Position numbers and translations under genes: made by a program. This document shows positions 1-64,000 of a DNA stretch of 64,000 bases, one piece after another; position 1 is the first letter of the stretch, and each line of letters starts with the position of its first letter. This DNA comes from Bacteroidota bacterium (GTDB taxonomy: Bacteria; Bacteroidota; Bacteroidia; Chitinophagales; Chitinophagaceae): positions 1-64,000 of the forward strand of contig JAUZOE010000009.1 in the NCBI GenBank assembly GCA_030706605.1. Reading direction: 5' to 3'. The notes under the pieces are model-generated. The model did not search any database. It was not told where the DNA came from and worked only from the letters and a program-made list of their open reading frames with translations.

Positions 1-222
1 ACCAGATACAGCAAGCGTAAAATTGGCACTTGTGGCAGCCAACTTATCAAGATTTGGAGTTTTAACGTTTTTATCTCCTGAATACCCGGTCGCCTGTGCC
101 CGCCATTCATCAGCATGAAGGATTAATACATTTGGCTTTCTTTCTATCTTTTGGCCGTTGCACTCCAGGATTAAGAGAAAGAGAGAAAATGTTATTAATA
201 TTTGAGGAACAAAAATTCTCAT
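1..222 (-). CDS. Sulfatase, N-terminal part only (cut by window start)
   Basis: The 74 codons visible read as a signal peptide followed by the usual N-terminus of a sulfatase (alkaline phosphatase superfamily). After a hydrophobic stretch (residues 4-20) come PNVLILHADEWR (30-41) and TPNLDKLAA (55-63), where the first metal-binding aspartate and the substrate-facing loop lie. The active-site Cys/Ser is beyond the window, so type and substrate cannot be stated. A cysteine at residue 21 follows ILE, a poor lipobox, so a periplasmic or lipoprotein location is open. It lies downstream of the rhamnose operon on the same strand with a 94-base gap, which hints at, but does not show, a role in desulfating rhamnose-containing glycans. 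Confidence 0.85.
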   Translation of the reverse strand, partial: MRIFVPQILITFSLFLLILECNGQKIERKPNVLILHADEWRAQATGYSGDKNVKTPNLDKLAATSANFTLAVSG

Positions 223-316
223 ATACTATTTTTATTTGTATAACCCATAAACTCCTATTCTACCAATAAATCTATTTTTGATGTAGTGGAACATCTATAA
301 TAGAAAGAAATTATTT

Positions 317-1468
317 CTACTCCTTTATCAAATGATTCGGGAAATCCTCAACCTTTGCACAACAAATTTGTTGCATAACCTGCTGGAGTTGCGTCTTCAA
401 AATGGAGATAGTATGGTCTCCTCCCTCTTTACCAAGGGCTGCTACCCCATACATAAATGATCGTCCCAGGAAAGTAAATTGAGCTCCTGAAGCAAGCGCC
501 CTTGCGATATCAGGGCCCGAACGCAAACCACTGTCTAACATAATTTTTATCTTATCGCTATAATCTTTTATAACCCTGTTGAGCGAATGGATGGAAGATT
601 GTCCTGCATCCAGTTGCCTGCCTCCATGATTGGAAACAATGATACCATCAACGCCAAGCCGAACAGCCTTTTCTGCATCTGCTTCATTAACGATTCCTTT
701 CAAAACAAGCTTGCCTTTCCACATATCACGGATGGCAGCTACTTTATCTTCATTCAACCTGCCATCAAAAGTTTTGTTCATAAATAGTCCAAGATGATGC
801 ATATTCATTCCTTTTGGAATATAAGGTTTTAATACCCGGAAGGATGGCTGGCCATGAATGAGCGTTTTGAGGGCCCAATTGGGCCTGCCCATTATCTGAA
901 GAATATTGTTCATCGTCATCCGCGGGGGCATAGCTAACCCATTCTTAATTTCTTTCGAGCGATAGCCGAAAGAAGGTACATCACTCAGAATAACTAGCAC
1001 GGGACACTGAGCAGCCTCAGCCCTTTTTATAATTTGATCGCGGAGACTATCTTCTGCGGGGTGATACAATTGAAACCAGGCTCTGCCTTCTGTAATTTCG
1101 CTAATCCGCTCAATACTACTGGTGCTCACCGTACTTAATGTAAATGGAATATTATGGTCAAATGCAGCTTTTGCCAATATTTCCGGCGAATTGGGCCATA
1201 TCAATCCCTGTAAGCCTATGGGAGATATTCCAAAAGGGGCATCATAAGTATGTCCGAATAATTCTGTTTTCATATCAGACCCCGTATGATTTTTCAGGTA
1301 TTCGGGCAGAAGTTCTATCTCCCTGATCTCGGAAGTGTTTTTATACAGATTAATCTCCTCATTGCATCCTCCGTCAAGATACTCAAAAGCAAACCTGGGA
1401 ATCCTGTTTTTTGCTTTTTCTCTTAAATCTTCTATAGAAGGATAATTGGGGTTATATTTAAATTTCAT
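317..1468 (-). CDS. lldD: FMN-dependent alpha-hydroxy acid (L-lactate) dehydrogenase
   Basis: This 383-residue protein has the full length and motif order of the glycolate oxidase / L-lactate dehydrogenase family: FQLY at 132-135, the FMN-contacting lysine in LKGIV (K257), the catalytic His281 and substrate-binding Arg284 in SNHGGRQLD, and DSGLRSGPDIARALASGA at 312-329. The family oxidises an L-2-hydroxy acid with FMN and passes electrons to quinone or oxygen. It is the last rhamnose-linked gene of the minus-strand operon, 84 bases after rhaB. Rhamnose breakdown yields L-lactaldehyde and then L-lactate, so L-lactate to pyruvate is the natural reaction here. Substrate is inferred from context; the family assignment is firm. 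Confidence 0.88.
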   Translation of the reverse strand: MKFKYNPNYPSIEDLREKAKNRIPRFAFEYLDGGCNEEINLYKNTSEIREIELLPEYLKNHTGSDMKTELFGHTYDAPFGISPIGLQGLIWPNSPEILAKAAFDHNIPFTLSTVSTSSIERISEITEGRAWFQLYHPAEDSLRDQIIKRAEAAQCPVLVILSDVPSFGYRSKEIKNGLAMPPRMTMNNILQIMGRPNWALKTLIHGQPSFRVLKPYIPKGMNMHHLGLFMNKTFDGRLNEDKVAAIRDMWKGKLVLKGIVNEADAEKAVRLGVDGIIVSNHGGRQLDAGQSSIHSLNRVIKDYSDKIKIMLDSGLRSGPDIARALASGAQFTFLGRSFMYGVAALGKEGGDHTISILKTQLQQVMQQICCAKVEDFPNHLIKE

Positions 1469-1552
1469 TGGTAATTAATTATACTTTTAATATTTACTAT
1501 CCTGTTTTGATTTTCATAAAGTCAATTCCGGTAAAACAGTTTTATTACTGCT

Positions 1553-2938
1553 TCATCCCTTCTCATCATGAGTAACGGAATATAATTTCAAATCAAAAAT
1601 ATCCGTTGGCATAGGTTTAGAATTCCAGTGTTTATGAATAGCTAAGGCAGCGCCTAAAGCAGATGCCTGTGGCAGAGAAGCACTGTAAACTTCCAGTTCA
1701 GGAAAAGCTTTTGCCAGTAGATTCATATAAATCTGATTTTTGCTGAATCCTCCGTCAACAAACAGCCTTTTAATAAAACGATCAGTATAGACAAGGTTCA
1801 TACTTTGGATTTGCTGTGCCACTATATCTGTTATGAATTGATGATAGGCTTCTTCATAACTGGCAAACAGGGCTAAATCTCTTTTTCCAAATCCCGATTG
1901 CCCGATCATCGCATCTATCGTATCTTTTTCAGAGTTCGTATTTAAAGGTTCCGGGATATTGTATAAACGAAGATCAAATTGAACTGTTTTATAATAATCT
2001 AATGGTTTATCAAAATGCTCCGCAAGTATTTTAATTTGTTGCTCATGCTCGTACCCTGCAAATAAACGGGAAGCCTTTACCGGCTTGCCATTAAAAGATA
2101 AATAACAAAGACAATCCTGCTTTAATTCTAAATCACTTAATGGTTCATGGTTAAAAGGATTGAAAGTAATACACCATGTTCCCGTTGAAAGGAGTAAAAA
2201 TGGTTCAGTGAAAGAAATAAGGTAAGGGATCAAAGCTGCGGAACTATCATGTAAGCCTATCCCAAAAGTGATATCCCCATTGATATTGTCAAACACTTCA
2301 TCACTATCCATTATAGGAGCAAGCTTATTTCCTATTCCTTCGTCCTTTACCCATATATGATAAGCATTTTTTTGAAAATCCCATAAATTAGTGTGACAAC
2401 CAATGCTGGTAATATCTGAGCATACTTTGCAGGTGAGAATAAAACTTAAGTATTGGGGAAGATGTAATGCATATTTTATTTGGGCAAACAATTCCGGCTT
2501 GTCATATTTTAGCCGGTACAACTGCATAGCCGAATTAAGATTCCCTAATACCGGGGAAGCAGTTTGCCTGGCAAACAAACTTTCACCTCCATAGGTATTA
2601 TAAAACTTTTCTCTTAAATGAACAGGATAGGGTTTAAGGTAATTATATAAGGGTAATGAAACATTTAAATGCTCGTCCAGGTAAACAAGACTGGCTCCGT
2701 ATCCGGAAATATTAACACCTTTAATTTCATAAAGATCATTTTTTAATAAAGCAGCAAAAGTATCTTTTAGCCATTGAGTTAAAGCTTTTACATCATCGCA
2801 GGGGAAATCATCTTCATCTTTTATTTCTTCCAATTGCCTGCTTTCTTCATAGACCATCTTATATTGTTCATCAAACAACAATAGTTTTTTATTCGTTTTA
2901 CCTACATCAAAAATTGCTATAACGGGAACCTTTTTCAT
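1553..2938 (-). CDS. rhaB: L-rhamnulokinase-like FGGY carbohydrate kinase
   Basis: This is a 461-residue FGGY-family kinase that would phosphorylate L-rhamnulose at O-1 with ATP. The N-terminal phosphate-1 motif DVGKTNKKLLLFDE begins at residue 12, the middle carries GLHDSSAAL and LLSTGTWC, and the adenosine-binding part reads LFVDGGFSKNQIYMNLLAKA. Length fits the family. The start codon overlaps the rhaI stop codon by one base, as in translationally coupled genes. Sequence alone would also allow an L-fuculokinase, but rhaM, rhaI and the aldolase fusion next to it favour rhamnulose. Confidence 0.87.
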   Translation of the reverse strand: MKKVPVIAIFDVGKTNKKLLLFDEQYKMVYEESRQLEEIKDEDDFPCDDVKALTQWLKDTFAALLKNDLYEIKGVNISGYGASLVYLDEHLNVSLPLYNYLKPYPVHLREKFYNTYGGESLFARQTASPVLGNLNSAMQLYRLKYDKPELFAQIKYALHLPQYLSFILTCKVCSDITSIGCHTNLWDFQKNAYHIWVKDEGIGNKLAPIMDSDEVFDNINGDITFGIGLHDSSAALIPYLISFTEPFLLLSTGTWCITFNPFNHEPLSDLELKQDCLCYLSFNGKPVKASRLFAGYEHEQQIKILAEHFDKPLDYYKTVQFDLRLYNIPEPLNTNSEKDTIDAMIGQSGFGKRDLALFASYEEAYHQFITDIVAQQIQSMNLVYTDRFIKRLFVDGGFSKNQIYMNLLAKAFPELEVYSASLPQASALGAALAIHKHWNSKPMPTDIFDLKLYSVTHDEKG

Positions 2939-4212
2939 TATAATCCTGTTGCTACGGTTTTGCTTCCTCTTTTACTAATTAATTGTTGCCTAATTTTATG
3001 CTCACGAAAATATTGTAATGGATTCAAAACGCCTCCACTTCTTAGCCTGGATTCTGCAACGATAGCTCTCACATCGGTTCTAAAAGCATTTTGCAGCACT
3101 TCCTGTGCGGTTACGACATCATTGTTTTTCTGAGCATCTGATAATTTTTTCCTGTCAACTAATAAAGCCTGTGTATAGGATATCATAATAGCTTCTACCG
3201 ATTGCAATAAATCTTCCAGGGGATCTTTTACATTATGACTGGCATCAATCATCCATGCTAAATCTGTTGAATGATTCATTCCTCTTGCATCCATTCCTTC
3301 TACTAACTCATTAAAAATTAAAAATAGTTGATAAGGTTTGATGCTACCCGTAGTTAAATCATCATCTCCATATTTACTATCATTAAAATGAAAACCTCCC
3401 AATTTTCCTTCCATCAACAATAAGGAAACAATCTGCTCAATATTGGCGTTCGCCAAATGATGGCCAAGATCAACTAAAGTATATGCTTTGGGACCCAGTT
3501 TATTAGCATATAATAATGACTGCCCCCAATCCGCAACAGTCGTAGAATAAAAGTTAGGCTCAAAAGCTTTGTATTCGATATACACCTTCCAATCGGCAGG
3601 TAAAGCCGCATATATTTCCTGTAAACTTTCTAACGTATTTTGAAATGCTTTACGAAAATTTAATTGCCCGGGAAAACAACTACCATCACTCAACCATACG
3701 GATAGTGCTTTAGAACCTAATGCTTTTCCTTGTTTAATTACTTCGATATTATGATTGACAGCTTGTTTGCGAACAGCCTTATCCACATGTTGCAATGATC
3801 CAAATTTATAACTCAACTTCTGGTCTTTCTGATCCTGGAATGTATTAGAATTAACAGCATCAAATTGTAATCCGAATTGTGAAGCTAATTTTTTAATAGC
3901 CTTATAATCTTTCGGAATATCCCATGGAATATGAAGCGAAATAGCTCCGCTGGATTGATTGAGAGAATGCAACAACCCAACATCTTCTATTTTCTCTTCT
4001 AATGACCGGGGCTCACCAGCTCCTGAAAATCTACCAAACCGTGTACCGCCTGTACCTAATGCCCAACTGGGGATAGCGATTTGAAAAGCTGCCAGCTTAT
4101 GCATCACATTATCAAGGTCTTTTATCCCGGCAGATACATGATCAAAATTCTGTTGGTGCTGTGAAAGTTGTTTACTGTCTTGACTATTTCCTATGTGCTT
4201 TTTTGATGGCAT
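2938..4212 (-). CDS. rhaI: L-rhamnose isomerase, TIM-barrel type
   Basis: The protein (424 residues from the chosen start) is a xylose-isomerase-like TIM barrel of the RhaI type, which interconverts L-rhamnose and L-rhamnulose with divalent metal. The segments ISLHIPWDIP, YIEYKAFEP, LVDLGHHLANANIEQ and GGFHFNDSKYGDDDL carry the acidic and histidine positions expected for metal and substrate. The open frame extends 22 codons upstream into rhaM, but an ATG at 4212 lies 10 bases after the rhaM stop and gives a start near the conserved region, so I prefer it. The gene sits between rhaM and rhaB. Confidence 0.85.
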   Translation of the reverse strand: MPSKKHIGNSQDSKQLSQHQQNFDHVSAGIKDLDNVMHKLAAFQIAIPSWALGTGGTRFGRFSGAGEPRSLEEKIEDVGLLHSLNQSSGAISLHIPWDIPKDYKAIKKLASQFGLQFDAVNSNTFQDQKDQKLSYKFGSLQHVDKAVRKQAVNHNIEVIKQGKALGSKALSVWLSDGSCFPGQLNFRKAFQNTLESLQEIYAALPADWKVYIEYKAFEPNFYSTTVADWGQSLLYANKLGPKAYTLVDLGHHLANANIEQIVSLLLMEGKLGGFHFNDSKYGDDDLTTGSIKPYQLFLIFNELVEGMDARGMNHSTDLAWMIDASHNVKDPLEDLLQSVEAIMISYTQALLVDRKKLSDAQKNNDVVTAQEVLQNAFRTDVRAIVAESRLRSGGVLNPLQYFREHKIRQQLISKRGSKTVATGL

Positions 4213-4222
4213 TCCAATTAAT

Positions 4223-4537
4223 TTATGGTAAATAAAAAACTTCTTCCAATGGTATTGATACCGGCGAATTATCAGCATTGGTCTCCATAATATCCCGCAT
4301 ATGAGCCCACCATTTTTTCATCACCGGGTGAGCAGGTAAGTTTCCTGTTGCAGTTTCATTGGTCACCTGCATGGTAGCCAACAAATTGCCTTCTTCTTTA
4401 TCTAAAAAAATATGATATTCTTTGATGCCGGCCTCTTTCAATAAAACTACTAATTCCTGCCATATCTCATTATGCCGCTTTTGATATTCTACATCAAAAC
4501 CGGGCAACAATTTCATTTTAAATGCTATTGTTTTCAA
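4223..4537 (-). CDS. rhaM: L-rhamnose mutarotase
   Basis: At 104 residues this has the exact length and landmarks of RhaM, which interconverts the alpha and beta anomers of L-rhamnose. The catalytic-region motif YQKRHNEIWQEL (18-29) and the conserved C-terminal segment from WWAHM through NADNSPVSIPLEEVFYLP match the family closely. It is a small cytoplasmic dimeric alpha/beta enzyme. It lies 27 bases downstream of the aldolase fusion and 10 bases upstream of the chosen rhaI start, in one transcription unit. Confidence 0.95.
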   Translation of the reverse strand: MKTIAFKMKLLPGFDVEYQKRHNEIWQELVVLLKEAGIKEYHIFLDKEEGNLLATMQVTNETATGNLPAHPVMKKWWAHMRDIMETNADNSPVSIPLEEVFYLP

Positions 4538-4564
4538 TTGTCAATTTATTTTTGATTTATCATA

Positions 4565-6670
4565 TCAACGCAAAAATGCTGCAGCTACTCCACCGTCTAC
4601 ATTTAATGCGTTACCTGTTGATTTATTGAGTAAGCCACCCACAAATACATAACAGGCATTCGCAATATCTTCAGGCAATATCATTTCATTCATTAAAGTT
4701 CTTTTGGCATAAAATGCGGGTAGTTCATCAACCTTGATACCATAAGCCTTGGCACGTCCTTCGGCCCATCCGCCAGCCCATATATTTGAATCGGTGATCA
4801 CAGCATCAGGGTTAACTGCATTTACACGAATTTTATCTCCCCCTAATTCTGCAGCAAGCAAACGGCTAAGATGTGCCTGCGCAGCTTTTGCAGAACCATA
4901 TCCGGAATTATTAGGACCTGCTACCACCGCATTTTTAGAAACGATGTTTATAATATCACCACCCAAGTCCTGCTTGCGCAATATTTCTACTCCTGCTTTG
5001 GAAACAAGAAATTGCCCTTTTACCAAAATATCATACAATTTATCCCATTCTTCAGCACTATGCTCAGCAATAGATTTTGAAATGCTGATACCAGCATTAT
5101 TCACGATGATATCTACACCACCAAATGCCAGGGCTGAATTCAAAAAAGCATTATTGATTGTAGTTGAATCTGTCACATCCATCAAAACGGAAGAGGCTGT
5201 ATCCTTTCCAAAGATATTTTTAAATTCTTCATTGGCAGCATCCAGTCTTTCCTGGTTGATATCGTTTAAAACAACACAGGCACCTTCTTCTGCAAACTTT
5301 TTAGCTATTGCTTTACCAATGCCCCCGGCGCTTCCTGTTATCAATGCTATCTTCCCGGACAATGCTTTAGGCTTAGGCATACGTTGCAATTTTGCCTCTT
5401 CCAATAACCAGTATTCAATATCAAATGCCTCCTGCCTTGGTAAAGAAGTATAAGCAGATATGGCTTCAGCGCCACGCATTACATTGATCGCATTGGTATA
5501 AAACTCAGCCGCCACTCTTGCGGTTTGTTTATTCTTTGCAAAAGTGAACATTCCAACACCAGGGTATAATATGACTACCGGGTTGGCATCACGAATAGCA
5601 GGGCTATTAGAGTGCTTACAGGTATTGTAATATTCTTCATACATTTTCCTATACTCAACAAACAAGGGCTGCAATTTTTCTTTAATTGCATTCATATCAG
5701 AAAGATCTTCTTCCGGATTGAGATTTAATACCAGCGGACTGATCTTTGTACGCAAAAAATGATCAGGGCATGAAGTACCCATTGGTGCCAGCCTGCTAAG
5801 ATCATTGGAATTGATAAATTGCAATACCCTATCATCATCTGTAAAATGACCTATCATTTTGGTTTGGGAAGAACAAAAGCCTCGTAATAAAGGTGCCAGT
5901 GAAGCAGCCTGTTTCAGGCGGCCTTCTTTTGGCAAGGCTGCAATTTTTTCTCCACCAAAAACCACTTTATTTTTATTGATATTTTCTTCTATAAATTCGG
6001 CGCATTTTTCCACTACCTCAAGCGTGTTGACATAACTCTCATATGCGGTATCGCCCCAGGTAAATAAGCCATGCGATCCCAACATGATACCCCGTATGCC
6101 AGGATTTGTGTCAAGACACTCTTTTAGTTTTAGCCCAAGGTCAAAACCCGGTCTCTGCCAGTCAACCCAACCAATAGTACCCCCAAATAGTTCCTGAGTG
6201 ATTCTTTCTCCATCTTTTGCCGCAGCTATTGCTATCGCCGCATCCGGATGCAAATGATCAATATGTTTAAACGGAAGAAACCCATGCAGAGGGGTATCAA
6301 TTGAAGGTGCCTTTGATGCAAGGTCATAAATACAATGATTAAAAAGCTCAACCATTTCATCTTCATAATCTAACCCGCGATATACATTTTTTAAGCTACG
6401 CAAACGATCTACATACAAAGCGGCTAAACCGCTTTTCTTCAACGTACCAATGTCGCCTCCGCTCCCTTTTACCCACATCACTTCTAACTCTTTCCTTGTT
6501 AATGGGTCTTTGGCCATTGCTTTACAAGATGTATTTCCACCACCATAATTGGTTAATCTCAGGTCTGCCCCAAGCAGATTAGAACGATAGATTAATAATG
6601 CGACCTCATCGTTTTGTAATGCTTCTGCTTCTGCATTATTCCACAAGTAACTTACATGTTTAAATTTCAT
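4565..6670 (-). CDS. rhaD: Bifunctional rhamnulose-1-phosphate aldolase / lactaldehyde dehydrogenase
   Basis: This 701-residue protein is a fusion. Residues 1 to about 420 form a class II aldolase: NYGGGNTSC at 41-49 and zinc ligands H139, H141 and H200 (DHLHPD and GSHGLFTWG). Residues about 436-701 form a short-chain dehydrogenase: nucleotide motif TGSAGGIG at 445-452, NNAG at 524-527, and the catalytic triad S578, Y591, K595. The known family cleaves L-rhamnulose-1-phosphate to dihydroxyacetone phosphate and L-lactaldehyde and oxidises the latter to lactate with NAD. Both active sites appear intact. The gene is second in the operon, 31 bases after rhaT. Confidence 0.93.
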   Translation of the reverse strand: MKFKHVSYLWNNAEAEALQNDEVALLIYRSNLLGADLRLTNYGGGNTSCKAMAKDPLTRKELEVMWVKGSGGDIGTLKKSGLAALYVDRLRSLKNVYRGLDYEDEMVELFNHCIYDLASKAPSIDTPLHGFLPFKHIDHLHPDAAIAIAAAKDGERITQELFGGTIGWVDWQRPGFDLGLKLKECLDTNPGIRGIMLGSHGLFTWGDTAYESYVNTLEVVEKCAEFIEENINKNKVVFGGEKIAALPKEGRLKQAASLAPLLRGFCSSQTKMIGHFTDDDRVLQFINSNDLSRLAPMGTSCPDHFLRTKISPLVLNLNPEEDLSDMNAIKEKLQPLFVEYRKMYEEYYNTCKHSNSPAIRDANPVVILYPGVGMFTFAKNKQTARVAAEFYTNAINVMRGAEAISAYTSLPRQEAFDIEYWLLEEAKLQRMPKPKALSGKIALITGSAGGIGKAIAKKFAEEGACVVLNDINQERLDAANEEFKNIFGKDTASSVLMDVTDSTTINNAFLNSALAFGGVDIIVNNAGISISKSIAEHSAEEWDKLYDILVKGQFLVSKAGVEILRKQDLGGDIINIVSKNAVVAGPNNSGYGSAKAAQAHLSRLLAAELGGDKIRVNAVNPDAVITDSNIWAGGWAEGRAKAYGIKVDELPAFYAKRTLMNEMILPEDIANACYVFVGGLLNKSTGNALNVDGGVAAAFLR

Positions 6671-6701
6671 TATTTCAATATTTCAAGTTTAAATGATCGG
6701 C

Positions 6702-7757
6702 TTATTTTAAAGAATTACCATACCCTACAAGGATTACTGAAAGGATTATAGTAATAATTCCAAGAGTTATTGTTGTTTTTGTTTTTTTACTTACCCCTTT
6801 CCACTCTTTCAATACAATTCCCCACATATTAGCCACTAAAATAATAAAAGCCATATGCAATATCCAGCTACTGGCTCCATTGCCCAATTTACTTTCACCC
6901 ATACCATAAAAGAAAAATTGTAAAAACCATATCGTACCCGCCATTGCAGAGAATAAATAGTTTTTTGAAAGCGACGTTTTTTTATTGGTATAGTCTTTAA
7001 ATGTTTTGTTACGGATATTCAAAATCATGCACCATATAAAGTTAGTTGCAAGCCCCCCCCATAGTAACACAACAAATGTCACATTATTTTGGAAAAGTGG
7101 ATTCATACCTTGAGCCACCGCTGCTTCCGCCATAGGCTTTCCGGCTTCTATCCCAAAATTAAAACAAGCACTCATAATGCCCGAAAAAACAGCCACAATC
7201 AATCCTTTAACCAGGCTGAATTCTGAAACAGATTTTTGCTTTTCTTCTGCTGACAATTCTTTCTCCTTTAGCATTCCGGCTCTTCCGCAAATATAGATTC
7301 CCAGTAAACAAATGATAACACCAGCAAGAACAACCCTTCCCCAGGAAGTGGTTAATAAATCATTGAAAGTGGTTTTACCCGGTGTTGAAACATAGTTGTA
7401 ATAAATAGATGGCACCAAAGCGCCAAATGCAGAGCAAAATCCCAGAATAACAGAATTGCCCAAAGACATACCAAGATAACGAATACCCAAACCATAAGTA
7501 AGCCCTCCGATTCCCCAGAGTACTCCAAACATAACGGTATATTTAATTGTCTCGAAAGGAGTAGCTCTAATTATTTCTGAAAACCCAGGAACTGTTAACC
7601 ATGCGGCTATAGGAGGCACAATCAACCATGAAAATAAGCCCCCAATTATCCAATAACTTTCCCAATGCCACCCTTTAACTTTTTTAAAAGGCATATAAAA
7701 GCTACCAGCCGCAGTCCCTCCAATAAAATGGAAAATAATACCAAGCAAAGCTTCCAT
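6702..7757 (-). CDS. rhaT: L-rhamnose/proton symporter RhaT
   Basis: This is a 351-residue integral membrane protein with about ten hydrophobic segments, of the RhaT family within the drug/metabolite transporter fold. Diagnostic stretches are the N-terminal FIGGTAAGSFYMPFKKVKGW, GLGIRYLGMSLGNSVILGF, and NFIWCMILNIRNKTFKDY. It would import L-rhamnose across the inner membrane with protons. It is the first gene of the minus-strand rhamnose operon, divergent from the GntR-type regulator across a 156-base gap that holds the candidate operator. Confidence 0.92.
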   Translation of the reverse strand: MEALLGIIFHFIGGTAAGSFYMPFKKVKGWHWESYWIIGGLFSWLIVPPIAAWLTVPGFSEIIRATPFETIKYTVMFGVLWGIGGLTYGLGIRYLGMSLGNSVILGFCSAFGALVPSIYYNYVSTPGKTTFNDLLTTSWGRVVLAGVIICLLGIYICGRAGMLKEKELSAEEKQKSVSEFSLVKGLIVAVFSGIMSACFNFGIEAGKPMAEAAVAQGMNPLFQNNVTFVVLLWGGLATNFIWCMILNIRNKTFKDYTNKKTSLSKNYLFSAMAGTIWFLQFFFYGMGESKLGNGASSWILHMAFIILVANMWGIVLKEWKGVSKKTKTTITLGIITIILSVILVGYGNSLK

Positions 7758-7826
7758 AAGTATTCTATTTTAGATATATGTCAGGTAAAAATAAAACACA
7801 TTTAAACTAATCTATCCTGTACTATG

Positions 7827-7846
7827 CTGTTTAAACTATTAGACAG
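7827..7846. promoter_or_regulatory. Candidate operator between rhaT and its regulator
   Basis: The 20-base site reads CTGTTTAAACTATTAGACAG and matches its reverse complement as CTGTnTAAn4TTAnACAG (7 of 10 arm pairs). The word TAAACTA occurs three times around it on the plus strand, at 7803, 7832 and 7849. The site lies just upstream of the regulator's -7 element, where it could control both divergent promoters. GntR-family proteins bind short palindromes of this kind. Binding is inferred. Confidence 0.5.
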
Positions 7847-7860
7847 GCTAAACTATTATA

Positions 7861-7868
7861 TATATTTG
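7861..7868 (+). promoter_or_regulatory. -7 promoter element of the rhamnose regulator gene
   Basis: TATATTTG matches the Bacteroidota -7 consensus TAnnTTTG exactly and lies 46 bases before the ATG at 7914. No clear TTTG is present at the -33 position, which is where the candidate operator lies, so this promoter may be weak or regulated. Confidence 0.55.
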
Positions 7869-7913
7869 TGAAACATACTGCGATTGAATTTATTTTTCTA
7901 AACCATAAAGCTA

Positions 7914-8939
7914 ATGTCCTATTTTTATAGATTTATTGAAATTGATACGTTATCAGCCACTCCCAAATATCTACAGATTGCCAATTCAATTATCAAGGCA
8001 ATTAATAACGGAAAGCTACAAGATAATGATGTTCTTCCTTCAATCAATGAATTTAGCAATGAATTAGAAGTATCAAGAGATACTGTGGAAAAAGGGTACA
8101 ACCACCTAAAAAAAATAGGGATACTTTCTTCCGTAGCAGGCAAAGGATATTTTGTAAAAAATACTGATCCTCTTCAGTTTTACAAGATTTTTTTATTGTT
8201 TAACAAACTAAGTACGCACAAGAAAATTATATACGATTCTTTTGCAGATACCCTTGGCCCCAACGCTACTATTGATTTCTATATTTATAATAATGATTTC
8301 AATTTATTTAAAGAACTTATTAAAAGGAGCATTGACAATTATTCACATTATGTAGTTATACCACATCTTACAGAAGAAAATGAAACCTTCGATGAAGTAT
8401 TAAACCTTATTCCTGCTAATAAACTGATCTTGCTGGATAAAAAAGTAACCTCAATGGATAACAAATGTAGCTCCATTTATGAAGATTTTGAACAAGACAT
8501 TTATAAGGCATTGGAAAATGCGCTCTCCTTTCTTGAAAAGTATCAAACTATTAAAATAATTTTTCCATCCTATACTTATCACCCAAAAGAAATCCTTTCA
8601 GGGTTTACTATATTTTGTGACGAATTTGCATTTAATCATTCTATCATTCGTGATATAGCTCAAGAGACCATTGAGGATGGAGTTGTCTATATAAGTTTAA
8701 TGGAAAATGACCTTGTTATCTTAATAGAAAAAATTTTGGACTGCAAGAAAGAAGTAGGAAAGGACGTAGGAGTTATTTCCTACAATGAAACACCACTGAA
8801 AAAAATTATTCTTAAAGGTATTACTACAGTTTCAACTGATTTTATGTTGATGGGAAAAAATGCAGCTCAACTTATCCTGGATAAAAAACAGTCACATATA
8901 GCTATTCCATTTCATCTAACTATACGAAATTCGATATAA
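7914..8939 (+). CDS. GntR-family regulator with sugar-binding domain (probable rhamnose regulator)
   Basis: The first 75 or so residues form a GntR winged helix-turn-helix (PKYLQIANSIIKAINNGKL, then INEFSNELEVSRDTVEKGYN), and residues about 95-341 resemble a LacI-type periplasmic-binding effector domain rather than the usual FadR or UTRA domain. Known proteins of this architecture are sugar-responsive repressors or activators in Bacteroidota. Divergent orientation to the rhamnose operon suggests it responds to rhamnose or a metabolite. It is distinct from the AraC-type RhaS/RhaR proteins of enterobacteria. Effector and sign of regulation are unknown. Confidence 0.82.
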   Translation: MSYFYRFIEIDTLSATPKYLQIANSIIKAINNGKLQDNDVLPSINEFSNELEVSRDTVEKGYNHLKKIGILSSVAGKGYFVKNTDPLQFYKIFLLFNKLSTHKKIIYDSFADTLGPNATIDFYIYNNDFNLFKELIKRSIDNYSHYVVIPHLTEENETFDEVLNLIPANKLILLDKKVTSMDNKCSSIYEDFEQDIYKALENALSFLEKYQTIKIIFPSYTYHPKEILSGFTIFCDEFAFNHSIIRDIAQETIEDGVVYISLMENDLVILIEKILDCKKEVGKDVGVISYNETPLKKIILKGITTVSTDFMLMGKNAAQLILDKKQSHIAIPFHLTIRNSI

Positions 8940-9003
8940 TCCAAATAAAATATTGATCAATCCGGATGATTAATATTTACCTAGCTCCTTTGTACCCTTT
9001 TAT

Positions 9004-9576
9004 CTATTCTATTCTTTTCTCAATCCTTCTGTCAGGAATAATCCAGATAAATGCCACACAACAGTATAACGCAAAACCAATCCACGAATTAACAAAAGCA
9101 AGTAAAATCCCTGCCAGGTAAATGACTATTGATATTTTCCCTTTAAAATCTTTCCCTATCGAAGTCGCCAATACAGAATCTTTACCATGCAATTGTATTA
9201 AAGAAGTCGACAGTAAATAATAAGCGATTGCTGATAGTAATAAAATAATACCATACATGGCCACAGGTGAAGCGCTAAAATAATTCTCCCCCATCCAAGC
9301 TGTTGCAAAAGGGACCAATGAAAGACTGAATAGCAAAAAAACATTTCTCCAAAGAACTTTCCCGTTCACATGTTTTACGACCTGTAACATGTGGTGGTGA
9401 TTATTCCAGTAAATAGCCAGGTAAATGAAGCTAAGAACATAGCTTAGAAACTTGGGTAATAATGGCCTCAAATCTGTGAATGAAGCTCCTTCCGGCGGAT
9501 GCAATTCTAAAACCATAATAGTGATAATGATGGCAAATACTCCATCACTAAACGCTTCTAATCTACCTTTACCCAT
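9004..9576 (-). CDS. TMEM175-family potassium channel protein
   Basis: This is a 190-residue protein with about six transmembrane segments. The opening GRLEAFSDGVFAIIITIMVL contains the RxxxFSD signature of the bacterial TMEM175 (DUF1211) family, whose studied members form potassium-selective channels as tetramers of one six-helix unit. The YWNNHHHMLQ segment in the third helix region is also typical. It ends a minus-strand run, 30 bases downstream of the SprT-like gene. Conductance is inferred from family only. Confidence 0.87.
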   Translation of the reverse strand: MGKGRLEAFSDGVFAIIITIMVLELHPPEGASFTDLRPLLPKFLSYVLSFIYLAIYWNNHHHMLQVVKHVNGKVLWRNVFLLFSLSLVPFATAWMGENYFSASPVAMYGIILLLSAIAYYLLSTSLIQLHGKDSVLATSIGKDFKGKISIVIYLAGILLAFVNSWIGFALYCCVAFIWIIPDRRIEKRIE

Positions 9577-9606
9577 AAATATATTTTAAATAACAGGATT
9601 ATTAAT

Positions 9607-10230
9607 TCAATCTTTTACCAATTCCACTTCTGCGACAGGGCTAAATAAAAACATTTTTTTTGTAGTCATATCCTGGCATAAAAAGCGTTTTCTGATCCTG
9701 TTTCCTTTACTAAATACTCTTCCATTTTTAATTTTAAAAAAACTTTTTTCAGGTAATTCTTCCAGCAAGAAAACTCCGGGTTTATGCGGATCATATTTTC
9801 TCAAAACTCTCAATAAAGAGGCTTCTGCACAGGAACTTGCCGCAGGGTTTTTCAGAGTTAATAATAGTTCTCTTTCAATATCGGCCGGAAATATTTTTTG
9901 GGTGATAAACACCGCAAGAATTTTTCCAAATTCACTTTTCCATTTTGTGCCATGAGCAGGAATTTTATTACCATATTTTTCATACGCGAGTAAATGCCCC
10001 AATTCATGTAACAAGGTAATTAAAAAAGAATATTTATTAAGATTGCCATTTATGCTAATACGGTGGTTTTTATCTAAATGCCTGTGGCGATAATTACCAA
10101 GAATAGTTTGCCGTGCACGTGTGATAGTAAGATGTACTTTATGCTGAATGATATATTCAACTACGCTCTCAAAAGATCCTTCAGGCAAATAGGGATTGAG
10201 TTGTTCTAATGGAGATTCTTTCTTAGACAT
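9607..10230 (-). CDS. SprT-like zinc metalloprotein
   Basis: The 207-residue protein has the zinc-metalloprotease helix HELGH at residues 75-79 in the context ITLLHELGHLLAYEKYG and a third likely ligand in PAHGTKWKSEF (H93), the spacing used by SprT/SPRTN-like domains. The C-terminal third is basic and ends in a small beta-rich piece. The proteolytic or DNA-linked role of SprT homologues is known only for some members, so substrate is unknown. The gene overlaps the end of the upstream membrane-protein gene by eight bases, which suggests coupled translation. Confidence 0.8.
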   Translation of the reverse strand: MSKKESPLEQLNPYLPEGSFESVVEYIIQHKVHLTITRARQTILGNYRHRHLDKNHRISINGNLNKYSFLITLLHELGHLLAYEKYGNKIPAHGTKWKSEFGKILAVFITQKIFPADIERELLLTLKNPAASSCAEASLLRVLRKYDPHKPGVFLLEELPEKSFFKIKNGRVFSKGNRIRKRFLCQDMTTKKMFLFSPVAEVELVKD

Positions 10231-10624
10231 TGGGATTTCTGCGTGCGATTTTCATTAATTGAATCACTTCTATTGAAGTGTATAATAAATAAAATGCCAT
10301 TGAAGTAAGTATCGAGGGTTTGTTAACCTCACCGCCTGTTACTAAAATATAAATAAGTATAGCGCCCATTATCACAAACATCTTCATCAGGATAGAGGAA
10401 TACACACCTCTTATAAAAGCATTGAGATTAGTAGCATGCACTCCTTTTGTCTGGATAAAAAAACCGAAAAAACTCAATAAGAATAAAACTGCATTGGCGC
10501 CCAACAAAAAATGGATTTCATAACCTTGTTGAACTAAAAAGGTTTTAAATATTAAAGCAAGTACATTAATCAAAACAAAAAGTGCAATAACAGGAATAAA
10601 TTTTTTTATAAATTGATTTTTCAT
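10223..10624 (-). CDS. Four-helix membrane protein of unknown function (AtpI-like position)
   Basis: This 133-residue protein has four predicted transmembrane helices (about 10-30, 38-58, 73-96, 104-124) and a short basic tail. I do not recognise a definite family motif. In many Bacteroidota a protein of this size and topology follows atpZ and precedes atpB, the F0 subunit a gene. Here it follows AtpZ with a four-base ATGA-type overlap but is followed by a SprT-like gene. It may be the AtpI-like partner of AtpZ, but that is inferred from position. Confidence 0.6.
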   Translation of the reverse strand: MKNQFIKKFIPVIALFVLINVLALIFKTFLVQQGYEIHFLLGANAVLFLLSFFGFFIQTKGVHATNLNAFIRGVYSSILMKMFVIMGAILIYILVTGGEVNKPSILTSMAFYLLYTSIEVIQLMKIARRNPNV

Positions 10625-10830
10625 TTTTTCGCAGTGTCTTTAATTATTTTGACAATAATACCAATTATGATCAGCAAAGGTAAAAGCCATACCAGCAAAG
10701 GAAAAGAAAAATGCAACCATTTATCAACTTTTAATCCGATAAATATTGTCAACCCGATGCTAACCAAAAATTGCATAGCAAGACCTGCATAGCGCATTAA
10801 TTGTTGATTGCTTTCTTTTCTATTGATCAA
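10621..10830 (-). CDS. atpZ: AtpZ/AtpI-family small membrane protein
   Basis: This 69-residue protein has two transmembrane helices separated by a short loop: RYAGLAMQFLVSIGLTIFIG then KVDKWLHFSFPLLVWLLPLL. The pattern, with GLKVDKWL after the first helix, is that of AtpZ, a small accessory protein of F-type ATP synthases linked with AtpI in magnesium or calcium supply and ring assembly. It lies in a run of overlapping minus-strand genes, but no atp structural gene follows within the window. Confidence 0.75.
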   Translation of the reverse strand: MINRKESNQQLMRYAGLAMQFLVSIGLTIFIGLKVDKWLHFSFPLLVWLLPLLIIIGIIVKIIKDTAKK

Positions 10831-10839
10831 AATGAATAT

Positions 10840-11259
10840 TTATTTTTTCTTTTTCTTTATTGCTTTTGGAACCAGGGCATTATTGGTACTAATTAGTTTC
10901 AAAGTAGTGGTATCCTTGGGAATTATATTTCCTTTTAGCACTTTTTCAATACCACCAACATATTGCTGATTTAGTATCAACAAGTGTTCTATTGAATCTG
11001 ACTTTAACTTCAACGTTTCCATTTCCTTAGTCTTATCTGCCTCTCCATACCCGGGAATGTATAATTTCAAAGGAGTAAAGGCAACCAATGCAATGGTAAG
11101 CCCCACCAATACTATAAAAGAAACACTCAAAGCCACATATACGCTCCACCTTGTAAGCTTAAATGCTACCACTTCTTCAAAGGTATCTTCATTCAATACT
11201 ACCAACCGGTATCGGTTTCTTAAACGCTTTAAAGATGAAGTGCCATCAGGCAAAGACAT
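10840..11259 (-). CDS. Single-pass membrane protein resembling the N-terminus of Bacteroidota M23 peptidases
   Basis: The 139 residues comprise a basic cytoplasmic start (LRNRYRLVVLNEDTFEEV at 14-31), one transmembrane helix (about 39-62), a short outer region with a coiled-coil-like stretch (81-100), and a lysine-rich tail. The cytoplasmic segment is the conserved head of Bacteroidota membrane-anchored M23 peptidoglycan hydrolases, but the peptidase domain is absent. This may be an independent short family rather than a broken gene, since the frame ends cleanly. It precedes atpZ by nine bases and is divergent from the PorW-like gene. Confidence 0.6.
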   Translation of the reverse strand: MSLPDGTSSLKRLRNRYRLVVLNEDTFEEVVAFKLTRWSVYVALSVSFIVLVGLTIALVAFTPLKLYIPGYGEADKTKEMETLKLKSDSIEHLLILNQQYVGGIEKVLKGNIIPKDTTTLKLISTNNALVPKAIKKKKK

Positions 11260-11351
11260 AATATCATTTTAGGTTGTTAAAAATAATGTACCCTTCCCAT
11301 TTTATTGACATAATAGCTCAAATTAACCGTATTTTTAAAATAATTTCGCCA

Positions 11352-11386
11352 AAAAAAAGTTCTTACTCTGTAAAAGGACTTTTTTT
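11352..11386. repeat. Terminator-like inverted repeat between divergent genes
   Basis: AAAAAAAGTTC at 11352-11362 pairs with GGACTTTTTTT at 11376-11386 with one G-T wobble. Because the arms end in A and T runs it looks like an intrinsic terminator on either strand, yet it lies in the 5' region shared by two divergent genes, 35 bases before the PorW-like start. It could end a short transcript or shape the leader. Confidence 0.45.
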
Positions 11387-11421
11387 GCATATACTTGCTT
11401 CTATAAAAAAATTTAATATTC

Positions 11422-14400
11422 ATGTACCGACGGCTTTTTAAGTTTGTGACTTTCTTTTTATTTTTCTGCTTTCTTTTGCCGGAGGTTCATGCACAATTGG
11501 GTAAAATAACTTTTGATTTAGAAAAGGACAAACCACAAAAATTCAAAGATAAAACCCTTAAATCAGAAAAAACAGGCCAAAAGAAATTTACTCTTCCACG
11601 GCGATTTATTCAAAATACGGTAAGTCATTATAATTATTTTTTCAATGCCAATAACAAAATTAACTCAGTAATAGAAAGAGCCAGATTGGCTAATAAAGAT
11701 GACTATTCCGCTTTAATACCCTACTACAGCTATTCACTCACCAATACTGCTTCGCAAAGTAATGAACTGGATTCTGTAATTTTAAAAGCCACTGCAGGTA
11801 TTTTACTTCACGATCTTCGAAGCGACTGGGTAGATAACTTGTATCTTTTGATCGGCAAAGCCTATTATTTACGGCAGGATTTTGATTCTGCTTCCATGAC
11901 ATTCCAGTTTATCAATTACAATCTTTTTCCAAGGAAAAAGAAATCTGAAGACGATCAGTTAATTGTAGGCTCCAATGAAAATGCCTCCAACCATGCATTA
12001 AGTATTTCGAGCAAAGAAAGCAGTAGTATTATTGATAAAACTTTTTCCCGCCCCCCCAGCCGGAATGATGCACTGGTTTGGCAAATCAGGACATTTATAG
12101 ATATGGGAGAGTTTTCTGATGCTGCCGGCTTAATCAATACCCTTTCAAATGACCCCCTGTTTCCCGGCAGGCTAAGAACCTCACTTGAAGATATGCAGGG
12201 TTATTGGTTTTTTAAACAGCAAATTTATGACAGCGCTGTTGTTCATATGGTGAATGCACTACCTAATTCCATAGACTTACAAGACAAAGCAAGAAGAGAA
12301 TACCTGATAGCACAACTCTACGAATTGGATCATCATCAGGATTTAGCTTCTGAATATTACAATAAAGCAATTAAGCATACCACGGATCCTTTAATGGATA
12401 TTTATGCCAACCTCAATAATGCCAAGATGCTTAAAAGCCAGGATCCGGCTGAAATAGAAAGAAGCATCAACAGGCTTTTGCACATGGCCAGAAAAGATAA
12501 ATTTGAGCCTTACCGCGACATCGTTTTCTATTCTGCTGCTCAGCTCGCGCTGGAAATTCCTGATACCACTTCTGCGGTTTCATTTTTCAAAAAAAGTATT
12601 TCTTATAATGAAGCTAATCTTTCAATTAAAAATAATTCCTTTCTTACCCTGGCAAAGATAAAATACCAGCAAAAAGATTATAAAGAGGCTTATGCTTTCT
12701 ACGACAGCTTACAGCTTAGTGACACTACGCTTGGCGACATTACCCTGATTCAGGAAAGGAAAAATGCTTTAAGACAAGTGGTTTTTAATATAAATATCAT
12801 TGAGCGTGAAGATAGTCTGCAGGCAATCGCAGTATTATCGCCCGCAGACCGGGATGACTTTCTAAAAAAATTGTCTAAAAAACTTAAAAAAGAACGTGGA
12901 ATAAAAGATGAAGATGTTTATTATGGCAATTCAGCCACTGATTATTTTGGCACTAAAAATCAATCTTCGGATATTTTCTCTAATAATAAAACTAATGGGG
13001 ATTGGTACTTTTATAATAATGCAGTTAAGTCAAAAGGCTTTAGTGAATTTAAAAGAGTGTGGGGTAAGAGACAAAATGTAGATAACTGGAGACGAGCTTC
13101 AGGTTCGTCACAAGGCCAGGCCGGCAATCCTGGTTCATCGAATCTAAATGCTGATCCACTTGCACCTGTAGATGAATCAAAAGATGGAACATCGGCGAAT
13201 ACGGCTACAAATATTCAACAGGACATTTCTGAAGCAGGGCTTCTTGCCAATGTGCCTCTTACAAAACCTCTGATGGATTCTTCCAATTCTAAAGTAGCTA
13301 TTTCATTGTTCCGGCTTGGTAAAAATTACCAGGAACTTTTGGAAGATTACCAGGTTGCTATAGAAACATACCTGCGCTCTCTAAAACGATTCCCGGATAG
13401 TTTATATAATGGCGAGCTATACATGAATCTTTCTTATTGCTATAATAAACTGGGCAACATGGCTCAGGCCAATTTTTATAAAAATCTTTTGCTCAATAAT
13501 TTTGGCAAAACCAAGTATGCAGATTATTTGCTGCATCCGGAAAAATTTAATCCCTCTAAAAAAGATACCGCTGCTGCCATTAGGTATGATAAAATTTATA
13601 ATTTATTTATTGAGGGAAATTTTGAAGAAGCCAATAAAGAAAAACAATTGGCAGACAGTTTGTATGGAGTTAGCTATTGGAGCCCTCAACTATTGTATAT
13701 TCAATCAGTTTATTATATACGTGAGAAAAAAGATAGTGTGGCCACTGACATTTTAAAACAGATTATTTCAAAATATCCCAAATCTCCATTAAAAGAGAAA
13801 GCAGAGACCATGATTTATGTTTTAAGCAAAAGAGATAGCATTGAAAATTATTTAACGAATCTGCATGTAGTACGGATGAAAGAAGATTCACAGATAGTAG
13901 TTTTTGATGACACTAAAACTGCTAAAAATTTAGCGCCTGTTAACAATAATGATCAAACTGTACAGAAAAAAACTGAAACAATAGCTCCGGCAAAAACACT
14001 TACGCTTAATCCTGCGGAAAAATTGCCTCCACCTGTAAGTAATGCTACTTTTACTTTCGATCCTAATGCAGAACAAAATGTCGTAATGGTACTTAGTAAA
14101 GTAGATCCTGTTTACAGCAGTGAAGCAAAAAATGCCTTTAGCAGATACAACAGAACAAAATTTTATTCTTTAAATCTACAGATCACTAAAGATACATTGG
14201 ATAAAGACCGCACTTTATTAATTATTTCTAAATTTATAAATGCTGAAACTGCTATTGATTACCGCGATAAAATAAAACATGATGCTCCCTCAGAAATATC
14301 CTGGTTACCCACCAATAAATATTCATTTTATATAATATCCGAGGCTAATCTTGAACTTTTAAAAGAGAATAAAAACCTCCAGAGCTATATTGATCTTTTA

Positions 14401-14427
14401 AACAAAAAATATCCGGGGAAATTTTAA
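11422..14427 (+). CDS. porW: Type IX secretion system protein PorW/SprE-like, TPR-rich
   Basis: This 1001-residue exported protein has a signal peptide (about 1-25, ending VHAQ) and many tetratricopeptide-like helical pairs across residues 120-450 and 610-800. The C-terminal 110 residues, from NVVMVLSKVDPVYSSEAKN onward, form the conserved terminal domain of the PorW/SprE family, with LYxLN-type strands and paired YSFYIISEANLELLK. PorW/SprE proteins are needed for type IX secretion and gliding in Bacteroidota and link periplasmic and outer-membrane parts. The middle (about 500-610) is low-complexity. No lipobox cysteine is evident at the signal end, although several relatives are lipoproteins. 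Confidence 0.78.
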   Translation: MYRRLFKFVTFFLFFCFLLPEVHAQLGKITFDLEKDKPQKFKDKTLKSEKTGQKKFTLPRRFIQNTVSHYNYFFNANNKINSVIERARLANKDDYSALIPYYSYSLTNTASQSNELDSVILKATAGILLHDLRSDWVDNLYLLIGKAYYLRQDFDSASMTFQFINYNLFPRKKKSEDDQLIVGSNENASNHALSISSKESSSIIDKTFSRPPSRNDALVWQIRTFIDMGEFSDAAGLINTLSNDPLFPGRLRTSLEDMQGYWFFKQQIYDSAVVHMVNALPNSIDLQDKARREYLIAQLYELDHHQDLASEYYNKAIKHTTDPLMDIYANLNNAKMLKSQDPAEIERSINRLLHMARKDKFEPYRDIVFYSAAQLALEIPDTTSAVSFFKKSISYNEANLSIKNNSFLTLAKIKYQQKDYKEAYAFYDSLQLSDTTLGDITLIQERKNALRQVVFNINIIEREDSLQAIAVLSPADRDDFLKKLSKKLKKERGIKDEDVYYGNSATDYFGTKNQSSDIFSNNKTNGDWYFYNNAVKSKGFSEFKRVWGKRQNVDNWRRASGSSQGQAGNPGSSNLNADPLAPVDESKDGTSANTATNIQQDISEAGLLANVPLTKPLMDSSNSKVAISLFRLGKNYQELLEDYQVAIETYLRSLKRFPDSLYNGELYMNLSYCYNKLGNMAQANFYKNLLLNNFGKTKYADYLLHPEKFNPSKKDTAAAIRYDKIYNLFIEGNFEEANKEKQLADSLYGVSYWSPQLLYIQSVYYIREKKDSVATDILKQIISKYPKSPLKEKAETMIYVLSKRDSIENYLTNLHVVRMKEDSQIVVFDDTKTAKNLAPVNNNDQTVQKKTETIAPAKTLTLNPAEKLPPPVSNATFTFDPNAEQNVVMVLSKVDPVYSSEAKNAFSRYNRTKFYSLNLQITKDTLDKDRTLLIISKFINAETAIDYRDKIKHDAPSEISWLPTNKYSFYIISEANLELLKENKNLQSYIDLLNKKYPGKF

Positions 14428-14492
14428 TTTACTTTTAGCAGGAAATAAAATCTGCTTCTGTAAATTTAATTTTCTGTTTTAATGAAAAGCAA

Positions 14493-16883
14493 ATGAAAAA
14501 TCAAAATAAGAAACAAAAGAATACAGGTATAAAAGCAAGCGTAAAAATATTGTGGGCAATGGTATGGGCAGGATTTGCATTTTTTATATTATTATTTACC
14601 GCAGCTTATTTTGGATTATTTGGCAAATTACCTTCGCTTCAGCAGTTAGAAAATCCACAAGCTAACCTGGCCTCAGAAATATATGCGAATGACGGCACCA
14701 CTATCATGGGGAAAGTTTATACCGAAAATCGTGTTTCGGTCGATTATAAAGATATTTCAAGACATGTAATTGATGCTTTAGTTTCTACCGAAGATATTCG
14801 TTTTTATAGTCACTCAGGAATAGATGCCATTGCTGTAGGCCGTGCAATAAAAGGCCTTGGCACTAACGGAGGTGGCAGCACCATAACCCAACAATTAGCA
14901 AAAAACATTTTGGGACAAGGGAGTGGTTCAGTAATCAGGCGGGGAATTGATAAATTAAAAGAATGGATCGTAGCCCTAAAACTGGAAAGGAATTTTACCA
15001 AACAGGAAATTATTGCATTATACCTAAACCGGGTCTCATGGCTGAATGCATTTGGCATCGCAAATGCTTCACGAATTTATTTCCAAAAGGAGCCATCCCA
15101 GCTTACTACCGATGAGGCCGCATTGCTGGTAGGCATGTTAAGAGGCCCTGGGCAATATGATCCTGTGAGGCATCCCCAGGCGGCATTAGACAGGCGCAAC
15201 CTGGTACTGGACCGAATGGTAACCAATAACATCCTTTCAGAAGCAGAAGCTGCTACATTAGAAAAAAAGCCTTTAAATATTAAGTACAAAAGGGTTAATG
15301 AAAGCCTTGGTATTGCACCTTATTTCAGATCAGTGTTGTCAAAAAAGCTAATTGAATGGTGCCATACACATAAAGATCCCAAGACCGGTAATAATTACGA
15401 TCTCTTCCGGGATGGGTTGAGAATCTATACTACCATTGATCCTAAAATGCAAATGTATGCCGAAGAAGCCGTTGCAAAACACATGGCTAAAATGCAAGTG
15501 ACTTTCGACAGGCAATTAAGTAAGAATGTATGGAAAAATCATGAAGACATTCTAAACAGGGCTATGAAGGAAAGTGAACGCTGGAAAGCAATGAAAGATG
15601 ATGGTGCCACAGATACTGAGATAAAAAAATCATTTCTGAAGCCCGTGAGCATGAAAGTTTTTGCATGGAACTCCAGGCATGAAACAGATACAGTAATGTC
15701 TCCAGCTGATTCCATAAAATATTTTAAACAGATGATGCAAACAGGATTTTGTGCCATGGATCCCGTGACCGGAGAAATAAAAGCATGGGTAGGTGGCATA
15801 GATTTCAAATGGTTTAAATATGATCATGTAACCACCAACAGACAAGTTGGCTCGACTTTTAAACCAATCCTGTATACTCTGGCCATCACAGATGCCGGGC
15901 TTACACCTGAAAGTATGATTGGCGGACAAACGATTACTCTTGCCAACAAAACAATTGCTGCGGACAAATCTATTGCAGGTACCGGAGGCACCATGGCTTA
16001 TTGTCTAGCTAAGTCAATCAATTCAGCAGCGTATGATTTAATGAGTCGTATCGGCCCGAAAAAAACAGCAGAGTTTGCCCATTTATGTGGAATAAAAAGC
16101 AATATTCCCATAGTGCCTTCAATTGCATTGGGCTCGGCCGATATTCAACTTATAGAAATGATGAGAGCGTATACTATGTTCCCCAACCGAGGCTTTAATA
16201 CGGAACCTATTTATTTAACTAAAATTGAAGACAGGCATGGAAATGTATTACAAACATTTCAGCCTGAAACTAAACAGGTAATTAGTGAAGTAGATGCCTA
16301 CACTATGTACAGAATGATGCAGGGAGTAGTTGATTATGGAACCGCAGGCTCTATGCGGTGGAAATATGGCATTCAAAGTCCGATGGGAGCTAAAACAGGT
16401 ACTACCAATGACAATACAGACGGATGGTTCATGGGATATACTCCCCAGATACTTGCAGGCGCGTGGGTAGGTTGCGATGATCCATTTCTGCACCTGCCCA
16501 GGTATGGTACGGCGGGAGGTAGTGCGATGGCCCTGCCCGAGTGGGCCTATTTTATGCAAAAAGTATATGCAGATAAGTCCTTAGGAATTGACCCAAAAGC
16601 AGAATTTGAAAAGCCTGCTGAACTGAACAATGATCCAATTTATGCTGATCAGAACTTTGCAGCTATTGCTCAAAAAGGCCAGGGAATAGACAGCACAGAA
16701 GAACAGGGAAATGGTGATGCCGGTGATTATGGAGCACCAGTCAATGCAGCATCTCCATCGGATTTTGGGCAGGAAGATTCAAAAAATACGATCAAACCTT
16801 TGAAAGAGAAAAAAGTTATCGGCCCGGTGAATATTTTTGCTGAACCTAAAAAAGATCTCTATAAAAAAAGAGAAATAAAATAG
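14493..16883 (+). CDS. mrcA: Class A penicillin-binding protein (glycosyltransferase/transpeptidase)
   Basis: This 796-residue PBP1A-type enzyme has a cytoplasmic basic tail, one membrane anchor (about 20-43), a GT51 glycosyltransferase domain with the catalytic glutamate in STEDIRFYSHSG (E100) and GGGSTITQQLAKN (127-138), and a transpeptidase domain with STFK (S454-K457), SIN (508-510) and KTGTT (634-638). All catalytic motifs are intact. It polymerises and cross-links peptidoglycan at the inner membrane surface. A long region (about 320-415) between the domains is larger than in the simplest relatives. The gene begins 65 bases after porW and may be co-transcribed. Confidence 0.94.
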   Translation: MKNQNKKQKNTGIKASVKILWAMVWAGFAFFILLFTAAYFGLFGKLPSLQQLENPQANLASEIYANDGTTIMGKVYTENRVSVDYKDISRHVIDALVSTEDIRFYSHSGIDAIAVGRAIKGLGTNGGGSTITQQLAKNILGQGSGSVIRRGIDKLKEWIVALKLERNFTKQEIIALYLNRVSWLNAFGIANASRIYFQKEPSQLTTDEAALLVGMLRGPGQYDPVRHPQAALDRRNLVLDRMVTNNILSEAEAATLEKKPLNIKYKRVNESLGIAPYFRSVLSKKLIEWCHTHKDPKTGNNYDLFRDGLRIYTTIDPKMQMYAEEAVAKHMAKMQVTFDRQLSKNVWKNHEDILNRAMKESERWKAMKDDGATDTEIKKSFLKPVSMKVFAWNSRHETDTVMSPADSIKYFKQMMQTGFCAMDPVTGEIKAWVGGIDFKWFKYDHVTTNRQVGSTFKPILYTLAITDAGLTPESMIGGQTITLANKTIAADKSIAGTGGTMAYCLAKSINSAAYDLMSRIGPKKTAEFAHLCGIKSNIPIVPSIALGSADIQLIEMMRAYTMFPNRGFNTEPIYLTKIEDRHGNVLQTFQPETKQVISEVDAYTMYRMMQGVVDYGTAGSMRWKYGIQSPMGAKTGTTNDNTDGWFMGYTPQILAGAWVGCDDPFLHLPRYGTAGGSAMALPEWAYFMQKVYADKSLGIDPKAEFEKPAELNNDPIYADQNFAAIAQKGQGIDSTEEQGNGDAGDYGAPVNAASPSDFGQEDSKNTIKPLKEKKVIGPVNIFAEPKKDLYKKREIK

Positions 16884-16969
16884 TTAAACAGCTACTAAGA
16901 AATGAAGGCAAGAAAAAAATGATAACTTCTAATTCTCACACCCATAATGACAATTAATATTGAAAACAT

Positions 16970-17128
16970 TTAACTGTTTTTCATTTTAAAAATAATCATA
17001 AACACCAGCATAATAATAAAAGTCACAGCTATACCAATGAATAACATTTTTATTATTTTTCTTAAAGGAAGAATACCTTGCTTTCTAAGTTCAGGTGGTT
17101 CGGGATATTCATATTCATTATCTTTCAT
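16970..17128 (-). CDS. Small single-pass membrane protein, 52 residues
   Basis: Reading the minus strand from an ATG at 17128 gives a 52-residue protein: an acidic, proline-rich head (KDNEYEYPEPPELRKQG), a basic stretch (LRKIIK), then one hydrophobic helix (about 28-47) and a short basic tail. The charge distribution and codon use look like a real protein rather than chance, and no other gene covers the stretch. I do not recognise a family. It lies downstream of pspC on the same strand, but a hairpin terminator separates them. Confidence 0.5.
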   Translation of the reverse strand: MKDNEYEYPEPPELRKQGILPLRKIIKMLFIGIAVTFIIMLVFMIIFKMKNS

Positions 17129-17264
17129 AACATAATTCTTTAATTGAAAAATAATAAATAACCATGCCGAAAAAGGTTAATACATTTTAATAAATTTGTA
17201 GCTAAACAATTACTCCTGTTATAATTCTTTAGTTATAAATAAGATTCAATAAAAAAGAATTATC

Positions 17265-17292
17265 CTACCATCACTTTTATAAGTGATGGTAG
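17265..17292 (-). terminator. Intrinsic terminator downstream of pspC
   Basis: CTACCATCACTT and AAGTGATGGTAG form a perfect 12-base-pair stem with a TTAT loop, 22 bases after the pspC stop codon. On the minus strand a T-rich stretch (TTCTTTTTTATT) follows after a short spacer, so termination is likely though not of the tightest form. Confidence 0.65.
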
Positions 17293-17314
17293 CAAAACGG
17301 AGTTCAAACAGAAC

Positions 17315-17536
17315 TTAAAGATACCTTAGTGGATTACGGCGGGAACTTTTGATATAATTTTTTATATTCAACCAAAAGGCGAAGAACATATAAAATATTA
17401 CAGGCGACCCCAGAGTAAGAAAGGAAATATAAATAAAGTATCTCCTTATTACAGAGGTAGCAATGCCCATCCTTTCGCCAATTGCTGAACAAACACCAAA
17501 TACCTGCCATTCAATAAAGTGCTTTATTTTATACAT
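17315..17536 (-). CDS. PspC-domain small membrane protein
   Basis: The 73-residue protein matches the PspC domain: VCSAIGERMGIATSVIRRYFIYISF followed by a hydrophobic helix and a basic tail, with one amphipathic and one transmembrane segment. PspC domains take part in envelope-stress responses together with PspA in proteobacteria, but solitary PspC proteins like this one are common in Bacteroidota and their function is not settled. The start at 17536 follows a matching -7 element on the minus strand. Confidence 0.82.
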   Translation of the reverse strand: MYKIKHFIEWQVFGVCSAIGERMGIATSVIRRYFIYISFLTLGSPVIFYMFFAFWLNIKNYIKSSRRNPLRYL

Positions 17537-17540
17537 AAAA

Positions 17541-17548
17541 CAAATCTA
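17541..17548 (-). promoter_or_regulatory. -7 promoter element of pspC
   Basis: The minus strand reads TAGATTTG here, an exact match to TAnnTTTG, only four bases before the pspC start codon. This would give a nearly leaderless mRNA. A TTTG lies at 17563-17566, but its spacing of 14 bases is shorter than usual. Confidence 0.45.
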
Positions 17549-17732
17549 AAAAAAAATTGCAACAAATTATAGCAGAAAAATATTTTTATGATTCCATTCA
17601 AGCAGACTTCATGAACTTTTCATAAGTCCCTCAACTACTATTTCAAAAAATCTGCCAACACAGTCAACCTTTATCTTATTAAAGCATAAAAATAATTCTA
17701 TCAATTACAAAAATAGATCAATCAATTTTAAG

Positions 17733-17740
17733 TAAATTTG
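17733..17740 (+). promoter_or_regulatory. -7 promoter element of the aconitase gene
   Basis: TAAATTTG matches the Bacteroidota consensus exactly, followed by CACCCC, and lies about 80 bases before the aconitase start, leaving an untranslated leader. No strong -33 TTTG is seen at standard spacing. Confidence 0.5.
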
Positions 17741-17819
17741 CACCCCATCACTTTCTCAGGAAAGTTCTTTAATTGAAAGTTTATTCTTTTTTATAAATAA
17801 AAATTAAAATATATACGCA

Positions 17820-20096
17820 ATGGTTTTTGATTTTGACATGATTAAAAAATTTTATGAAAGCTACGCCCAAAAAGTTGAGGCCACGCGTAAAATCGTAAAT
17901 CATCCTCTTACTCTTACAGAAAAAATATTGTATGCCCACCTTTGGCAGGGAAATGCAGATCTAGCATTTGAAAGAGGAAAATCTTATGTAGATTTTGCTC
18001 CAGACAGAGTTGCTATGCAGGATGCAACAGCACAAATGGCCTTGCTACAATTCATGCAATCAGGAAGAACAAAAGTATCTGTACCTTCTACAGTGCATTG
18101 CGATCATTTGATACAGGCAGAAGTAGGTGCCGTTACAGATCTTTCAAAAGCCAAAAGCCAGAATAAGGAAGTATATGATTTTCTCGCTTCTGTTTCCAAT
18201 AAATATGGGATTGGGTTTTGGAAACCCGGTGCCGGAATTATTCACCAGGTTGTTTTAGAAAATTATGCATTCCCAGGAGGAATGATGATTGGCACCGACT
18301 CCCATACAGTTAACGCCGGGGGGTTAGGTACAATCGCGATAGGTGTAGGCGGAGCAGATGCCTGTGATGTGATGGCAGGCTTACCATGGGAATTAAAATT
18401 TCCAAAACTGATAGGGGTAAAATTAACAGGAAAACTAAGCGGATGGACATCTGCTAAAGATATTATTCTGAAAGTAGCCGGGATACTTACCGTAAAAGGT
18501 GGAACCGGGGCTATTCTTGAATATTTTGGCGAAGGAGCTACTTCCCTATCCTGCACCGGCAAAGGCACCATTTGTAATATGGGAGCCGAAATCGGGGCAA
18601 CGACCTCCATCTTTGGTTATGATAATAAAATGGCTGAATACCTTAAAGGAACAGGCAGAGCAGAAGTAGCCGCAGAAGCTGATAAAGTATCCGGGAATCT
18701 CACAGGCGATAAAGAAGTTTATGATTATCCTGAAAAATATTTTGACCAGGTTATTGAACTCAATTTATCAGAATTAGAACCACACATTAATGGTCCGTTC
18801 ACACCGGATTTAGCATGGCCCATTTCAAAATTTGCTGAAGCAGTAAGTACTAATCAATGGCCCGAAGAATTAGAAGTTGGACTGATAGGCTCCTGCACTA
18901 ATTCTTCTTATGAAGATATTACGAGAGCAGCTTCTGTTGCCAGGCAGGCTTCAGACCAGGGAATAAAAACCAAGGCTGAATTTATCATTACACCGGGATC
19001 AGAGCAGGTTAGATTTACTGTAGCAAGAGATGGATACCTTACTATTTTTGAAAATATGGGTGGAGTAGTTTTAGCCAATGCCTGCGGCCCTTGCATTGGA
19101 CAATGGGCGCGCCATTCCAAGGATCCTAATCATAAAAATTCCATAGTTACTTCTTACAACAGGAATTTTGCCAAAAGAAATGATGGCAATCCAAATACAC
19201 ATGCATTTGTTGCATCGCCCGAAATAACAACTGCATTAGCCATAGCAGGCTCCCTGTCTTTTAATCCGCTAACGGATTATTTAACTAATGATAAAGGTGA
19301 AAAAGTAAAATTAGAAGAGCCCCAGGGAATTGAAATGCCTGTAAAAGGTTTTGCTGTTGACGATGCAGGATTCCAGGCACCTGCAGAAGACGGGAGCAAT
19401 ATCCAGGTGGTAGTTTCTCCCACATCCGACCGGCTTCAGATATTGGCGCCTTTTAAAGCATGGAATGGTAGCAATCTCAGTGGTTTGCGATTATTAATAA
19501 AAGCAAAGGGAAAATGTACCACTGATCACATTTCTATGGCAGGTCCATGGTTAAAATACAGGGGACATCTCGACAATATCAGTAATAATCTTTTGATAGG
19601 CGCTGTTAATTTTTTCAATGAGAAAACCAACTTCGTAAAAAACGAATTAACGGGAGAATACGGACCACTTCCCGAAACGCAACGTGCTTACAAAGCCGCC
19701 GGTGTAGCAACTATTATTGTTGCTGATGAAAACTATGGCGAAGGTTCATCACGTGAACATGCAGCTATGGAACCCAGGCACCTGGGAGTAATCGCGGTAC
19801 TGGTAAAATCTTTTGCCCGTATACATGAAACCAATTTAAAAAAACAAGGCATGCTGGCGGTCACTTTCAATAATAAAGAGGACTATAATAAGATACTTGA
19901 AGATGACGTGATTGATATCAATGGTTTAACCAGTTTTGCAGTTGATAAACCATTAGAAGTCGTATTGCACCATAAAGATGGCACTTCCCATTCTTTTTTA
20001 GTAAATCACACTTATAATGAACAACAAATAGAATGGTTCAAAGCCGGCGGTGCTTTGAATATAATAAGGAAAGAATTTGAAGAGAGTAGTAAATAA
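17820..20096 (+). CDS. acnA: Aconitate hydratase
   Basis: This 758-residue enzyme is of the mitochondrial-type aconitase branch found in Bacteroidota. It converts citrate to isocitrate in the TCA cycle using a [4Fe-4S] cluster. The three cluster cysteines are C359 (GSCTNSS) and C422 and C425 (ACGPCIG); other active-site landmarks are VHCDHLIQ (92-99), GTDSHT (158-163) and [15 protein letters not shown] near residue 640. Length and order of domains are normal. It is monocistronic, with its own promoter and a strong terminator. Confidence 0.96.
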
Positions 20097-20114
20097 TTAT
20101 TAAACTAATCAAAA

Positions 20115-20149
20115 AGAAAAAGCGGCCTCATAAAATGGCCGCTTTTTCT
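20115..20149. terminator. Bidirectional intrinsic terminator between acnA and aroA
   Basis: AGAAAAAGCGGCC (20115-20127) and GGCCGCTTTTTCT (20137-20149) form a perfect stem with a nine-base loop. Plus-strand T-tracts follow for acnA, and the minus-strand complement also ends in T-rich sequence, so it could stop the convergent aromatic operon as well. Confidence 0.85.
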
Positions 20150-20293
20150 TTTTCTTCTGGATATTCTTAATACACTATACATCTCCTATATATTCATTTG
20201 GCATCTGTTTTCAGAAGGTGATAATTAACTTTTCTTACTCCATAAACTACACGGTAACCCATTTTCCATAAATCTTTAGTTAATGTATATTCA

Positions 20294-21577
20294 TTAGCCA
20301 AAAACCATTACATTCAGTTCCTTTAAATCATTAAAAAATCCGGGATAAGATTTTCTTACCGCTTCTGCATTTTCAATGATCATGTCTCCATTGGCGCCCA
20401 AGGCTGCTACAGCACATGCCATTGCAATACGGTGATCATTATGTGAAGAGACTGTAGTTCCCTTTATCTGATTACCGCCTTTTATAGTCATGATGTCATC
20501 ATCCAAAAGAATATCCACATTCATCTTTTTAAATTCATCCTTTAAAGTAAGTGCCCTGTTACTTTCTTTATGAAGAAGCCTATTCACGCCTTTAATAGTA
20601 GTAGTTCCGGTGCAATAAGACGCCAATGCCACAAGTGGTGGAAAAAGATCAGGGCAATGAGTAGCATCAAAATTAAATGCTTTCAGCTGATTCCTCTTGA
20701 CTGTGATTTCACCCTCGTGAATACTTACTTCTGCGCCGGAATCATAAATGGCTTCCATTATATTTTTATCCCCCTGGGACGAATTTAAATCAGCACCTAT
20801 TAAAGTAACCTGCCCGGATATGGCACCAGCAACAGCCAGGAAAGCTGCATTGCTCCAATCACCCTCTACTGTATATTTTATACTATGGCTCTGAAGAGGA
20901 TCACGCGGATGCAATGTAAATATTTCATAATTTTCATTTTCCATATGAAACCCAAAATAATTTAAAATTGAAATAGTAAGATCAATATAAGGTCTGCTGG
21001 AAAGATTTTTTACGCGAATGCTAACAGGAGACTTACACGCTTTTGCAAAGGCAAAAAGTAGTCCGGTTAAGAACTGGGAACTCAGGGCACCATCAACAAT
21101 AATTTCTTTCGGATGCAATGGCCCTTTTAGAGTAACCGGCAATTTACCACCGTTGGAATTGATCTCCACATCCAGTTTTGGAAATATTTCATCAAAAAAG
21201 TCCATGGGTCTTTTTAAAATACTTCCTTCTCCGGTAAAAGTGATTTCATAATTAAACAGAGCAGCAATGGGAGCAAACATTCTCATAGATAGCCCGCTTT
21301 CGCCACAACTCACCATTACATTTTTATTGGGAAAGGCAGAATGAAAAATCTGGTCAGATGAAGTAATGGTCATTTTGTTATTCACCGTAGTAATGGTAGC
21401 GCCAAGTTGAGTAATAATATTCATAGCCGCCTTCTCATCATTACTATTTCCAAAATTATCAATTACTGTAGTTCCCGGAGTGATAAGCGCTGCCGCACAT
21501 GCACGCTGCATAGAACTTTTAGAAGGTGGCACTTTTATTTTTCCTGATATGGAAGAAGAAGAAATAGTTTTATTCAT
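20294..21577 (-). CDS. aroA: 3-phosphoshikimate 1-carboxyvinyltransferase (EPSP synthase)
   Basis: This 427-residue enzyme transfers enolpyruvyl from PEP to shikimate-3-phosphate, the sixth shikimate-pathway step. Landmarks are PPSKSSMQRACAA near the start, SGLSMRMFAPIAAL, GEGSILKRPMDFF, ALSSQFLTGLLFA and the C-terminal DHRIAMACAVAAL. It is the last gene of the aromatic operon, 68 bases after aroB, and converges on the acnA terminator. In this family's longer bacterial form the early motif is usually GDKSISHR; the PPSKSSMQR version here is the Bacteroidota variant. Confidence 0.92.
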   Translation of the reverse strand: MNKTISSSSISGKIKVPPSKSSMQRACAAALITPGTTVIDNFGNSNDEKAAMNIITQLGATITTVNNKMTITSSDQIFHSAFPNKNVMVSCGESGLSMRMFAPIAALFNYEITFTGEGSILKRPMDFFDEIFPKLDVEINSNGGKLPVTLKGPLHPKEIIVDGALSSQFLTGLLFAFAKACKSPVSIRVKNLSSRPYIDLTISILNYFGFHMENENYEIFTLHPRDPLQSHSIKYTVEGDWSNAAFLAVAGAISGQVTLIGADLNSSQGDKNIMEAIYDSGAEVSIHEGEITVKRNQLKAFNFDATHCPDLFPPLVALASYCTGTTTIKGVNRLLHKESNRALTLKDEFKKMNVDILLDDDIMTIKGGNQIKGTTVSSHNDHRIAMACAVAALGANGDMIIENAEAVRKSYPGFFNDLKELNVMVFG

Positions 21578-21645
21578 AAAATGATTAAGAATTAAAAAAA
21601 AATATCAGCTAAAAAGAGCTGACAAGCTTCATGGTGAGAATGTCA

Positions 21646-22689
21646 TTAAAAAAGTTCATTAAAAATTTCCCGCAAATCACTCAACGAAATCTTTTTGACA
21701 GCGCCTTTTCCAATTGCATCCAATACTACAAAACTCATATCAGTTCCTGATTTCTTTTTGTCATGCTGAAGAATTTCCCAGGTTTTTTCTTTGTCGAAAT
21801 TAAGAGCAACAGGAAGCTTATATTTTGAAAGTAATGCCTCTATTTTTTGGCCATCCGCCACAGAAAATCCATTTACCTTTTGTGAAATAATACAGGCTGC
21901 TACCATACCAATACTTATTGCATGGCCATGAGCAAGTTTACTGACATTCTCAATCGCGTGGCCAATGGTATGCCCAAAATTCAACAATTTCCTTTCGCCT
22001 GTTTCATACTCATCATTTGATACAACATTGTATTTAATATCAACGTTTTTTTCAATTAGTTTACCGGTAAATTCATGAGAATTTTGAAATTTATCTAAAG
22101 AATTTTCTTCCAGGAAATCAAACATTTCTTTATCCTTAATGCAGGCATGTTTTATAATTTCAGCAAAACCATTAATCCACTCTGCATCAGGCAAAGTTTC
22201 TAAAAAAGAATAATCGTATAATAAAAATTCAGGATGCCGGATGATTCCTACAAGGTTTTTATAAACTCCTACATCGATGCCGTTTTTCCCCCCAATACTT
22301 GCATCCACCATAGCGAGAATACTGGTAGGAACAAAACCGAATTTGACTCCCCGCATATAAATGGAGGCAACAAATCCGGTAATATCAGTAACCACTCCCC
22401 CTCCTATTCCTACTATGAAACTTTGCCGGTCTGCTTGTAATTCTATCAATTGATTAATTACTTCGGCAACCGCTTTTTGATTTTTAAATGGTTCACCCGC
22501 CTTAATTACGATGGTTTGCCATCCCGAAAATTTCTCTGATTGCTTTGCAAAAATATTTTCATCAGTAATAAAAATAGTATTCTCCCTTTTCACCAAATTC
22601 TCAATTTCCGAAAATTCCGCATCAAAAAAGCATTCTATTGTTTTTCCAGAAAACTGGTATTTCTTTGAAGTCGTTTTTTTATTAGTCAT
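21646..22689 (-). CDS. aroB: 3-dehydroquinate synthase
   Basis: This 347-residue NAD- and zinc-dependent enzyme closes DAHP to 3-dehydroquinate. It shows the NAD-binding glycine cluster GIGGGVVTDITGFVAS, the segment VPTSILAMVDASIGGKNGID, and metal-ligand histidines in NFGHTIGHAIE and HGHAISIGM. The start overlaps the end of the DAHP synthase gene by eight bases, so the two are translationally coupled. It is fifth in the operon. Confidence 0.94.
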   Translation of the reverse strand: MTNKKTTSKKYQFSGKTIECFFDAEFSEIENLVKRENTIFITDENIFAKQSEKFSGWQTIVIKAGEPFKNQKAVAEVINQLIELQADRQSFIVGIGGGVVTDITGFVASIYMRGVKFGFVPTSILAMVDASIGGKNGIDVGVYKNLVGIIRHPEFLLYDYSFLETLPDAEWINGFAEIIKHACIKDKEMFDFLEENSLDKFQNSHEFTGKLIEKNVDIKYNVVSNDEYETGERKLLNFGHTIGHAIENVSKLAHGHAISIGMVAACIISQKVNGFSVADGQKIEALLSKYKLPVALNFDKEKTWEILQHDKKKSGTDMSFVVLDAIGKGAVKKISLSDLREIFNELF

Positions 22690-23749
22690 TCATTATTTTA
22701 TTCTGGTGACTGATACTTTCTAAATGAACTGCATCAAAATATTTGGTGATAAAATCTTTACTTAAACCAAGAAGTTCACCTTTTACAAATGCTTTGGCTA
22801 ATATTTCATTCCAGCGATTAGTTTGCAGGATGGTAATATTGTTTTCTCTTTTATATGTACCTATTTTATCAGCAATTTTCATGCGTTGACCAATCAACGT
22901 TAATAACTCATCGTCAATATGATTAATCTGCTCTCTGAGTTTGGCTAAAGCAGTTAAAAATTCTTTTTTATCTGAATTTTCAAAACGCCAAACCAAATCA
23001 TTAAGCATTTCGGCAAGGCGCTCAGGTGTTATTTGTTGTTTGGCATCGCTCCATGCATTGTCAGGATCTATATGAGATTCAATCATCAATCCATCAAAAT
23101 CCAGGTCAATACTTTTTTGTGCAACATTCTGTAACCCTGTCCTGTTACCACATATATGAGAAGGATCACAAATAAGCAGCATTTCCGGAAACCTTCTTTT
23201 CATTTCAATCGGTAAATGCCACATAGGTGCATTACGGAATTCTGTATTTCCGTAATTTGAAAATCCCCTGTGAATCATGCCTATATCTTTCATACCGACT
23301 TTTTGTAAGCGTTCAATACCACCACACCATAATTCCAAATCAGGATTAATAGGATTTTTTATAAGAACCGGAACATCTACGCCTCTCAATGCATCACAAA
23401 CTTCCTGCACACTGAAAGGATTCACAGTTGTTCTGGCGCCAATCCATAACATATCTACATCAAATTGCAATGCATCCTCAACATGTTTAGCAGTTGCTAC
23501 TTCCACAGTAATTGGCAATCCTGTTGCTTTTTTAGCAGAAGCCATCCATGGCAATGCTTTGGTACCAATACCTTCAAACATCCCGGGCTTGGTTCTGGGT
23601 TTCCATATTCCGGCACGAAGCATATCCACTTTTCCTGTGGCTGCCAGCCTGGTAGCAGTTTCCAGCACCTGCTCTTCAGTTTCTGCACTGCATGGGCCAC
23701 TGATAATTATTGGACGCTTGTTCCAAATCTTTTGCATTGAATCGTTCAT
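22682..23749 (-). CDS. aroF: Bifunctional DAHP synthase / chorismate mutase
   Basis: This 355-residue fusion has an N-terminal type I-beta DAHP synthase (about 1-260; IISGPCSAETEEQV, DMLRAGIWKPRTKPG, PVLIKNPINPD, LICDPSHICGNR) that condenses PEP and erythrose-4-phosphate, and a C-terminal helical chorismate mutase of the AroQ type (about 265-355; LREQINHIDDELLTLIGQRM). The arrangement is typical of Bacteroidota and lets the mutase sense or channel towards prephenate. It lies 71 bases after tyrA, in a gap that holds a candidate internal promoter. Confidence 0.92.
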   Translation of the reverse strand: MNDSMQKIWNKRPIIISGPCSAETEEQVLETATRLAATGKVDMLRAGIWKPRTKPGMFEGIGTKALPWMASAKKATGLPITVEVATAKHVEDALQFDVDMLWIGARTTVNPFSVQEVCDALRGVDVPVLIKNPINPDLELWCGGIERLQKVGMKDIGMIHRGFSNYGNTEFRNAPMWHLPIEMKRRFPEMLLICDPSHICGNRTGLQNVAQKSIDLDFDGLMIESHIDPDNAWSDAKQQITPERLAEMLNDLVWRFENSDKKEFLTALAKLREQINHIDDELLTLIGQRMKIADKIGTYKRENNITILQTNRWNEILAKAFVKGELLGLSKDFITKYFDAVHLESISHQNKIMND

Positions 23750-23805
23750 TTTTTTGTTTTTTGTTTTTTTATACTAATTATAATGCCTCTATAATAATTT
23801 TGGTG

Positions 23806-23813
23806 CAAAACTA
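23806..23813 (-). promoter_or_regulatory. Candidate internal -7 element before aroF
   Basis: On the minus strand TAGTTTTG fits TAnnTTTG exactly and is followed by CACC, as in the aconitase promoter. It lies 57 bases before the DAHP synthase start and inside an imperfect inverted repeat (CTCTATA at 23787 and TATAGAG at 23812). It may let aroF-aroB-aroA be made independently of the attenuated upstream promoter. No clear -33 element is present. Confidence 0.35.
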
Positions 23814-23820
23814 TAGAGAC

Positions 23821-24660
23821 TCATTTTAAAATCCTTTTAATTTTATTCGAATTTTCTATCAATTCTGTTAGGTATTGATAATTTTCTTTTTCCAGGCAAC
23901 TTTTAAATTTTCTTAATTGAGAAATATGTTCGTTTAAAACATCCAGGACATTTTCCCTGTTCTGTTGAAAAATGGGTACCCACATGTCCGGATTGCTTTT
24001 AGCCAAACGAACCGTACTTTCAAATCCGCCACTGGCCATTCCAAAAATAGTTCCTTCTTCTTTTTCTTTTTCTAAAACTGTATTTGCCAAAGCAAAAGAA
24101 GTGATGTGTGAAATATGACTTACATAAGCAGCATGTACGTCATGCGCAACAGAATCCATATACAAGATATTCATCCCAAAAGCACGATACATTTTTTCTA
24201 CCCATTCAACAGCATCAGGATCACTATCTTCTTTATCACAAATTACAACTGCATTTCCGGCAAAAGCACCTGTCTCTGCTGCTTTCGGACCACTAAACTC
24301 TGTACCCCACATAGGATGTGTCGCCACAAATCTTTTTCTCTTTTTACTCTTATTAGCTGTTGTACATATTGCATTTTTTGTGGAACCTACATCTATTACT
24401 ATCTGCTGATCAGTTTGATCGAGAATTGAGACAATCATTTTTTCAGCCACACTTACAGGCACTGCAAGAATAATCAAATCAGATTTTGAAATGGCTTCAT
24501 CCAGGTTATCTACTTCATCTACCAGGCCAAGTTTCAAAGCTTCTTCTGCATGTTGTTTATTGCTTTCAACGCCAATGATTTTTGCAGCAAGTTTTTTTTC
24601 TCTCAAAGCGATAGCCATTGAGCCGCCTATTAAACCTGTTCCTATGATTGCTACATTCAT
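23821..24660 (-). CDS. tyrA: Prephenate dehydrogenase
   Basis: The 279-residue protein has the NAD-binding glycine motif at its very start (IIGTGLIGGSMAIALRE) and the catalytic-region motifs THPMWGTEFSGP and HDVHAAYVSHISHITSFALA, whose histidines act on prephenate. It oxidatively decarboxylates prephenate to 4-hydroxyphenylpyruvate for tyrosine. No ACT domain is attached, so feedback by tyrosine through that route is not expected. It is third in the operon, 10 bases after the aminotransferase gene. Confidence 0.92.
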   Translation of the reverse strand: MNVAIIGTGLIGGSMAIALREKKLAAKIIGVESNKQHAEEALKLGLVDEVDNLDEAISKSDLIILAVPVSVAEKMIVSILDQTDQQIVIDVGSTKNAICTTANKSKKRKRFVATHPMWGTEFSGPKAAETGAFAGNAVVICDKEDSDPDAVEWVEKMYRAFGMNILYMDSVAHDVHAAYVSHISHITSFALANTVLEKEKEEGTIFGMASGGFESTVRLAKSNPDMWVPIFQQNRENVLDVLNEHISQLRKFKSCLEKENYQYLTELIENSNKIKRILK

Positions 24661-24670
24661 AATTTTATTC

Positions 24671-25867
24671 TTAATTTTTTATTCTTTCAATTGCCTCGCC
24701 AATTTTTTCTTCACTTGTGCACAGGCTCACTCTTATATATTGATCACCTGCACTGCCAAATATTCCACCGGGCGTAATGAATACATTTGACTCATTTAAT
24801 ACTTTATCACTCAATTCATATCCGTCCTTAAATGTGGCAGGGATGGAAGCCCACACAAAAAGCCCGACCTGCTTATCACTAAAGGAACAATTCAACAAAC
24901 GTAATAACTCAAATACTTTTTTTCTTCTTTTCTTATAAACGTTATTGACAGCATCTATCCAGTCCTGATCAAGATCCAGGGCCTTAGCAGCCGCGAGTTG
25001 CAAAGGCAAAAACATTCCACTATCCATATTACTTTTGAAACGCAGTACTTCATTAATTCTTTCTTTTGCCCCTAAGAGCATTCCTATTCTCCAACCAGCC
25101 ATATTATGGCTTTTACTTAAAGAATTTAATTCAATCACCACCTCTTTTGCTCCTTCAAAACTTAATAAACTCATCGGTTTATCATTCAATATAAAACTAT
25201 ATGGATTGTCATGACAAATAAGGATGCTGTGCTTTTTGGCAAAGGTTATCAATTGTTTAAACATTTCCTCAGTTGGCAATTGCCCGGTAGGCATCTGTGG
25301 ATAATTGACAAACATTAAACGAGCTTTTTTCAAATCATTTTTTTCCAGTTCTGTAAAATCAGGAAACCAGTTATTCTCCTCTTTCAGCGTGTAGGCCTGC
25401 ACCTGTGCCCCGGCAATTTTTGCAGCACTTTTGTAAGTAGGATACCCCGGATTGGGAATTAAAACCACATCTCCTTCATTAATATAAGTCATACAAATAT
25501 GCATAATCCCTTCTTTACTTCCCATTAATGGAAGAATCTCTGTATCGGCATTCAACTCCACCTTATACCATTTTTGATACCATTTTGAAATGGCATTTCT
25601 AAGAACAGGACTTCCTTTATAACTCTGGTATCCATGCTGACCAGGCTTTGCCGCTTCTTCCTGCAATGTTTTAATAACATCCGAATGCGGTGGCAGATCC
25701 GGGCTTCCAATCCCCAAATTGATTACTTGTTTCCCGGCTTTATTCATCTCATCAATCTGTCCTAATTTGCGGGAAAAATAATATTCTTCAATTCCATTCA
25801 AACGTACAGAAGTTTCAGCTAATTTTCCTGAGGCGCTATTATTATTGCTATCTGTTATACTACTCAT
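24671..25867 (-). CDS. Class I/II PLP-dependent aminotransferase (aromatic/prephenate type)
   Basis: The protein (398 residues from the chosen start) is a fold-type I aminotransferase. The PLP lysine is in LSKSHNMAGWRIG, with NLGIGSPDLPP near the N-terminus and IPNPGYPTYKSAA before the cofactor site. The open frame continues 23 codons further upstream and would overlap pheA; the ATG at 25867, 13 bases after the pheA stop, aligns better with the family start. Operon position between pheA and tyrA implies transamination of phenylpyruvate, 4-hydroxyphenylpyruvate or prephenate. It also resembles LL-diaminopimelate aminotransferases, so exact substrate is uncertain. Confidence 0.82.
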   Translation of the reverse strand: MSSITDSNNNSASGKLAETSVRLNGIEEYYFSRKLGQIDEMNKAGKQVINLGIGSPDLPPHSDVIKTLQEEAAKPGQHGYQSYKGSPVLRNAISKWYQKWYKVELNADTEILPLMGSKEGIMHICMTYINEGDVVLIPNPGYPTYKSAAKIAGAQVQAYTLKEENNWFPDFTELEKNDLKKARLMFVNYPQMPTGQLPTEEMFKQLITFAKKHSILICHDNPYSFILNDKPMSLLSFEGAKEVVIELNSLSKSHNMAGWRIGMLLGAKERINEVLRFKSNMDSGMFLPLQLAAAKALDLDQDWIDAVNNVYKKRRKKVFELLRLLNCSFSDKQVGLFVWASIPATFKDGYELSDKVLNESNVFITPGGIFGSAGDQYIRVSLCTSEEKIGEAIERIKN

Positions 25868-25880
25868 TTTTATTGTTTGC

Positions 25881-26723
25881 TTATTTATTTTTTTGATTAG
25901 ATTTCCCATTTTTATATACGCCATATACTTTGACATTCGCGGTAAATGGCTCTATATTTTTTAATACATTATGCAATTGCTCGAGGTTGGTAAATTCACA
26001 ATCAGCATGAAAAGAGTATTTCCAATCGCTTCCAGGAATTGGCATAGATTGCAACTTACTCAGGTTCACATCTCCTTCTGAAATTTTTGTAAGCACTTTC
26101 GCAAGACTCCCTTTTGAGTGATCTGTCTGAAAAATAAGAGACGCTTTGTCGGCACCTTCAATTTCAACCGCAGATTCAGCGTTTTGCAATACCCAAAACC
26201 GGGTGTAATTATTTTTTTGAGTATGTATATTAGGTGCAATGATATCTAACTGAAATAAGTCAGCAGCGAGTTCTCCGGCAATAGCCGCTATATGCTTGCT
26301 TTTATGTTGATGAACATGTTGCGCACTAAGTGCCGTATCTTCTGTTTCAATTAATTTCCAGTTATGGCTTTCCAAAAAATCCATGCATTGCAATAATGCC
26401 ATGGGATGAGAATGAACTTCCCGGATATCAGAAAGGGAAACGCCTGGATTGACTAAAAGATTTTGATCAATCTGAAGATAAATTTCTCCAACGATCTTTA
26501 AATTACTTTTTTGTATCAGGTTATAATTGGGCAAAATGCTTCCGGCGATGGAATTTTCAATGGCCATAATGCCACCATCACTTTGATTACAATCTCCTGC
26601 GATCTTTACTACTTCACTAAAAGTGGAACAGCAAATTACTTCTACATCATTTCCAAAAAATTTCCTTGCGGCGGCCTGGTGAAAACTCCCTTTGAACCCT
26701 TGTATGGCTATTTTCTTTTTCAT
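25881..26723 (-). CDS. pheA: Prephenate dehydratase with ACT domain
   Basis: This 280-residue enzyme converts prephenate to phenylpyruvate. The catalytic domain (about 1-180) starts IAIQGFKGSFHQAAARKFFG and includes IENSIAGSILPNYNLI and the NNYTRFWVL segment with the catalytic threonine. Residues about 190-280 form an ACT domain (KASLIFQTDHSKGSLAKVL) that normally binds phenylalanine for feedback. The usual ESRP-like turn reads QSMPIPG here. It is the first structural gene of the operon and sits 16 bases after the T-run of the attenuator terminator. Confidence 0.93.
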   Translation of the reverse strand: MKKKIAIQGFKGSFHQAAARKFFGNDVEVICCSTFSEVVKIAGDCNQSDGGIMAIENSIAGSILPNYNLIQKSNLKIVGEIYLQIDQNLLVNPGVSLSDIREVHSHPMALLQCMDFLESHNWKLIETEDTALSAQHVHQHKSKHIAAIAGELAADLFQLDIIAPNIHTQKNNYTRFWVLQNAESAVEIEGADKASLIFQTDHSKGSLAKVLTKISEGDVNLSKLQSMPIPGSDWKYSFHADCEFTNLEQLHNVLKNIEPFTANVKVYGVYKNGKSNQKNK

Positions 26724-26741
26724 ATTATGTTATAAACCAAA

Positions 26742-26765
26742 AATCCCGGCATTTTTGCCGGGATT
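26742..26765 (-). terminator. Attenuator terminator in the pheA leader
   Basis: On the minus strand AATCCCGGCA and TGCCGGGATT form a perfect 10-base-pair, GC-rich stem with an AAAA loop, followed by further T residues to give a run of five. It lies between the leader peptide gene and pheA, 16 bases before the pheA start, in the transcribed leader rather than after any gene. The upstream heptamer CCGGGAT at 26805-26811 can pair with ATCCCGG of its 5' arm (26758-26764) and so prevent it from forming. Confidence 0.8.
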
Positions 26766-26793
26766 CTTTTATCGTTATCTGTTTGTTTCAGTT

Positions 26794-26868
26794 TTAACAA
26801 AGGCATCCCGGACTATTTCTAAAATAGTAGCTAAAATAAAACCCGGTATTTGCTTTTGCGAATGTCAT
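26794..26868 (-). CDS. Phe/Tyr-rich leader peptide of the aromatic operon attenuator
   Basis: The minus strand encodes a 24-residue peptide, MTFAKANTGF then YFSYYFRNSPGCLC, starting at an ATG at 26868. Seven of its residues are Phe or Tyr, six of them in the run F-Y-F-S-Y-Y-F at codons 10-16. The start lies eight bases after an ideal -7 element. The last control codons overlap a hairpin arm (ACTATTT, 26822-26828) whose partner AAATAGT (26812-26818) adjoins the CCGGGAT heptamer. A ribosome waiting for charged Phe- or Tyr-tRNA would free that heptamer for antiterminator pairing; one that reaches the stop codon would cover it. Function is inferred from this layout. Confidence 0.8.
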   Translation of the reverse strand: MTFAKANTGFYFSYYFRNSPGCLC

Positions 26869-26875
26869 TATTTTT

Positions 26876-26907
26876 CAAAAGTAAGATATGGCAATGAAAT
26901 GAACAAA
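26876..26907 (-). promoter_or_regulatory. Promoter of the aromatic amino acid operon
   Basis: On the minus strand TTTG (26904-26907), a 20-base spacer and TACTTTTG (26876-26883) match the Bacteroidota -33/-7 consensus in both elements and spacing. Transcription would start within a few bases of the leader-peptide ATG at 26868, so the leader would be almost leaderless. Confidence 0.75.
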
Positions 26908-26954
26908 GTAATTTTATTATTTTTTAAAAAATATTTTTCAGCACTATATGCAAT

Positions 26955-26980
26955 AAAAAAACCGTCTCTTAAAGAAACGG
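26955..26980 (-). terminator. Terminator of the small lipoprotein gene
   Basis: On the minus strand CCGTTTC and GAGACGG (one wobble) form a seven-pair stem with a five-base loop followed by seven T residues. It lies about 55 bases after the lipoprotein stop codon and 48 bases upstream of the aromatic operon promoter, so it insulates the two. Confidence 0.7.
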
Positions 26981-27035
26981 CTCTTAGATTGCCAGCCAAA
27001 TAAAAAATTTCAGGCAAAAATAATACCGTAAGATA

Positions 27036-27236
27036 TTATTTCTTTGTAGTATCTGCACTCATTTTAGTAGTATCTGCACTCATCTTAGCAGTAGTGTCGG
27101 CACTCATTTTACTCATAGTGTCAGTTGAAGCAGGTGCGGCAGTTGTAGTATCTGTAGTAGCTTCAGTAGAAGAAGAACCACTGTTACATGCTACAAAAAA
27201 GGCAGAAACGGTTAAAACGAGCAATAATTTTTTCAT
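27036..27236 (-). CDS. Small lipoprotein with KMSADTT repeats
   Basis: This 66-residue protein has a type II signal peptide with lipobox FVAC (cysteine at 17) and a mature part of about 49 residues that is almost entirely Ser, Thr, Ala, Asp and Lys. The segment KMSADTT (or AKMSADTT) occurs three times in tandem near the C-terminus. It has no recognisable domain and is probably a disordered, membrane-tethered peptide. It is divergent from the ECF sigma factor gene across 139 bases that contain an inverted repeat. Repeat number could vary between strains. Confidence 0.75.
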   Translation of the reverse strand: MKKLLLVLTVSAFFVACNSGSSSTEATTDTTTAAPASTDTMSKMSADTTAKMSADTTKMSADTTKK

Positions 27237-27297
27237 TTTGATTAATTTTAATTTTTTTAATAAATTGATTTGTTATTTATACCCATATTAAAAAAAG

Positions 27298-27343
27298 GTA
27301 ACCCATTCTAAAAAAAATTTTTTCTGGTTTTTAATTGGGTTAC
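27298..27343. repeat. Inverted repeat between the lipoprotein and sigma factor genes
   Basis: GTAACCCA (27298-27305) and TGGGTTAC (27336-27343) are perfect inverted copies 30 bases apart, with imperfect A/T-rich extension inward. The position, 33 bases before the sigma factor start, would suit an operator or a hairpin in its leader. The interior run of eight A and six T residues also looks bent. Role unknown. Confidence 0.45.
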
Positions 27344-27375
27344 TTTTCCAAATTATTAGTATTAATTATAGCCGA

Positions 27376-27942
27376 GTGAAAGTAAATGATCAGGAAAAAG
27401 TATTATTAGAAGGGCTTGCCTCCAATGATACCAATGCTATAGAAACTATTTATCGTGAAAACTATCCTGTTATTCAGGCCTATATAATTAAGAATAACGG
27501 ATATACTGATGATGCCAGGGATATTTTTCAGGAAGCTATGATTATTCTTTTTGAAAAAGCAAAATCCAGTTCTTTTATTCTAAACTGCCAGATAAAAACT
27601 TATTTGTATTCAGTTTGCAGGCGGCTTTGGTTAAAAAAACTTCAACAACAAAACAAGTATCATCCAGCTATAGAGATGATACAGGAAACAGTGCCGGTAG
27701 AAGAAGAAATAGAATGGCATGAAAAAAGAAACGATGAATATAACCAAATGGAAAATGCACTTCTTAAAATTGGAGAACCGTGTAAAAGCCTGATAGAAGC
27801 ATTTTATATTCATAAAAAATCGATGCCTGAAATTGCTGCCTCTTTTGGCTATACGAATGCTGATAATGCAAAAACCCAGAAATATAAATGCCTGGTAAGA
27901 TTGAAAAAAATATTCTTTTCACAATACAAAAATAAAGGTTAA
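27376..27942 (+). CDS. ECF-type sigma-70 RNA polymerase sigma factor
   Basis: The 188-residue protein has sigma region 2 (AIETIYRENYPVIQAYI, DDARDIFQEAMIILFEKAK, then IKTYLYSVCRRLWLKKLQ) and a region 4 helix-turn-helix (LIEAFYIHKKSMPEIAASFG). It has no C-terminal extension. The only start in frame is a GTG at 27376. The stop codon is followed after one base by the ATG of the membrane-anchored protease gene, so the two form a pair like sigma/anti-sigma cassettes. Confidence 0.86.
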   Translation: MKVNDQEKVLLEGLASNDTNAIETIYRENYPVIQAYIIKNNGYTDDARDIFQEAMIILFEKAKSSSFILNCQIKTYLYSVCRRLWLKKLQQQNKYHPAIEMIQETVPVEEEIEWHEKRNDEYNQMENALLKIGEPCKSLIEAFYIHKKSMPEIAASFGYTNADNAKTQKYKCLVRLKKIFFSQYKNKG

Positions 27943-27943
27943 G

Positions 27944-29041
27944 ATGGAAGAGAACCTACTTTTAGACGCTATTGAGCGGTATAAAAATGAAGTAATGGAT
28001 GACCGCGAAAAGATTCTATTTGAAGAACTTAGAAAAAATAATCCAGACATAGACCAGTTTGCCGCGGAACATAATTTCTTTTTAGGAGAGCTTGAAAAAA
28101 TGAGCGAACTTAAAACTTTAAAAAATCATCTTGATGAAGTAGAAAGCAACCTGATTAATGAAGGCGTTATTTCCCGCAAAGAAGGTAAGACAAAAGCCAG
28201 AATTGCTTATTTATGGAATCGATATCGCCGCACCATTGCTGTGGCAGCATCAATTGCCGTAATTGTTTCTATTTCTACAGCTACTTTTGTTTCAAAATAT
28301 TCTGAAAAATCAAATGTAAGTGCTATTACGCCTTTGGTAGATAATAAATTAAACCAGTTTGAACACAAACTCAGCCAGATAGAGCACAAACTAAATGATG
28401 CTGCAGCAGTTAAAAAGCCAAAATTTGAAGCTAATTTCAGGGCTACTGGTTTTTTAGCAGACCCTAATGGATATATTATTACCAATGCTCATGTTGTAGA
28501 TAATGCAAGAAACCTCATTGTTGAAAATAAAAAAGGAGAACAATATTTTGCAACTGCGGTTTATTCAAATCCCGCAACAGACCTTGCTATTTTAAAAATT
28601 TCAGATACTTCATTCAAGAAAGTAAGCGGGCTTCCTTATACCTTTTCTCAAAATGATGCGGAACTTGCAGAGCCCATTTTTACGCTCGGATACCCACGCG
28701 AAGAGGTGGTTTATGGCGAAGGTTATTTAAGCGCTAAGTCAGGTTACTATGGTGATACTACTTCTTATCAAATCAGTATTTCGGTAAACCCCGGAAATAG
28801 TGGAGGGCCAGTCATTAATAAAAACGGGGAAGTAATCGGGATTATCAGCAGTAAAGAAACCAACGCTGACGGAGTCGTATTTGCCATAAAATCAGAGAAC
28901 ATTTACAATGCGCTTAAAGCGGTAAAAAAAGATGAAAATGAAACTATAAAACTACCAACAGTAAATACGCTAAAGGGAATTAACCGCGTTAAACAAATTA
29001 AAAAGTTGGAAGATTTTGTATATAAAGTGAAAGGGAATTAA
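27944..29041 (+). CDS. Membrane-anchored trypsin-like serine protease, paired with ECF sigma
   Basis: The 365 residues divide into a cytoplasmic N-terminal part (1-95, helical and charged), one transmembrane helix (about 97-114), a coiled-coil linker (about 130-152) and an exported trypsin-like protease of the HtrA/S1C type. The catalytic triad is complete: H183 (NAHVVD), D213 (ATDLAIL) and S286 (NPGNSGGP). No PDZ domain follows. The position directly after the sigma gene is where an anti-sigma factor usually lies, and the cytoplasmic segment may serve that role. This arrangement would couple an extracytoplasmic protease to sigma control; the link is inferred. Confidence 0.82.
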   Translation: MEENLLLDAIERYKNEVMDDREKILFEELRKNNPDIDQFAAEHNFFLGELEKMSELKTLKNHLDEVESNLINEGVISRKEGKTKARIAYLWNRYRRTIAVAASIAVIVSISTATFVSKYSEKSNVSAITPLVDNKLNQFEHKLSQIEHKLNDAAAVKKPKFEANFRATGFLADPNGYIITNAHVVDNARNLIVENKKGEQYFATAVYSNPATDLAILKISDTSFKKVSGLPYTFSQNDAELAEPIFTLGYPREEVVYGEGYLSAKSGYYGDTTSYQISISVNPGNSGGPVINKNGEVIGIISSKETNADGVVFAIKSENIYNALKAVKKDENETIKLPTVNTLKGINRVKQIKKLEDFVYKVKGN

Positions 29042-29099
29042 TACTCAATTATATCTATAGAATTGTAATCAAATATTTTTTAGTTTCTTTTTTATCCTG

Positions 29100-30122
29100 C
29101 TACATTCCCATTGGCATTTCTTTTTTCTGACGGTTCCTGGCAAGTGAAGGATCCATCTGAATTGCTTTATCACAAATTTTTTGTCCTTTGTCTTTTTGCC
29201 CCATCTTTTGAAAAGTCATTCCAGCCATAAATAAAGATGAAGCATCATTAGAATTAATACTCAGTAACTTTCCATAATAATCAAGCGCCTCCTTATATTG
29301 CTTGGTGGTGTACATAGCATAGGCAATATCAGTGAGCAATTCTTTATTATTGGGTTTGCGCTCTAACAATAGTGTTAAAGTCTTTAATCCATTTTCAGTA
29401 TCTCCCATATAAAGCTGAGTAAACCCGTAGTTTTCATAAAAATCATTGGTTTTAGTGTAACCTTTTTCGATGGCCATATCAAAATACTTTAATGCATTTT
29501 TATAATCATTTTGGTTATAGTAAATGAGCGCTAATTCATATATCCATGTGCTTCTTTCAGGATCCAGTGTGATTGCTTTTTGATATTGAGGTATAGCATT
29601 CTGTTCATTTTCGAGTTCAAGATAAGTACGCCCCAAAGTAAAGGCAGATTCTGCATCATTATCATTTTCTTTAATGGCTTTTTTCAAATAAGTTTCGGCT
29701 TTCCCATAGTCCTCAATATGATAATAACTCATTCCCAGAACACGATCTGCATCTGCACAATTATCGCACTTTTGCACCAGGTCAATTGCCTTTTGGTATT
29801 GCCTGTTGTTAAATGAAAAAGAAGCTAACTGTTTTATCACTTCAGCATTCCCGGGTTGCAATTGATAAGCCTTTGTAAAGTTTTGACCGGCTTCATAGAT
29901 TTTGCTCATTTCAAGATTTACCTTTCCATTTGCTAAATAGGCTTCAGCAAAATTTGGATTAAATTGAATGGCTTTATCAAAATTTTCCCCTGCAACAGCA
30001 TAAAGGCGGGCATCAGTATTGGCTAATCCTTTTTGGAAATAGTATTGAGCACTATCGGAATTTTGAGAAAATAACAAATTCGAAATGCTACATAAAAATG
30101 CAGCGACGCAAAGGTTTTTCAT
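29100..30122 (-). CDS. Exported tetratricopeptide-repeat protein
   Basis: This 340-residue protein has a signal peptide (about 1-19, ending LLFSQ) and then eight or nine TPR units covering almost all of the rest, for example AEAYLANGKVNLEMSKIYEA and ALKYFDMAIEKGYTK. TPR arrays bind partner proteins or peptides; nothing indicates which. The C-terminus ends in a short Met/Lys-rich tail. It converges on the sigma/protease pair and has no close downstream gene. Confidence 0.8.
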   Translation of the reverse strand: MKNLCVAAFLCSISNLLFSQNSDSAQYYFQKGLANTDARLYAVAGENFDKAIQFNPNFAEAYLANGKVNLEMSKIYEAGQNFTKAYQLQPGNAEVIKQLASFSFNNRQYQKAIDLVQKCDNCADADRVLGMSYYHIEDYGKAETYLKKAIKENDNDAESAFTLGRTYLELENEQNAIPQYQKAITLDPERSTWIYELALIYYNQNDYKNALKYFDMAIEKGYTKTNDFYENYGFTQLYMGDTENGLKTLTLLLERKPNNKELLTDIAYAMYTTKQYKEALDYYGKLLSINSNDASSLFMAGMTFQKMGQKDKGQKICDKAIQMDPSLARNRQKKEMPMGM

Positions 30123-30662
30123 GATTATAGTTTAACAAAAAATGATTAGCAAAGTAATACCATTGCTTTAACGCTGGCAGACAGGATTTTATTTCATATA
30201 AATTGTTGATTTTATCCACAATATTGGCCTTTATTTTCTACTTAATAAAATCCTCAATCTAGCTTCCTACTCTGATGACAATCTTTTTGGCTTTTAGTTT
30301 TCTTTCCCGGAATTTTTTTTTGACCAAAATTCTTCAATAAAAGGGAACCTTACAGATTTTTATAGTACAGAATTTATAATATAAAAGTATTGATAATCAG
30401 AAATTAAAAATCTCAATATCCATAAGGCCTATAATCAATTCAGGTAATTTTAGGTTTAAAATAAATCCCCTTACACCGAATTCAAAAATCAGAAAAAATC
30501 TTTCATATAAATAGATAAAGAACCTTTTTCCCAGGTCTTCTAACTTAACTTAAAATATCCAAAACCAGATCAATTCAGACCAAGTTTCAAGCCAAAAAAG
30601 CTTGATGAAAGAATCTTATTTGTAATGTATATTTTTCTTTTCCCAAACAAAATAAAATACCT
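30123..30662. other. Gene-free stretch upstream of the rpsF operon
   Basis: No open frame of useful length or recognisable RNA is visible in this very AT-rich stretch. It holds the divergent promoter region of the TPR gene at the left and a weak inverted repeat (TCAAGC at about 30588 with GCTTGA at about 30600). Confidence 0.5.
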
Positions 30663-30670
30663 TAATTTTG
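30663..30670 (+). promoter_or_regulatory. -7 element of the rpsF operon
   Basis: TAATTTTG is an exact TAnnTTTG match. The block TTAATTTTGCAGCCCAA (30662-30678) is repeated base for base at the tRNA-His promoter (52115-52131), which suggests a shared start-site signal for translation genes. The rpsF leader is then about 50 bases long. Confidence 0.6.
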
Positions 30671-30728
30671 CAGCCCAAATTAATATTTTTAATCACCGGT
30701 TGCATAAAAGCGACCCAAAACAATGTAA

Positions 30729-31082
30729 ATGCAAAATTACGAATTGATGGTGATTTTTACTCCTGTGCTTTCTGAAGAGGAATACAAAGCCGCTCAGAAT
30801 AAATTCGCTTCGTTTCTTACTGAAAACGGAGGAAAAGCAGTGCATCAAAATGCCTGGGGACTAAAATCACTGGCGTATCCTATCCAGAAAAAAACCACTG
30901 GTTTATACTGGGTTCTGGAATACCAAGCGCCATCCGACTTCAATGAGAAGCTAAAAATACAGCTTCTTCGTGATGAATCAGTTATTCGTCACATGTTCAC
31001 TGCACTCGATAAATACGCCGTCGAGTATAATGCCAAAAAGAGAAGGGGCGTACCTACTGGAAACGAAAAAGCAGAAGCATAA
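30729..31082 (+). CDS. rpsF: 30S ribosomal protein S6
   Basis: The 117-residue protein matches bS6, starting [18 protein letters not shown] and containing [20 protein letters not shown] and [15 protein letters not shown]. It binds 16S rRNA with S18 on the small-subunit platform. It opens the usual rpsF-rpsR-rplI operon. The leader contains ACCGG near 30704, which resembles part of the S6:S18 autoregulatory motif known from other bacteria, but I cannot confirm the structure. Confidence 0.95.
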
Positions 31083-31086
31083 TCAC

Positions 31087-31353
31087 ATGGCAAAAGCAAA
31101 TGAAATTAAATATCTCACAGCAATAAAAGCTGAAAAACGGCCAAAAAAATACTGCCGTTTCAAAAAATTAGGTATCAAATACATTGATTATAAGGATGGT
31201 GATTTTTTGAAAAAATTCCTGAACGAACAAGGCAAATTGCTGCCACGACGTATCACAGGAAATTCACTTAAGTATCAACGTAAAGTTAGTGAAGCAGTAA
31301 AAAAAGCACGCCAAATGGCAATATTGCCCTACGTGACTGACCTTTTAAAATAA
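31087..31353 (+). CDS. rpsR: 30S ribosomal protein S18
   Basis: From the ATG at 31087, four bases after the rpsF stop, the 88-residue protein reads as bS18 with [20 protein letters not shown] and [21 protein letters not shown] longer frame upstream overlaps rpsF and is not needed. S18 pairs with S6 on the ribosome and, in Bacteroidota, is reported to help mask the anti-Shine-Dalgarno sequence. Confidence 0.95.
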
Positions 31354-31430
31354 ATTTTTCACCACCCTAATCTCTTATAATAGAGAGAAAGTTCAGTCAA
31401 TAACCTGAATTGGGTAAAAATGCAAACAAA

Positions 31431-31877
31431 ATGCAGGTAATATTAATACAAGACGTAAATAATTTAGGAGGAGCTCATGAACTGGTAACTGTAAAAGATG
31501 GTTACGGACGCAATTTTTTAATACCTTCAAAACTGGCAATTGAGGCAAGTCCTTCTAACTTAAAACAATTGGAAGAACGCAAAAAACAATTAGCCAAAAA
31601 AGAAGAAAAACTCCTGGCAGAAATAAACAGTGTTATCTCTGTTTTACAGGAATCTCCAATTAAAATTGGCGCTAAGACAGGTACCAGTGGCAAAATTTTT
31701 GGTAGTGTTACTTCAGTTCAGATAGCACGAGCCATACGTGAACAAAAAGGATATGAAATTGATCGCCGTAGAATTGCAATTATCGATGATGTAAAAGAAT
31801 TAGGAAGTTATAAAGCAAAAATTGATTTTGGCAAGGGACATGAAATTGAAGTAGAATTTGAAGTAGTTACCGAATAA
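31431..31877 (+). CDS. rplI: 50S ribosomal protein L9
   Basis: The chosen ATG at 31431 gives 148 residues beginning MQVILIQDVNNLGGAHELV, the standard bL9 start; a TTG start seven codons earlier is less likely. The N-terminal rRNA-binding domain (YGRNFLIPSKLAIEA), the long connecting helix and the C-terminal domain (GKIFGSVTSVQIARAI) are all present. It closes the ribosomal operon, followed by a strong terminator. Confidence 0.95.
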   Translation: MQVILIQDVNNLGGAHELVTVKDGYGRNFLIPSKLAIEASPSNLKQLEERKKQLAKKEEKLLAEINSVISVLQESPIKIGAKTGTSGKIFGSVTSVQIARAIREQKGYEIDRRRIAIIDDVKELGSYKAKIDFGKGHEIEVEFEVVTE

Positions 31878-31900
31878 CAATACATTCTAACTAATTTTAA

Positions 31901-31936
31901 TAACAAAAAACCTGCTTAAAAGCAGGTTTTTTGTTA
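31901..31936 (+). terminator. Terminator after rplI
   Basis: TAACAAAAAACCTGCT and AGCAGGTTTTTTGTTA form a perfect 16-base-pair stem around a TAAA loop, 24 bases after the rplI stop, with a T-run inside the 3' arm. Confidence 0.88.
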
Positions 31937-32037
31937 GACAGCATAAAAGAAAAAATATTTATTTAGCCCTGATCTAGGATTTAGATAATTTAAAAGGCAC
32001 TACTAATTTAATAAAAAAACTAATTTTAGTAAAAATT

Positions 32038-32106
32038 ATGAAATACAAAAGAAAAGACTATCTTTATCCTTTATTAATGGGTATAGTCTGTTTTTCTTTT
32101 GGCTGA
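32038..32106 (+). other. Leader mini-ORF with terminator-like hairpin before the RRM gene
   Basis: An ATG at 32038 opens a 22-codon frame (MKYKRKDYLYPLLM then GIVCFSFG, TGA). Inside it AGACTAT (32055-32061) pairs with ATAGTCT (32083-32089), followed directly by G and TTTTTCTTTT. This looks like an intrinsic terminator placed 92 bases before the RRM protein start. It may end a short transcript, or it may be a conditional leader for the RNA-binding protein. Both readings are inference. Confidence 0.4.
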
Positions 32107-32191
32107 TGTTTCTCTTTTTTCAGATTTCTTCAGTTCATTGTAGCTACTAATTCATTAATTGTTATCTAATTTTAAAAAAAAAGTTTTTACA

Positions 32192-32611
32192 ATGAACATC
32201 TATGTAGGTAATCTCAGTTGGCAAATGACTGACGACGATTTAAACAACTTATTCAGCCAGTACGGTACTGTTTCAAGTGCAAAAATTCTTAAAGAAAAAA
32301 ACACAGGTCGTAGCAAAGGATTTGGTTTTGTTGAAATGGAAGACGAAGAAGCAGCAAAAACTGCTATCGCTACATTAAATGAAAGCGAAGTTCAAGGACG
32401 CAAATTAATCGTAAATGAATCTCAGCCACGTCCTGAAGGCGGTGGCGGCGGATACAAGAAAAGCGGCGGTGGTGGTTACGGCGGCGGCAGAAGCAGCGGC
32501 GGTGGTTACGGCGGCGGCAGAAGCAGCGGCGGCGGTTACGGCGGCGGCGGATACAAGAAAAGCGGCGGCAGTGGTTACGGCGGCGGCGGCGGATATAATA
32601 AAGATTATTAA
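32192..32611 (+). CDS. Glycine-rich RRM RNA-binding protein
   Basis: From the ATG at 32192 the protein has 139 residues. Residues 1-80 are an RNA-recognition motif with RNP2 (IYVGNLSW) and RNP1 (KGFGFVEM). Residues about 86-139 are a glycine/tyrosine/serine tail with YGGGRSSGG repeats. Similar single-RRM proteins in cyanobacteria and Bacteroidota bind RNA and in some cases respond to cold. An upstream frame adds 11 residues but lacks the conserved start. The tail is encoded by GC-rich repeats unlike the surrounding AT-rich DNA. Confidence 0.9.
   Translation: MNIYVGNLSWQMTDDDLNNLFSQYGTVSSAKILKEKNTGRSKGFGFVEMEDEEAAKTAIATLNESEVQGRKLIVNESQPRPEGGGGGYKKSGGGGYGGGRSSGGGYGGGRSSGGGYGGGGYKKSGGSGYGGGGGYNKDY
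32441..32600 (+). repeat. GC-rich tandem repeats encoding the glycine-rich tail
   Basis: Two perfect adjacent 30-base units (32471-32500 and 32501-32530, beginning GGTGGTTACGGCGGCGGCAG) are followed and preceded by degenerate copies. They keep the reading frame, so copy-number change would alter tail length without a frameshift. Confidence 0.8.
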
Positions 32612-32634
32612 TTTTTCTTAATAAAAGATTTCTT

Positions 32635-32666
32635 AAGAGGTTGTTTCAAAGTTGAAACAACCTCTT
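32635..32666 (+). terminator. Terminator after the RRM gene
   Basis: AAGAGGTTGTTTCAA and TTGAAACAACCTCTT pair over 15 bases with the T-run TTTTT at the end, 24 bases after the stop codon. Confidence 0.85.
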
Positions 32667-32672
32667 TTTATT

Positions 32673-33048
32673 TAAAAAATTTATTTCAACTTTTATAAAG
32701 ATTTGCTCTAAAATCAATTTCCAACTTCAGTATTACTCCGTTATGCACTTTTAAAAATATCTCTATTCTGTTTTGATCCCTAAGGCAACTATTTTTAAAT
32801 TCACCCTATTTTAAGATTAATAAAAATTCAGCGAATTAATAAGAGCTTATAAATTACTAATAGAGGTAATTCAGAATTACTAAAGAAATAGAGCAGTATC
32901 AATTAAAAGAGGTACTTCAATTGCTTTAAAATTGAAATATCCCAGCTAAAAAACCTTTTCTTTTGTATTTAATGCGGAGACCTTAACTTTACCGCACTAA
33001 AAAAGATGAAAGGTGGCCTCCACTTTACTCTTTTAAAATACATATACT
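32673..33048. other. Gene-free stretch upstream of accA
   Basis: No convincing frame, hairpin terminator or RNA gene is visible. The last 70 bases before accA contain TAACTTTA near 32983, a one-mismatch -7 element, and presumably hold the accA promoter. Confidence 0.4.
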
Positions 33049-34023
33049 ATGGTAGCAGCACATGTAAGACAGTTTCTCGAGTTCGAACAACCCATAAAAG
33101 AACTTTATGACCGGATTGAAGAAAATAAAAAATTAGCTTCAAAAAATTCAAATAATGAATATGACGCTATCATATCAAAACTGGAAGAAAATATCCTTAT
33201 TAAAAGACAAGAAATTACGGAACACCTTACGCCATGGCAAAAAGTACAATTGAGCCGTCACCCGGACAGGCCCTATACCCTTGAGTATATTTTAAAAATG
33301 TTTACCAATTTTATAGAACTACATGGTGACAGGAATGTAAAAGATGATAAAGCAATGGTTGGCGGCTTTGCTCAACTTGATGGGGAAACCATTATGGTAA
33401 TAGGACAACAAAAAGGGACTAATACGAAAATGCGTCAAATGAGAAATTTTGGTATGGCAAATCCTGAAGGCTACCGAAAAGCATTGCGACTGATGAAATT
33501 GGCAGAAAAGTTCAATAAACCTATAATTACATTAATTGACACCCCAGGTGCATTTCCGGGATTGGAAGCAGAAGAGCGAGGACAAGGAGAAGCCATAGCC
33601 AGAAATATTTATGAAATGATCAGGCTGAAAGTGCCCGTAATTTGTGTCATCATTGGAGAAGGCGCCAGTGGTGGTGCGTTAGGTATTGGCGTGGGTGATA
33701 GAGTTTTAATGCTGGAAAATTCATGGTACACCGTAATCTCTCCTGAAAATTGTAGTTCTATCCTTTGGCGAAGCTGGGCTCAAAAAGAAATAGCTGCGGA
33801 ACAATTAAAATTAACTTCAGAAAATATGCTGAAGTTTGGCCTAGTTGATGGAATAATTAATGAACCTCTTGGTGGCGCTCACTGGAATTATGATGAAGCC
33901 GCTTCAAATCTCAAAACTTATATAAATCCCATATTACAGGAATTAAAAAAGATAAAGCCGGAAAAAAGAATAACGCAAAGAATTGAAAAATTTGGGAAGA
34001 TGGGGTTTTATGAAGAATCATAA
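33049..34023 (+). CDS. accA: Acetyl-CoA carboxylase carboxyltransferase subunit alpha
   Basis: This 324-residue crotonase-fold subunit transfers carboxyl from carboxybiotin to acetyl-CoA in the first step of fatty acid synthesis, together with AccD. It shows [16 protein letters not shown] at the start, [11 protein letters not shown], the CoA-region stretch [40 protein letters not shown] and the oxyanion-hole segment [17 protein letters not shown]. The accD gene is not in the window. Confidence 0.96.
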
Positions 34024-34101
34024 AAGGTTGCTAACTCTCTGGCTTTCGATAAAATTTTCATTGCTTTATTGGTGAACTGCTTAATTTATTTTAATTATTA
34101 G

Positions 34102-34135
34102 TATAACTTGCTTCCTGAAAAGCAGGTAAGTTATA
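34102..34135 (+). repeat. Hairpin between accA and dapA
   Basis: TATAACTT (34102-34109) pairs with AAGTTATA (34128-34135); inside it GCTT pairs with AAGC, leaving a bulge. There is no T-run, so it is not a standard terminator. It lies 22 bases before the dapA start. Confidence 0.4.
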
Positions 34136-34157
34136 ATTTGCATTACAATCAAAATTT

Positions 34158-35045
34158 ATGTCTCTAAAAAATAAACTAAAATACACGGGGGTTGCAATAA
34201 TAACTCCTTTCAAAAAAAATAGTGAAGTCGATTATGATGCTCTTGGGAATTTAATTGAGTATCTCATCAATAACCAGGTGGAATACATTGTTTCTTTAGG
34301 TACTACCGGTGAAACCCCTACTCTTTCTAAAAATGAGAAACAGGAAATTGCAAGGTTTACTTTAGAAAAAATAAATGATCGTGTTCCTTTAGTAATAGGG
34401 ATTGGCGGCAATAATACCAAAGAGGTAATAAGCAACCTTTCTGATTATCCCATGGAAAATATTACGGCAGTTTTAAGTACTAGTCCTTATTATAATAAAC
34501 CCTCGCAGGAAGGCATTTTTCAGCATTATAAAGCCATCGCCGAAGCATCTGCCAAACCAGTAATATTATATAATGTGCCGGGAAGAACCGGAACTAATAT
34601 CTCTGCAGAAACAACCTTAAGGCTTGCTCATGAATGCAAAAACATTGGCGGTATTAAAGAAGCCAGTGGAAATATGATTCAATGTATGCACATTTTAAGG
34701 AACAAACCCGATGACTTTTTAGTAGTAAGTGGCGATGACCATGTCGCCCTTCCTTTAATTGCCTGCGGAATAGACGGTGTGATAAGTGTTGCTGCTAATT
34801 GTTTCCCAAAGGATTTCTCTGATATGATAAGGTTTGCTTTGCAAAATGATTTTGCAAATGCTTCGCAACTTCAATATAAATTACTAGAGGGTTTCGATCT
34901 CTTATTTGCGGAAAATAATCCTGCCGGAGTAAAAGCATTTTTATATGAAATGAAACTGATAGAAAACGAATTACGTCTTCCTTTAGTTCCGTTAAGCACT
35001 ACTATTCATCAAAATGTAAAAGATTTTCTTTCCAGGGTTTCTTAA
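34158..35045 (+). CDS. dapA: 4-hydroxy-tetrahydrodipicolinate synthase
   Basis: This 295-residue TIM-barrel enzyme condenses pyruvate with aspartate semialdehyde on the lysine and diaminopimelate route. The Schiff-base lysine is in GGIKEASGN (K166), the catalytic tyrosine in ILYNVPGRTGTN (Y139), and the substrate-binding segment SLGTTGETPTLS lies at 46-57. Length is normal. It is a single gene with no other lysine-pathway gene adjacent. Confidence 0.95.
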   Translation: MSLKNKLKYTGVAIITPFKKNSEVDYDALGNLIEYLINNQVEYIVSLGTTGETPTLSKNEKQEIARFTLEKINDRVPLVIGIGGNNTKEVISNLSDYPMENITAVLSTSPYYNKPSQEGIFQHYKAIAEASAKPVILYNVPGRTGTNISAETTLRLAHECKNIGGIKEASGNMIQCMHILRNKPDDFLVVSGDDHVALPLIACGIDGVISVAANCFPKDFSDMIRFALQNDFANASQLQYKLLEGFDLLFAENNPAGVKAFLYEMKLIENELRLPLVPLSTTIHQNVKDFLSRVS

Positions 35046-35140
35046 ACTTTTTTATTAAGCAAATAATTATCTGAATGGAATACGCTGGTGGTTTTATGAA
35101 ATGAAGTGTTGTCTTTGCATTTTGGAAGCCCTTTACAACC

Positions 35141-35183
35141 CTACCAGGTTTGAATAAAAAATTCGTTTATTCAAGCCAGGTAG
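35141..35183. repeat. Long imperfect inverted repeat between convergent dapA and rnz
   Basis: Bases 35141-35158 and 35166-35183 pair over 18 positions with one mismatch and one wobble around a seven-base loop. The right arm includes the last codons of rnz. It probably acts at the 3' ends of both convergent genes, but neither strand has a proper T-run after the stem. Confidence 0.5.
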
Positions 35184-36073
35184 CAAACCCCTTCTTCTGC
35201 AATTTCACTATTTTCAAAAACCTCGCAGGCTTCTTCCTTAAAATTTTCAAGAGTATTGTACATTGAAGAAAAATGGCCTATTATTAATCTTTTTGCACCA
35301 CTTTTTTGAGCAATCAAAGCAGCTTGCTTAGTAGTAGAATGGAATCGACTCATCGCTTTTTTTTGAAGATCATCAAGATAGGTGGCTTCATGATAAATAA
35401 GATCTACCCCTTTAATTTTTTCGCATATGATTTCAAAATAAGCTGTATCAGCACAATACGCATATGACTTTGCAGGAACATGCGGTGTTGTTACCAAATC
35501 GTTTTTTATTACCTCATTTTGTGGATTAATATAATCATACCCACCATGAAGTTTTTCATAAAAAGATGTAGGAATATTACATTTTTGGGCTTGATTAATA
35601 TTGATCTTACGAAGATTTTTTTTCTCCATGAACTTAAATCCCCAACAGGATATCCTGTGATTTACCTGGAAACACTCTACCACAAATTTGTGGTCCTCAA
35701 AAATAATTCCTTCATTTTCGAGAACATGAAAATAAAGAGAATAAGGCAGCAAACTTCCAGATGCATCTAATTGTAATTGTATAATTGTCTCCAGTTCAGC
35801 AGGAGCATATACATGAAGATCATTTAAACGATTATTTAACCCAAGACTTGTCAGCAATCCGATGAGACCAAAATAATGATCGCCATGCAAATGAGAAATG
35901 AAAATATGGTTGATCTTGCTACGCCTGATTTTATATACATTCATTTGCATTTGTGTACCTTCCCCACAATCGACTAAAAAAGTATGCTCATCCGTTTGAA
36001 TTATTTGCGAAGTAGGATGCCTGTTATGCGCAGGCAAAGCAGAATTATTTCCTAATATAGTAACCGCAATCAC
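35171..36073 (-). CDS. rnz: Ribonuclease Z
   Basis: This is a metallo-beta-lactamase-fold endonuclease that trims tRNA 3' ends. The metal-binding motif is in FISHLHGDHYFGLIGLL, with VDCGEGTQMQM, CADTAYFE, and LIYHEATYLDD plus RFHSTTKQAA supplying further ligands. The frame is open 56 codons further upstream, overlapping the STAS gene, but a GTG at 36073 preceded by AAAAAAGGA five bases away gives MIAVTILGNNSALPAHNRHP, the family's usual start, and 301 residues, its usual length. I choose that start. Confidence 0.9.
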   Translation of the reverse strand: MIAVTILGNNSALPAHNRHPTSQIIQTDEHTFLVDCGEGTQMQMNVYKIRRSKINHIFISHLHGDHYFGLIGLLTSLGLNNRLNDLHVYAPAELETIIQLQLDASGSLLPYSLYFHVLENEGIIFEDHKFVVECFQVNHRISCWGFKFMEKKNLRKININQAQKCNIPTSFYEKLHGGYDYINPQNEVIKNDLVTTPHVPAKSYAYCADTAYFEIICEKIKGVDLIYHEATYLDDLQKKAMSRFHSTTKQAALIAQKSGAKRLIIGHFSSMYNTLENFKEEACEVFENSEIAEEGVCYLA

Positions 36074-36188
36074 TTTTCCTTTTTTGTTTTCGTTTAGGGT
36101 TTCTTTTTTATTACGAACTTGTAAATCATACAACCAGCAACAATTTACAATACATTTTTCTATGAAAAAAAATTGATCAGCGGCTTTT

Positions 36189-36554
36189 TCAAAATAACTC
36201 TCTTTCAATCTCTTCCATTTGCACAATATCCCAGGCTTCACTCTCCGTTGGTGTTACATTCATTATTTCCAAAATTTCATTTTCTTCTAAAAACTTTTCT
36301 ACATTTGGGAGGAATTTACAAAATACCATAGAGTTACCGGTCTCGTAGAAAGTTTGTTGAATGTTCAAAAGGGTTTTTGCACTTGTTTCATCAATATGGG
36401 TAATGTGTTCAAAACTTACTACAACATTCTTTATCGGTTTCTCAAGATAAGAAAGCAGTGTTTTCTGAAGTTCTTCTGTCATATTTGCAGTCAATTTCTG
36501 TTCTTCGATAGTAATGACGTGCATTTTTTCTTTGGTATCAATTTTGACTTTCAT
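36189..36554 (-). CDS. STAS-domain protein (anti-sigma factor antagonist-like)
   Basis: The 121-residue protein has the STAS fold pattern of SpoIIAA-like proteins: a beta strand and helix around LTANMTEELQKTLLSYL, then VVVSFEHITHIDETSAKTLL, where the E-T-S-A position corresponds to the phosphorylated Ser/Thr of antagonists. A C-terminal acidic extension (about 105-121) is unusual. No partner kinase is adjacent. It precedes rnz by 115 bases on the same strand. Confidence 0.72.
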   Translation of the reverse strand: MKVKIDTKEKMHVITIEEQKLTANMTEELQKTLLSYLEKPIKNVVVSFEHITHIDETSAKTLLNIQQTFYETGNSMVFCKFLPNVEKFLEENEILEIMNVTPTESEAWDIVQMEEIERELF

Positions 36555-36584
36555 AGCTTTAAGAATTCAGGGGAAGTTACAGAT

Positions 36585-36592
36585 CAAAGATA
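36585..36592 (-). promoter_or_regulatory. -7 element of the STAS gene
   Basis: The minus strand reads TATCTTTG, an exact TAnnTTTG match, 30 bases before the start at 36554. No clear -33 element is seen. Confidence 0.5.
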
Positions 36593-36839
36593 TTAAAAAG
36601 GAAAAGTATTTAAAAATGAGCGTATTGATAGTTTTATACTTATAAAATAATTTTTATCAAAAAAATCTATAAAAATCAAAAATACATTCAGACAAATATT
36701 ATTTAATATACATTTTAAAACAAGCCATTTTTTTTAATTTAACCTTTTCTATACGTTTTTCAACATCCTGTGCGTTCTTTAATTCGTTTATTAATAGAAT
36801 TAATTCATTATTATTGTACAGCATTTAAAATTGTTATAA

Positions 36840-39377
36840 ATGGACAACAATTTCTCAACACAAGTAAAAGAGATCATTTCTTACAGTCGGGAAGAAGCTT
36901 TACGCCTAGGAAATGATTTTATCGGCACAGAACATCTTGTTCTTGGGCTGATAAGGGATGGTGAAAACACCGCTATGAAAATTTTAAAGTCTCTCAATGT
37001 GGATCTTTATGAACTGCGTAAAGAGATAGAACTTGCCGTAAAAGACAAAACGGGGAAAAATATCGCCAATATTAATTCTTTACCACTGACCAAGCAGGCA
37101 GAAAAAGTTATCAGGATTACGGTTCTGGAAGCTAAATCTAATAAAAGTCCGTTGGTAGAAAGTGAGCACCTGATGCTTTCTATTCTAAAAAATAAAGAAA
37201 ATATTGCCACTCAGATTTTAAACCAGTTTGATGTCGATTACGATATGTTCAAAAGTGAATTGGGCTATGTAACTACGGATCCCAAAGCGGAATTTCAGGA
37301 TGAAGAAAGTGAAGAATTTGACGAAGAAAAAAAATCTTATTCCCAGCAACGCACCTCCAAAGGTTCCTCAACACAGGCAAAATCAAAAACACCTGTTCTT
37401 GATAATTTTGGCAGAGACATCACACGTCTTGCCGAGCAGGGGAGTCTGGATCCCATAGTTGGGCGTGAAACTGAAATAGAAAGGGTCTCACAAATTCTTA
37501 GTCGCCGTAAAAAGAATAACCCTATTTTAATTGGTGAACCTGGCGTAGGCAAGACCGCGATTGTAGAAGGTCTTGCTCTCAGGATTATACAAAGAAAAGT
37601 AAGTCGTGTATTATTTGACAAAAGGGTCGTTTCTCTTGATTTAGCAGCTTTGGTAGCGGGCACTAAATACCGTGGCCAGTTTGAAGAAAGAATGAAAGCC
37701 ATTATGAATGAACTGGAAAAAAACCGGGATGTAATTCTTTTTATTGATGAAATACACACCATCGTAGGTGCGGGTGGGGCGAGTGGCTCGTTGGACGCTT
37801 CCAATATTTTCAAACCCGCTCTGGCGCGTGGTGAACTTCAATGTATCGGGGCTTCTACACTAGATGAATACAGGATGTATATCGAAAAAGACGGAGCATT
37901 GGACCGGCGTTTTCAAAAAGTGATGGTAGAGCAACCCAGCGTGGAAGAGACCATAGAAATACTCAACAATATTAAAAGCAAATATGAAGATTACCACAAT
38001 GTGATTTACGATAACGAAGCGATCGAAGCTTGTGTAAAACTTAGCGACAGGTATATGACAGATCGTCTATTACCCGACAAAGCCATTGATGTACTAGATG
38101 AAGTAGGCGCAAGGGTGCATTTAAAAAATATTAATGTGCCAGTTGAAATAATTGACCTGGAAAAAAAGATTGATGAAATAAAACACGAAAAAAATAAAGT
38201 AGTAAAAAGCCAGCGTTTCGAAGAAGCAGCATCACTTCGTGATACAGAAAAAAGATTGCAGGAAGAATTGGAAAAAGCTAAAATGGATTGGGAAGAAGAA
38301 AGCAAGCACAAAAGATACCCGATCAATGAAGAAGCTATTGCAGAAGTAGTTAGTATGATGACTGGTATCCCTGTAAAAAGAATGGTGCAGGCAGAAACCG
38401 ATAAACTACGCAGAATGGCTGAAGACCTGACTGAAGCAGTTGTGGGACAAGAGGAGGGAATACAAAAAGTAGTGAAAGCCATACAAAGAAACCGTGTAGG
38501 CTTAAAAGATCCTAAAAAACCAATTGGCTCCTTTATTTTCCTTGGCCCCACCGGTGTAGGCAAAACAGAATTGGCAAGAGCATTAGCAAGATATATGTTC
38601 GATAGCGATGATGCGCTCATACGTATAGACATGAGTGAATACATGGAAAAATTCACTGTATCAAGATTGATTGGTGCACCTCCAGGATATGTTGGTTACG
38701 AAGAAGGCGGACAGCTAACTGAAAAAGTCAGACGTAAACCATATTCAGTAATTCTTTTGGATGAAATTGAGAAAGCACATCCGGATATTTATAATATCCT
38801 GCTTCAGGTATTAGACGAAGGCCAACTGACTGACGGCCTTGGAAGAAAAGTTGATTTCAAGAATACGATGATCATAATGACTTCTAACATCGGGGCAAGG
38901 CAGTTGAAAGACTTTGGTGCAGGTGTAGGATTTACCACCGCTTCAAGAGTAGCTAATGCCGAAGAAAATAATAAAGCCGTTATCGAAAAAGCTCTGAAGC
39001 GCACTTTCAGTCCTGAATTTTTAAACAGGATTGATGACGTAGTGATCTTCAATCAACTTACAGAAGAAAACATTTTTGCTATCATCGACATTCTGATGAA
39101 AGGTGTCACCAAGCGATTGGTTAACCTTGGCCTACAGTTAGAACTTTCTGCAGAAGCGAAAAAATTTATTTCAGAAAAAGGATATGATTCCAATTTTGGA
39201 GCCCGCCCATTACACAGAGCCATCCAAAAATACCTGGAAGACCCTTTGGCTGAAGAAATATTGAATATGACTATAAAGAACGGAGACATCCTTTTTGCTT
39301 CTCTTGATAAAGAAAATTCTAAAATTGTTTTTGAAATAAAAGGAGGCGTTAAAAAAGAAAAACCTTCTGAAGTTTAA
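36840..39377 (+). CDS. clpC: ATP-dependent Clp protease ATP-binding subunit ClpC
   Basis: This 845-residue Hsp100 unfoldase has two Clp N repeats (about 1-140), an acidic linker (148-165), a first AAA+ domain with Walker A GEPGVGKT (232-239), a UVR-containing middle segment (KSQRFEEAASLRDTEKRL), a second AAA+ domain with GPTGVGKTE, and a C-terminal D2-small domain ending NFGARPLHRAIQKYLEDPL. The middle segment is short, which separates ClpC from ClpB. It feeds substrates to ClpP, which is not in the window. The gene has its own terminator. Confidence 0.95.
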   Translation: MDNNFSTQVKEIISYSREEALRLGNDFIGTEHLVLGLIRDGENTAMKILKSLNVDLYELRKEIELAVKDKTGKNIANINSLPLTKQAEKVIRITVLEAKSNKSPLVESEHLMLSILKNKENIATQILNQFDVDYDMFKSELGYVTTDPKAEFQDEESEEFDEEKKSYSQQRTSKGSSTQAKSKTPVLDNFGRDITRLAEQGSLDPIVGRETEIERVSQILSRRKKNNPILIGEPGVGKTAIVEGLALRIIQRKVSRVLFDKRVVSLDLAALVAGTKYRGQFEERMKAIMNELEKNRDVILFIDEIHTIVGAGGASGSLDASNIFKPALARGELQCIGASTLDEYRMYIEKDGALDRRFQKVMVEQPSVEETIEILNNIKSKYEDYHNVIYDNEAIEACVKLSDRYMTDRLLPDKAIDVLDEVGARVHLKNINVPVEIIDLEKKIDEIKHEKNKVVKSQRFEEAASLRDTEKRLQEELEKAKMDWEEESKHKRYPINEEAIAEVVSMMTGIPVKRMVQAETDKLRRMAEDLTEAVVGQEEGIQKVVKAIQRNRVGLKDPKKPIGSFIFLGPTGVGKTELARALARYMFDSDDALIRIDMSEYMEKFTVSRLIGAPPGYVGYEEGGQLTEKVRRKPYSVILLDEIEKAHPDIYNILLQVLDEGQLTDGLGRKVDFKNTMIIMTSNIGARQLKDFGAGVGFTTASRVANAEENNKAVIEKALKRTFSPEFLNRIDDVVIFNQLTEENIFAIIDILMKGVTKRLVNLGLQLELSAEAKKFISEKGYDSNFGARPLHRAIQKYLEDPLAEEILNMTIKNGDILFASLDKENSKIVFEIKGGVKKEKPSEV

Positions 39378-39396
39378 AATAATTGATTAATCAAAT

Positions 39397-39426
39397 AAAA
39401 ATGCCGCTTAAAACTGCGGCATTTTT
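39397..39426 (+). terminator. Terminator after clpC
   Basis: AAAAATGCCGC (39397-39407) and GCGGCATTTTT (39416-39426) form an 11-pair stem with further T residues, 20 bases after the clpC stop. Confidence 0.85.
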
Positions 39427-39455
39427 TTATTCCGGCAAAAGAAAGAATTTTGTTG

Positions 39456-39481
39456 AAATTTAGGGACTATTCCCTAAATTT
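39456..39481 (+). repeat. Perfect hairpin upstream of cmk
   Basis: AAATTTAGGGA and TCCCTAAATTT form a perfect 11-pair stem with a CTAT loop, followed after three bases by a second copy of AGGGAC. It lies 57 bases before the cmk start and beyond the clpC terminator. There is no T-run. It may be an operator or a leader structure. Confidence 0.5.
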
Positions 39482-39538
39482 TCAGGGACATTCATTCCTT
39501 TTTTTGCCCTTTCTTTTTTTTATGCCATTTTTGTATTC

Positions 39539-40225
39539 ATGATTCCAAAAATAATTATAACAATAGACGGATATTCATCATGTGGCAAGAGTACTTTGGC
39601 AAAACAACTGGCCAAAAAGTTGAGCTATGCCTATATTGACAGCGGTGCGATGTATCGAGCAATTACTCTTTATTTTTTGAGAAATAATATCAACCTGGAA
39701 GATGAAAAAGAAGTTAAAGAAGCATTGAAAAATATTTCCATTGATTTTATTGTAAATAAAAATTCAGATCAATCTGAAATTTATCTAAACGATGAAAACG
39801 TGGAATACATTATACGCGACCTGGTAATTGCTGAAAAAGTAAGTGAGGTGGCCGCGTTAAAGAATGTAAGAAAGTTTGCCGTATCAGCCCAACAGAAAAT
39901 GGGAATTAACAAAGGCATTGTCATGGATGGACGTGACATCGGCACCACTGTTTTTCCCGATGCAGAAATAAAAATATTCATGTTGGCAGATGAAGCCGTA
40001 AGAGTGGAAAGAAGATTTGCAGAAATGTATGAAAAAAATCCCAATATATCTTTAGATGAAATAAAATCGAATATAGCTATGAGAGATTACATAGATTCGA
40101 ACCGAAAGATAAGCCCTTTGCGAAAAGCAGATGATGCTGTAGAACTGGACAATACTCATCTTACTCAAAAAGAGCAGTTGGATTTTGCACTTGACCTTGT
40201 AAAAAATATTCAACAACCTGCTTAA
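39539..40225 (+). CDS. cmk: Cytidylate kinase
   Basis: This 228-residue P-loop kinase phosphorylates CMP and dCMP. The Walker motif is in TIDGYSSCGKSTLAKQLA, with YIDSGAMYRAITL following, GIVMDGRDIGTTVFPDA in the middle and SNRKISPLRKADDAVELD near the end. Length and motifs are normal. No rpsA follows, which often accompanies cmk in other phyla. Confidence 0.95.
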   Translation: MIPKIIITIDGYSSCGKSTLAKQLAKKLSYAYIDSGAMYRAITLYFLRNNINLEDEKEVKEALKNISIDFIVNKNSDQSEIYLNDENVEYIIRDLVIAEKVSEVAALKNVRKFAVSAQQKMGINKGIVMDGRDIGTTVFPDAEIKIFMLADEAVRVERRFAEMYEKNPNISLDEIKSNIAMRDYIDSNRKISPLRKADDAVELDNTHLTQKEQLDFALDLVKNIQQPA

Positions 40226-40921
40226 TCAAAATATCTTTCCTGTCTCATTTTGAATTACGGTATTCCAATTTATTTACGAAATACCAACGATTGTTTTGTC
40301 TGTCCTATGTGCTGGCAATTCAAGAGTTGAGGGGAAAACCTTTTCTAATCTTGAAAAAGTATGTGGGGTTTTAGCAAGACTTTGCCAGACATCTTCAACT
40401 TAAAATGATGCAACCAACGTATAGAATGAAAATTTTTTGACAAGTAATACGTCTTCATCCCGGATAGGAATAGAAATAAGAAATGCAGATGGGAAAAACC
40501 CATTTAAAGAATTCATTACCCCCAAAACAGGTTCAGCAAATTTCCTGGCAATTAAGCCTGTTAGCAATCGAACAACTTTAATCGATTATACTAAAAGTGT
40601 GAATAATAAAGATTATGTAAAATACCGCCTGGTAAGCTGGTAAAGTAACATCGATAATTATTACATTTTGCACCAACACAATAATAAGTTACAAAATGTA
40701 GAAAATATGGTAATCTCATAAAGAAAAATCTAGTCAAACATTTGTGTTCTGATATTAGGCACACAAAAGATTGCTTTTACTGTGACAAATACCAATATTA
40801 TTATTGATTCTAAGATTTATTTCTATATTTTCACTTATCACAGTTTCATTTTGTTATTGACCTGTTTATCTCTTAATTTTCAATTTTATTTTATTTATAT
40901 TTTATTTCAAAAAAATCAATA
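40226..40921. other. Long region with no confident gene, possibly a decayed one
   Basis: Nearly 700 bases separate cmk from the sugar transporter. The only frame is 40437-40643, beginning with TTG, 68 codons, containing IGIEIRNADGKNPFKEF and ending DYVKYRLVSW. It has protein-like composition but no recognised domain and no proper start, so it may be the C-terminal remnant of a lost gene. The last 120 bases are very AT-rich and should contain the transporter promoter. Confidence 0.35.
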
Positions 40922-42217
40922 ATGAACCAAGACCTGACCGCTTCCAAACCTAACTACACATCGCAAATTATAATTATCGGAATCCTGTTTTTTATCTTTG
41001 GATTCGTAACCTGGCTCAATAGCACACTAATTCCATATCTGCAGATTGCCTGCCAGTTGCAAACTTCTCAGGCAGTATTGGTAACTTTTGCCTTTTATAT
41101 TTCATATGCAGTAATGGCATTCCCTTCCTCATGGGTTTTAAAACGTACCGGTTTCAAAAATGGAATGATGTGGGGATTGATATGCATGGCATTGGGCGCA
41201 CTTGTTTTTATACCTGCAGCACAAACCAGGACTTATGGCTTATTTCTTACCGGCCTATTTATAATAGGCACAGGTTTGGCATTATTGCAAACAGCATCCA
41301 ATCCATATATAACCATCCTGGGGCCAATAGAAAGTGCGGCCAAAAGAATCAGTGTTATGGGCATTTGTAATAAAGGAGCCGGAGCGTTTGCCCCCTTGAT
41401 CATGGGTACCTTTTTACTCAAAGATTCAGATGCCCTGGTAGAAAGATTAAAATCTATGGATATGGCACAAAAATCAACTGAACTTGATGCCTTGGCCTCA
41501 AGGGTGATTGTGCCTTACATTGTAATTGCGGTTGTCCTCACCGCGCTTGCCATATTTATTTATTTTTCAAGTTTGCCCGAAGTGAAAGCAGATGGTGAAG
41601 AGGCTTCAGAAAAAAATGCTAAACCAAATGATGGGAAAACCATTTTTAGCTTTCCTTATTTGTGGATTGGATTTGTCACTTTATTTTTATATGTAGGAGT
41701 AGAAGTAATGGCCGGAGATATTATCCAGGTTTACGGAAAAGCAATCGGAATTAGTCTGGATATTGCCAAACATTTTACTTCTTATACAATGTTGGGAATG
41801 TTGATCGGGTATCTTGTAGGTATTGTGGCCATTCCTAAATATTTCTCACAAACCACTGCTTTGAAAGGCTCTGCCATCCTGGGTCTCGTTTTCACATTAC
41901 TGGCTATTTTTACTTCAGGATATACTTCAGTATTATTTATCGCACTGCTGGGATTAGCCAATGCATTGGTGTGGCCCGCAATCTGGCCATTAGCACTTCA
42001 TGGTTTAGGCAGATTTACTAAAACCGGGTCTGCCTTATTGGTAGTGGGTATAGCCGGCGGTGCAGTGATCCCAAAAATATGGGCAAGTCTTGGAGAAAAC
42101 ATCGGTTTCCAACAGGCATTCTGGATAATGGTTCCATGCTATCTCTTCATACTTTATTTTGCTACCTCGGGGTATAAACTGGGTGTAAAAAATAAGGAAG
42201 AGGTCAAAGCCATTTAG
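40922..42217 (+). CDS. Sugar MFS transporter, FucP family
   Basis: The 431-residue protein has twelve hydrophobic segments and FucP-branch motifs: FFIFGFVTWLNSTLIPYL in helix 1, LKRTGFKNGMMWGL after helix 2, GTGLALLQTASNPYITILG in helix 4 and LANALVWPAIWPLALHGLG in helix 10. Bacteroidota members carry L-fucose, glucose, galactose or N-acetylglucosamine with protons. No catabolic gene is adjacent, so the substrate is open. A loop of about 25 polar residues near residue 220 separates the halves. Confidence 0.88.
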   Translation: MNQDLTASKPNYTSQIIIIGILFFIFGFVTWLNSTLIPYLQIACQLQTSQAVLVTFAFYISYAVMAFPSSWVLKRTGFKNGMMWGLICMALGALVFIPAAQTRTYGLFLTGLFIIGTGLALLQTASNPYITILGPIESAAKRISVMGICNKGAGAFAPLIMGTFLLKDSDALVERLKSMDMAQKSTELDALASRVIVPYIVIAVVLTALAIFIYFSSLPEVKADGEEASEKNAKPNDGKTIFSFPYLWIGFVTLFLYVGVEVMAGDIIQVYGKAIGISLDIAKHFTSYTMLGMLIGYLVGIVAIPKYFSQTTALKGSAILGLVFTLLAIFTSGYTSVLFIALLGLANALVWPAIWPLALHGLGRFTKTGSALLVVGIAGGAVIPKIWASLGENIGFQQAFWIMVPCYLFILYFATSGYKLGVKNKEEVKAI

Positions 42218-42252
42218 ATCTCCTTTTTAGTTGATTCTTTGCAATATAACTT

Positions 42253-43173
42253 TCAATTTTCATTTGCCGGGTCAACTTTCTTCACGTGTCTTTCTGATAG
42301 AAACAAGCCAATTAAAACCAATGCCACTCCTATAATGGTATAGCTACTGATATGGTCATGCAATATCACTGCGGCAATAGCGAAACCAAAAATCGGGCAT
42401 AGAAATAACCAAAGGCCTGCTTTAACCGTATTTGTTTTTAAAAGCCATAACCATAATGACACTGCGAAAATAGAAACAGGGATAGCAAGCCAGAGTGTAG
42501 CTCCCCAAAATGCAAAATTAAAATGATTCATTTCACCTTTGTAATTGAATATAGTAGAAGGTAATAACAAAATGCCTCCGATAAATGTTTGCCATCCATT
42601 AATGGTAAGTAAATTTAAATGGTTCCATTTTTGGGCAGAGAAAAATATAGCCCCAATGGAATAAGAAAGCATACCTAACAATAAAAGTAATAATCCGCCT
42701 GTGGTAATGCGCGCTTCTTTTAATAAAGGCCATGATGCGCAGACAACACCTGCCGTACCCAAAAACAGTGCGACAAAAATATTTACGTTTAATTTTTTCT
42801 TTAAAATGAATACAGACAAAAAACTGATAAATAAAGGATTGACAGCTATGGATAAGGCACCAACACCTGCGGTTACATGCTGCATGGCTATTACATAGCA
42901 GCCCAGGTAAATAGTAATATTAAATAAGCCATAAATAGCTATTAATTTCCACTCCCGCCCTAAAGGTAAACGCTGCCCCGATATCACATGTATAAAGAAT
43001 AGCATAATGGCCCCGCCAATGGCAAATCTTATTTGCGCAATCACCAGGGGTTGCGCTTCTTTCAATCCTATTTTAGTAGCGGTAGCTGCTGATGCCCATA
43101 ATATGGCAAATAAAATTCCAGCACCTACCCATTTATATTGTTGCTTAATTGTAGTTTCTATTTTAGTCACCAA
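42253..43173 (-). CDS. EamA/DMT-family transporter
   Basis: This 306-residue protein has ten transmembrane helices in two EamA repeats: ILWASAATATKIGLKEAQP near the start and VTAGVGALSIAVNPLFIS at the end of the first repeat, with GLWLFLCPIFGFAIAAVIL in the second. The family exports or imports small metabolites, and no substrate can be read from the sequence. It converges on the MFS transporter gene with only 35 bases between the stop codons. Confidence 0.85.
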   Translation of the reverse strand: MVTKIETTIKQQYKWVGAGILFAILWASAATATKIGLKEAQPLVIAQIRFAIGGAIMLFFIHVISGQRLPLGREWKLIAIYGLFNITIYLGCYVIAMQHVTAGVGALSIAVNPLFISFLSVFILKKKLNVNIFVALFLGTAGVVCASWPLLKEARITTGGLLLLLLGMLSYSIGAIFFSAQKWNHLNLLTINGWQTFIGGILLLPSTIFNYKGEMNHFNFAFWGATLWLAIPVSIFAVSLWLWLLKTNTVKAGLWLFLCPIFGFAIAAVILHDHISSYTIIGVALVLIGLFLSERHVKKVDPANEN

Positions 43174-43314
43174 ATATAAAGGGATAGAAAAGATTAATGA
43201 AAAAAATATGAGTTAATACTATTTTACTTCCTGTACCTGTTTAAAATATTCATAAAATTTGATTTCATTATCACAGCATTACACTTTTACTTAGTTTTAT
43301 AAAAATTATACATT

Positions 43315-43827
43315 TTGAAATATTTATTATTTTTATTTTCTGCCATTTTAATTTCTCATTCGGGATTTTCACAAAATGTAGATTCCATAGACAACCGCCC
43401 GATTTATATTCGTTTTCCTTCTATCCCTGAATTTACAATTTACAAAGCACCGGACAGTACTGCGTTTACAAGAGAGGACTTACATAAAAGAAAAGCTACC
43501 GTGATTATGGTTTTTAGTCCCGATTGCGGGCATTGCCAAAATGAAACCAATATGTTGATTAAAAATATCAACAGGTTTAAAAATACGCAAATAATAATGG
43601 TCACTTACCTGCCCTATTCAGAAATGATGAAGTTTTATTCAATTTATAAAATCGCCAATTATCCACAAATTACCATGGGCAGAGACACTAAATATTTCTT
43701 CCCTATATTTTTTAAAATTCAAAATTTACCTTCCATCTTTGTTTATGATAAAAAAGGAAATTTCAAACAGAAATTTGAAGGAGATGTAAACCCAGAAAAA
43801 ATTTTAGAGGAATTACAGCTTAATTAA
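43315..43827 (+). CDS. Exported thioredoxin-fold protein, copy 1 of a tandem pair
   Basis: The 170-residue protein has a signal peptide (about 1-19, ending GFSQ), then a thioredoxin-like domain with the redox motif CGHC in VFSPDCGHCQNETN (about residues 71-74) and a C-terminal strand IFVYDKKGNFKQKFEGDV. It would act in the periplasm as a thiol-disulfide or redox-sensing protein. The start is a TTG; no ATG fits. The following gene is a close paralogue with the same architecture. Confidence 0.8.
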   Translation: MKYLLFLFSAILISHSGFSQNVDSIDNRPIYIRFPSIPEFTIYKAPDSTAFTREDLHKRKATVIMVFSPDCGHCQNETNMLIKNINRFKNTQIIMVTYLPYSEMMKFYSIYKIANYPQITMGRDTKYFFPIFFKIQNLPSIFVYDKKGNFKQKFEGDVNPEKILEELQLN

Positions 43828-43950
43828 ATGCCACGGAATAGTAAAAGAATTTCAGATTTTATTTACTTATTTCAATAGTATTCCCGTTTTCAGAAATTCA
43901 ATTCTATATATCACACTTATTTTTTTCTTAATTTTATAAAAAATTTATTG

Positions 43951-44463
43951 ATGAAAAAATTATTATACCTCTCAGCCTGTTTCTTCATTTCACTTTCAGG
44001 ATTTTCACAAATCAATTCAACAACTGGCGCTACACCAGCTTATATTAGCAACCCTGTCATTCCTGCCTTTACAGTTTACAAAGCGCCGGATAGTACTTCT
44101 TTTACCAAAGAAAATTTACACAAAAGAAAGCCAACTTTATTAATGATCTTCAGTCCCGATTGCGGACATTGCCAGCACGAAACTACTGTACTTATAGAAA
44201 ACCTCAATCATTTCAAAAATACCGAAATACTCATGTTTACATGGCTTCCTTATAGTGATATGATGTCGTTTTATAAAAACTATAAAATTGCTGATCATCC
44301 GCAAATAACCATGGCCTGGGATTTCAAAGATTTCTTTCTGCCTTACTATCATGTGCAAAGCTACCCTACACTTGTTGCGTATAATAAATACGGAAAATTT
44401 GTAAAAGCCTTTAGCGGAGATATAAAGATGGAAGAAGTATGGAAAGCCCTTGGGAATAAATAA
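43951..44463 (+). CDS. Exported thioredoxin-fold protein, copy 2 of a tandem pair
   Basis: From ATG 43951 the protein has 170 residues, a signal peptide ending GFSQ, and the same CGHC motif in IFSPDCGHCQHETT. The stretches FTVYKAPDSTSFTKENLHKR and the preceding copy's FTIYKAPDSTAFTREDLHKR are plainly homologous, and roughly 60 per cent of residues look identical by eye. The upstream sequences also resemble each other (TTTTATAAAAA before both starts), so the duplication may include the promoter region. Confidence 0.8.
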   Translation: MKKLLYLSACFFISLSGFSQINSTTGATPAYISNPVIPAFTVYKAPDSTSFTKENLHKRKPTLLMIFSPDCGHCQHETTVLIENLNHFKNTEILMFTWLPYSDMMSFYKNYKIADHPQITMAWDFKDFFLPYYHVQSYPTLVAYNKYGKFVKAFSGDIKMEEVWKALGNK

Positions 44464-44651
44464 TATGAATTTGCCTGGGTACAGAAATTCCAACTCATTA
44501 TTTGCTTTCGCCATTTACAATCACCTCTTTTGTTATAAAGCAATGAGCAATGAATTATGGATAAATAAAAGCAAAAAAATCCTGATAGATAACAATTCAA
44601 CAATTGATCTACCTTTATCGAATAATTTTTTTTACATAAATATAAAACACA

Positions 44652-45584
44652 ATGAAAGTAACCGTAGTAGGCGCGGGCGCAGTAGGCGCTACCTGTGCTG
44701 ACAACATCGCCCGGAAAGAACTTTGCGAAGAGTTGGTAATGCTTGACATTAAGGAAGGAATTACCGAAGGAAAAGCGATGGATTTTATGCAAAGCGCTGC
44801 TTTGTTAGGAAGTGACACCAAAATTATTGGTAGCACTAATGATTACAAAAAAACTGCCGGCAGTAATGTGGTAGTTATTACTTCAGGTATACCTCGTAAA
44901 CCAGGAATGACACGTGAAGAATTAATCGGGATCAATGCAGGAATCGTAAAAGGCGTTACCACCAATATCCTGGAACATTCCCCGGATGCAATAATTATTG
45001 TAATCAGCAACCCGATGGATACTATGACCTACCTCGCATTAAAATCGAGCGGGCTTTCCAAAAACAGGATTATCGGAATGGGTGGTTTGCTTGATAGCAG
45101 CCGTTTTAAATATTTTTTATCTACCGCAATGCAGTGCTCTGCTCATGACTTACAGGCTGTAGTAATCGGCGGACATGGAGATACCACTATGATTCCTTTG
45201 ACCAGGCTGGCAACCTACAACGGAACGCCTGTTTCTAATATGTTGGACGATGCGACTCTGAAACAGGTAGCAGCAGATACCATGGTAGGCGGTGCCACAC
45301 TTACCAAATTATTAGGCACCAGTGCCTGGTATGCTCCAGGTGCCGCAGGCGCTACTTTGGTAGAAGCCATCGTTCGAGATGAAAAGAAATTAATTCCCTG
45401 CTGTGTAATGCTTGACGGCGAATATGGGCAGAAAGATATTTGCATGGGTGTACCCGTAGTGATTGGAAAAAATGGCTGGGAAAAGATCATTGATTTCAAA
45501 CTGAATGAAGAAGAGCAGGCAGCCTTTAATAAAAGCGCTGAAGCTGTGAGGACAATGAATGGTGCTCTGGAAGGACTGAAATAA
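44652..45584 (+). CDS. mdh: Malate dehydrogenase
   Basis: This 310-residue NAD-dependent enzyme interconverts malate and oxaloacetate in the TCA cycle. The nucleotide motif is VVGAGAVGATCADNIA at 4-19, substrate-binding arginines occur in GIPRKPGMTREEL (the R at position 2 of the PRKPG loop marks malate specificity, where lactate dehydrogenases have Gln), and the catalytic histidine is in IGGHGDTTMIP. It is of the lactate-dehydrogenase-like MDH branch. It has its own terminator. Confidence 0.94.
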   Translation: MKVTVVGAGAVGATCADNIARKELCEELVMLDIKEGITEGKAMDFMQSAALLGSDTKIIGSTNDYKKTAGSNVVVITSGIPRKPGMTREELIGINAGIVKGVTTNILEHSPDAIIIVISNPMDTMTYLALKSSGLSKNRIIGMGGLLDSSRFKYFLSTAMQCSAHDLQAVVIGGHGDTTMIPLTRLATYNGTPVSNMLDDATLKQVAADTMVGGATLTKLLGTSAWYAPGAAGATLVEAIVRDEKKLIPCCVMLDGEYGQKDICMGVPVVIGKNGWEKIIDFKLNEEEQAAFNKSAEAVRTMNGALEGLK

Positions 45585-45614
45585 AGAACAGTAAAAAGAA
45601 TTAAGAAATTAATG

Positions 45615-45646
45615 AAACCCGGTGCCCAATTATTTGCACCGGGTTT
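45615..45646 (+). terminator. Terminator after mdh
   Basis: AAACCCGGTGC (45615-45625) and GCACCGGGTTT (45636-45646) form a perfect 11-pair stem, extended by TT, 31 bases after the mdh stop. Confidence 0.85.
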
Positions 45647-45790
45647 TTAATGGATTAACTTTGGATAATATTAGCAAAAATTTTCTATTCTAACATTTAA
45701 CTTAGCAAGCAATTAATGAAAATTTATTGCGTGTTTTATTTACATATTTTACGAGGTTGAAATTAAAATTTAAAATAAAATATAAGTAAC

Positions 45791-47014
45791 ATGAATATAA
45801 AAAAAACCTGCTTTTTTTTATTATTACTTTTAGCTGCCGGTTGTAATGAGGGTAATAAGAATAAAACTAAAACTGATACTAAATATGCAAAAGGCTCTTA
45901 TGGCTACGATGCGGCATTTCTCAAGAAATATTCAACTGGTATTATTGAATTGCAAAATGGGAATGCAAAAGTTTTATTAAGTGCAAATTACCAGGGAAGA
46001 GTGATGACAAGTACTGCAGCCGGTGATAGTGGTTCAAGCTATGGGTGGATCAACTACAGTTTAATATCATCAGGAATAAAGAAAAAACAATTCAATCCGG
46101 TAGGAGGTGAAGAAAGGTTATGGCTTGGACCTGAAGGTGGTCAATTTTCAATTTATTTCAAAAAAGGCGATTCATTCAACATTAAAAACTGGCAAGTCCC
46201 TGCTGTAATTGACACAGAAAAGTTTGATGTTATCCGATCAGACTCCTCATCAGCAACCTTTTCTAAGAACGCAATACTCACTAATTATTCAGGATCAGTT
46301 TTTCATTTACAAATTAAAAGAAAAATTCAGTTACTTGATAAAAGCACAACAGAACAGATACTGAACTCAAATATCCCTTCAGGTGTCCAATTTGTTGCTT
46401 ACCAATCTTTCAATCAAATAATAAATTCGGGCAACAATAAATGGAAAAAAGAAACCGGCCTGCTTTCCATTTGGTTATTGGGAATGATGACACCTACTGA
46501 ACAAACAAAAGTTATAATTCCCTTTTCGCCTCACCCCAATGCACGTTCATTTATAACAGATAATTATTTTGGGGAAATTCCTCAGGATAGATTAACAGTA
46601 AAAGACAGCATTTTATATTTTCGTTGTGATGGAAAATCCAGAGGTAAACTTGGTATAGCACCAGTTATCGCAAAGCCTATCGTCGGAAGTTTTGATTTTG
46701 AAAAAAATATTCTAACCATTTTAATTCCGGAAGTACACAAAAATGAAATGTATGTGAATTCAAAATGGGAAATTCAAAAAGAACCTTATAAGGGAGATGT
46801 AATCAATTCTTACAATGACGGCCCTTTGCAGGACGGCAGTCAACTTGGACCTTTCTACGAAATAGAATCTTCATCACCTGTAAAAGAATTAATGCCTGGC
46901 CAATCTGAAGAATATCAACAAACCATCATTCATTTTCATGGCAACTATTTATCTTTAAAAGAATTAGCGAATCGTTTATTAAATGTAGATTTGAATACTG
47001 TCAAAAACTGGTAA
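45791..47014 (+). CDS. Lipoprotein, DUF6786-like
   Basis: This 407-residue protein has a lipobox LAAGC (cysteine about residue 18) and then a beta-rich domain of about 370 residues with NYQGRVMTSTAAGDSGSSYG, EERLWLGPEGGQFSIYF and the C-terminal GPFYEIESSSPVKELMPGQS. These are features of the DUF6786 family, which is found in Bacteroidota and seems to have a galactose-mutarotase-like fold; its function is not known to me. It is followed 12 bases later by the FAH-family gene, so both likely belong to a sugar-acid pathway. Confidence 0.7.
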   Translation: MNIKKTCFFLLLLLAAGCNEGNKNKTKTDTKYAKGSYGYDAAFLKKYSTGIIELQNGNAKVLLSANYQGRVMTSTAAGDSGSSYGWINYSLISSGIKKKQFNPVGGEERLWLGPEGGQFSIYFKKGDSFNIKNWQVPAVIDTEKFDVIRSDSSSATFSKNAILTNYSGSVFHLQIKRKIQLLDKSTTEQILNSNIPSGVQFVAYQSFNQIINSGNNKWKKETGLLSIWLLGMMTPTEQTKVIIPFSPHPNARSFITDNYFGEIPQDRLTVKDSILYFRCDGKSRGKLGIAPVIAKPIVGSFDFEKNILTILIPEVHKNEMYVNSKWEIQKEPYKGDVINSYNDGPLQDGSQLGPFYEIESSSPVKELMPGQSEEYQQTIIHFHGNYLSLKELANRLLNVDLNTVKNW

Positions 47015-47026
47015 ATCTCTATACAA

Positions 47027-47872
47027 ATGAAACTATTTAAAACTGCAAAAGGCATTTTCCTTAAAAATAACAACAGAAATTATATACTTAAAGGAGAATG
47101 GAACACCATTATTAATCGTGATAATTTATTCGAATATTTATCTCAACAAATAAATGATGAACAATATTCTGATGATTCCAAGTCTTCATCAATAATTGAG
47201 GACTTTACCCTGGCACCAATTGGCCAACAGGAAGTTTGGGCTGCAGGTGTTACTTATTTAAGAAGCCGCGATGCCAGAATGGAAGAATCCAAAGATTCAG
47301 GAGGTGCCGATTTTTACAGCAAAGTGTATAATGCCCAAAGGCCCGAATTATTTTTTAAATCTATGCCACACCGTGTGGCTGCACATAAAGAAAACGTTTT
47401 TATCCGGAAAGATTCCCAATGGAATGCACCTGAACCAGAACTTACTTTATTTATAAATTCAAATGGGAAAATTCAAGGTTACACAATAGGAAATGATATG
47501 AGTTCAAGAGATATTGAAGGTGAAAATCCTTTGTATCTACCTCAGGCAAAAGTATATGAAAAAAGCGCTGCTCTGGGTCCCTGTTTATATGTACCGGAAC
47601 ATCCCATTTCATCTGAAACAGTTATAGGCATTTCTGTTAATAGAGATGAAAAAAATATTTTTAAAAGTGAAATTCAATTGAATAGAATGAAAAGAAGCTT
47701 CACGGATCTTACTGAATATTTGTTCAGGGAATGTGACTTTGAAAATGGAGTTTTTTTAATGACAGGAACAGGAATAGTTCCACCTAATGAATTTTCCCTA
47801 AAAGCAGGTGATAAAATTGAAATTAGTATTGATAAAATAGGGATGCTTACAAACATTGTTGCCTATAAATAA
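47027..47872 (+). CDS. FAH-family hydrolase or dehydratase (2-keto-3-deoxy sugar acid type)
   Basis: The 281-residue protein belongs to the fumarylacetoacetate hydrolase fold. The metal-binding acidic residues lie in [10 protein letters not shown] and [20 protein letters not shown], and [14 protein letters not shown] marks the branch similar to 2-keto-3-deoxy-D-arabinonate dehydratase and relatives. Members act on 2-keto-3-deoxy pentonates or related sugar acids. It has no signal peptide, and it follows the DUF6786-like gene directly. The exact substrate cannot be read from the sequence. Confidence 0.75.
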
Positions 47873-47890
47873 ATACCAATAGGTTCCTCT

Positions 47891-48991
47891 CTACACATTA
47901 AACCGGAAATGCATCACATCTCCATCATGCACTTCGTATTCTTTTCCTTCTATCCTTAATCTTCCGTTTTCGCGACAGGCTGCTTCAGATTTATATTGAA
48001 TAAAATCATTGAAAGAAATTACCTCAGCTTTAATAAATCCTTTTTCAAAATCAGTATGGATTACACTGGCTGCCTGTGGGGCTTTCCACCCATGGTGAAT
48101 AGTCCAGGCCCTTACTTCCTGCACCCCTGCTGTAAAATAAGTTGAAAGGTTTAAAAGTTTATAGGCGGAATGAATTAAGCGATCTAATGCAGGCTCTTCC
48201 ATTTTATATTCTTCCATAAACATTTGTTTGTCTTCCGGATTTTCAAACTCTGCTATCTGTGCTTCAATAGCATTGGTCATGATGATTACCTGTGCCCCTT
48301 CTTTTTTAGCTGCTTCTACCAATTGATCAGAATATTGATTTCCTGTATGCATTGATGCCTCATCCACATTAGCAACATATAAAACCGGTTTATCAGTCAG
48401 TAAAAAATTATCAGCGATTGCCAGTTTTTCTTCTTTGGATAAATCTAAGGAAAGTATATTTTTGCCTTTATCTAAATGTGCCTTACATTTTTTTAAAACT
48501 TCGAACTCTTCCCTTACTTTGGCATCGCCGGTTTTTAGCATTTTTTCTGTTCTTGACAATTTTCTTTCTACGCTATCAAGATCTTTTAACTGAAGTTCTG
48601 TCTCAATAATTTCTTTATCACTGATCGGGTTGATTGCTCCTTCATCTCTTAAAATATTTTCATCTTCAAAACAACGGATTACATGAATAATAGCATCTAC
48701 CTCTCTTATGTTGGCAAGAAATTTATTTCCCAGGCCTTCGCCTTTACTGGCGCCTTTTACGAGGCCTGCTATATCTACAATTTCAATTTGGGTAGGAACA
48801 ATTCTGTCAGGCTTGACCAATTCAGCAAGCTGTTCAAGCCTTTTATCAGGCACGTTTACCAACCCGATATTAGGTTCTATAGTACAGAAACGATAGTTGC
48901 TTGCCTGCGCTTTTGCACTATTACTAACTGCGTTGAATAAGGTAGATTTCCCTACATTGGGTAACCCTACAATCCCAGCTCTTAAAGCCAT
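47891..48991 (-). CDS. ychF: Redox-regulated ATPase YchF
   Basis: This 366-residue Obg-family protein has the G1 motif GLPNVGKST near residue 9, [20 protein letters not shown] as the G3 region, and the YchF-specific NVDEAS in place of NKxD, which gives ATP rather than GTP preference. The C-terminal TGS domain ends [12 protein letters not shown]. It associates with ribosomes and stress responses in other bacteria. The gene converges on the FAH-family gene and has its own -7 element. Confidence 0.94.
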
Positions 48992-49072
48992 ATTTTTAAA
49001 AATTTATGCTGCATAATTGCAGATTTTATAATCAGATGAATGTCATTTACAACAAAAAATGTTGAAAGCGCG

Positions 49073-49080
49073 CAAATATA
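49073..49080 (-). promoter_or_regulatory. -7 element of ychF
   Basis: On the minus strand TATATTTG matches TAnnTTTG exactly, 81 bases before the ychF start. No matching -33 element is clear. Confidence 0.45.
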
Positions 49081-49247
49081 ACAAATAACCCCTGACGCAT
49101 AGAAACGAACTTATTCCCTTCTATCTTTATTAGCTGGTATTAACAGTTCCATCTATAAATAAGGATACAAAATCAAATGACTAAAGCAATATCAAATTAA
49201 TGATTTAAATAAGCCAGATTCTCAAATAAGTGGCATAAATGAATAGA

Positions 49248-51887
49248 TTATTGAATTCCCTGCATACCATTTTGCAGCCCTTCCTGGTCAGCATTCTGGT
49301 TTTTCCTTTTAAAAAGTGATACATCAAATTTACCAAAACGCCAGTTAAAATTCAACCTTACTATTTGCGGGTCTCTACGTCTTTCATTTTCCTGAATTGA
49401 ATAAATAGTAGAAGAAAAATCCGAACGGGAATGTACTTTGTAAACTCTTGTTTTTAAGAAGTCATTCATACTTATTGAAACAGAAGCTGACTTATCTTTT
49501 AAGAAATCTTTTTTGATGGCTATGTCAAATCCATAGACGGGATCACTATATCCATTGGCTGTTGATAAATTTTCACCGCCAAATGATCTGCCACCACCTC
49601 CGCCACCTCTGCCGGGAGGTAAAATTGTTTTACTGGTATAGTCTCCCGTTAGTTGTATGGTATAGCTTGCCGGCAATTTAAAAGTATTATTGAGTTTTCC
49701 AAACCAACTAAGCTGTTGATTACTCAAATCGCTCTGTAAGTTTTTACCATTGATCATTGAGTTATACAAATTTATATTTGAAGTAAGACTCCACCAGTCA
49801 GTAATTTTATTAGTAGCTGTCACCTCAAGCCCATACGCATCGGAACGGTTGGCATTTACAAAAGTAGAAACAAGGATTGAATCGTTTACGCCGGGATTAG
49901 GATTCTTATCGCGGTATTGGTAATTAGCAATAAGATTGTCTGTGTTTCTGAAATAGGCAGTAGCAATTATATTATTTCCATTTTTCAGATTCAAATCGTA
50001 TGAGAGTTCCATTAAATTAGTAAATTCAGGAACTAAGGCGGGATTGCCTCGGCTTATGTTCAGTGAATCACTGTAATTATAATACGGAATTAACTGGAAG
50101 AAATTCGGACGGTTTATTTTCCTGGAATAATTTAATTGTATGTCTTGTTTGTCATTAATTTTTTGTGTTAAAAACACGCTCGGGAAAAAACTAAATGGAT
50201 ATGAATTTTCAAAAACCTGGTTAGAATCAACAAGTGTTCCTGAATATTTGGAACTCTCTATCCGGCCACCTAATTGATAGGTAAAATTGCTTATTTTCTG
50301 AGAAAATGTCACATATCCAGCATACACCTGGTCTTTAAAATAATACTTACTGTTCAGGTAGGGTACTGACACATAATCATTCAAAGAATGATCATAAGAA
50401 AAATTCTCATTATTGCTACTGTAATTCCTTATAGAACCTCTTAATCCCGCTTCAAGTTTTATTTTATCAGTAATGGGATCTGTATAATCTGTCTGGGCTG
50501 TAAAATATTTGGTAAGTCCATCTCCATAACTCATTTGTTGCCCGTTAAGACCTTTTGGCGTGTTGTCGGGATTGAAATATTCCGTTGCTACTTCCAACCG
50601 ATTACTGGTTTTGCTATAATTATAATTAGCATCGGCTGTAATGTTTTTGTCGGCCTTTGCAAAATTATGTTTAAAACTGAAAGTACCTCCGTAATTATGA
50701 AAAGTGAAATTTCCGGTGGTATTGCTTAACCCGTTCTCACTGGACATATAAGAACCGATAGTACTGTCCCTGCTAATGTCAAGTTTGTCAACATTGGTAA
50801 AGGAACCTCCAACCATTACGCCCGAAAGAGAAAATGTATTTCTATTGTCGTGAAAATAATCGAAACCTGCACGACCAAAGGCAAAATGGCCTCTGCTATC
50901 CGGCTTGTCATCCTGAGAAAGTACTGCTTTGGTATCATTAATAAAATCGGTTCTGGTAGTACTTTGATTACTTATAGATTTACGCTGATTATACATTGCA
51001 TTGGCGAAGAAGTTGATTTTTCCCTGTTTAATATTAACATCGGCACCAAATCCATGACTAAGTCTGGAATCAATGTTGGCCCTGACATTTCCATTATAAC
51101 CGGCTTTTCGGTTCTTCTTAAGAACGATATTCAGGATACCCGCTCCGCCACCGGAAGCATCAAATTTTGCAGATGGATTGGTAATAATTTCTACACTTTC
51201 TATTTCATCTGCAGGTATCTGATCAAGTGTCAGGGTAGTAGGGCGGCCATCAATAAATATTTGAGGAGTTATATTTCTTAAAGTTACATTACCATCAATA
51301 TCTACATTTACTGAAGGAAAATTTTTCATTACATCCACAGCAGTTCCACCAACGCTTGTCAGGCTTTTAGATACGTTAAAAACTTTTCTGTCAACGTTCA
51401 TCTGAAGAAGCGGTGCATCTGCCGTAACTACCACTCCAGCTAATTGCTCCGGGTTGGGTATCAATTTAATATTTCCCAGGTCTTTATCTACGGCATTGAT
51501 CATTTGACTCATGTCGCCGCCGTTCATTTTTAAATTAAAATAAATTTTTTCATTGAAAGGCTTGAATCCTATAGCAGTTATAGAAATCTGGTACATGCCA
51601 AAAATTGACAGTTTATCAATACTAAACTCACCCCTTCTATTTGTCAACATAGCCGCTACTACAAAATCTTTCCTCTTTTTTGTAACCGTATCCATCCTGT
51701 TTTGTGTAAGCTGAACCGATGCTGCTTCCATAGGTTTATTACTGTTGCTATCTATTACTTTCCCATAAAAATGCCCCATATTCATACTTTGCCCTCCCCC
51801 ACTTCTTCCTTTCGTTTGGGAATGTGCATTCATGGTTATAACTGTGATCAAAATCAATAAGCAACCAGTTTTCAAACTCCGTTTCAT
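49248..51887 (-). CDS. Outer-membrane beta-barrel protein (TonB-receptor-like, OMP_b-brl type)
   Basis: This 879-residue protein has a signal peptide, a carboxypeptidase-regulatory-like beta-sandwich (about 35-120), a plug-like domain (about 150-260; DVMKNFPSVNVDIDGNVTLR and ADEIESVEIITNPSAKFDA) and a C-terminal barrel of alternating aromatic beta strands. No SusD-like partner lies next to it, and the barrel type is that of Bacteroidota proteins related to TonB-dependent receptors but of uncertain cargo. The segment GRGGGGGGRSFGG in a late loop is unusually glycine-rich. Confidence 0.82.
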   Translation of the reverse strand: MKRSLKTGCLLILITVITMNAHSQTKGRSGGGQSMNMGHFYGKVIDSNSNKPMEAASVQLTQNRMDTVTKKRKDFVVAAMLTNRRGEFSIDKLSIFGMYQISITAIGFKPFNEKIYFNLKMNGGDMSQMINAVDKDLGNIKLIPNPEQLAGVVVTADAPLLQMNVDRKVFNVSKSLTSVGGTAVDVMKNFPSVNVDIDGNVTLRNITPQIFIDGRPTTLTLDQIPADEIESVEIITNPSAKFDASGGGAGILNIVLKKNRKAGYNGNVRANIDSRLSHGFGADVNIKQGKINFFANAMYNQRKSISNQSTTRTDFINDTKAVLSQDDKPDSRGHFAFGRAGFDYFHDNRNTFSLSGVMVGGSFTNVDKLDISRDSTIGSYMSSENGLSNTTGNFTFHNYGGTFSFKHNFAKADKNITADANYNYSKTSNRLEVATEYFNPDNTPKGLNGQQMSYGDGLTKYFTAQTDYTDPITDKIKLEAGLRGSIRNYSSNNENFSYDHSLNDYVSVPYLNSKYYFKDQVYAGYVTFSQKISNFTYQLGGRIESSKYSGTLVDSNQVFENSYPFSFFPSVFLTQKINDKQDIQLNYSRKINRPNFFQLIPYYNYSDSLNISRGNPALVPEFTNLMELSYDLNLKNGNNIIATAYFRNTDNLIANYQYRDKNPNPGVNDSILVSTFVNANRSDAYGLEVTATNKITDWWSLTSNINLYNSMINGKNLQSDLSNQQLSWFGKLNNTFKLPASYTIQLTGDYTSKTILPPGRGGGGGGRSFGGENLSTANGYSDPVYGFDIAIKKDFLKDKSASVSISMNDFLKTRVYKVHSRSDFSSTIYSIQENERRRDPQIVRLNFNWRFGKFDVSLFKRKNQNADQEGLQNGMQGIQ

Positions 51888-52090
51888 TGTTATAATTTTC
51901 CCAATACAAATCTTAGTGCCTGTTGCGATAAGTAAGTTATATATATGAGTGGCAGTTAATCAGTTTTAGGTAACGAAATTGCATATAATATTTGACAAAC
52001 AAAAAATAAAACAGAAGTAAAGTAAGCCACTTTAAGTCAAAAGAAGAATATTTATCCTTTTATTAGTAAAAAATAAAATATAAAAAGAGA

Positions 52091-52123
52091 TTTGTTTTAA
52101 GATCAAATTTTTATTTAATTTTG
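52091..52123 (+). promoter_or_regulatory. Promoter of tRNA-His
   Basis: TTTG (52091-52094), a 21-base spacer and TAATTTTG (52116-52123) match the Bacteroidota consensus in both elements and spacing. The -7 element and the following CAGCCCAA are the same as at the rpsF operon. Confidence 0.75.
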
Positions 52124-52136
52124 CAGCCCAATTTAT

Positions 52137-52211
52137 GGTGGTTGTAGCTCAGTTGGTTAGAGCATCAGATTGTGATTCTGAGGGTCGTGGGTTCGAGCCC
52201 CATCATCCACC
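52137..52211 (+). tRNA. tRNA-His (anticodon GTG)
   Basis: The D arm (TAGCTCAGTTGGTTAGAGC), anticodon arm (TCAGA, loop TTGTGAT, TCTGA) and T arm (GTGGG, TTCGAGC, CCCAT) are clear, and the anticodon is GTG. The acceptor arms are GTGGTTG and CATCCAC with one T-T mismatch, plus the extra G at -1 facing C73, as is typical of tRNA-His. The CCA end is not encoded. Confidence 0.95.
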
Positions 52212-52212
52212 C

Positions 52213-52243
52213 AAAAAATCCTGCATGCTTTGCGGGATTTTTT
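52213..52243 (+). terminator. Terminator after tRNA-His
   Basis: AAAAAATCCTGCA and TGCGGGATTTTTT pair over 13 bases with one G-T wobble around TGCTT, starting two bases after the tRNA. Confidence 0.85.
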
Positions 52244-52389
52244 GTTTAGAAATTTCTTTATTAATGGCAATAATTTTATGTGAAAATCGTCTATTCTTTT
52301 TACAAAACCTTTGTTAATTCAGTTTCTTACTCTTAGTACGAATCTAATTTCTATTACTTTTACGTATGAACCTAATAATCAATTTTATT

Positions 52390-54540
52390 ATGAGCAAAAA
52401 ATTTATTCCGGTACTTTTAGTTCTTATACTTGGAGGCTTATTCATAGGCTATGGGGTAATGGGAAGGAACGACAAACAAAATGATGATCCCAAAGTTAAA
52501 TATCAAAGAATTCTTCGTAATGTAGGTATTGTTTTAGAACAGGGACATTATGATCCCAAAAAGATTGATGACAAGTTTTCGCAGGAAGTGCTAAAAAAAT
52601 TTGAAGAAAACCTCGACCCGGATAAATATATTTTTTTAGAGCAGGATATTGATGCATTCAAAAAATATGGAAACAGAATAGATGATGAAATTCATGGAGC
52701 TCCCATTGAATCTTTTTATGCTATCAGCAAAGTTTATCAGAAACGATTAGACGAAGTTTCTTCTTTATACAATAAGATTCTTAAAAAACATTTTGATTTT
52801 TCAAAAAATGAATCTTTGCAAACGGATGGCGATAAAAGAGAATATCCGAACTCTATAGCCGAAAGAGATGATTATGCAAGAAAACGTTTAAAATACCTTG
52901 TACTTGGCAGATATGTCGACCTGCAGGATGACCGCGAAAAAAATAAAAAAGATTCAGCTTACAAACCCGATTCCACACTTCAAAGCGAAGCGATTGCCAT
53001 TGTTTCAAGACAAATGGACCGTTATTTTCAAACACTGAAAAATCACAATACAGATGATGATATGTTCAGCACCTTTGTAAATGCTATTACGAGCAGCATG
53101 GATCCTCATACCTCATACTTTGCTCCGGTAGATAAGAGGAGCTTTGATGAAATGCTTAGCGGCACTTTTTTTGGAATTGGTGCCCAGTTGCAGGAAAAAG
53201 ATGGAAAAATAACCATAGCCAGCCTTATAACGGGAATGCCTGCCTGGAAAACCAATGAAGTTACTCCGGGAGATGAAATTATAAAAATAGGTGAAGGATC
53301 TGCACCACCCATTGATGTAACAGGCTATTCTATTGAAGATGCCGTAAAATTAATCAGGGGCGAAGAAAGAGGTTCAGAAGTAAGACTGACTCTTAAAAAA
53401 GCAGATGGTACTATTAAAGTGGTTCCCATAATCAGGGATAAAATCTCGTTGGAAGACACTTTTGCAAAAAGCGCTATTATTAATGGAACTCACAAAGTAG
53501 GGTATATTTATTTACCCGAATTTTATGCAGATTTTAATGACCCATCTGGGAGAAGATGTGCCACCGATGTGGCCAAAGAAGTAGAAAAACTAAAAGCAGA
53601 AAAAGTTGAAGGAATTGTCATTGACCTGAGAGGTAATGGAGGTGGTTCGCTATCTGATGTCGTAGATATGGTTGGTTTATTTATTAAAGGCGGACCAGTA
53701 GTACAGGTTAAAGGGCGGGATGAAAAAGCAAGTGTTTTGTCAGATAAAGACAAGGAAGTATTATATACAGGCCCTCTGGCCGTGATGGTTGATGAATTAA
53801 GCGCATCTGCCTCTGAAATTTTTGCTGCGGCTATACAGGATTATCATAGGGGAATTGTAATTGGAAGCACCTCTACTTACGGAAAAGGTACTGTTCAAAG
53901 AAGTATTTCTCTTGATCCCCAGTCTGAAAATGCTTTATTCTCTCAACCGGACCAAGGGCTTGGCGATATCAAACTTACTTTCAGAAAATTTTACCGGATC
54001 AATGGAGGTGCCACCCAACTGCGCGGCGTAGTTCCTGATATTATTATTCCTGACAGGCTAGAGAACGCCAAATTTCGCGAAAAAGATAATCCTGATGCAT
54101 TAGGCTGGGATGAAATTCCTAAAGCCAACTATGCTTTATGGAACCCTGGCTACAACTATACATCAGTAGTTAATAACATGAATGAGGAAATTAAAAATAA
54201 TAATAATTTTAAAAACATAAGCAAAACTGTATCATTACTTGATAAATACAGGAATGAGGAAGTTCCATTGAATATCGTTAAGTTCAGGCAGTTGCAGCAG
54301 GAAATAAAAGATGCTGCGAAACAATTAGAAGTTGATACAAAATCTCCTGTAAACCTGAAAGTGAAAAGCCTGAAAGTAGATTCTCTAGCTATTGCAGGTG
54401 ATACCGATAAAGTGAAAAAAGAAGCCTTGTTTTTAAAAAATATCAGCGGAGATATTTATATAGATGAAACTTTAAAGGCGCTTGACCAGGTAATTGGTGA
54501 AGCCATATTAGCTGAAAGAAGTTCTTCAGTACATTATTAA
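52390..54540 (+). CDS. prc: Tail-specific (carboxy-terminal processing) protease
   Basis: From the ATG at 52390 the protein has 716 residues and begins with a signal or membrane anchor (KKFIPVLLVLILGG). An N-terminal helical domain is followed by a PDZ domain (about 255-340; TFFGIGAQLQEKDGKI) and the S41 catalytic region with the serine in DELSASASEIFAAA (S473) and lysine in STYGKGTVQ (K499). It degrades periplasmic proteins with nonpolar C-termini. A start eight codons upstream is possible but lacks a better signal sequence. Confidence 0.92.
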   Translation: MSKKFIPVLLVLILGGLFIGYGVMGRNDKQNDDPKVKYQRILRNVGIVLEQGHYDPKKIDDKFSQEVLKKFEENLDPDKYIFLEQDIDAFKKYGNRIDDEIHGAPIESFYAISKVYQKRLDEVSSLYNKILKKHFDFSKNESLQTDGDKREYPNSIAERDDYARKRLKYLVLGRYVDLQDDREKNKKDSAYKPDSTLQSEAIAIVSRQMDRYFQTLKNHNTDDDMFSTFVNAITSSMDPHTSYFAPVDKRSFDEMLSGTFFGIGAQLQEKDGKITIASLITGMPAWKTNEVTPGDEIIKIGEGSAPPIDVTGYSIEDAVKLIRGEERGSEVRLTLKKADGTIKVVPIIRDKISLEDTFAKSAIINGTHKVGYIYLPEFYADFNDPSGRRCATDVAKEVEKLKAEKVEGIVIDLRGNGGGSLSDVVDMVGLFIKGGPVVQVKGRDEKASVLSDKDKEVLYTGPLAVMVDELSASASEIFAAAIQDYHRGIVIGSTSTYGKGTVQRSISLDPQSENALFSQPDQGLGDIKLTFRKFYRINGGATQLRGVVPDIIIPDRLENAKFREKDNPDALGWDEIPKANYALWNPGYNYTSVVNNMNEEIKNNNNFKNISKTVSLLDKYRNEEVPLNIVKFRQLQQEIKDAAKQLEVDTKSPVNLKVKSLKVDSLAIAGDTDKVKKEALFLKNISGDIYIDETLKALDQVIGEAILAERSSSVHY

Positions 54541-54561
54541 TAGCCGAATTTGTTATACGCT

Positions 54562-54592
54562 AAAAAAGCCGGTAAAATATACCGGCTTTTTT
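54562..54592 (+). terminator. Terminator after prc
   Basis: AAAAAAGCCGGTA (54562-54574) and TACCGGCTTTTTT (54580-54592) form a perfect 13-pair stem with an AAATA loop, 21 bases after the stop codon. Confidence 0.88.
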
Positions 54593-54649
54593 TATGATAG
54601 TACTGGAATATCTTTTTTAAATAACCCCATTAAATTTTTGATTTTCTGG

Positions 54650-55081
54650 TCAAATCAATCTCCGGTGGTAATTTATTTGACCAAGATGGTAATTTAAGTG
54701 AGTTAATAACAGAACCATCACATTTTCTGTGGAAAACACAACGTTATTGATTGGCTGTTGAAAATCTTTTTTCCAATCTTCATCCGATAAGTTGGGCAAT
54801 GTGTTTTTAATAACATCAGAAATAGCATTTATCTCAGATATTAATTTTTCCCTGGGGATGTTTTTTTGAGAAAATTCTTTTTCACGCTCGCGCACATAGC
54901 CCGTGTTCCCAAGGTAATTACCTATTAATTGATTCAGGTTCCCAATAAGATGCAACGTTAGATTTCCGGCTGAATTAGCAATGCTCCCTTTTGTTTTCCA
55001 AAGCTCACTTTCATCTTGATATAAATTGATTTCTTCGGTTAGTTTTTTCATATCTCTTTCAAAAAAATAGATAAAATCCAT
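54650..55081 (-). CDS. DinB-family protein (DUF1572-like)
   Basis: This 143-residue protein has the DinB four-helix pattern. It shows histidines in NLTLHLIGNLNQL and HLNYHLGQINYHRRL, which are positions used for metal binding in the fold, and LIGNYLGNTGYVRERE between them. The family includes bacillithiol- or mycothiol-dependent transferases and many proteins of unknown function. No thiol-pathway genes are near. It converges on prc and precedes nothing in an operon. Confidence 0.75.
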   Translation of the reverse strand: MDFIYFFERDMKKLTEEINLYQDESELWKTKGSIANSAGNLTLHLIGNLNQLIGNYLGNTGYVREREKEFSQKNIPREKLISEINAISDVIKNTLPNLSDEDWKKDFQQPINNVVFSTENVMVLLLTHLNYHLGQINYHRRLI

Positions 55082-55104
55082 AGTATGTTAGTTTAAAATG
55101 GGAG

Positions 55105-55536
55105 CTAATATAAAAAACTTAAAGCTATTTTATTTACAGGACTTTGCCCCGCTTTATTGTTCTGTAATGTTGATACCACCGTGGAATCATTTCTAATCTG
55201 ATCGATAATTGCCCCAGGAATATTTTTTAACCGGGTCACCAATGCCCGGAAAGCATATAGTCTTACCACCGCATTTTTATGTTTGGTTGCCAGTTGAGTC
55301 AATTCTTCCACTGAAGCACTTTTACGCAATTCTTCATATCGCCTGTCCCACACTGATCTGGTATCGCTGTTATCGGCCGATGGTGTAAATTTGTAAATGT
55401 TTGATTTAGCTATTTCCCTTACTATTTTTTTAACCGGATTGGAAGCTGTTGACCGGGGAAATGCAATTGCGTGAGGCAAAGTCAAAGCAATTGTATTGAC
55501 ACAACTGAAAAAAAGGAAGAAAAAATATTTTTTCAT
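55105..55536 (-). CDS. Exported protein of unknown function
   Basis: From the ATG at 55536 the protein has 143 residues with a signal peptide (KKYFFFLFFSCVNTIALTLP) and a mature part of two helical hairpins (VEELTQLATKHKNAVVRLYAFRALV), HEAT-like in pattern. The context around SDTRSVWDRRYEELRKSAS gives no recognised family. A longer frame starts ten codons earlier, but the signal peptide supports this start. It is divergent from prfB. Confidence 0.65.
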   Translation of the reverse strand: MKKYFFFLFFSCVNTIALTLPHAIAFPRSTASNPVKKIVREIAKSNIYKFTPSADNSDTRSVWDRRYEELRKSASVEELTQLATKHKNAVVRLYAFRALVTRLKNIPGAIIDQIRNDSTVVSTLQNNKAGQSPVNKIALSFLY

Positions 55537-55583
55537 GAGGCCTGTTTTTAAGCTAAAAAATGGCAAGAAGACTATACTTATTT

Positions 55584-55602
55584 TTTATCTTATAAAGATA
55601 AA
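55584..55602. repeat. Perfect hairpin in the prfB upstream region
   Basis: TTTATCTT and AAGATAAA flank ATA as a perfect eight-pair inverted repeat. It lies between the divergent exported-protein gene and prfB, about 20 bases before the prfB -7 element, and has no T-run of terminator type. It may be an operator; its role is unknown. Confidence 0.35.
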
Positions 55603-55624
55603 GAATCATTAACAGGATCATCAT

Positions 55625-55632
55625 TATATTTG
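55625..55632 (+). promoter_or_regulatory. -7 element of prfB
   Basis: TATATTTG matches TAnnTTTG exactly and ends only five bases before the prfB ATG, so the mRNA would be leaderless or nearly so. No -33 TTTG is visible at standard spacing. Confidence 0.5.
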
Positions 55633-55637
55633 CCACT

Positions 55638-56721
55638 ATGACTACAGAATTATTAAAAGATTTGAGAGACCGCCTGGTGGTTTTGAGGAGGTTTCTTTGA
55701 CGTCGAGAACCGCGAACAAAAAATAAATAACGATAAGCAATTATCACTTTCACCGGGCTTTTGGAACGATAGCGACAGAGCTACTTCTATATTAAAAGCC
55801 ATAAAAGTGAATGAGTATTGGCTCAATCTGTACATTGATGTAAAATCAAAAGTAGAAGATTTTGCGGTACTTTTTGAGTTCTGGAAAGAAGGCGAAGCTA
55901 CAGAAGATGAAGTGAAAATTGCCTATGACAGTTGCTTGAAAGCTGCTGAAGAAGCAGAGTTTAAAAGCACTTTAAATCAGCCCGAAGATGAGATGCCTGC
56001 TATTCTCCAGATAAACAGTGGCGCCGGTGGTACAGAAAGCCAGGACTGGGCCGATATGCTATTGCGCATGTACAGGATGTATGGTGAAAAACAAGGCTGG
56101 AGCGTTACAGAATTAGATTACCAGGAAGGTGATGGAGCAGGTATAAAAAGCGCTACATTGCAGTTTGACGGCCCATTTGCGTATGGTTTTTTAAAGGCGG
56201 AAAGTGGTGTACATCGGTTGGTACGCATTTCTCCTTTTGATAGCAATGCACGCAGGCATACGAGTTTTGCCAGCATTTATGTGTACCCTTTGATTGATGA
56301 TTCCATTGAAATAAAAGTAAACCCTGCAGATGTGGAATGGGCATTTTTTAGAAGTGGTGGAAGTGGAGGACAAAACGTAAACAAAGTAGAAACCGCCGTA
56401 AGATTAACACATAAACCTTCCGGTATAATAGTGGAATGTCAGCAGGCACGAACCCAGGGCGAAAATCGTGAAAAAGCAATGGCCATGCTGAAAAGCCGGT
56501 TATATGAAGAAGAGATGCGCAAGCGGCAGGAAAAATTAAATGCATCAAATGCCACTAAGAAAAAAATAGAATGGGGAAGCCAGATCAGAAGTTATGTATT
56601 TCACCCATATAAAATGATTAAAGACCATCGCACTGATTATGAAGTAGGTAATATTGGTCCTGTGATGGATGGCGAACTGGATGGATTTATAAAGGCTTAT
56701 CTGATGATGGAAGCCTCATAA
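55638..56721 (+). CDS. prfB: Peptide chain release factor 2, with programmed +1 frameshift
   Basis: The gene is read in two frames. Codons 1-20 from ATG 55638 end in CTT TGA; after a +1 shift the frame from GAC at 55699 continues [20 protein letters not shown] through to the stop at 56721, giving a product of about 360 residues, the normal RF2 length. RF2 landmarks are intact: the SPF motif ([14 protein letters not shown]) that reads UGA/UAA and the GGQ motif ([12 protein letters not shown]) that triggers hydrolysis. The in-frame UGA is an autoregulatory site: when RF2 is scarce the ribosome shifts. The 20-codon first part matches the usual N-terminus. Confidence 0.95.
55686..55701 (+). promoter_or_regulatory. 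RF2 programmed frameshift site
   Basis: AGGAGG (55686-55691), one TTT codon, then CTT TGA C (55695-55701). The Shine-Dalgarno-like hexamer lies three bases before the slippery CTT, as in the classic RF2 site. Two unrelated frames flanking it both match RF2, so the shift is needed to make the protein. Confidence 0.92.
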
Positions 56722-56811
56722 TTGATAATTCAAAACAGATACAAAACAATATGATAATTAAACAAATTATCAATATAACAGTTACACAATTACTTTTAAA
56801 ATAATTTGCAT

Positions 56812-57975
56812 ATGCCTTCCATCCTGATAATTGATGATGAAATCGCGATTAGAAAAACCCTTACCGAAATACTTGGATATGAAGGATATAAAATTGATGA
56901 AGCGGCTGATGGTGAAGAAGGGTTGAAAAAGTTTAAAGAAAAAAATTATGACCTGGTTCTTTGCGATATTAAGATGCCCAAGCTGGATGGTATAGAATTC
57001 CTTGAAAAAGCAAAAGAAATCAATCATGAAATTCCCATAATTATTATAAGCGGGCATGGTAATATTGAGACTGCGGTAGAAGCTGTTAAGAAAGGAGCCT
57101 TTGATTATATATCCAAACCCCCGGATCTAAACCGGATGCTGATCACCCTTCGGAATGCAATGGATAAAACTACTCTTGTTGCCGAAACAAAAGTATTAAA
57201 ACGGAAGGTGAGCCGCGTGCAGGAAATAGTTGGAGAATCAGCTCCGATAAAAAAAATCAAAAATACCATAGATAAAATAGCCCCTACAGAAGCAAGAGTT
57301 TTAATTACCGGAGATAATGGAGTAGGAAAAGAACTGGTAGCCCGGTGGATTCATGAGAAAAGCGCACGGAGCAATGCCCCGATGGTTGAAGTAAATTGTG
57401 CAGCCATCCCCGGAGAATTAATAGAAAGTGAATTATTTGGGCATGAAAAAGGAAGTTTTACCTCTGCTGTAAAACAACGCATCGGGAAATTTGAGCAGGC
57501 AAGTGGAGGCACGTTATTTTTAGACGAAATAGGAGACATGAGCCTGAATGCCCAGGCAAAAGTATTGCGGGCTTTGCAGGAAGGGAAAATTACAAGGGTT
57601 GGGGCCGATAGAGACATTAGTGTAGATGTAAGAGTAATTGCCGCAACCAATAAAGATCTTTTAAAAGAAGTAGACGATAAAAATTTTCGCCTTGATTTAT
57701 ATCACCGCCTGGGAGTTATTATTTTGCATGTACCTTCATTAAATGAACGTATATCTGATATTCCAATGCTGGTAGATCGCTTTTTAGAAGATGTCGCTTC
57801 AGATTACGGACAACCCAAAAAAAACATGGAAAAAAAAGCGCTTGATCTTTTGCAAAAATATAAATGGACAGGTAACATACGCGAACTGCGGAATGTAGTA
57901 GAACGATTAATTATTTTATCCGGAAAGACCATCACTGCTGAGGATGTAGAAAATTACGTTTTGCCCAAAAAATAA
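56812..57975 (+). CDS. NtrC-family sigma-54 response regulator without HTH
   Basis: From ATG 56812 the protein has 387 residues: a receiver domain with D8/D9, the phosphorylated D52 (CDIKMPKLDG) and K102, a linker, and an AAA+ domain with Walker A GDNGVGKE (167-174), Walker B TLFLDEIGD (234-242) and the sigma-54 contact loop, which reads GSFTSA (214-219) rather than GAFTGA. The protein ends RLIILSGKTITAEDVENYVL and lacks the C-terminal Fis-type helix-turn-helix. It may act without direct DNA binding. No sensor kinase is adjacent. Confidence 0.88.
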   Translation: MPSILIIDDEIAIRKTLTEILGYEGYKIDEAADGEEGLKKFKEKNYDLVLCDIKMPKLDGIEFLEKAKEINHEIPIIIISGHGNIETAVEAVKKGAFDYISKPPDLNRMLITLRNAMDKTTLVAETKVLKRKVSRVQEIVGESAPIKKIKNTIDKIAPTEARVLITGDNGVGKELVARWIHEKSARSNAPMVEVNCAAIPGELIESELFGHEKGSFTSAVKQRIGKFEQASGGTLFLDEIGDMSLNAQAKVLRALQEGKITRVGADRDISVDVRVIAATNKDLLKEVDDKNFRLDLYHRLGVIILHVPSLNERISDIPMLVDRFLEDVASDYGQPKKNMEKKALDLLQKYKWTGNIRELRNVVERLIILSGKTITAEDVENYVLPKK

Positions 57976-58003
57976 TTTTTTCTTCAAAAACTGATCAATA
58001 TTT

Positions 58004-58645
58004 ATGAAGCATATTTACTGCATAAGTGGGTTTGGAGCAGATGAACGCGTATTTAAATACTTAGATTTTGGGGAGAATGAATTTCATTTTATTCCCTGGA
58101 AAATTCCCGAAAAAAAAGAGACGATTCAGGCATATGCGGGAAGGATGCGGGAAGACATTCTACACCCTACTCCTGTTTTAATGGGCTTATCATTTGGAGG
58201 AATGATGTGTGTTGAAATTGCAAAAATCATTACTCCTGAAAAAATTATCCTGTTATCCAGCATAGAAACCATTCATGAAATGCCCTTGTCTATGCGTATT
58301 GCAGGCAAATTGCATATTAATAAATTGCTACCCATTCGCCCTTACTCATTCCTGGCCCCTATTGAAAATTACAATTTGGGCGTAGAAACCAAAGAAGAAA
58401 AAGAATTGATTAAAGACTATCGGAAAAATATTAACCTGAAATATAATTCATGGGCTGTTGAACAGATTCTTCAATGGAAAAATGTTTGGAAACCTCCCAA
58501 CAGGATACACATACACGGAGGCAAAGACCATATTTTCCCCATTAAATATATTAATGCAGACTATATTATCCAGGACGGAGGGCATTTACTACCCATGAAC
58601 AGAGCCAATAAAGTGAATAAAATATTGGAAGAGATATTGAATTGA
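58004..58645 (+). CDS. Alpha/beta-fold hydrolase
   Basis: The 213-residue protein has the nucleophile elbow GLSFGG (in LMGLSFGGMMCVEIA), a plausible acid in IHGGKDH and a C-terminal histidine in IQDGGHLLPMN, so the catalytic triad is complete. The short length and lack of lid insertions suggest a small esterase or similar; substrate is unknown. It follows the NtrC-type gene by 28 bases and may be co-transcribed with it. Confidence 0.8.
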   Translation: MKHIYCISGFGADERVFKYLDFGENEFHFIPWKIPEKKETIQAYAGRMREDILHPTPVLMGLSFGGMMCVEIAKIITPEKIILLSSIETIHEMPLSMRIAGKLHINKLLPIRPYSFLAPIENYNLGVETKEEKELIKDYRKNINLKYNSWAVEQILQWKNVWKPPNRIHIHGGKDHIFPIKYINADYIIQDGGHLLPMNRANKVNKILEEILN

Positions 58646-58740
58646 TTGTATTTTTTATAACTAATTGTATGTGTTTAAATGTATTGTTAAACTAATGATA
58701 ACTATTTCCACACTGTATTTTAATAAGAACTTTTAAATGG

Positions 58741-58748
58741 TACTTTTG
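58741..58748 (+). promoter_or_regulatory. -7 element of lepB
   Basis: TACTTTTG matches TAnnTTTG exactly and lies 23 bases before the lepB start. A -33 TTTG is not seen at standard spacing. Confidence 0.5.
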
Positions 58749-58771
58749 TCAGCATTACAAAAATTTTACAA

Positions 58772-60307
58772 ATGAGTATAGGTCTACTTTTATTTATAGT
58801 TACTTTTATTGCTGCCCTTATCGGGTTATACGGGATGTTTAAAAAGGCTGGAATCACTCCATGGAAGGCTTTAATTCCCTTGTATAATACCTGGTGCATG
58901 GTAGAAAAAATGGAAATTAAAAAGATATGGTTCTTTCTCCAGCTAATTCCTATTGCAGGCCAGTTTATAACTATTTGGATCTTGATAAAATTTGTAGAAC
59001 ATTTTGGCCGTTTTGGCGTTTTCCATCATTTTCTTACCGTGTTTTTCCCTTTTATTTATTTCCCTTATTTAGGTTTTTCTGATAACGAAAGATATGCCGG
59101 TATAGCAGTTGTAAAAAATTATAAAAAGGGAGCGATACGAGAATGGATAGACGCAGCCGTATTCGCCGTAGTGGCAGCCACCTTAATACGCACCTTTGTT
59201 TTTGAAGCCTATACCATTCCCACTCCTTCCATGGAAAAGACGTTGCTTGTGAATGATTTTTTATTCGTGAGTAAGTTTGCCTATGGCCCTCGCATTCCTA
59301 ATACACCATTGGCATTACCTTTTATGCATCATACCATCATTGGGACTAATACCAAATCTTATGTGGAATGGATCCACATTCCCTATACACGCTGGTTTGC
59401 TAGACCTGTAAAAAGAGGAGATGTGGTAGTTTTTAATTTCCCGGCAAATGATACATTAATCAATGATAGCCAGCATGGCTCAGAGATTACCTATTACCAG
59501 GAAATCCAGGGCAGAATGATGTCTGATCATATATCTGAAGAAGAGGCCAGGCAGCGGGTGATTGATCAATACGGTGATATGATTATCACTCGTCCTGTGG
59601 ATAAAAGAGAAAATTTTATTAAACGATGTGTAGGTATTGCCGGAGATACTTTGCAAATCAAAAGCAGGATTTTGTATATTAATGGTGTTGCACAGGCTTT
59701 ACCCAAACATCATGAATTTAATTACCAGGTTAATACCACCGGACCTCTTGATCCTGATCAACTGAACAGCATAGGTATACAGTATAGTGATGATCAAAAT
59801 AAGAACCAGGTTAGAATGATAGGAACCAATAGTTACCAGATTGGCATGAGCGATGATGAACTGGTTCAACTAAAAATGCTGCCTGGCGTAAAAAGTATTC
59901 AACCTATGCCACTGTCGGATTATGATAAGAGTCCGTTCTTATTTCCATATGTTACTGGAAACGGATGGACAGTGGATGATTATGGCCCGATGTGGATTCC
60001 AAAAAAAAGTGCTACTATTCCATTGACACCTGAAAATATTACCCGCTATAAACGTTGTATAATTGCTTACGAAGGCAACAAGTTTGAAGAAAAAAACGGC
60101 CAATATTTAATCAATGGCCAGCCAGCAACCAGCTATACTTTTAAAATGAATTATTACTGGATGATGGGTGACAATCGTCATAATTCTCTGGATAGTCGTT
60201 TCTGGGGTTTTGTACCTGAAGACCATATTGTCGGTAAAGCATCCCTTATTTGGTTCAGCTACGATAAAGGGCCTCGCTGGAGCAGGATATTTAAAGTAAT
60301 CAGGTAG
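58772..60307 (+). CDS. lepB: Signal peptidase I with N-terminal membrane extension
   Basis: This 511-residue protein is longer than most signal peptidases. Residues 1-100 form three or four hydrophobic segments like a DUF5684-type domain (TPWKALIPLYNTWCMVEKM). The catalytic part begins about residue 125 and shows the nucleophile serine in IPTPSMEKTLL (S153), the general-base lysine in NFIKRCVGIAGDTL (K284) and the conserved GDNRHNSLDSR box (466-476). About 150 residues inserted between boxes D and E (roughly 300-455) are unusual in length. It removes signal peptides at the inner membrane. Confidence 0.92.
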   Translation: MSIGLLLFIVTFIAALIGLYGMFKKAGITPWKALIPLYNTWCMVEKMEIKKIWFFLQLIPIAGQFITIWILIKFVEHFGRFGVFHHFLTVFFPFIYFPYLGFSDNERYAGIAVVKNYKKGAIREWIDAAVFAVVAATLIRTFVFEAYTIPTPSMEKTLLVNDFLFVSKFAYGPRIPNTPLALPFMHHTIIGTNTKSYVEWIHIPYTRWFARPVKRGDVVVFNFPANDTLINDSQHGSEITYYQEIQGRMMSDHISEEEARQRVIDQYGDMIITRPVDKRENFIKRCVGIAGDTLQIKSRILYINGVAQALPKHHEFNYQVNTTGPLDPDQLNSIGIQYSDDQNKNQVRMIGTNSYQIGMSDDELVQLKMLPGVKSIQPMPLSDYDKSPFLFPYVTGNGWTVDDYGPMWIPKKSATIPLTPENITRYKRCIIAYEGNKFEEKNGQYLINGQPATSYTFKMNYYWMMGDNRHNSLDSRFWGFVPEDHIVGKASLIWFSYDKGPRWSRIFKVIR

Positions 60308-60607
60308 ACATATTTAATTTACAACCAATATCACATTATCTGAATTTTATTAGAGATATAAGGGGATAGTATAAATGATATGGCAAGCAAAGAACTGAAG
60401 CAGACAGAGTTTGAAGCTAAAGTAAATACATCGTAGATAGGTCGTATTAATTTATATCTAACACCTTAGTAATGATGCCCCCAATGAAGCAAAAAGATTA
60501 CAGGAAGTCATTTTTTGCAACGGAGACTTTTGGCAAATGCACACACTATTCAGCTGATAAAATATATGCGACCAATGCCGTCAGAAGCTATTGCCAAGAA
60601 AATAATA
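60308..60607. other. Gap after lepB with fragmentary frames
   Basis: Three overlapping plus-strand frames occur between 60472 and 60607 and run into the end of the next gene; the peptide NAHTIQLIKYMRPMPSEAIA in one of them is protein-like but no frame has a clear start or domain. It may be decayed coding sequence or chance. No terminator is evident after lepB. Confidence 0.3.
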
Positions 60608-61573
60608 TTATTGCTGTTGCTGCTGCTGTACTTCAAGATTGTATCTGTAAGAATTAATGGGTTCTCCGGGATTTTTTACCTGGTAACTGAATTTGGGTAA
60701 GCCCTGCTTTTCAGACGATTTCCTGGTGTTTCCGTTTTTGATTTCGACTGAAACTTCCAATGTATGCTCTCCTGATCCTTTATAAGTACCTTTTACAGGA
60801 GTACAGTCAGCAAAATTCCTTCCTTTTGCGAGGCGTATGTGCTGATCATTTACTATACAGTTATTAGTTGGGTCAAGTCCCAGCCAACCATAATTAGGAA
60901 TAAAGGCTTCTACCCAGGCATGCGTTGCGCCCTCGCCCCGCATTTCTTTACCTTTTGGACAAATGTAACCACTTACATAACGGGAAGGTATTTTAAACAT
61001 GCGCAGGAATATCAATAATATATGAGCGAAGTCCTGGCACACTCCAGCTTTTAATTGCCACACATCTTCAGTTTTGGATTCTACACTTGTTATACCCTTT
61101 TGATAAGTAAAATTATTATATACATATTCTGAAAGGGCACTTGCATTTTGCAAGGGAGTTCTTTCTTCATTGATGAATTCGCATAAAATATTCTTTACTT
61201 CATCATGTGAAATAAAATATTCAGGTTTTAAAAAATCCATATACGCAGTATGGTGTTTTAATTCCTTTAAAATTTCCCATTGTGATGAAGCATCCATATC
61301 ATCAGTAGGGAAAATTATGGGTTTGGTAATTACATCTGCTACAGATTCTATCAATAAGCTGGTATGTGGCTTTATAACAGAAAAGACACCTATATGATTC
61401 CCAAAATAATCTACAAAATTTTCTATAACGGGATCATTTGAAATTCTTATTTCATGATTTCTTACTTCCAGGAGTGCATCAATAATTGGATACAACATGA
61501 TCTGGTTGATGCAATCTATTACGGTGGATGTGTAAGAATACCGGGTGATATGTTTTATTTTATAAGTGGACAT
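60608..61573 (-). CDS. Transglutaminase-like cysteine peptidase family protein
   Basis: The 321-residue protein has an N-terminal beta-sandwich (about 1-150), then a transglutaminase-like core with the cysteine in AGVCQDFAHILL, the histidine in THAWVEAFIPNYGWLGLDPT and the aspartate in the same segment. The C-terminus ends in a polyglutamine tract encoded by CAG/CAA repeats. With the two following genes it forms the known alpha-E/ATP-grasp/transglutaminase cassette. Its reaction is unproven. The stop is at 60608 and the next gene starts upstream at 61583, ten bases away. Confidence 0.82.
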   Translation of the reverse strand: MSTYKIKHITRYSYTSTVIDCINQIMLYPIIDALLEVRNHEIRISNDPVIENFVDYFGNHIGVFSVIKPHTSLLIESVADVITKPIIFPTDDMDASSQWEILKELKHHTAYMDFLKPEYFISHDEVKNILCEFINEERTPLQNASALSEYVYNNFTYQKGITSVESKTEDVWQLKAGVCQDFAHILLIFLRMFKIPSRYVSGYICPKGKEMRGEGATHAWVEAFIPNYGWLGLDPTNNCIVNDQHIRLAKGRNFADCTPVKGTYKGSGEHTLEVSVEIKNGNTRKSSEKQGLPKFSYQVKNPGEPINSYRYNLEVQQQQQQ

Positions 61574-61582
61574 TTTATTGAA

Positions 61583-62518
61583 TTAAGAATTACCAAAATA
61601 ATGTTTGCTGAAAGCGGCAGAAATTTCGAATAAATCAAGCCTTATCTGGAACAAAAAGGCATCTAATGTTTTAATATCACTTTCATGCAGGTTGCTATAT
61701 TTAATGTTGTTCATCACTTTCCCGATTAAAAATTCAAGACGTTCATAATTTTCATGCAAGCTTTCTTCTCTTAATCTTCCGAAATATTTATAGAGGCGCT
61801 CAATGCTGTATAAAATGGAATGAGGAAAATCAGGGTTATATAAAATGAGATCCAGGGTATTTTTTGTTGTGAAATTTCCTTTATAGGTTTTTAAATATAC
61901 CTCAAATCCAAATAGTGAATACAACAAATATCTTAGTTTCATCGCTGCATGACCTTCATGAGGGTCATTGCGCAATTCATTCATTTTTATTCTTGTAATA
62001 TCTGTTGAATGTATAGCCCTTTCAATGAATTTGCCAATATTAATGAAAGTGAAACCTTCTCCCCGGGTCATAGTATTATCAACTGTTCCGGTAAATAATA
62101 AGCCGTTTCTTATTAAAAAATCAATAGAGGAAACAGGGTCTGCTATACTTGCTTCTTTCCTTAAATTATCATCTCGTATATAATGATAATAATCATTAAG
62201 ACATTGCCATACTTCCTTAGTGATATGATCTTGAATTCCTCTTGCATTTTCTCTTGAAAACATCACATTATTATAGGCAGAGGCACTATTAGTACGACTA
62301 AAGATCATATATGCCAAAGCCTTTGAAGAACTTGTTTCTATAGATTTAATTTCATCATCCGTTAATTCCCCGTAAATTTTAATAAGAGACCGCCATTGAA
62401 AGTCATCAGCATCATCCTGAGATGAAATGTACTGAGTTAAGATAACCTGTAGCATACCATTGGTTCTTTCCATGTATCTGCCAAGCCAATAAATTGTGTC
62501 TGCAACTCTACTTAACAT
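61583..62518 (-). CDS. Alpha-E domain protein
   Basis: From the ATG at 62518 the protein has 311 residues, almost entirely helical, and begins LSRVADTIYWLGRYMERTNG, the signature of the alpha-E domain (DUF403). Other family landmarks are RGIQDHITKEVWQCLNDY and SLHENYERLEFLIGKVM. Upstream frame is open 27 codons more but lacks the signature. Such proteins always accompany ATP-grasp and transglutaminase partners; their role in peptide synthesis is inferred from genomic context. It lies between those two partners here. Confidence 0.88.
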   Translation of the reverse strand: MLSRVADTIYWLGRYMERTNGMLQVILTQYISSQDDADDFQWRSLIKIYGELTDDEIKSIETSSSKALAYMIFSRTNSASAYNNVMFSRENARGIQDHITKEVWQCLNDYYHYIRDDNLRKEASIADPVSSIDFLIRNGLLFTGTVDNTMTRGEGFTFINIGKFIERAIHSTDITRIKMNELRNDPHEGHAAMKLRYLLYSLFGFEVYLKTYKGNFTTKNTLDLILYNPDFPHSILYSIERLYKYFGRLREESLHENYERLEFLIGKVMNNIKYSNLHESDIKTLDAFLFQIRLDLFEISAAFSKHYFGNS

Positions 62519-62652
62519 AAGCGTTTTAATAAAAGATTTAGAAGTTATTAAAAAATAAATCATCGCTTCCGTAAGCGGACTAATTACTTGTATATCCAAT
62601 ATTCAATAAACGAATATCGAACTACATTTTATTTCTCATATCTCCCAATCTT

Positions 62653-64000
62653 TTAAGCTAATACCCAGGTATCCTTGCTCCCACCCCCCTGGGATGAATT
62701 CACAATCATTGATCCTTCTTTTAACGCTACCCTTGTTAACCCTCCAGGCACAATGCTAATTCCCTCAGGACCATATAGTGCAAAGGGTCTTAAGTCTACT
62801 CTTCGTGGTTGTAAAATTCCATTGATATAACATGGAGTCGAAGATAAACTGATAATGGGCTGTGCAATAAAATTTCTGGGTTCAGCATTAATTGCATTCT
62901 TGAAATTTTGTATTTCTTCGTCGCTTGCTGAGTTTCCCATAAGCATGCCATATCCACCAGATTCATTGGTACGCTTAATTACCATTTTATTCATGTTTTC
63001 AAAAACATATTTTTTGCTGTCTTCATCTGCAAGTTGATAAGTAGGTACGTTTTGTAATATGGGCTCTTCGTTTAAATAATACCGGATCATGTCCGGCACA
63101 TAAGTGTAAATAGCTTTGTCATCAGCTACGCCGTTACCCATTGCATTTACTATGGCTACATTTCCTTTTCGATAGGCCCAGTAAATACCGGAAACTCCTA
63201 AAATACTATCTGGTCTAAAAACAAGCGGATCAATAAACTCATCATCAACTCTTCGGTAAATAACATCAACCTGTTGGAGGCCTTTGGTTGTTTTCATGTA
63301 AACATAATTGTTATCTACTATGAGATCTCTGCCTTCCACCAGTTCGATTCCCATCAGCCGGGCAAGTGTTGTGTGTTCAAAATAAGCAGAGTTATATATT
63401 CCAGGCGATAATAAAATTACCCGGGGATTACTGATTTGCCGGTTTCCCAGGGCTAATAAATTCCTGTACAATAGGTCAGGATATTCCTTTACAGACCTAA
63501 CATTATTTTTAGGAAGTAAATCAGGAAAAATACGGTAGGTGATGCTCCTGTTTTCCAACATATAAGAAACTCCAGAAGGGGTACGCAGGTTATCTTCCAA
63601 TACATAAAATTTTCCATCATCGTCCCGTATTAAATCTACTCCGGAAATATGAGTGTAAATATCAAAAGGGACATTGACATTGATCATTTCCCTCAAAAAG
63701 TTGGGACATGAATAAATGAGTTGTGGCGGAATAATTCCATCATTTAAAATGTATTGGTTATGATAAATGTCTTTCAGAAAAACATTCAGCGCTTTTAACC
63801 TTTGCTTTATTCCGGCTTCTATCAAAGCCCATTCATTGCCGGTAATAATGCGTGGAATAATATCAAACGGGAATATTTTTTCTATACCTTCTCCACTATT
63901 GTATACGGTAAATGTAATACCCTGGCTCATGAAAAGTTTTTTTGCCATTTCATCTTTATGAGTCATTTCCGCTTCGGGCAAGTCTGCAATTGCTGAAACA
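62653..64000 (-). CDS. Circularly permuted ATP-grasp protein, 5' end outside window
   Basis: The frame is open to the window edge, so only the last 449 codons or so are seen. The segment FMSQGITFTVYNSGEGIEK precedes the ATP-grasp core with FDIIPRIITGNEWALIEAG, YVLEDNLRTPSGVSYMLENR and VVYKRTNESGGYGM-like KRTNESGGYGMLMG, ending NSSQGGGSKDTWVL. This matches the circularly permuted ATP-grasp type (COG2308) that pairs with alpha-E proteins and catalyses an ATP-dependent amide ligation by inference. It heads the minus-strand cassette, with the alpha-E gene 134 bases downstream. Confidence 0.85.
   Translation of the reverse strand, partial: VSAIADLPEAEMTHKDEMAKKLFMSQGITFTVYNSGEGIEKIFPFDIIPRIITGNEWALIEAGIKQRLKALNVFLKDIYHNQYILNDGIIPPQLIYSCPNFLREMINVNVPFDIYTHISGVDLIRDDDGKFYVLEDNLRTPSGVSYMLENRSITYRIFPDLLPKNNVRSVKEYPDLLYRNLLALGNRQISNPRVILLSPGIYNSAYFEHTTLARLMGIELVEGRDLIVDNNYVYMKTTKGLQQVDVIYRRVDDEFIDPLVFRPDSILGVSGIYWAYRKGNVAIVNAMGNGVADDKAIYTYVPDMIRYYLNEEPILQNVPTYQLADEDSKKYVFENMNKMVIKRTNESGGYGMLMGNSASDEEIQNFKNAINAEPRNFIAQPIISLSSTPCYINGILQPRRVDLRPFALYGPEGISIVPGGLTRVALKEGSMIVNSSQGGGSKDTWVLA

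Follow-up and report, generated by a model that had tools for sequence, protein, structure and literature searches.

The closest described systems are the leaders of enterobacterial pheA and trp operons, which the locus reported here resembles in its short leader peptide, its place ahead of the first gene and its stalling logic (scheme in PMC1183508, as far as its accessible part goes). Within the same phylum, leader-peptide attenuation has been proposed in general terms for F. psychrophilum, the accessible part of that account naming neither a phe/tyr operon nor segments (PMC9723704); sORFs of B. thetaiotaomicron are called “reminiscent of leader peptides” in the accessible text of a second study (PMC7366714); and the Bacteroid-trp motif RF01692 (Weinberg 2010) is a candidate cis-regulatory RNA of Bacteroidetes that, on the accessible text, is tied to trp genes by its name (PMC2864571). 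In another phylum, the attenuator transcript of Sinorhizobium meliloti trpLE(G) starts at the ATG of the leader ORF, but there it serves a trp operon and Trp rather than Phe/Tyr (PMC7298713, accessible part).

A preliminary description of the present locus, made from sequence alone, knew of no precedent in the phylum. This stands for a Phe/Tyr attenuator, of which we found no description for Bacteroidota in the open-access literature (most subscription journals lie outside it), and falls for leader-peptide attenuation as such, on the accessible parts of two papers (PMC9723704, PMC2864571). The Phe/Tyr attenuator is a well-supported case of a known kind of control, which earlier work has already proposed in outline for the phylum. 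The abstract of Vitreschak et al. 2004 reportedly mentions Bacteroidetes.

In searches against Rfam, neither the window leader nor any of 37 further loci, from relatives or from the window's own genome, reached the gathering score of a family, and the same holds for the T-box in the window and the 37 further loci and for Bacteroid-trp RF01692 in the window; over the whole window, tRNA alone reaches gathering. The Phe_leader family RF01859 scores 22.7 bits on the window leader against a gathering score of 55 (E 0.15), and the sRNA family STnc430 outscores it at the same place. Membership of the leader in an Rfam family is ruled out on these gathering scores.

Our analysis leads us to propose, with a probability of about 0.9, that this leader acts by ribosome-mediated transcription attenuation, with the charging of tRNA-Phe and tRNA-Tyr as its signal and the operon pheA–aminotransferase–tyrA–DAHPS/CM–aroB–aroA as its target.

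The pheA leader and its operon

The window, i.e. the whole stretch of 64,000 nt that was analysed, belongs to a 4.27-Mb assembly of 71 contigs; the nearest titled relatives of its PheA are from Chitinophagaceae, including Ginsengibacter hankyongi (75% identity in PheA). The features of the leader and of the operon are as follows.

26904–26907, minus strand: presumed −33 promoter element TTTG, from the sequence, with a 20-nt spacer to the −7 box
26876–26883, minus strand: −7 promoter box TACTTTTG (TAnnTTTG), 7 nt ahead of the leader ATG
26794–26868, minus strand: leader peptide ORF MTFAKANTGFYFSYYFRNSPGCLC and its stop; 24 codons, ATG at 26868, stop at 26796–26794
26842–26859, minus strand: segment 1 (leader codons 3–9), which provides the 5′ arm in the 1:2 stem; −14.4 kcal/mol when paired with segment 2
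26812–26828, minus strand: apical hairpin over the last control codons, ACTATTT (26828–26822) with AAATAGT (26818–26812)
26789–26813, minus strand: segment 2, 5′ side of the antiterminator; 2:3 duplex −18.0 kcal/mol, with covariation
26757–26781, minus strand: segment 3, which supplies the 3′ side of the antiterminator and also the terminator's 5′ arm, with AUCCCGG at 26764–26758
26740–26767, minus strand: intrinsic terminator hairpin (3:4), then TGGTTTAT; 10–12 pairs, from a minus-strand script and covariation
25881–26723, minus strand: pheA, prephenate dehydratase (Pfam PF00800; NF008865 under its cut-off)
24671–25936, minus strand: class I/II aminotransferase (LL-DAP/aspartate, DapL/AspC-like), from profile matches
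23821–24660, minus strand: tyrA, prephenate dehydrogenase (NF006307 above cut-off)
22682–23749, minus strand: DAHP synthase–chorismate mutase fusion (PF00793 and PF01817)
21646–22689, minus strand: aroB, 3-dehydroquinate synthase (TIGR01357 above cut-off)
20294–21577, minus strand: aroA, EPSP synthase (TIGR01356 above cut-off)

The coordinates, promoter and 24-codon leader given in the preliminary description all agree with the sequence base for base, and so do its control codons, F Y F S Y Y F, at codons 10–16 of the window leader. The TTTG is taken to be the −33 element by the −33 consensus; across the leaders, a spacer of 19–20 nt from TTG to the box is the commonest. The −7 box TAnnTTTG is quoted in the F. 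psychrophilum study (PMC9723704, accessible part).

The leader stop is followed after 26 nt by a GC-rich hairpin that ends 16 nt before the pheA ATG at 26723. The 10-pair GC-rich terminator predicted at that distance was recovered on the minus strand with 12 pairs by our script: the 10-pair form spans 26742–26765, and the 12-pair form spans 26740–26767. A terminator scanner ranked the palindrome as its top terminator-like match, yet listed it on the plus strand only. The U-tract of the window is interrupted by GG and is partly used in the stem (TGGTTTAT, TTTTTGGTTT). Farther upstream lies a 66-aa lipoprotein-like ORF with ADTTKMS repeats (27036–27236, minus strand), which contains a 21–24 bp tandem repeat (27046–27111); a terminator-like hairpin seen by eye 3′ of it, near 26981–26961, would separate this ORF from the leader.

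Further pairings can be drawn in the window. Segment 2 consists of CCGGGAT (26811–26805), UUGUUA (26800–26795, overlapping the stop codon) and CUG (26791–26789). CCGGGAT is exactly complementary, as had been claimed, to ATCCCGG in the 5′ arm of the terminator (26764–26758), and UUGUUA forms a second antiterminator helix with UAACGA (26777–26772). In the 1:2 pairing, codons 3–9 pair with codons 20–25 (GCAAA..GCA with UGC..UUUGU), which places the control codons in the loop. The window leader as a whole folds with a z-score of −2.55, one of 200 shuffles being equally stable.

The six-gene operon, described beforehand as pheA-tyrA-aroF-aroB-aroA, is confirmed by Pfam and NCBIfam profiles, its DAHP synthase being a chorismate mutase fusion; the aminotransferase reaches no NCBIfam cut-off among its best 25 of 70 matches. 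The six genes occur in this order on one strand at 58 of 80 loci, and the remaining 22 carry a leading part of that order. A terminator-like hairpin with a T run lies between aroB and aroA in the window (21603–21624, minus strand) and may partly uncouple aroA in this genome; of 58 relatives, one has a hairpin in that gap, and this terminator is ruled out as part of the switch.

Conservation and covariation among relatives

A PheA scan of GTDB contigs returned 276 relatives, of which the best 80 were used, giving 81 loci with the window; two whose upstream DNA is cut by a contig end were dropped from the leader counts, leaving 79 with at least 300 nt upstream. A leader was defined as an ATG ORF of 8–36 codons with at least six Phe/Tyr in eight residues, and its terminator had to lie 5–75 nt after the leader stop. 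Among the window and these best 80 of 276 relatives, all 79 loci with enough upstream DNA carry a Phe/Tyr-rich leader ORF, and the script found a terminator after it at 77; at the other two the terminator is visible by eye. By contrast, the regions of 756 control ORFs from the same loci (at least 200 aa, first ATG) gave one leader ORF, and three arose when the 79 upstream regions were shuffled by dinucleotides 790 times in all; none of these had a terminator. The PheA matches of eleven loci contain internal stops, which are probably the gene's own stop within an extended match; three of these loci belong to one genome, where the match is split into three pieces.

The two loci missed by the script were left out of the folding, duplex, promoter and alignment sets, which thus comprise 77 loci. 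Phe makes up 21.7% and Tyr 14.6% of the 1,996 leader residues, 36% together, and eight leaders contain a Trp. By their ends, the leaders fall into group I (PG..C, 31 loci, including the window), group II (..LLL.., 16), group III (RVVF-like, 17) and others (13); the last were left out of the three alignments, which hold 31, 16 and 17 loci. Many leaders start with a recurrent AKAY/AKANT stretch, the F/Y block differs in length and order between loci, and the alignments are conserved in the F/Y-rich frame and in the pairing regions.

Side-by-side sequences of part of the loci suggest four segments. Segment 1 is formed by leader codons 3–9 and segment 2 by the last leader codons and the stop; the two terminator arms give segment 3 (5′ arm, with its upstream flank) and segment 4 (3′ arm). 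The 1:2 pairing joins AAAGCA-like with UGCUUU-like sequences in group II and many of group I, and GCAAAUACA-like with UGUAUUUGC-like sequences in group III. The 2:3 pairing joins CCGGGA with UCCCGG, and in groups I and II it has an outer helix, UGUUAA:UUAACA or UGUUGA:UCAACA, so that in group I the leader stop codon is itself part of the antiterminator. The stop-codon pair of group I is AU at 17 loci and GC at six (UAA versus UGA stops), UA at one and unpaired at seven; the equivalent column of group II, which lies within the coding part, is GC at nine and AU at seven. The antiterminator first proposed is therefore right in its CCGGGAT:ATCCCGG core and was drawn too short, for it lacked this second helix, which uses the leader stop codon in many relatives.

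Compensatory changes were counted as double-changed cells, with the caveat that related rows may exceed shuffles without any structure: for 2:3, there are 16 against 5.2 in shuffles in group I (31 loci; reached in 0 of 500), 13 against 5.4 in group II (16 loci; 0 of 500) and 4 against 0.9 in group III (17 loci; 2 of 500); for 3:4, counted in group I, 10 against 2.1 (0 of 500); and for 1:2, 9 against 3.9 in group III (1 of 500), 13 against 8.6 in group I (25 of 500) and no double change in group II, in which 93% of cells pair. Slid registers of 1:2 in group I give 15 double-changed cells at +1 and 13 at +3, against 13 in the native register. Other measures of 2:3 are less telling: in group I, neither the count of double-changed pairs (70/500; up to seven in slid registers against five) nor the pair types (77/500) stand out, and the same is true in group II (330/500 and 500/500). 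Alignment by MAFFT places the second antiterminator helix of the window one column off, and it is mostly counted as unpaired.

Sliding one partner by 1–3 columns lowers the paired cells of 2:3 from 80–97% to at most 53%, those of 3:4 from 92% to at most 57%, and those of 1:2 from 68% to at most 51% in group I, from 88% to at most 60% in group III and from 93% to at most 58% in group II, in registers that were picked by eye (columns from the window and relatives for group I, L037 for III, L017 for II), a choice that favours the named register over slid ones. RNAalifold on the 31 group I loci recovered the terminator and no other helix, and the helices were accordingly tested singly as named structures.

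Duplex energies against letter shuffles give a mean z of −6.13 for 3:4 (75 of 77 loci below −2), −5.11 for 2:3 (74 of 77) and −1.65 for 1:2 (26 of 77), versus 0.05 for the 1:3 control, which should not pair (5 of 77). When partners were swapped between unlike loci, the loci with no more than 5% of swaps as good as the native pair numbered 55 of 77 for 3:4, 23 for 2:3, 12 for 1:2 and 3 for the 1:3 control, with median shares of equally good swaps of 0%, 12.5%, 21% and 53.5%. The 2:3 and 3:4 helices are thus well supported and 1:2 less so, its covariation being clear in one of the three groups (III) only. Conservation in relatives of both the leader peptide and a CCGGGAT:ATCCCGG-type pairing had been named as the test of the locus; both are conserved, with covariation, which supports the attenuator reading.

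The first hairpin of the preliminary description needs revision. A local hairpin like ACTATTT:AAATAGT recurs at 46 of 74 loci (no more than 5% of shuffles as stable; three further loci were dropped from this test), with 16% of shuffles as stable in the window itself. The proposed CCGG:CCGG contact, which would join the CCGG core to the last part of segment 1, was found at 3 of 74 loci, of which the window is one (4.5% of shuffles as good), and is ruled out as a general first hairpin; the main competitor of the antiterminator is a longer stem, the pairing of codons 3–9 with codons 20–25, whose covariation is weak in group I, to which the window belongs.

At 63 of the 77 loci, the 60 nt that precede the leader ATG contain an exact TAnnTTTG; because the ATG follows such an exact box by 4–12 nt at 61 of them, the leader transcript is probably near-leaderless and, if transcription starts a few nucleotides after the −7 box, would have almost no 5′ UTR. 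Six loci have a one-mismatch box (four at 7–12 nt from the ATG), and eight have none, five of these being second leaders of Chitinophaga tandem pairs. For comparison, the box occurs in 439 of 7,700 letter shuffles and within 100 nt of 123 of 867 ORFs of at least 200 aa (crude starts, pheA included), in 24 of these within 12 nt. The near-leaderless arrangement is not general: the first leaders of five Chitinophaga loci lie 19–32 nt from the box, and 17 of 18 leaders with an exact box from other families lie 16–50 nt from it. Leaderless mRNAs amount to 5.5% in F. psychrophilum (PMC9723704), and about 3.7% of 5′ UTRs in B. thetaiotaomicron are shorter than 10 nt (PMC7366714), both figures from the accessible parts of these papers.

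Folding competition and alternative readings

The analysis demonstrates the parts and their conservation, the covariation of the 2:3 and 3:4 helices and, by computation, the competition between folds; where transcription starts, that the leader is translated, that transcripts terminate in the cell and that Phe and Tyr supply has an effect are what we infer. In the proposed mechanism, RNA polymerase would start just upstream of the leader ATG. When Phe or Tyr is short, the ribosome would stall in the F/Y block and cover segment 1; segment 2 (CCGGGAT to the stop codon) would then be free to pair with segment 3, the terminator would be blocked and the operon transcribed. When both amino acids are plentiful, the ribosome would clear the F/Y block, segment 2 would be sequestered, either in the 1:2 stem or under a ribosome at the stop, and the 3:4 terminator would form, ending transcription 16 nt before pheA.

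We folded the 77 leaders through the terminator's 5′ arm with ribosome footprints masked; group means are given below in the order of groups I, II, III and others. Before segment 3 exists, the pair probability of 1:2 is 0.77, 0.83, 0.93 and 0.48. With the first control codon in the A site, 0.88, 0.89, 0.93 and 0.77 of arm 1 is covered, which fits the claim that stalling at the aromatic codons covers the first hairpin arm (77–93% of arm 1 as group means in the model). When ribosomes occupy the control codons, segment 3 pairs with upstream sequence at a probability of 0.87, 0.90, 0.92 and 0.87, and with 1:2 forced this falls to 0.24, 0.23, 0.19 and 0.18; in this folding model, control-codon stalling versus forced 1:2 thus behaves as the textbook switch. 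At equilibrium without a ribosome 2:3 wins (0.88, 0.89, 0.88 and 0.85), so termination needs 1:2 to be formed first and held.

The converse step, in which a ribosome that has read to the stop covers CCGGGAT, is borne out only in part by folding. A ribosome placed at the stop, its footprint reaching 13 nt upstream, lowers 2:3 clearly in group I (0.50) and in the others (0.47) but hardly in groups II and III (0.86 and 0.83), where the drop needs a footprint of 17–21 nt upstream; at 21 nt the values are 0.48, 0.51, 0.16 and 0.41. In the window itself, the 5′ arm stays paired at 0.79 at all three footprints, perhaps owing to a second CCGGG (26846–26842) that can pair with arm 3. The ribosome-at-stop step may be leaky here rather than wrong, because in the E. 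coli trp leader ribosomes that leave the stop codon too early, when segment IV is yet to become available, are described as a source of basal read-through (PMC1183508, accessible part).

Three other explanations deserve consideration. Were the locus a plain upstream terminator behind a chance hydrophobic mini-ORF, its hairpin would set a constant level of read-through, and an intrinsic terminator by itself would lower expression; however, leader ORF and terminator occur together at 77 of 79 loci as against 0 of 756 control ORFs, and the antiterminator, which would be useless in that reading, covaries in all three groups, which makes this explanation very improbable. The strength of 2:3 even without a ribosome implies that another switch could act on the same helices, the leader RNA sensing a non-ribosome signal (as a riboswitch, a T-box or a protein-bound antiterminator) with the peptide secondary; yet the window leader and the 37 loci give no Rfam gathering match, conservation resides in the F/Y-rich frame together with the pairing regions, and trpE and hisG of the same genome have Trp- and His-rich leaders. 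We therefore give such a signal hardly any credence.

TnaC and SecM exemplify nascent-peptide arrest, in which the peptide itself rather than the codon–tRNA supply stalls the ribosome. Leaders this dense in Phe/Tyr, often with an AKAY/AKANT start, would suit such arrest, but the F/Y block varies in length and order by locus, the conserved N- and C-terminal residues coincide with the RNA pairing segments, and Trp and His versions exist; we regard arrest as very unlikely. The attenuator that reads the charging of tRNA-Phe and tRNA-Tyr is the reading that we prefer.

Reach of the leaders and relation to known attenuators

Leaders with at least five F/Y in eight residues precede 32 of 57 pheA loci of other families in the class Bacteroidia, a sample from which four own-family loci were excluded and one partial match is absent, and 29 of these 32 are followed by a terminator. 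In these 29, the duplex z is below −2 at 25 loci for 2:3, six for 1:2 and one for the 1:3 control. By family label, the leader is present at 13 of 14 loci of f16 and 5 of 5 of f14, and absent from 6 of 6 of f54 and 2 of 2 of f45; outside the class, it was found at none of the 28 loci examined, i.e. the best-scoring 30 less two that belong to the class. Tandem attenuators precede pheA at five Chitinophaga loci and at two further loci (L162 and L175). The first Chitinophaga leader ends in F-W-Y-Q and one more residue and so also contains a Trp codon.

In the window genome, trpE is preceded by the leader MKINNTYNSWWHTIS, with two Trp codons and then a terminator (L199, reverse complement, 0-based 1362–1472), and hisG by the His-rich leader MKQTIHIHHHHLLPIGKPC, again with a terminator (L200, reverse complement, 0-based 1244–1355); both ATGs lie 8–9 nt after a one-mismatch −7 box, as judged by eye. 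At the thresholds of the script, no leader with terminator was found before three ilvD-like and two homoserine dehydrogenase genes of this genome. The Trp- and His-rich leaders point to a strategy of general use, of which the pheA leader would be one instance.

More tentatively, and with the odds in our view against it, these leaders may form a Bacteroidia family of attenuators that read Phe and Tyr for the whole aromatic pathway, in most of the nearer relatives through a (near-)leaderless peptide that would report leaderless initiation as well as tRNA charging, with two stacked in Chitinophaga, the first leader farther from the box. For Bacteroidota, the locus offers a concrete regulator of aromatic amino-acid synthesis whose segments are defined and whose leader stop codon covaries with the bases it pairs with; if the mechanism is true, transcription–translation coupling in this phylum would be tight enough for the position of a ribosome to decide termination.

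In its architecture, the leader is like the enterobacterial pheA and trp leaders: the control codons lie between segments 1 and 2, 2:3 is the antiterminator and 3:4 the terminator. It differs from them in mixing Phe and Tyr codons and in preceding pheA, tyrA and common-pathway genes together. Enterobacterial leaders have a Shine–Dalgarno sequence, whereas there is hardly room for one in the window, because the leader ATG lies 7 nt after the −7 box; Shine–Dalgarno sequences are said, in the accessible part of the F. psychrophilum study, to be absent in the phylum (PMC9723704).
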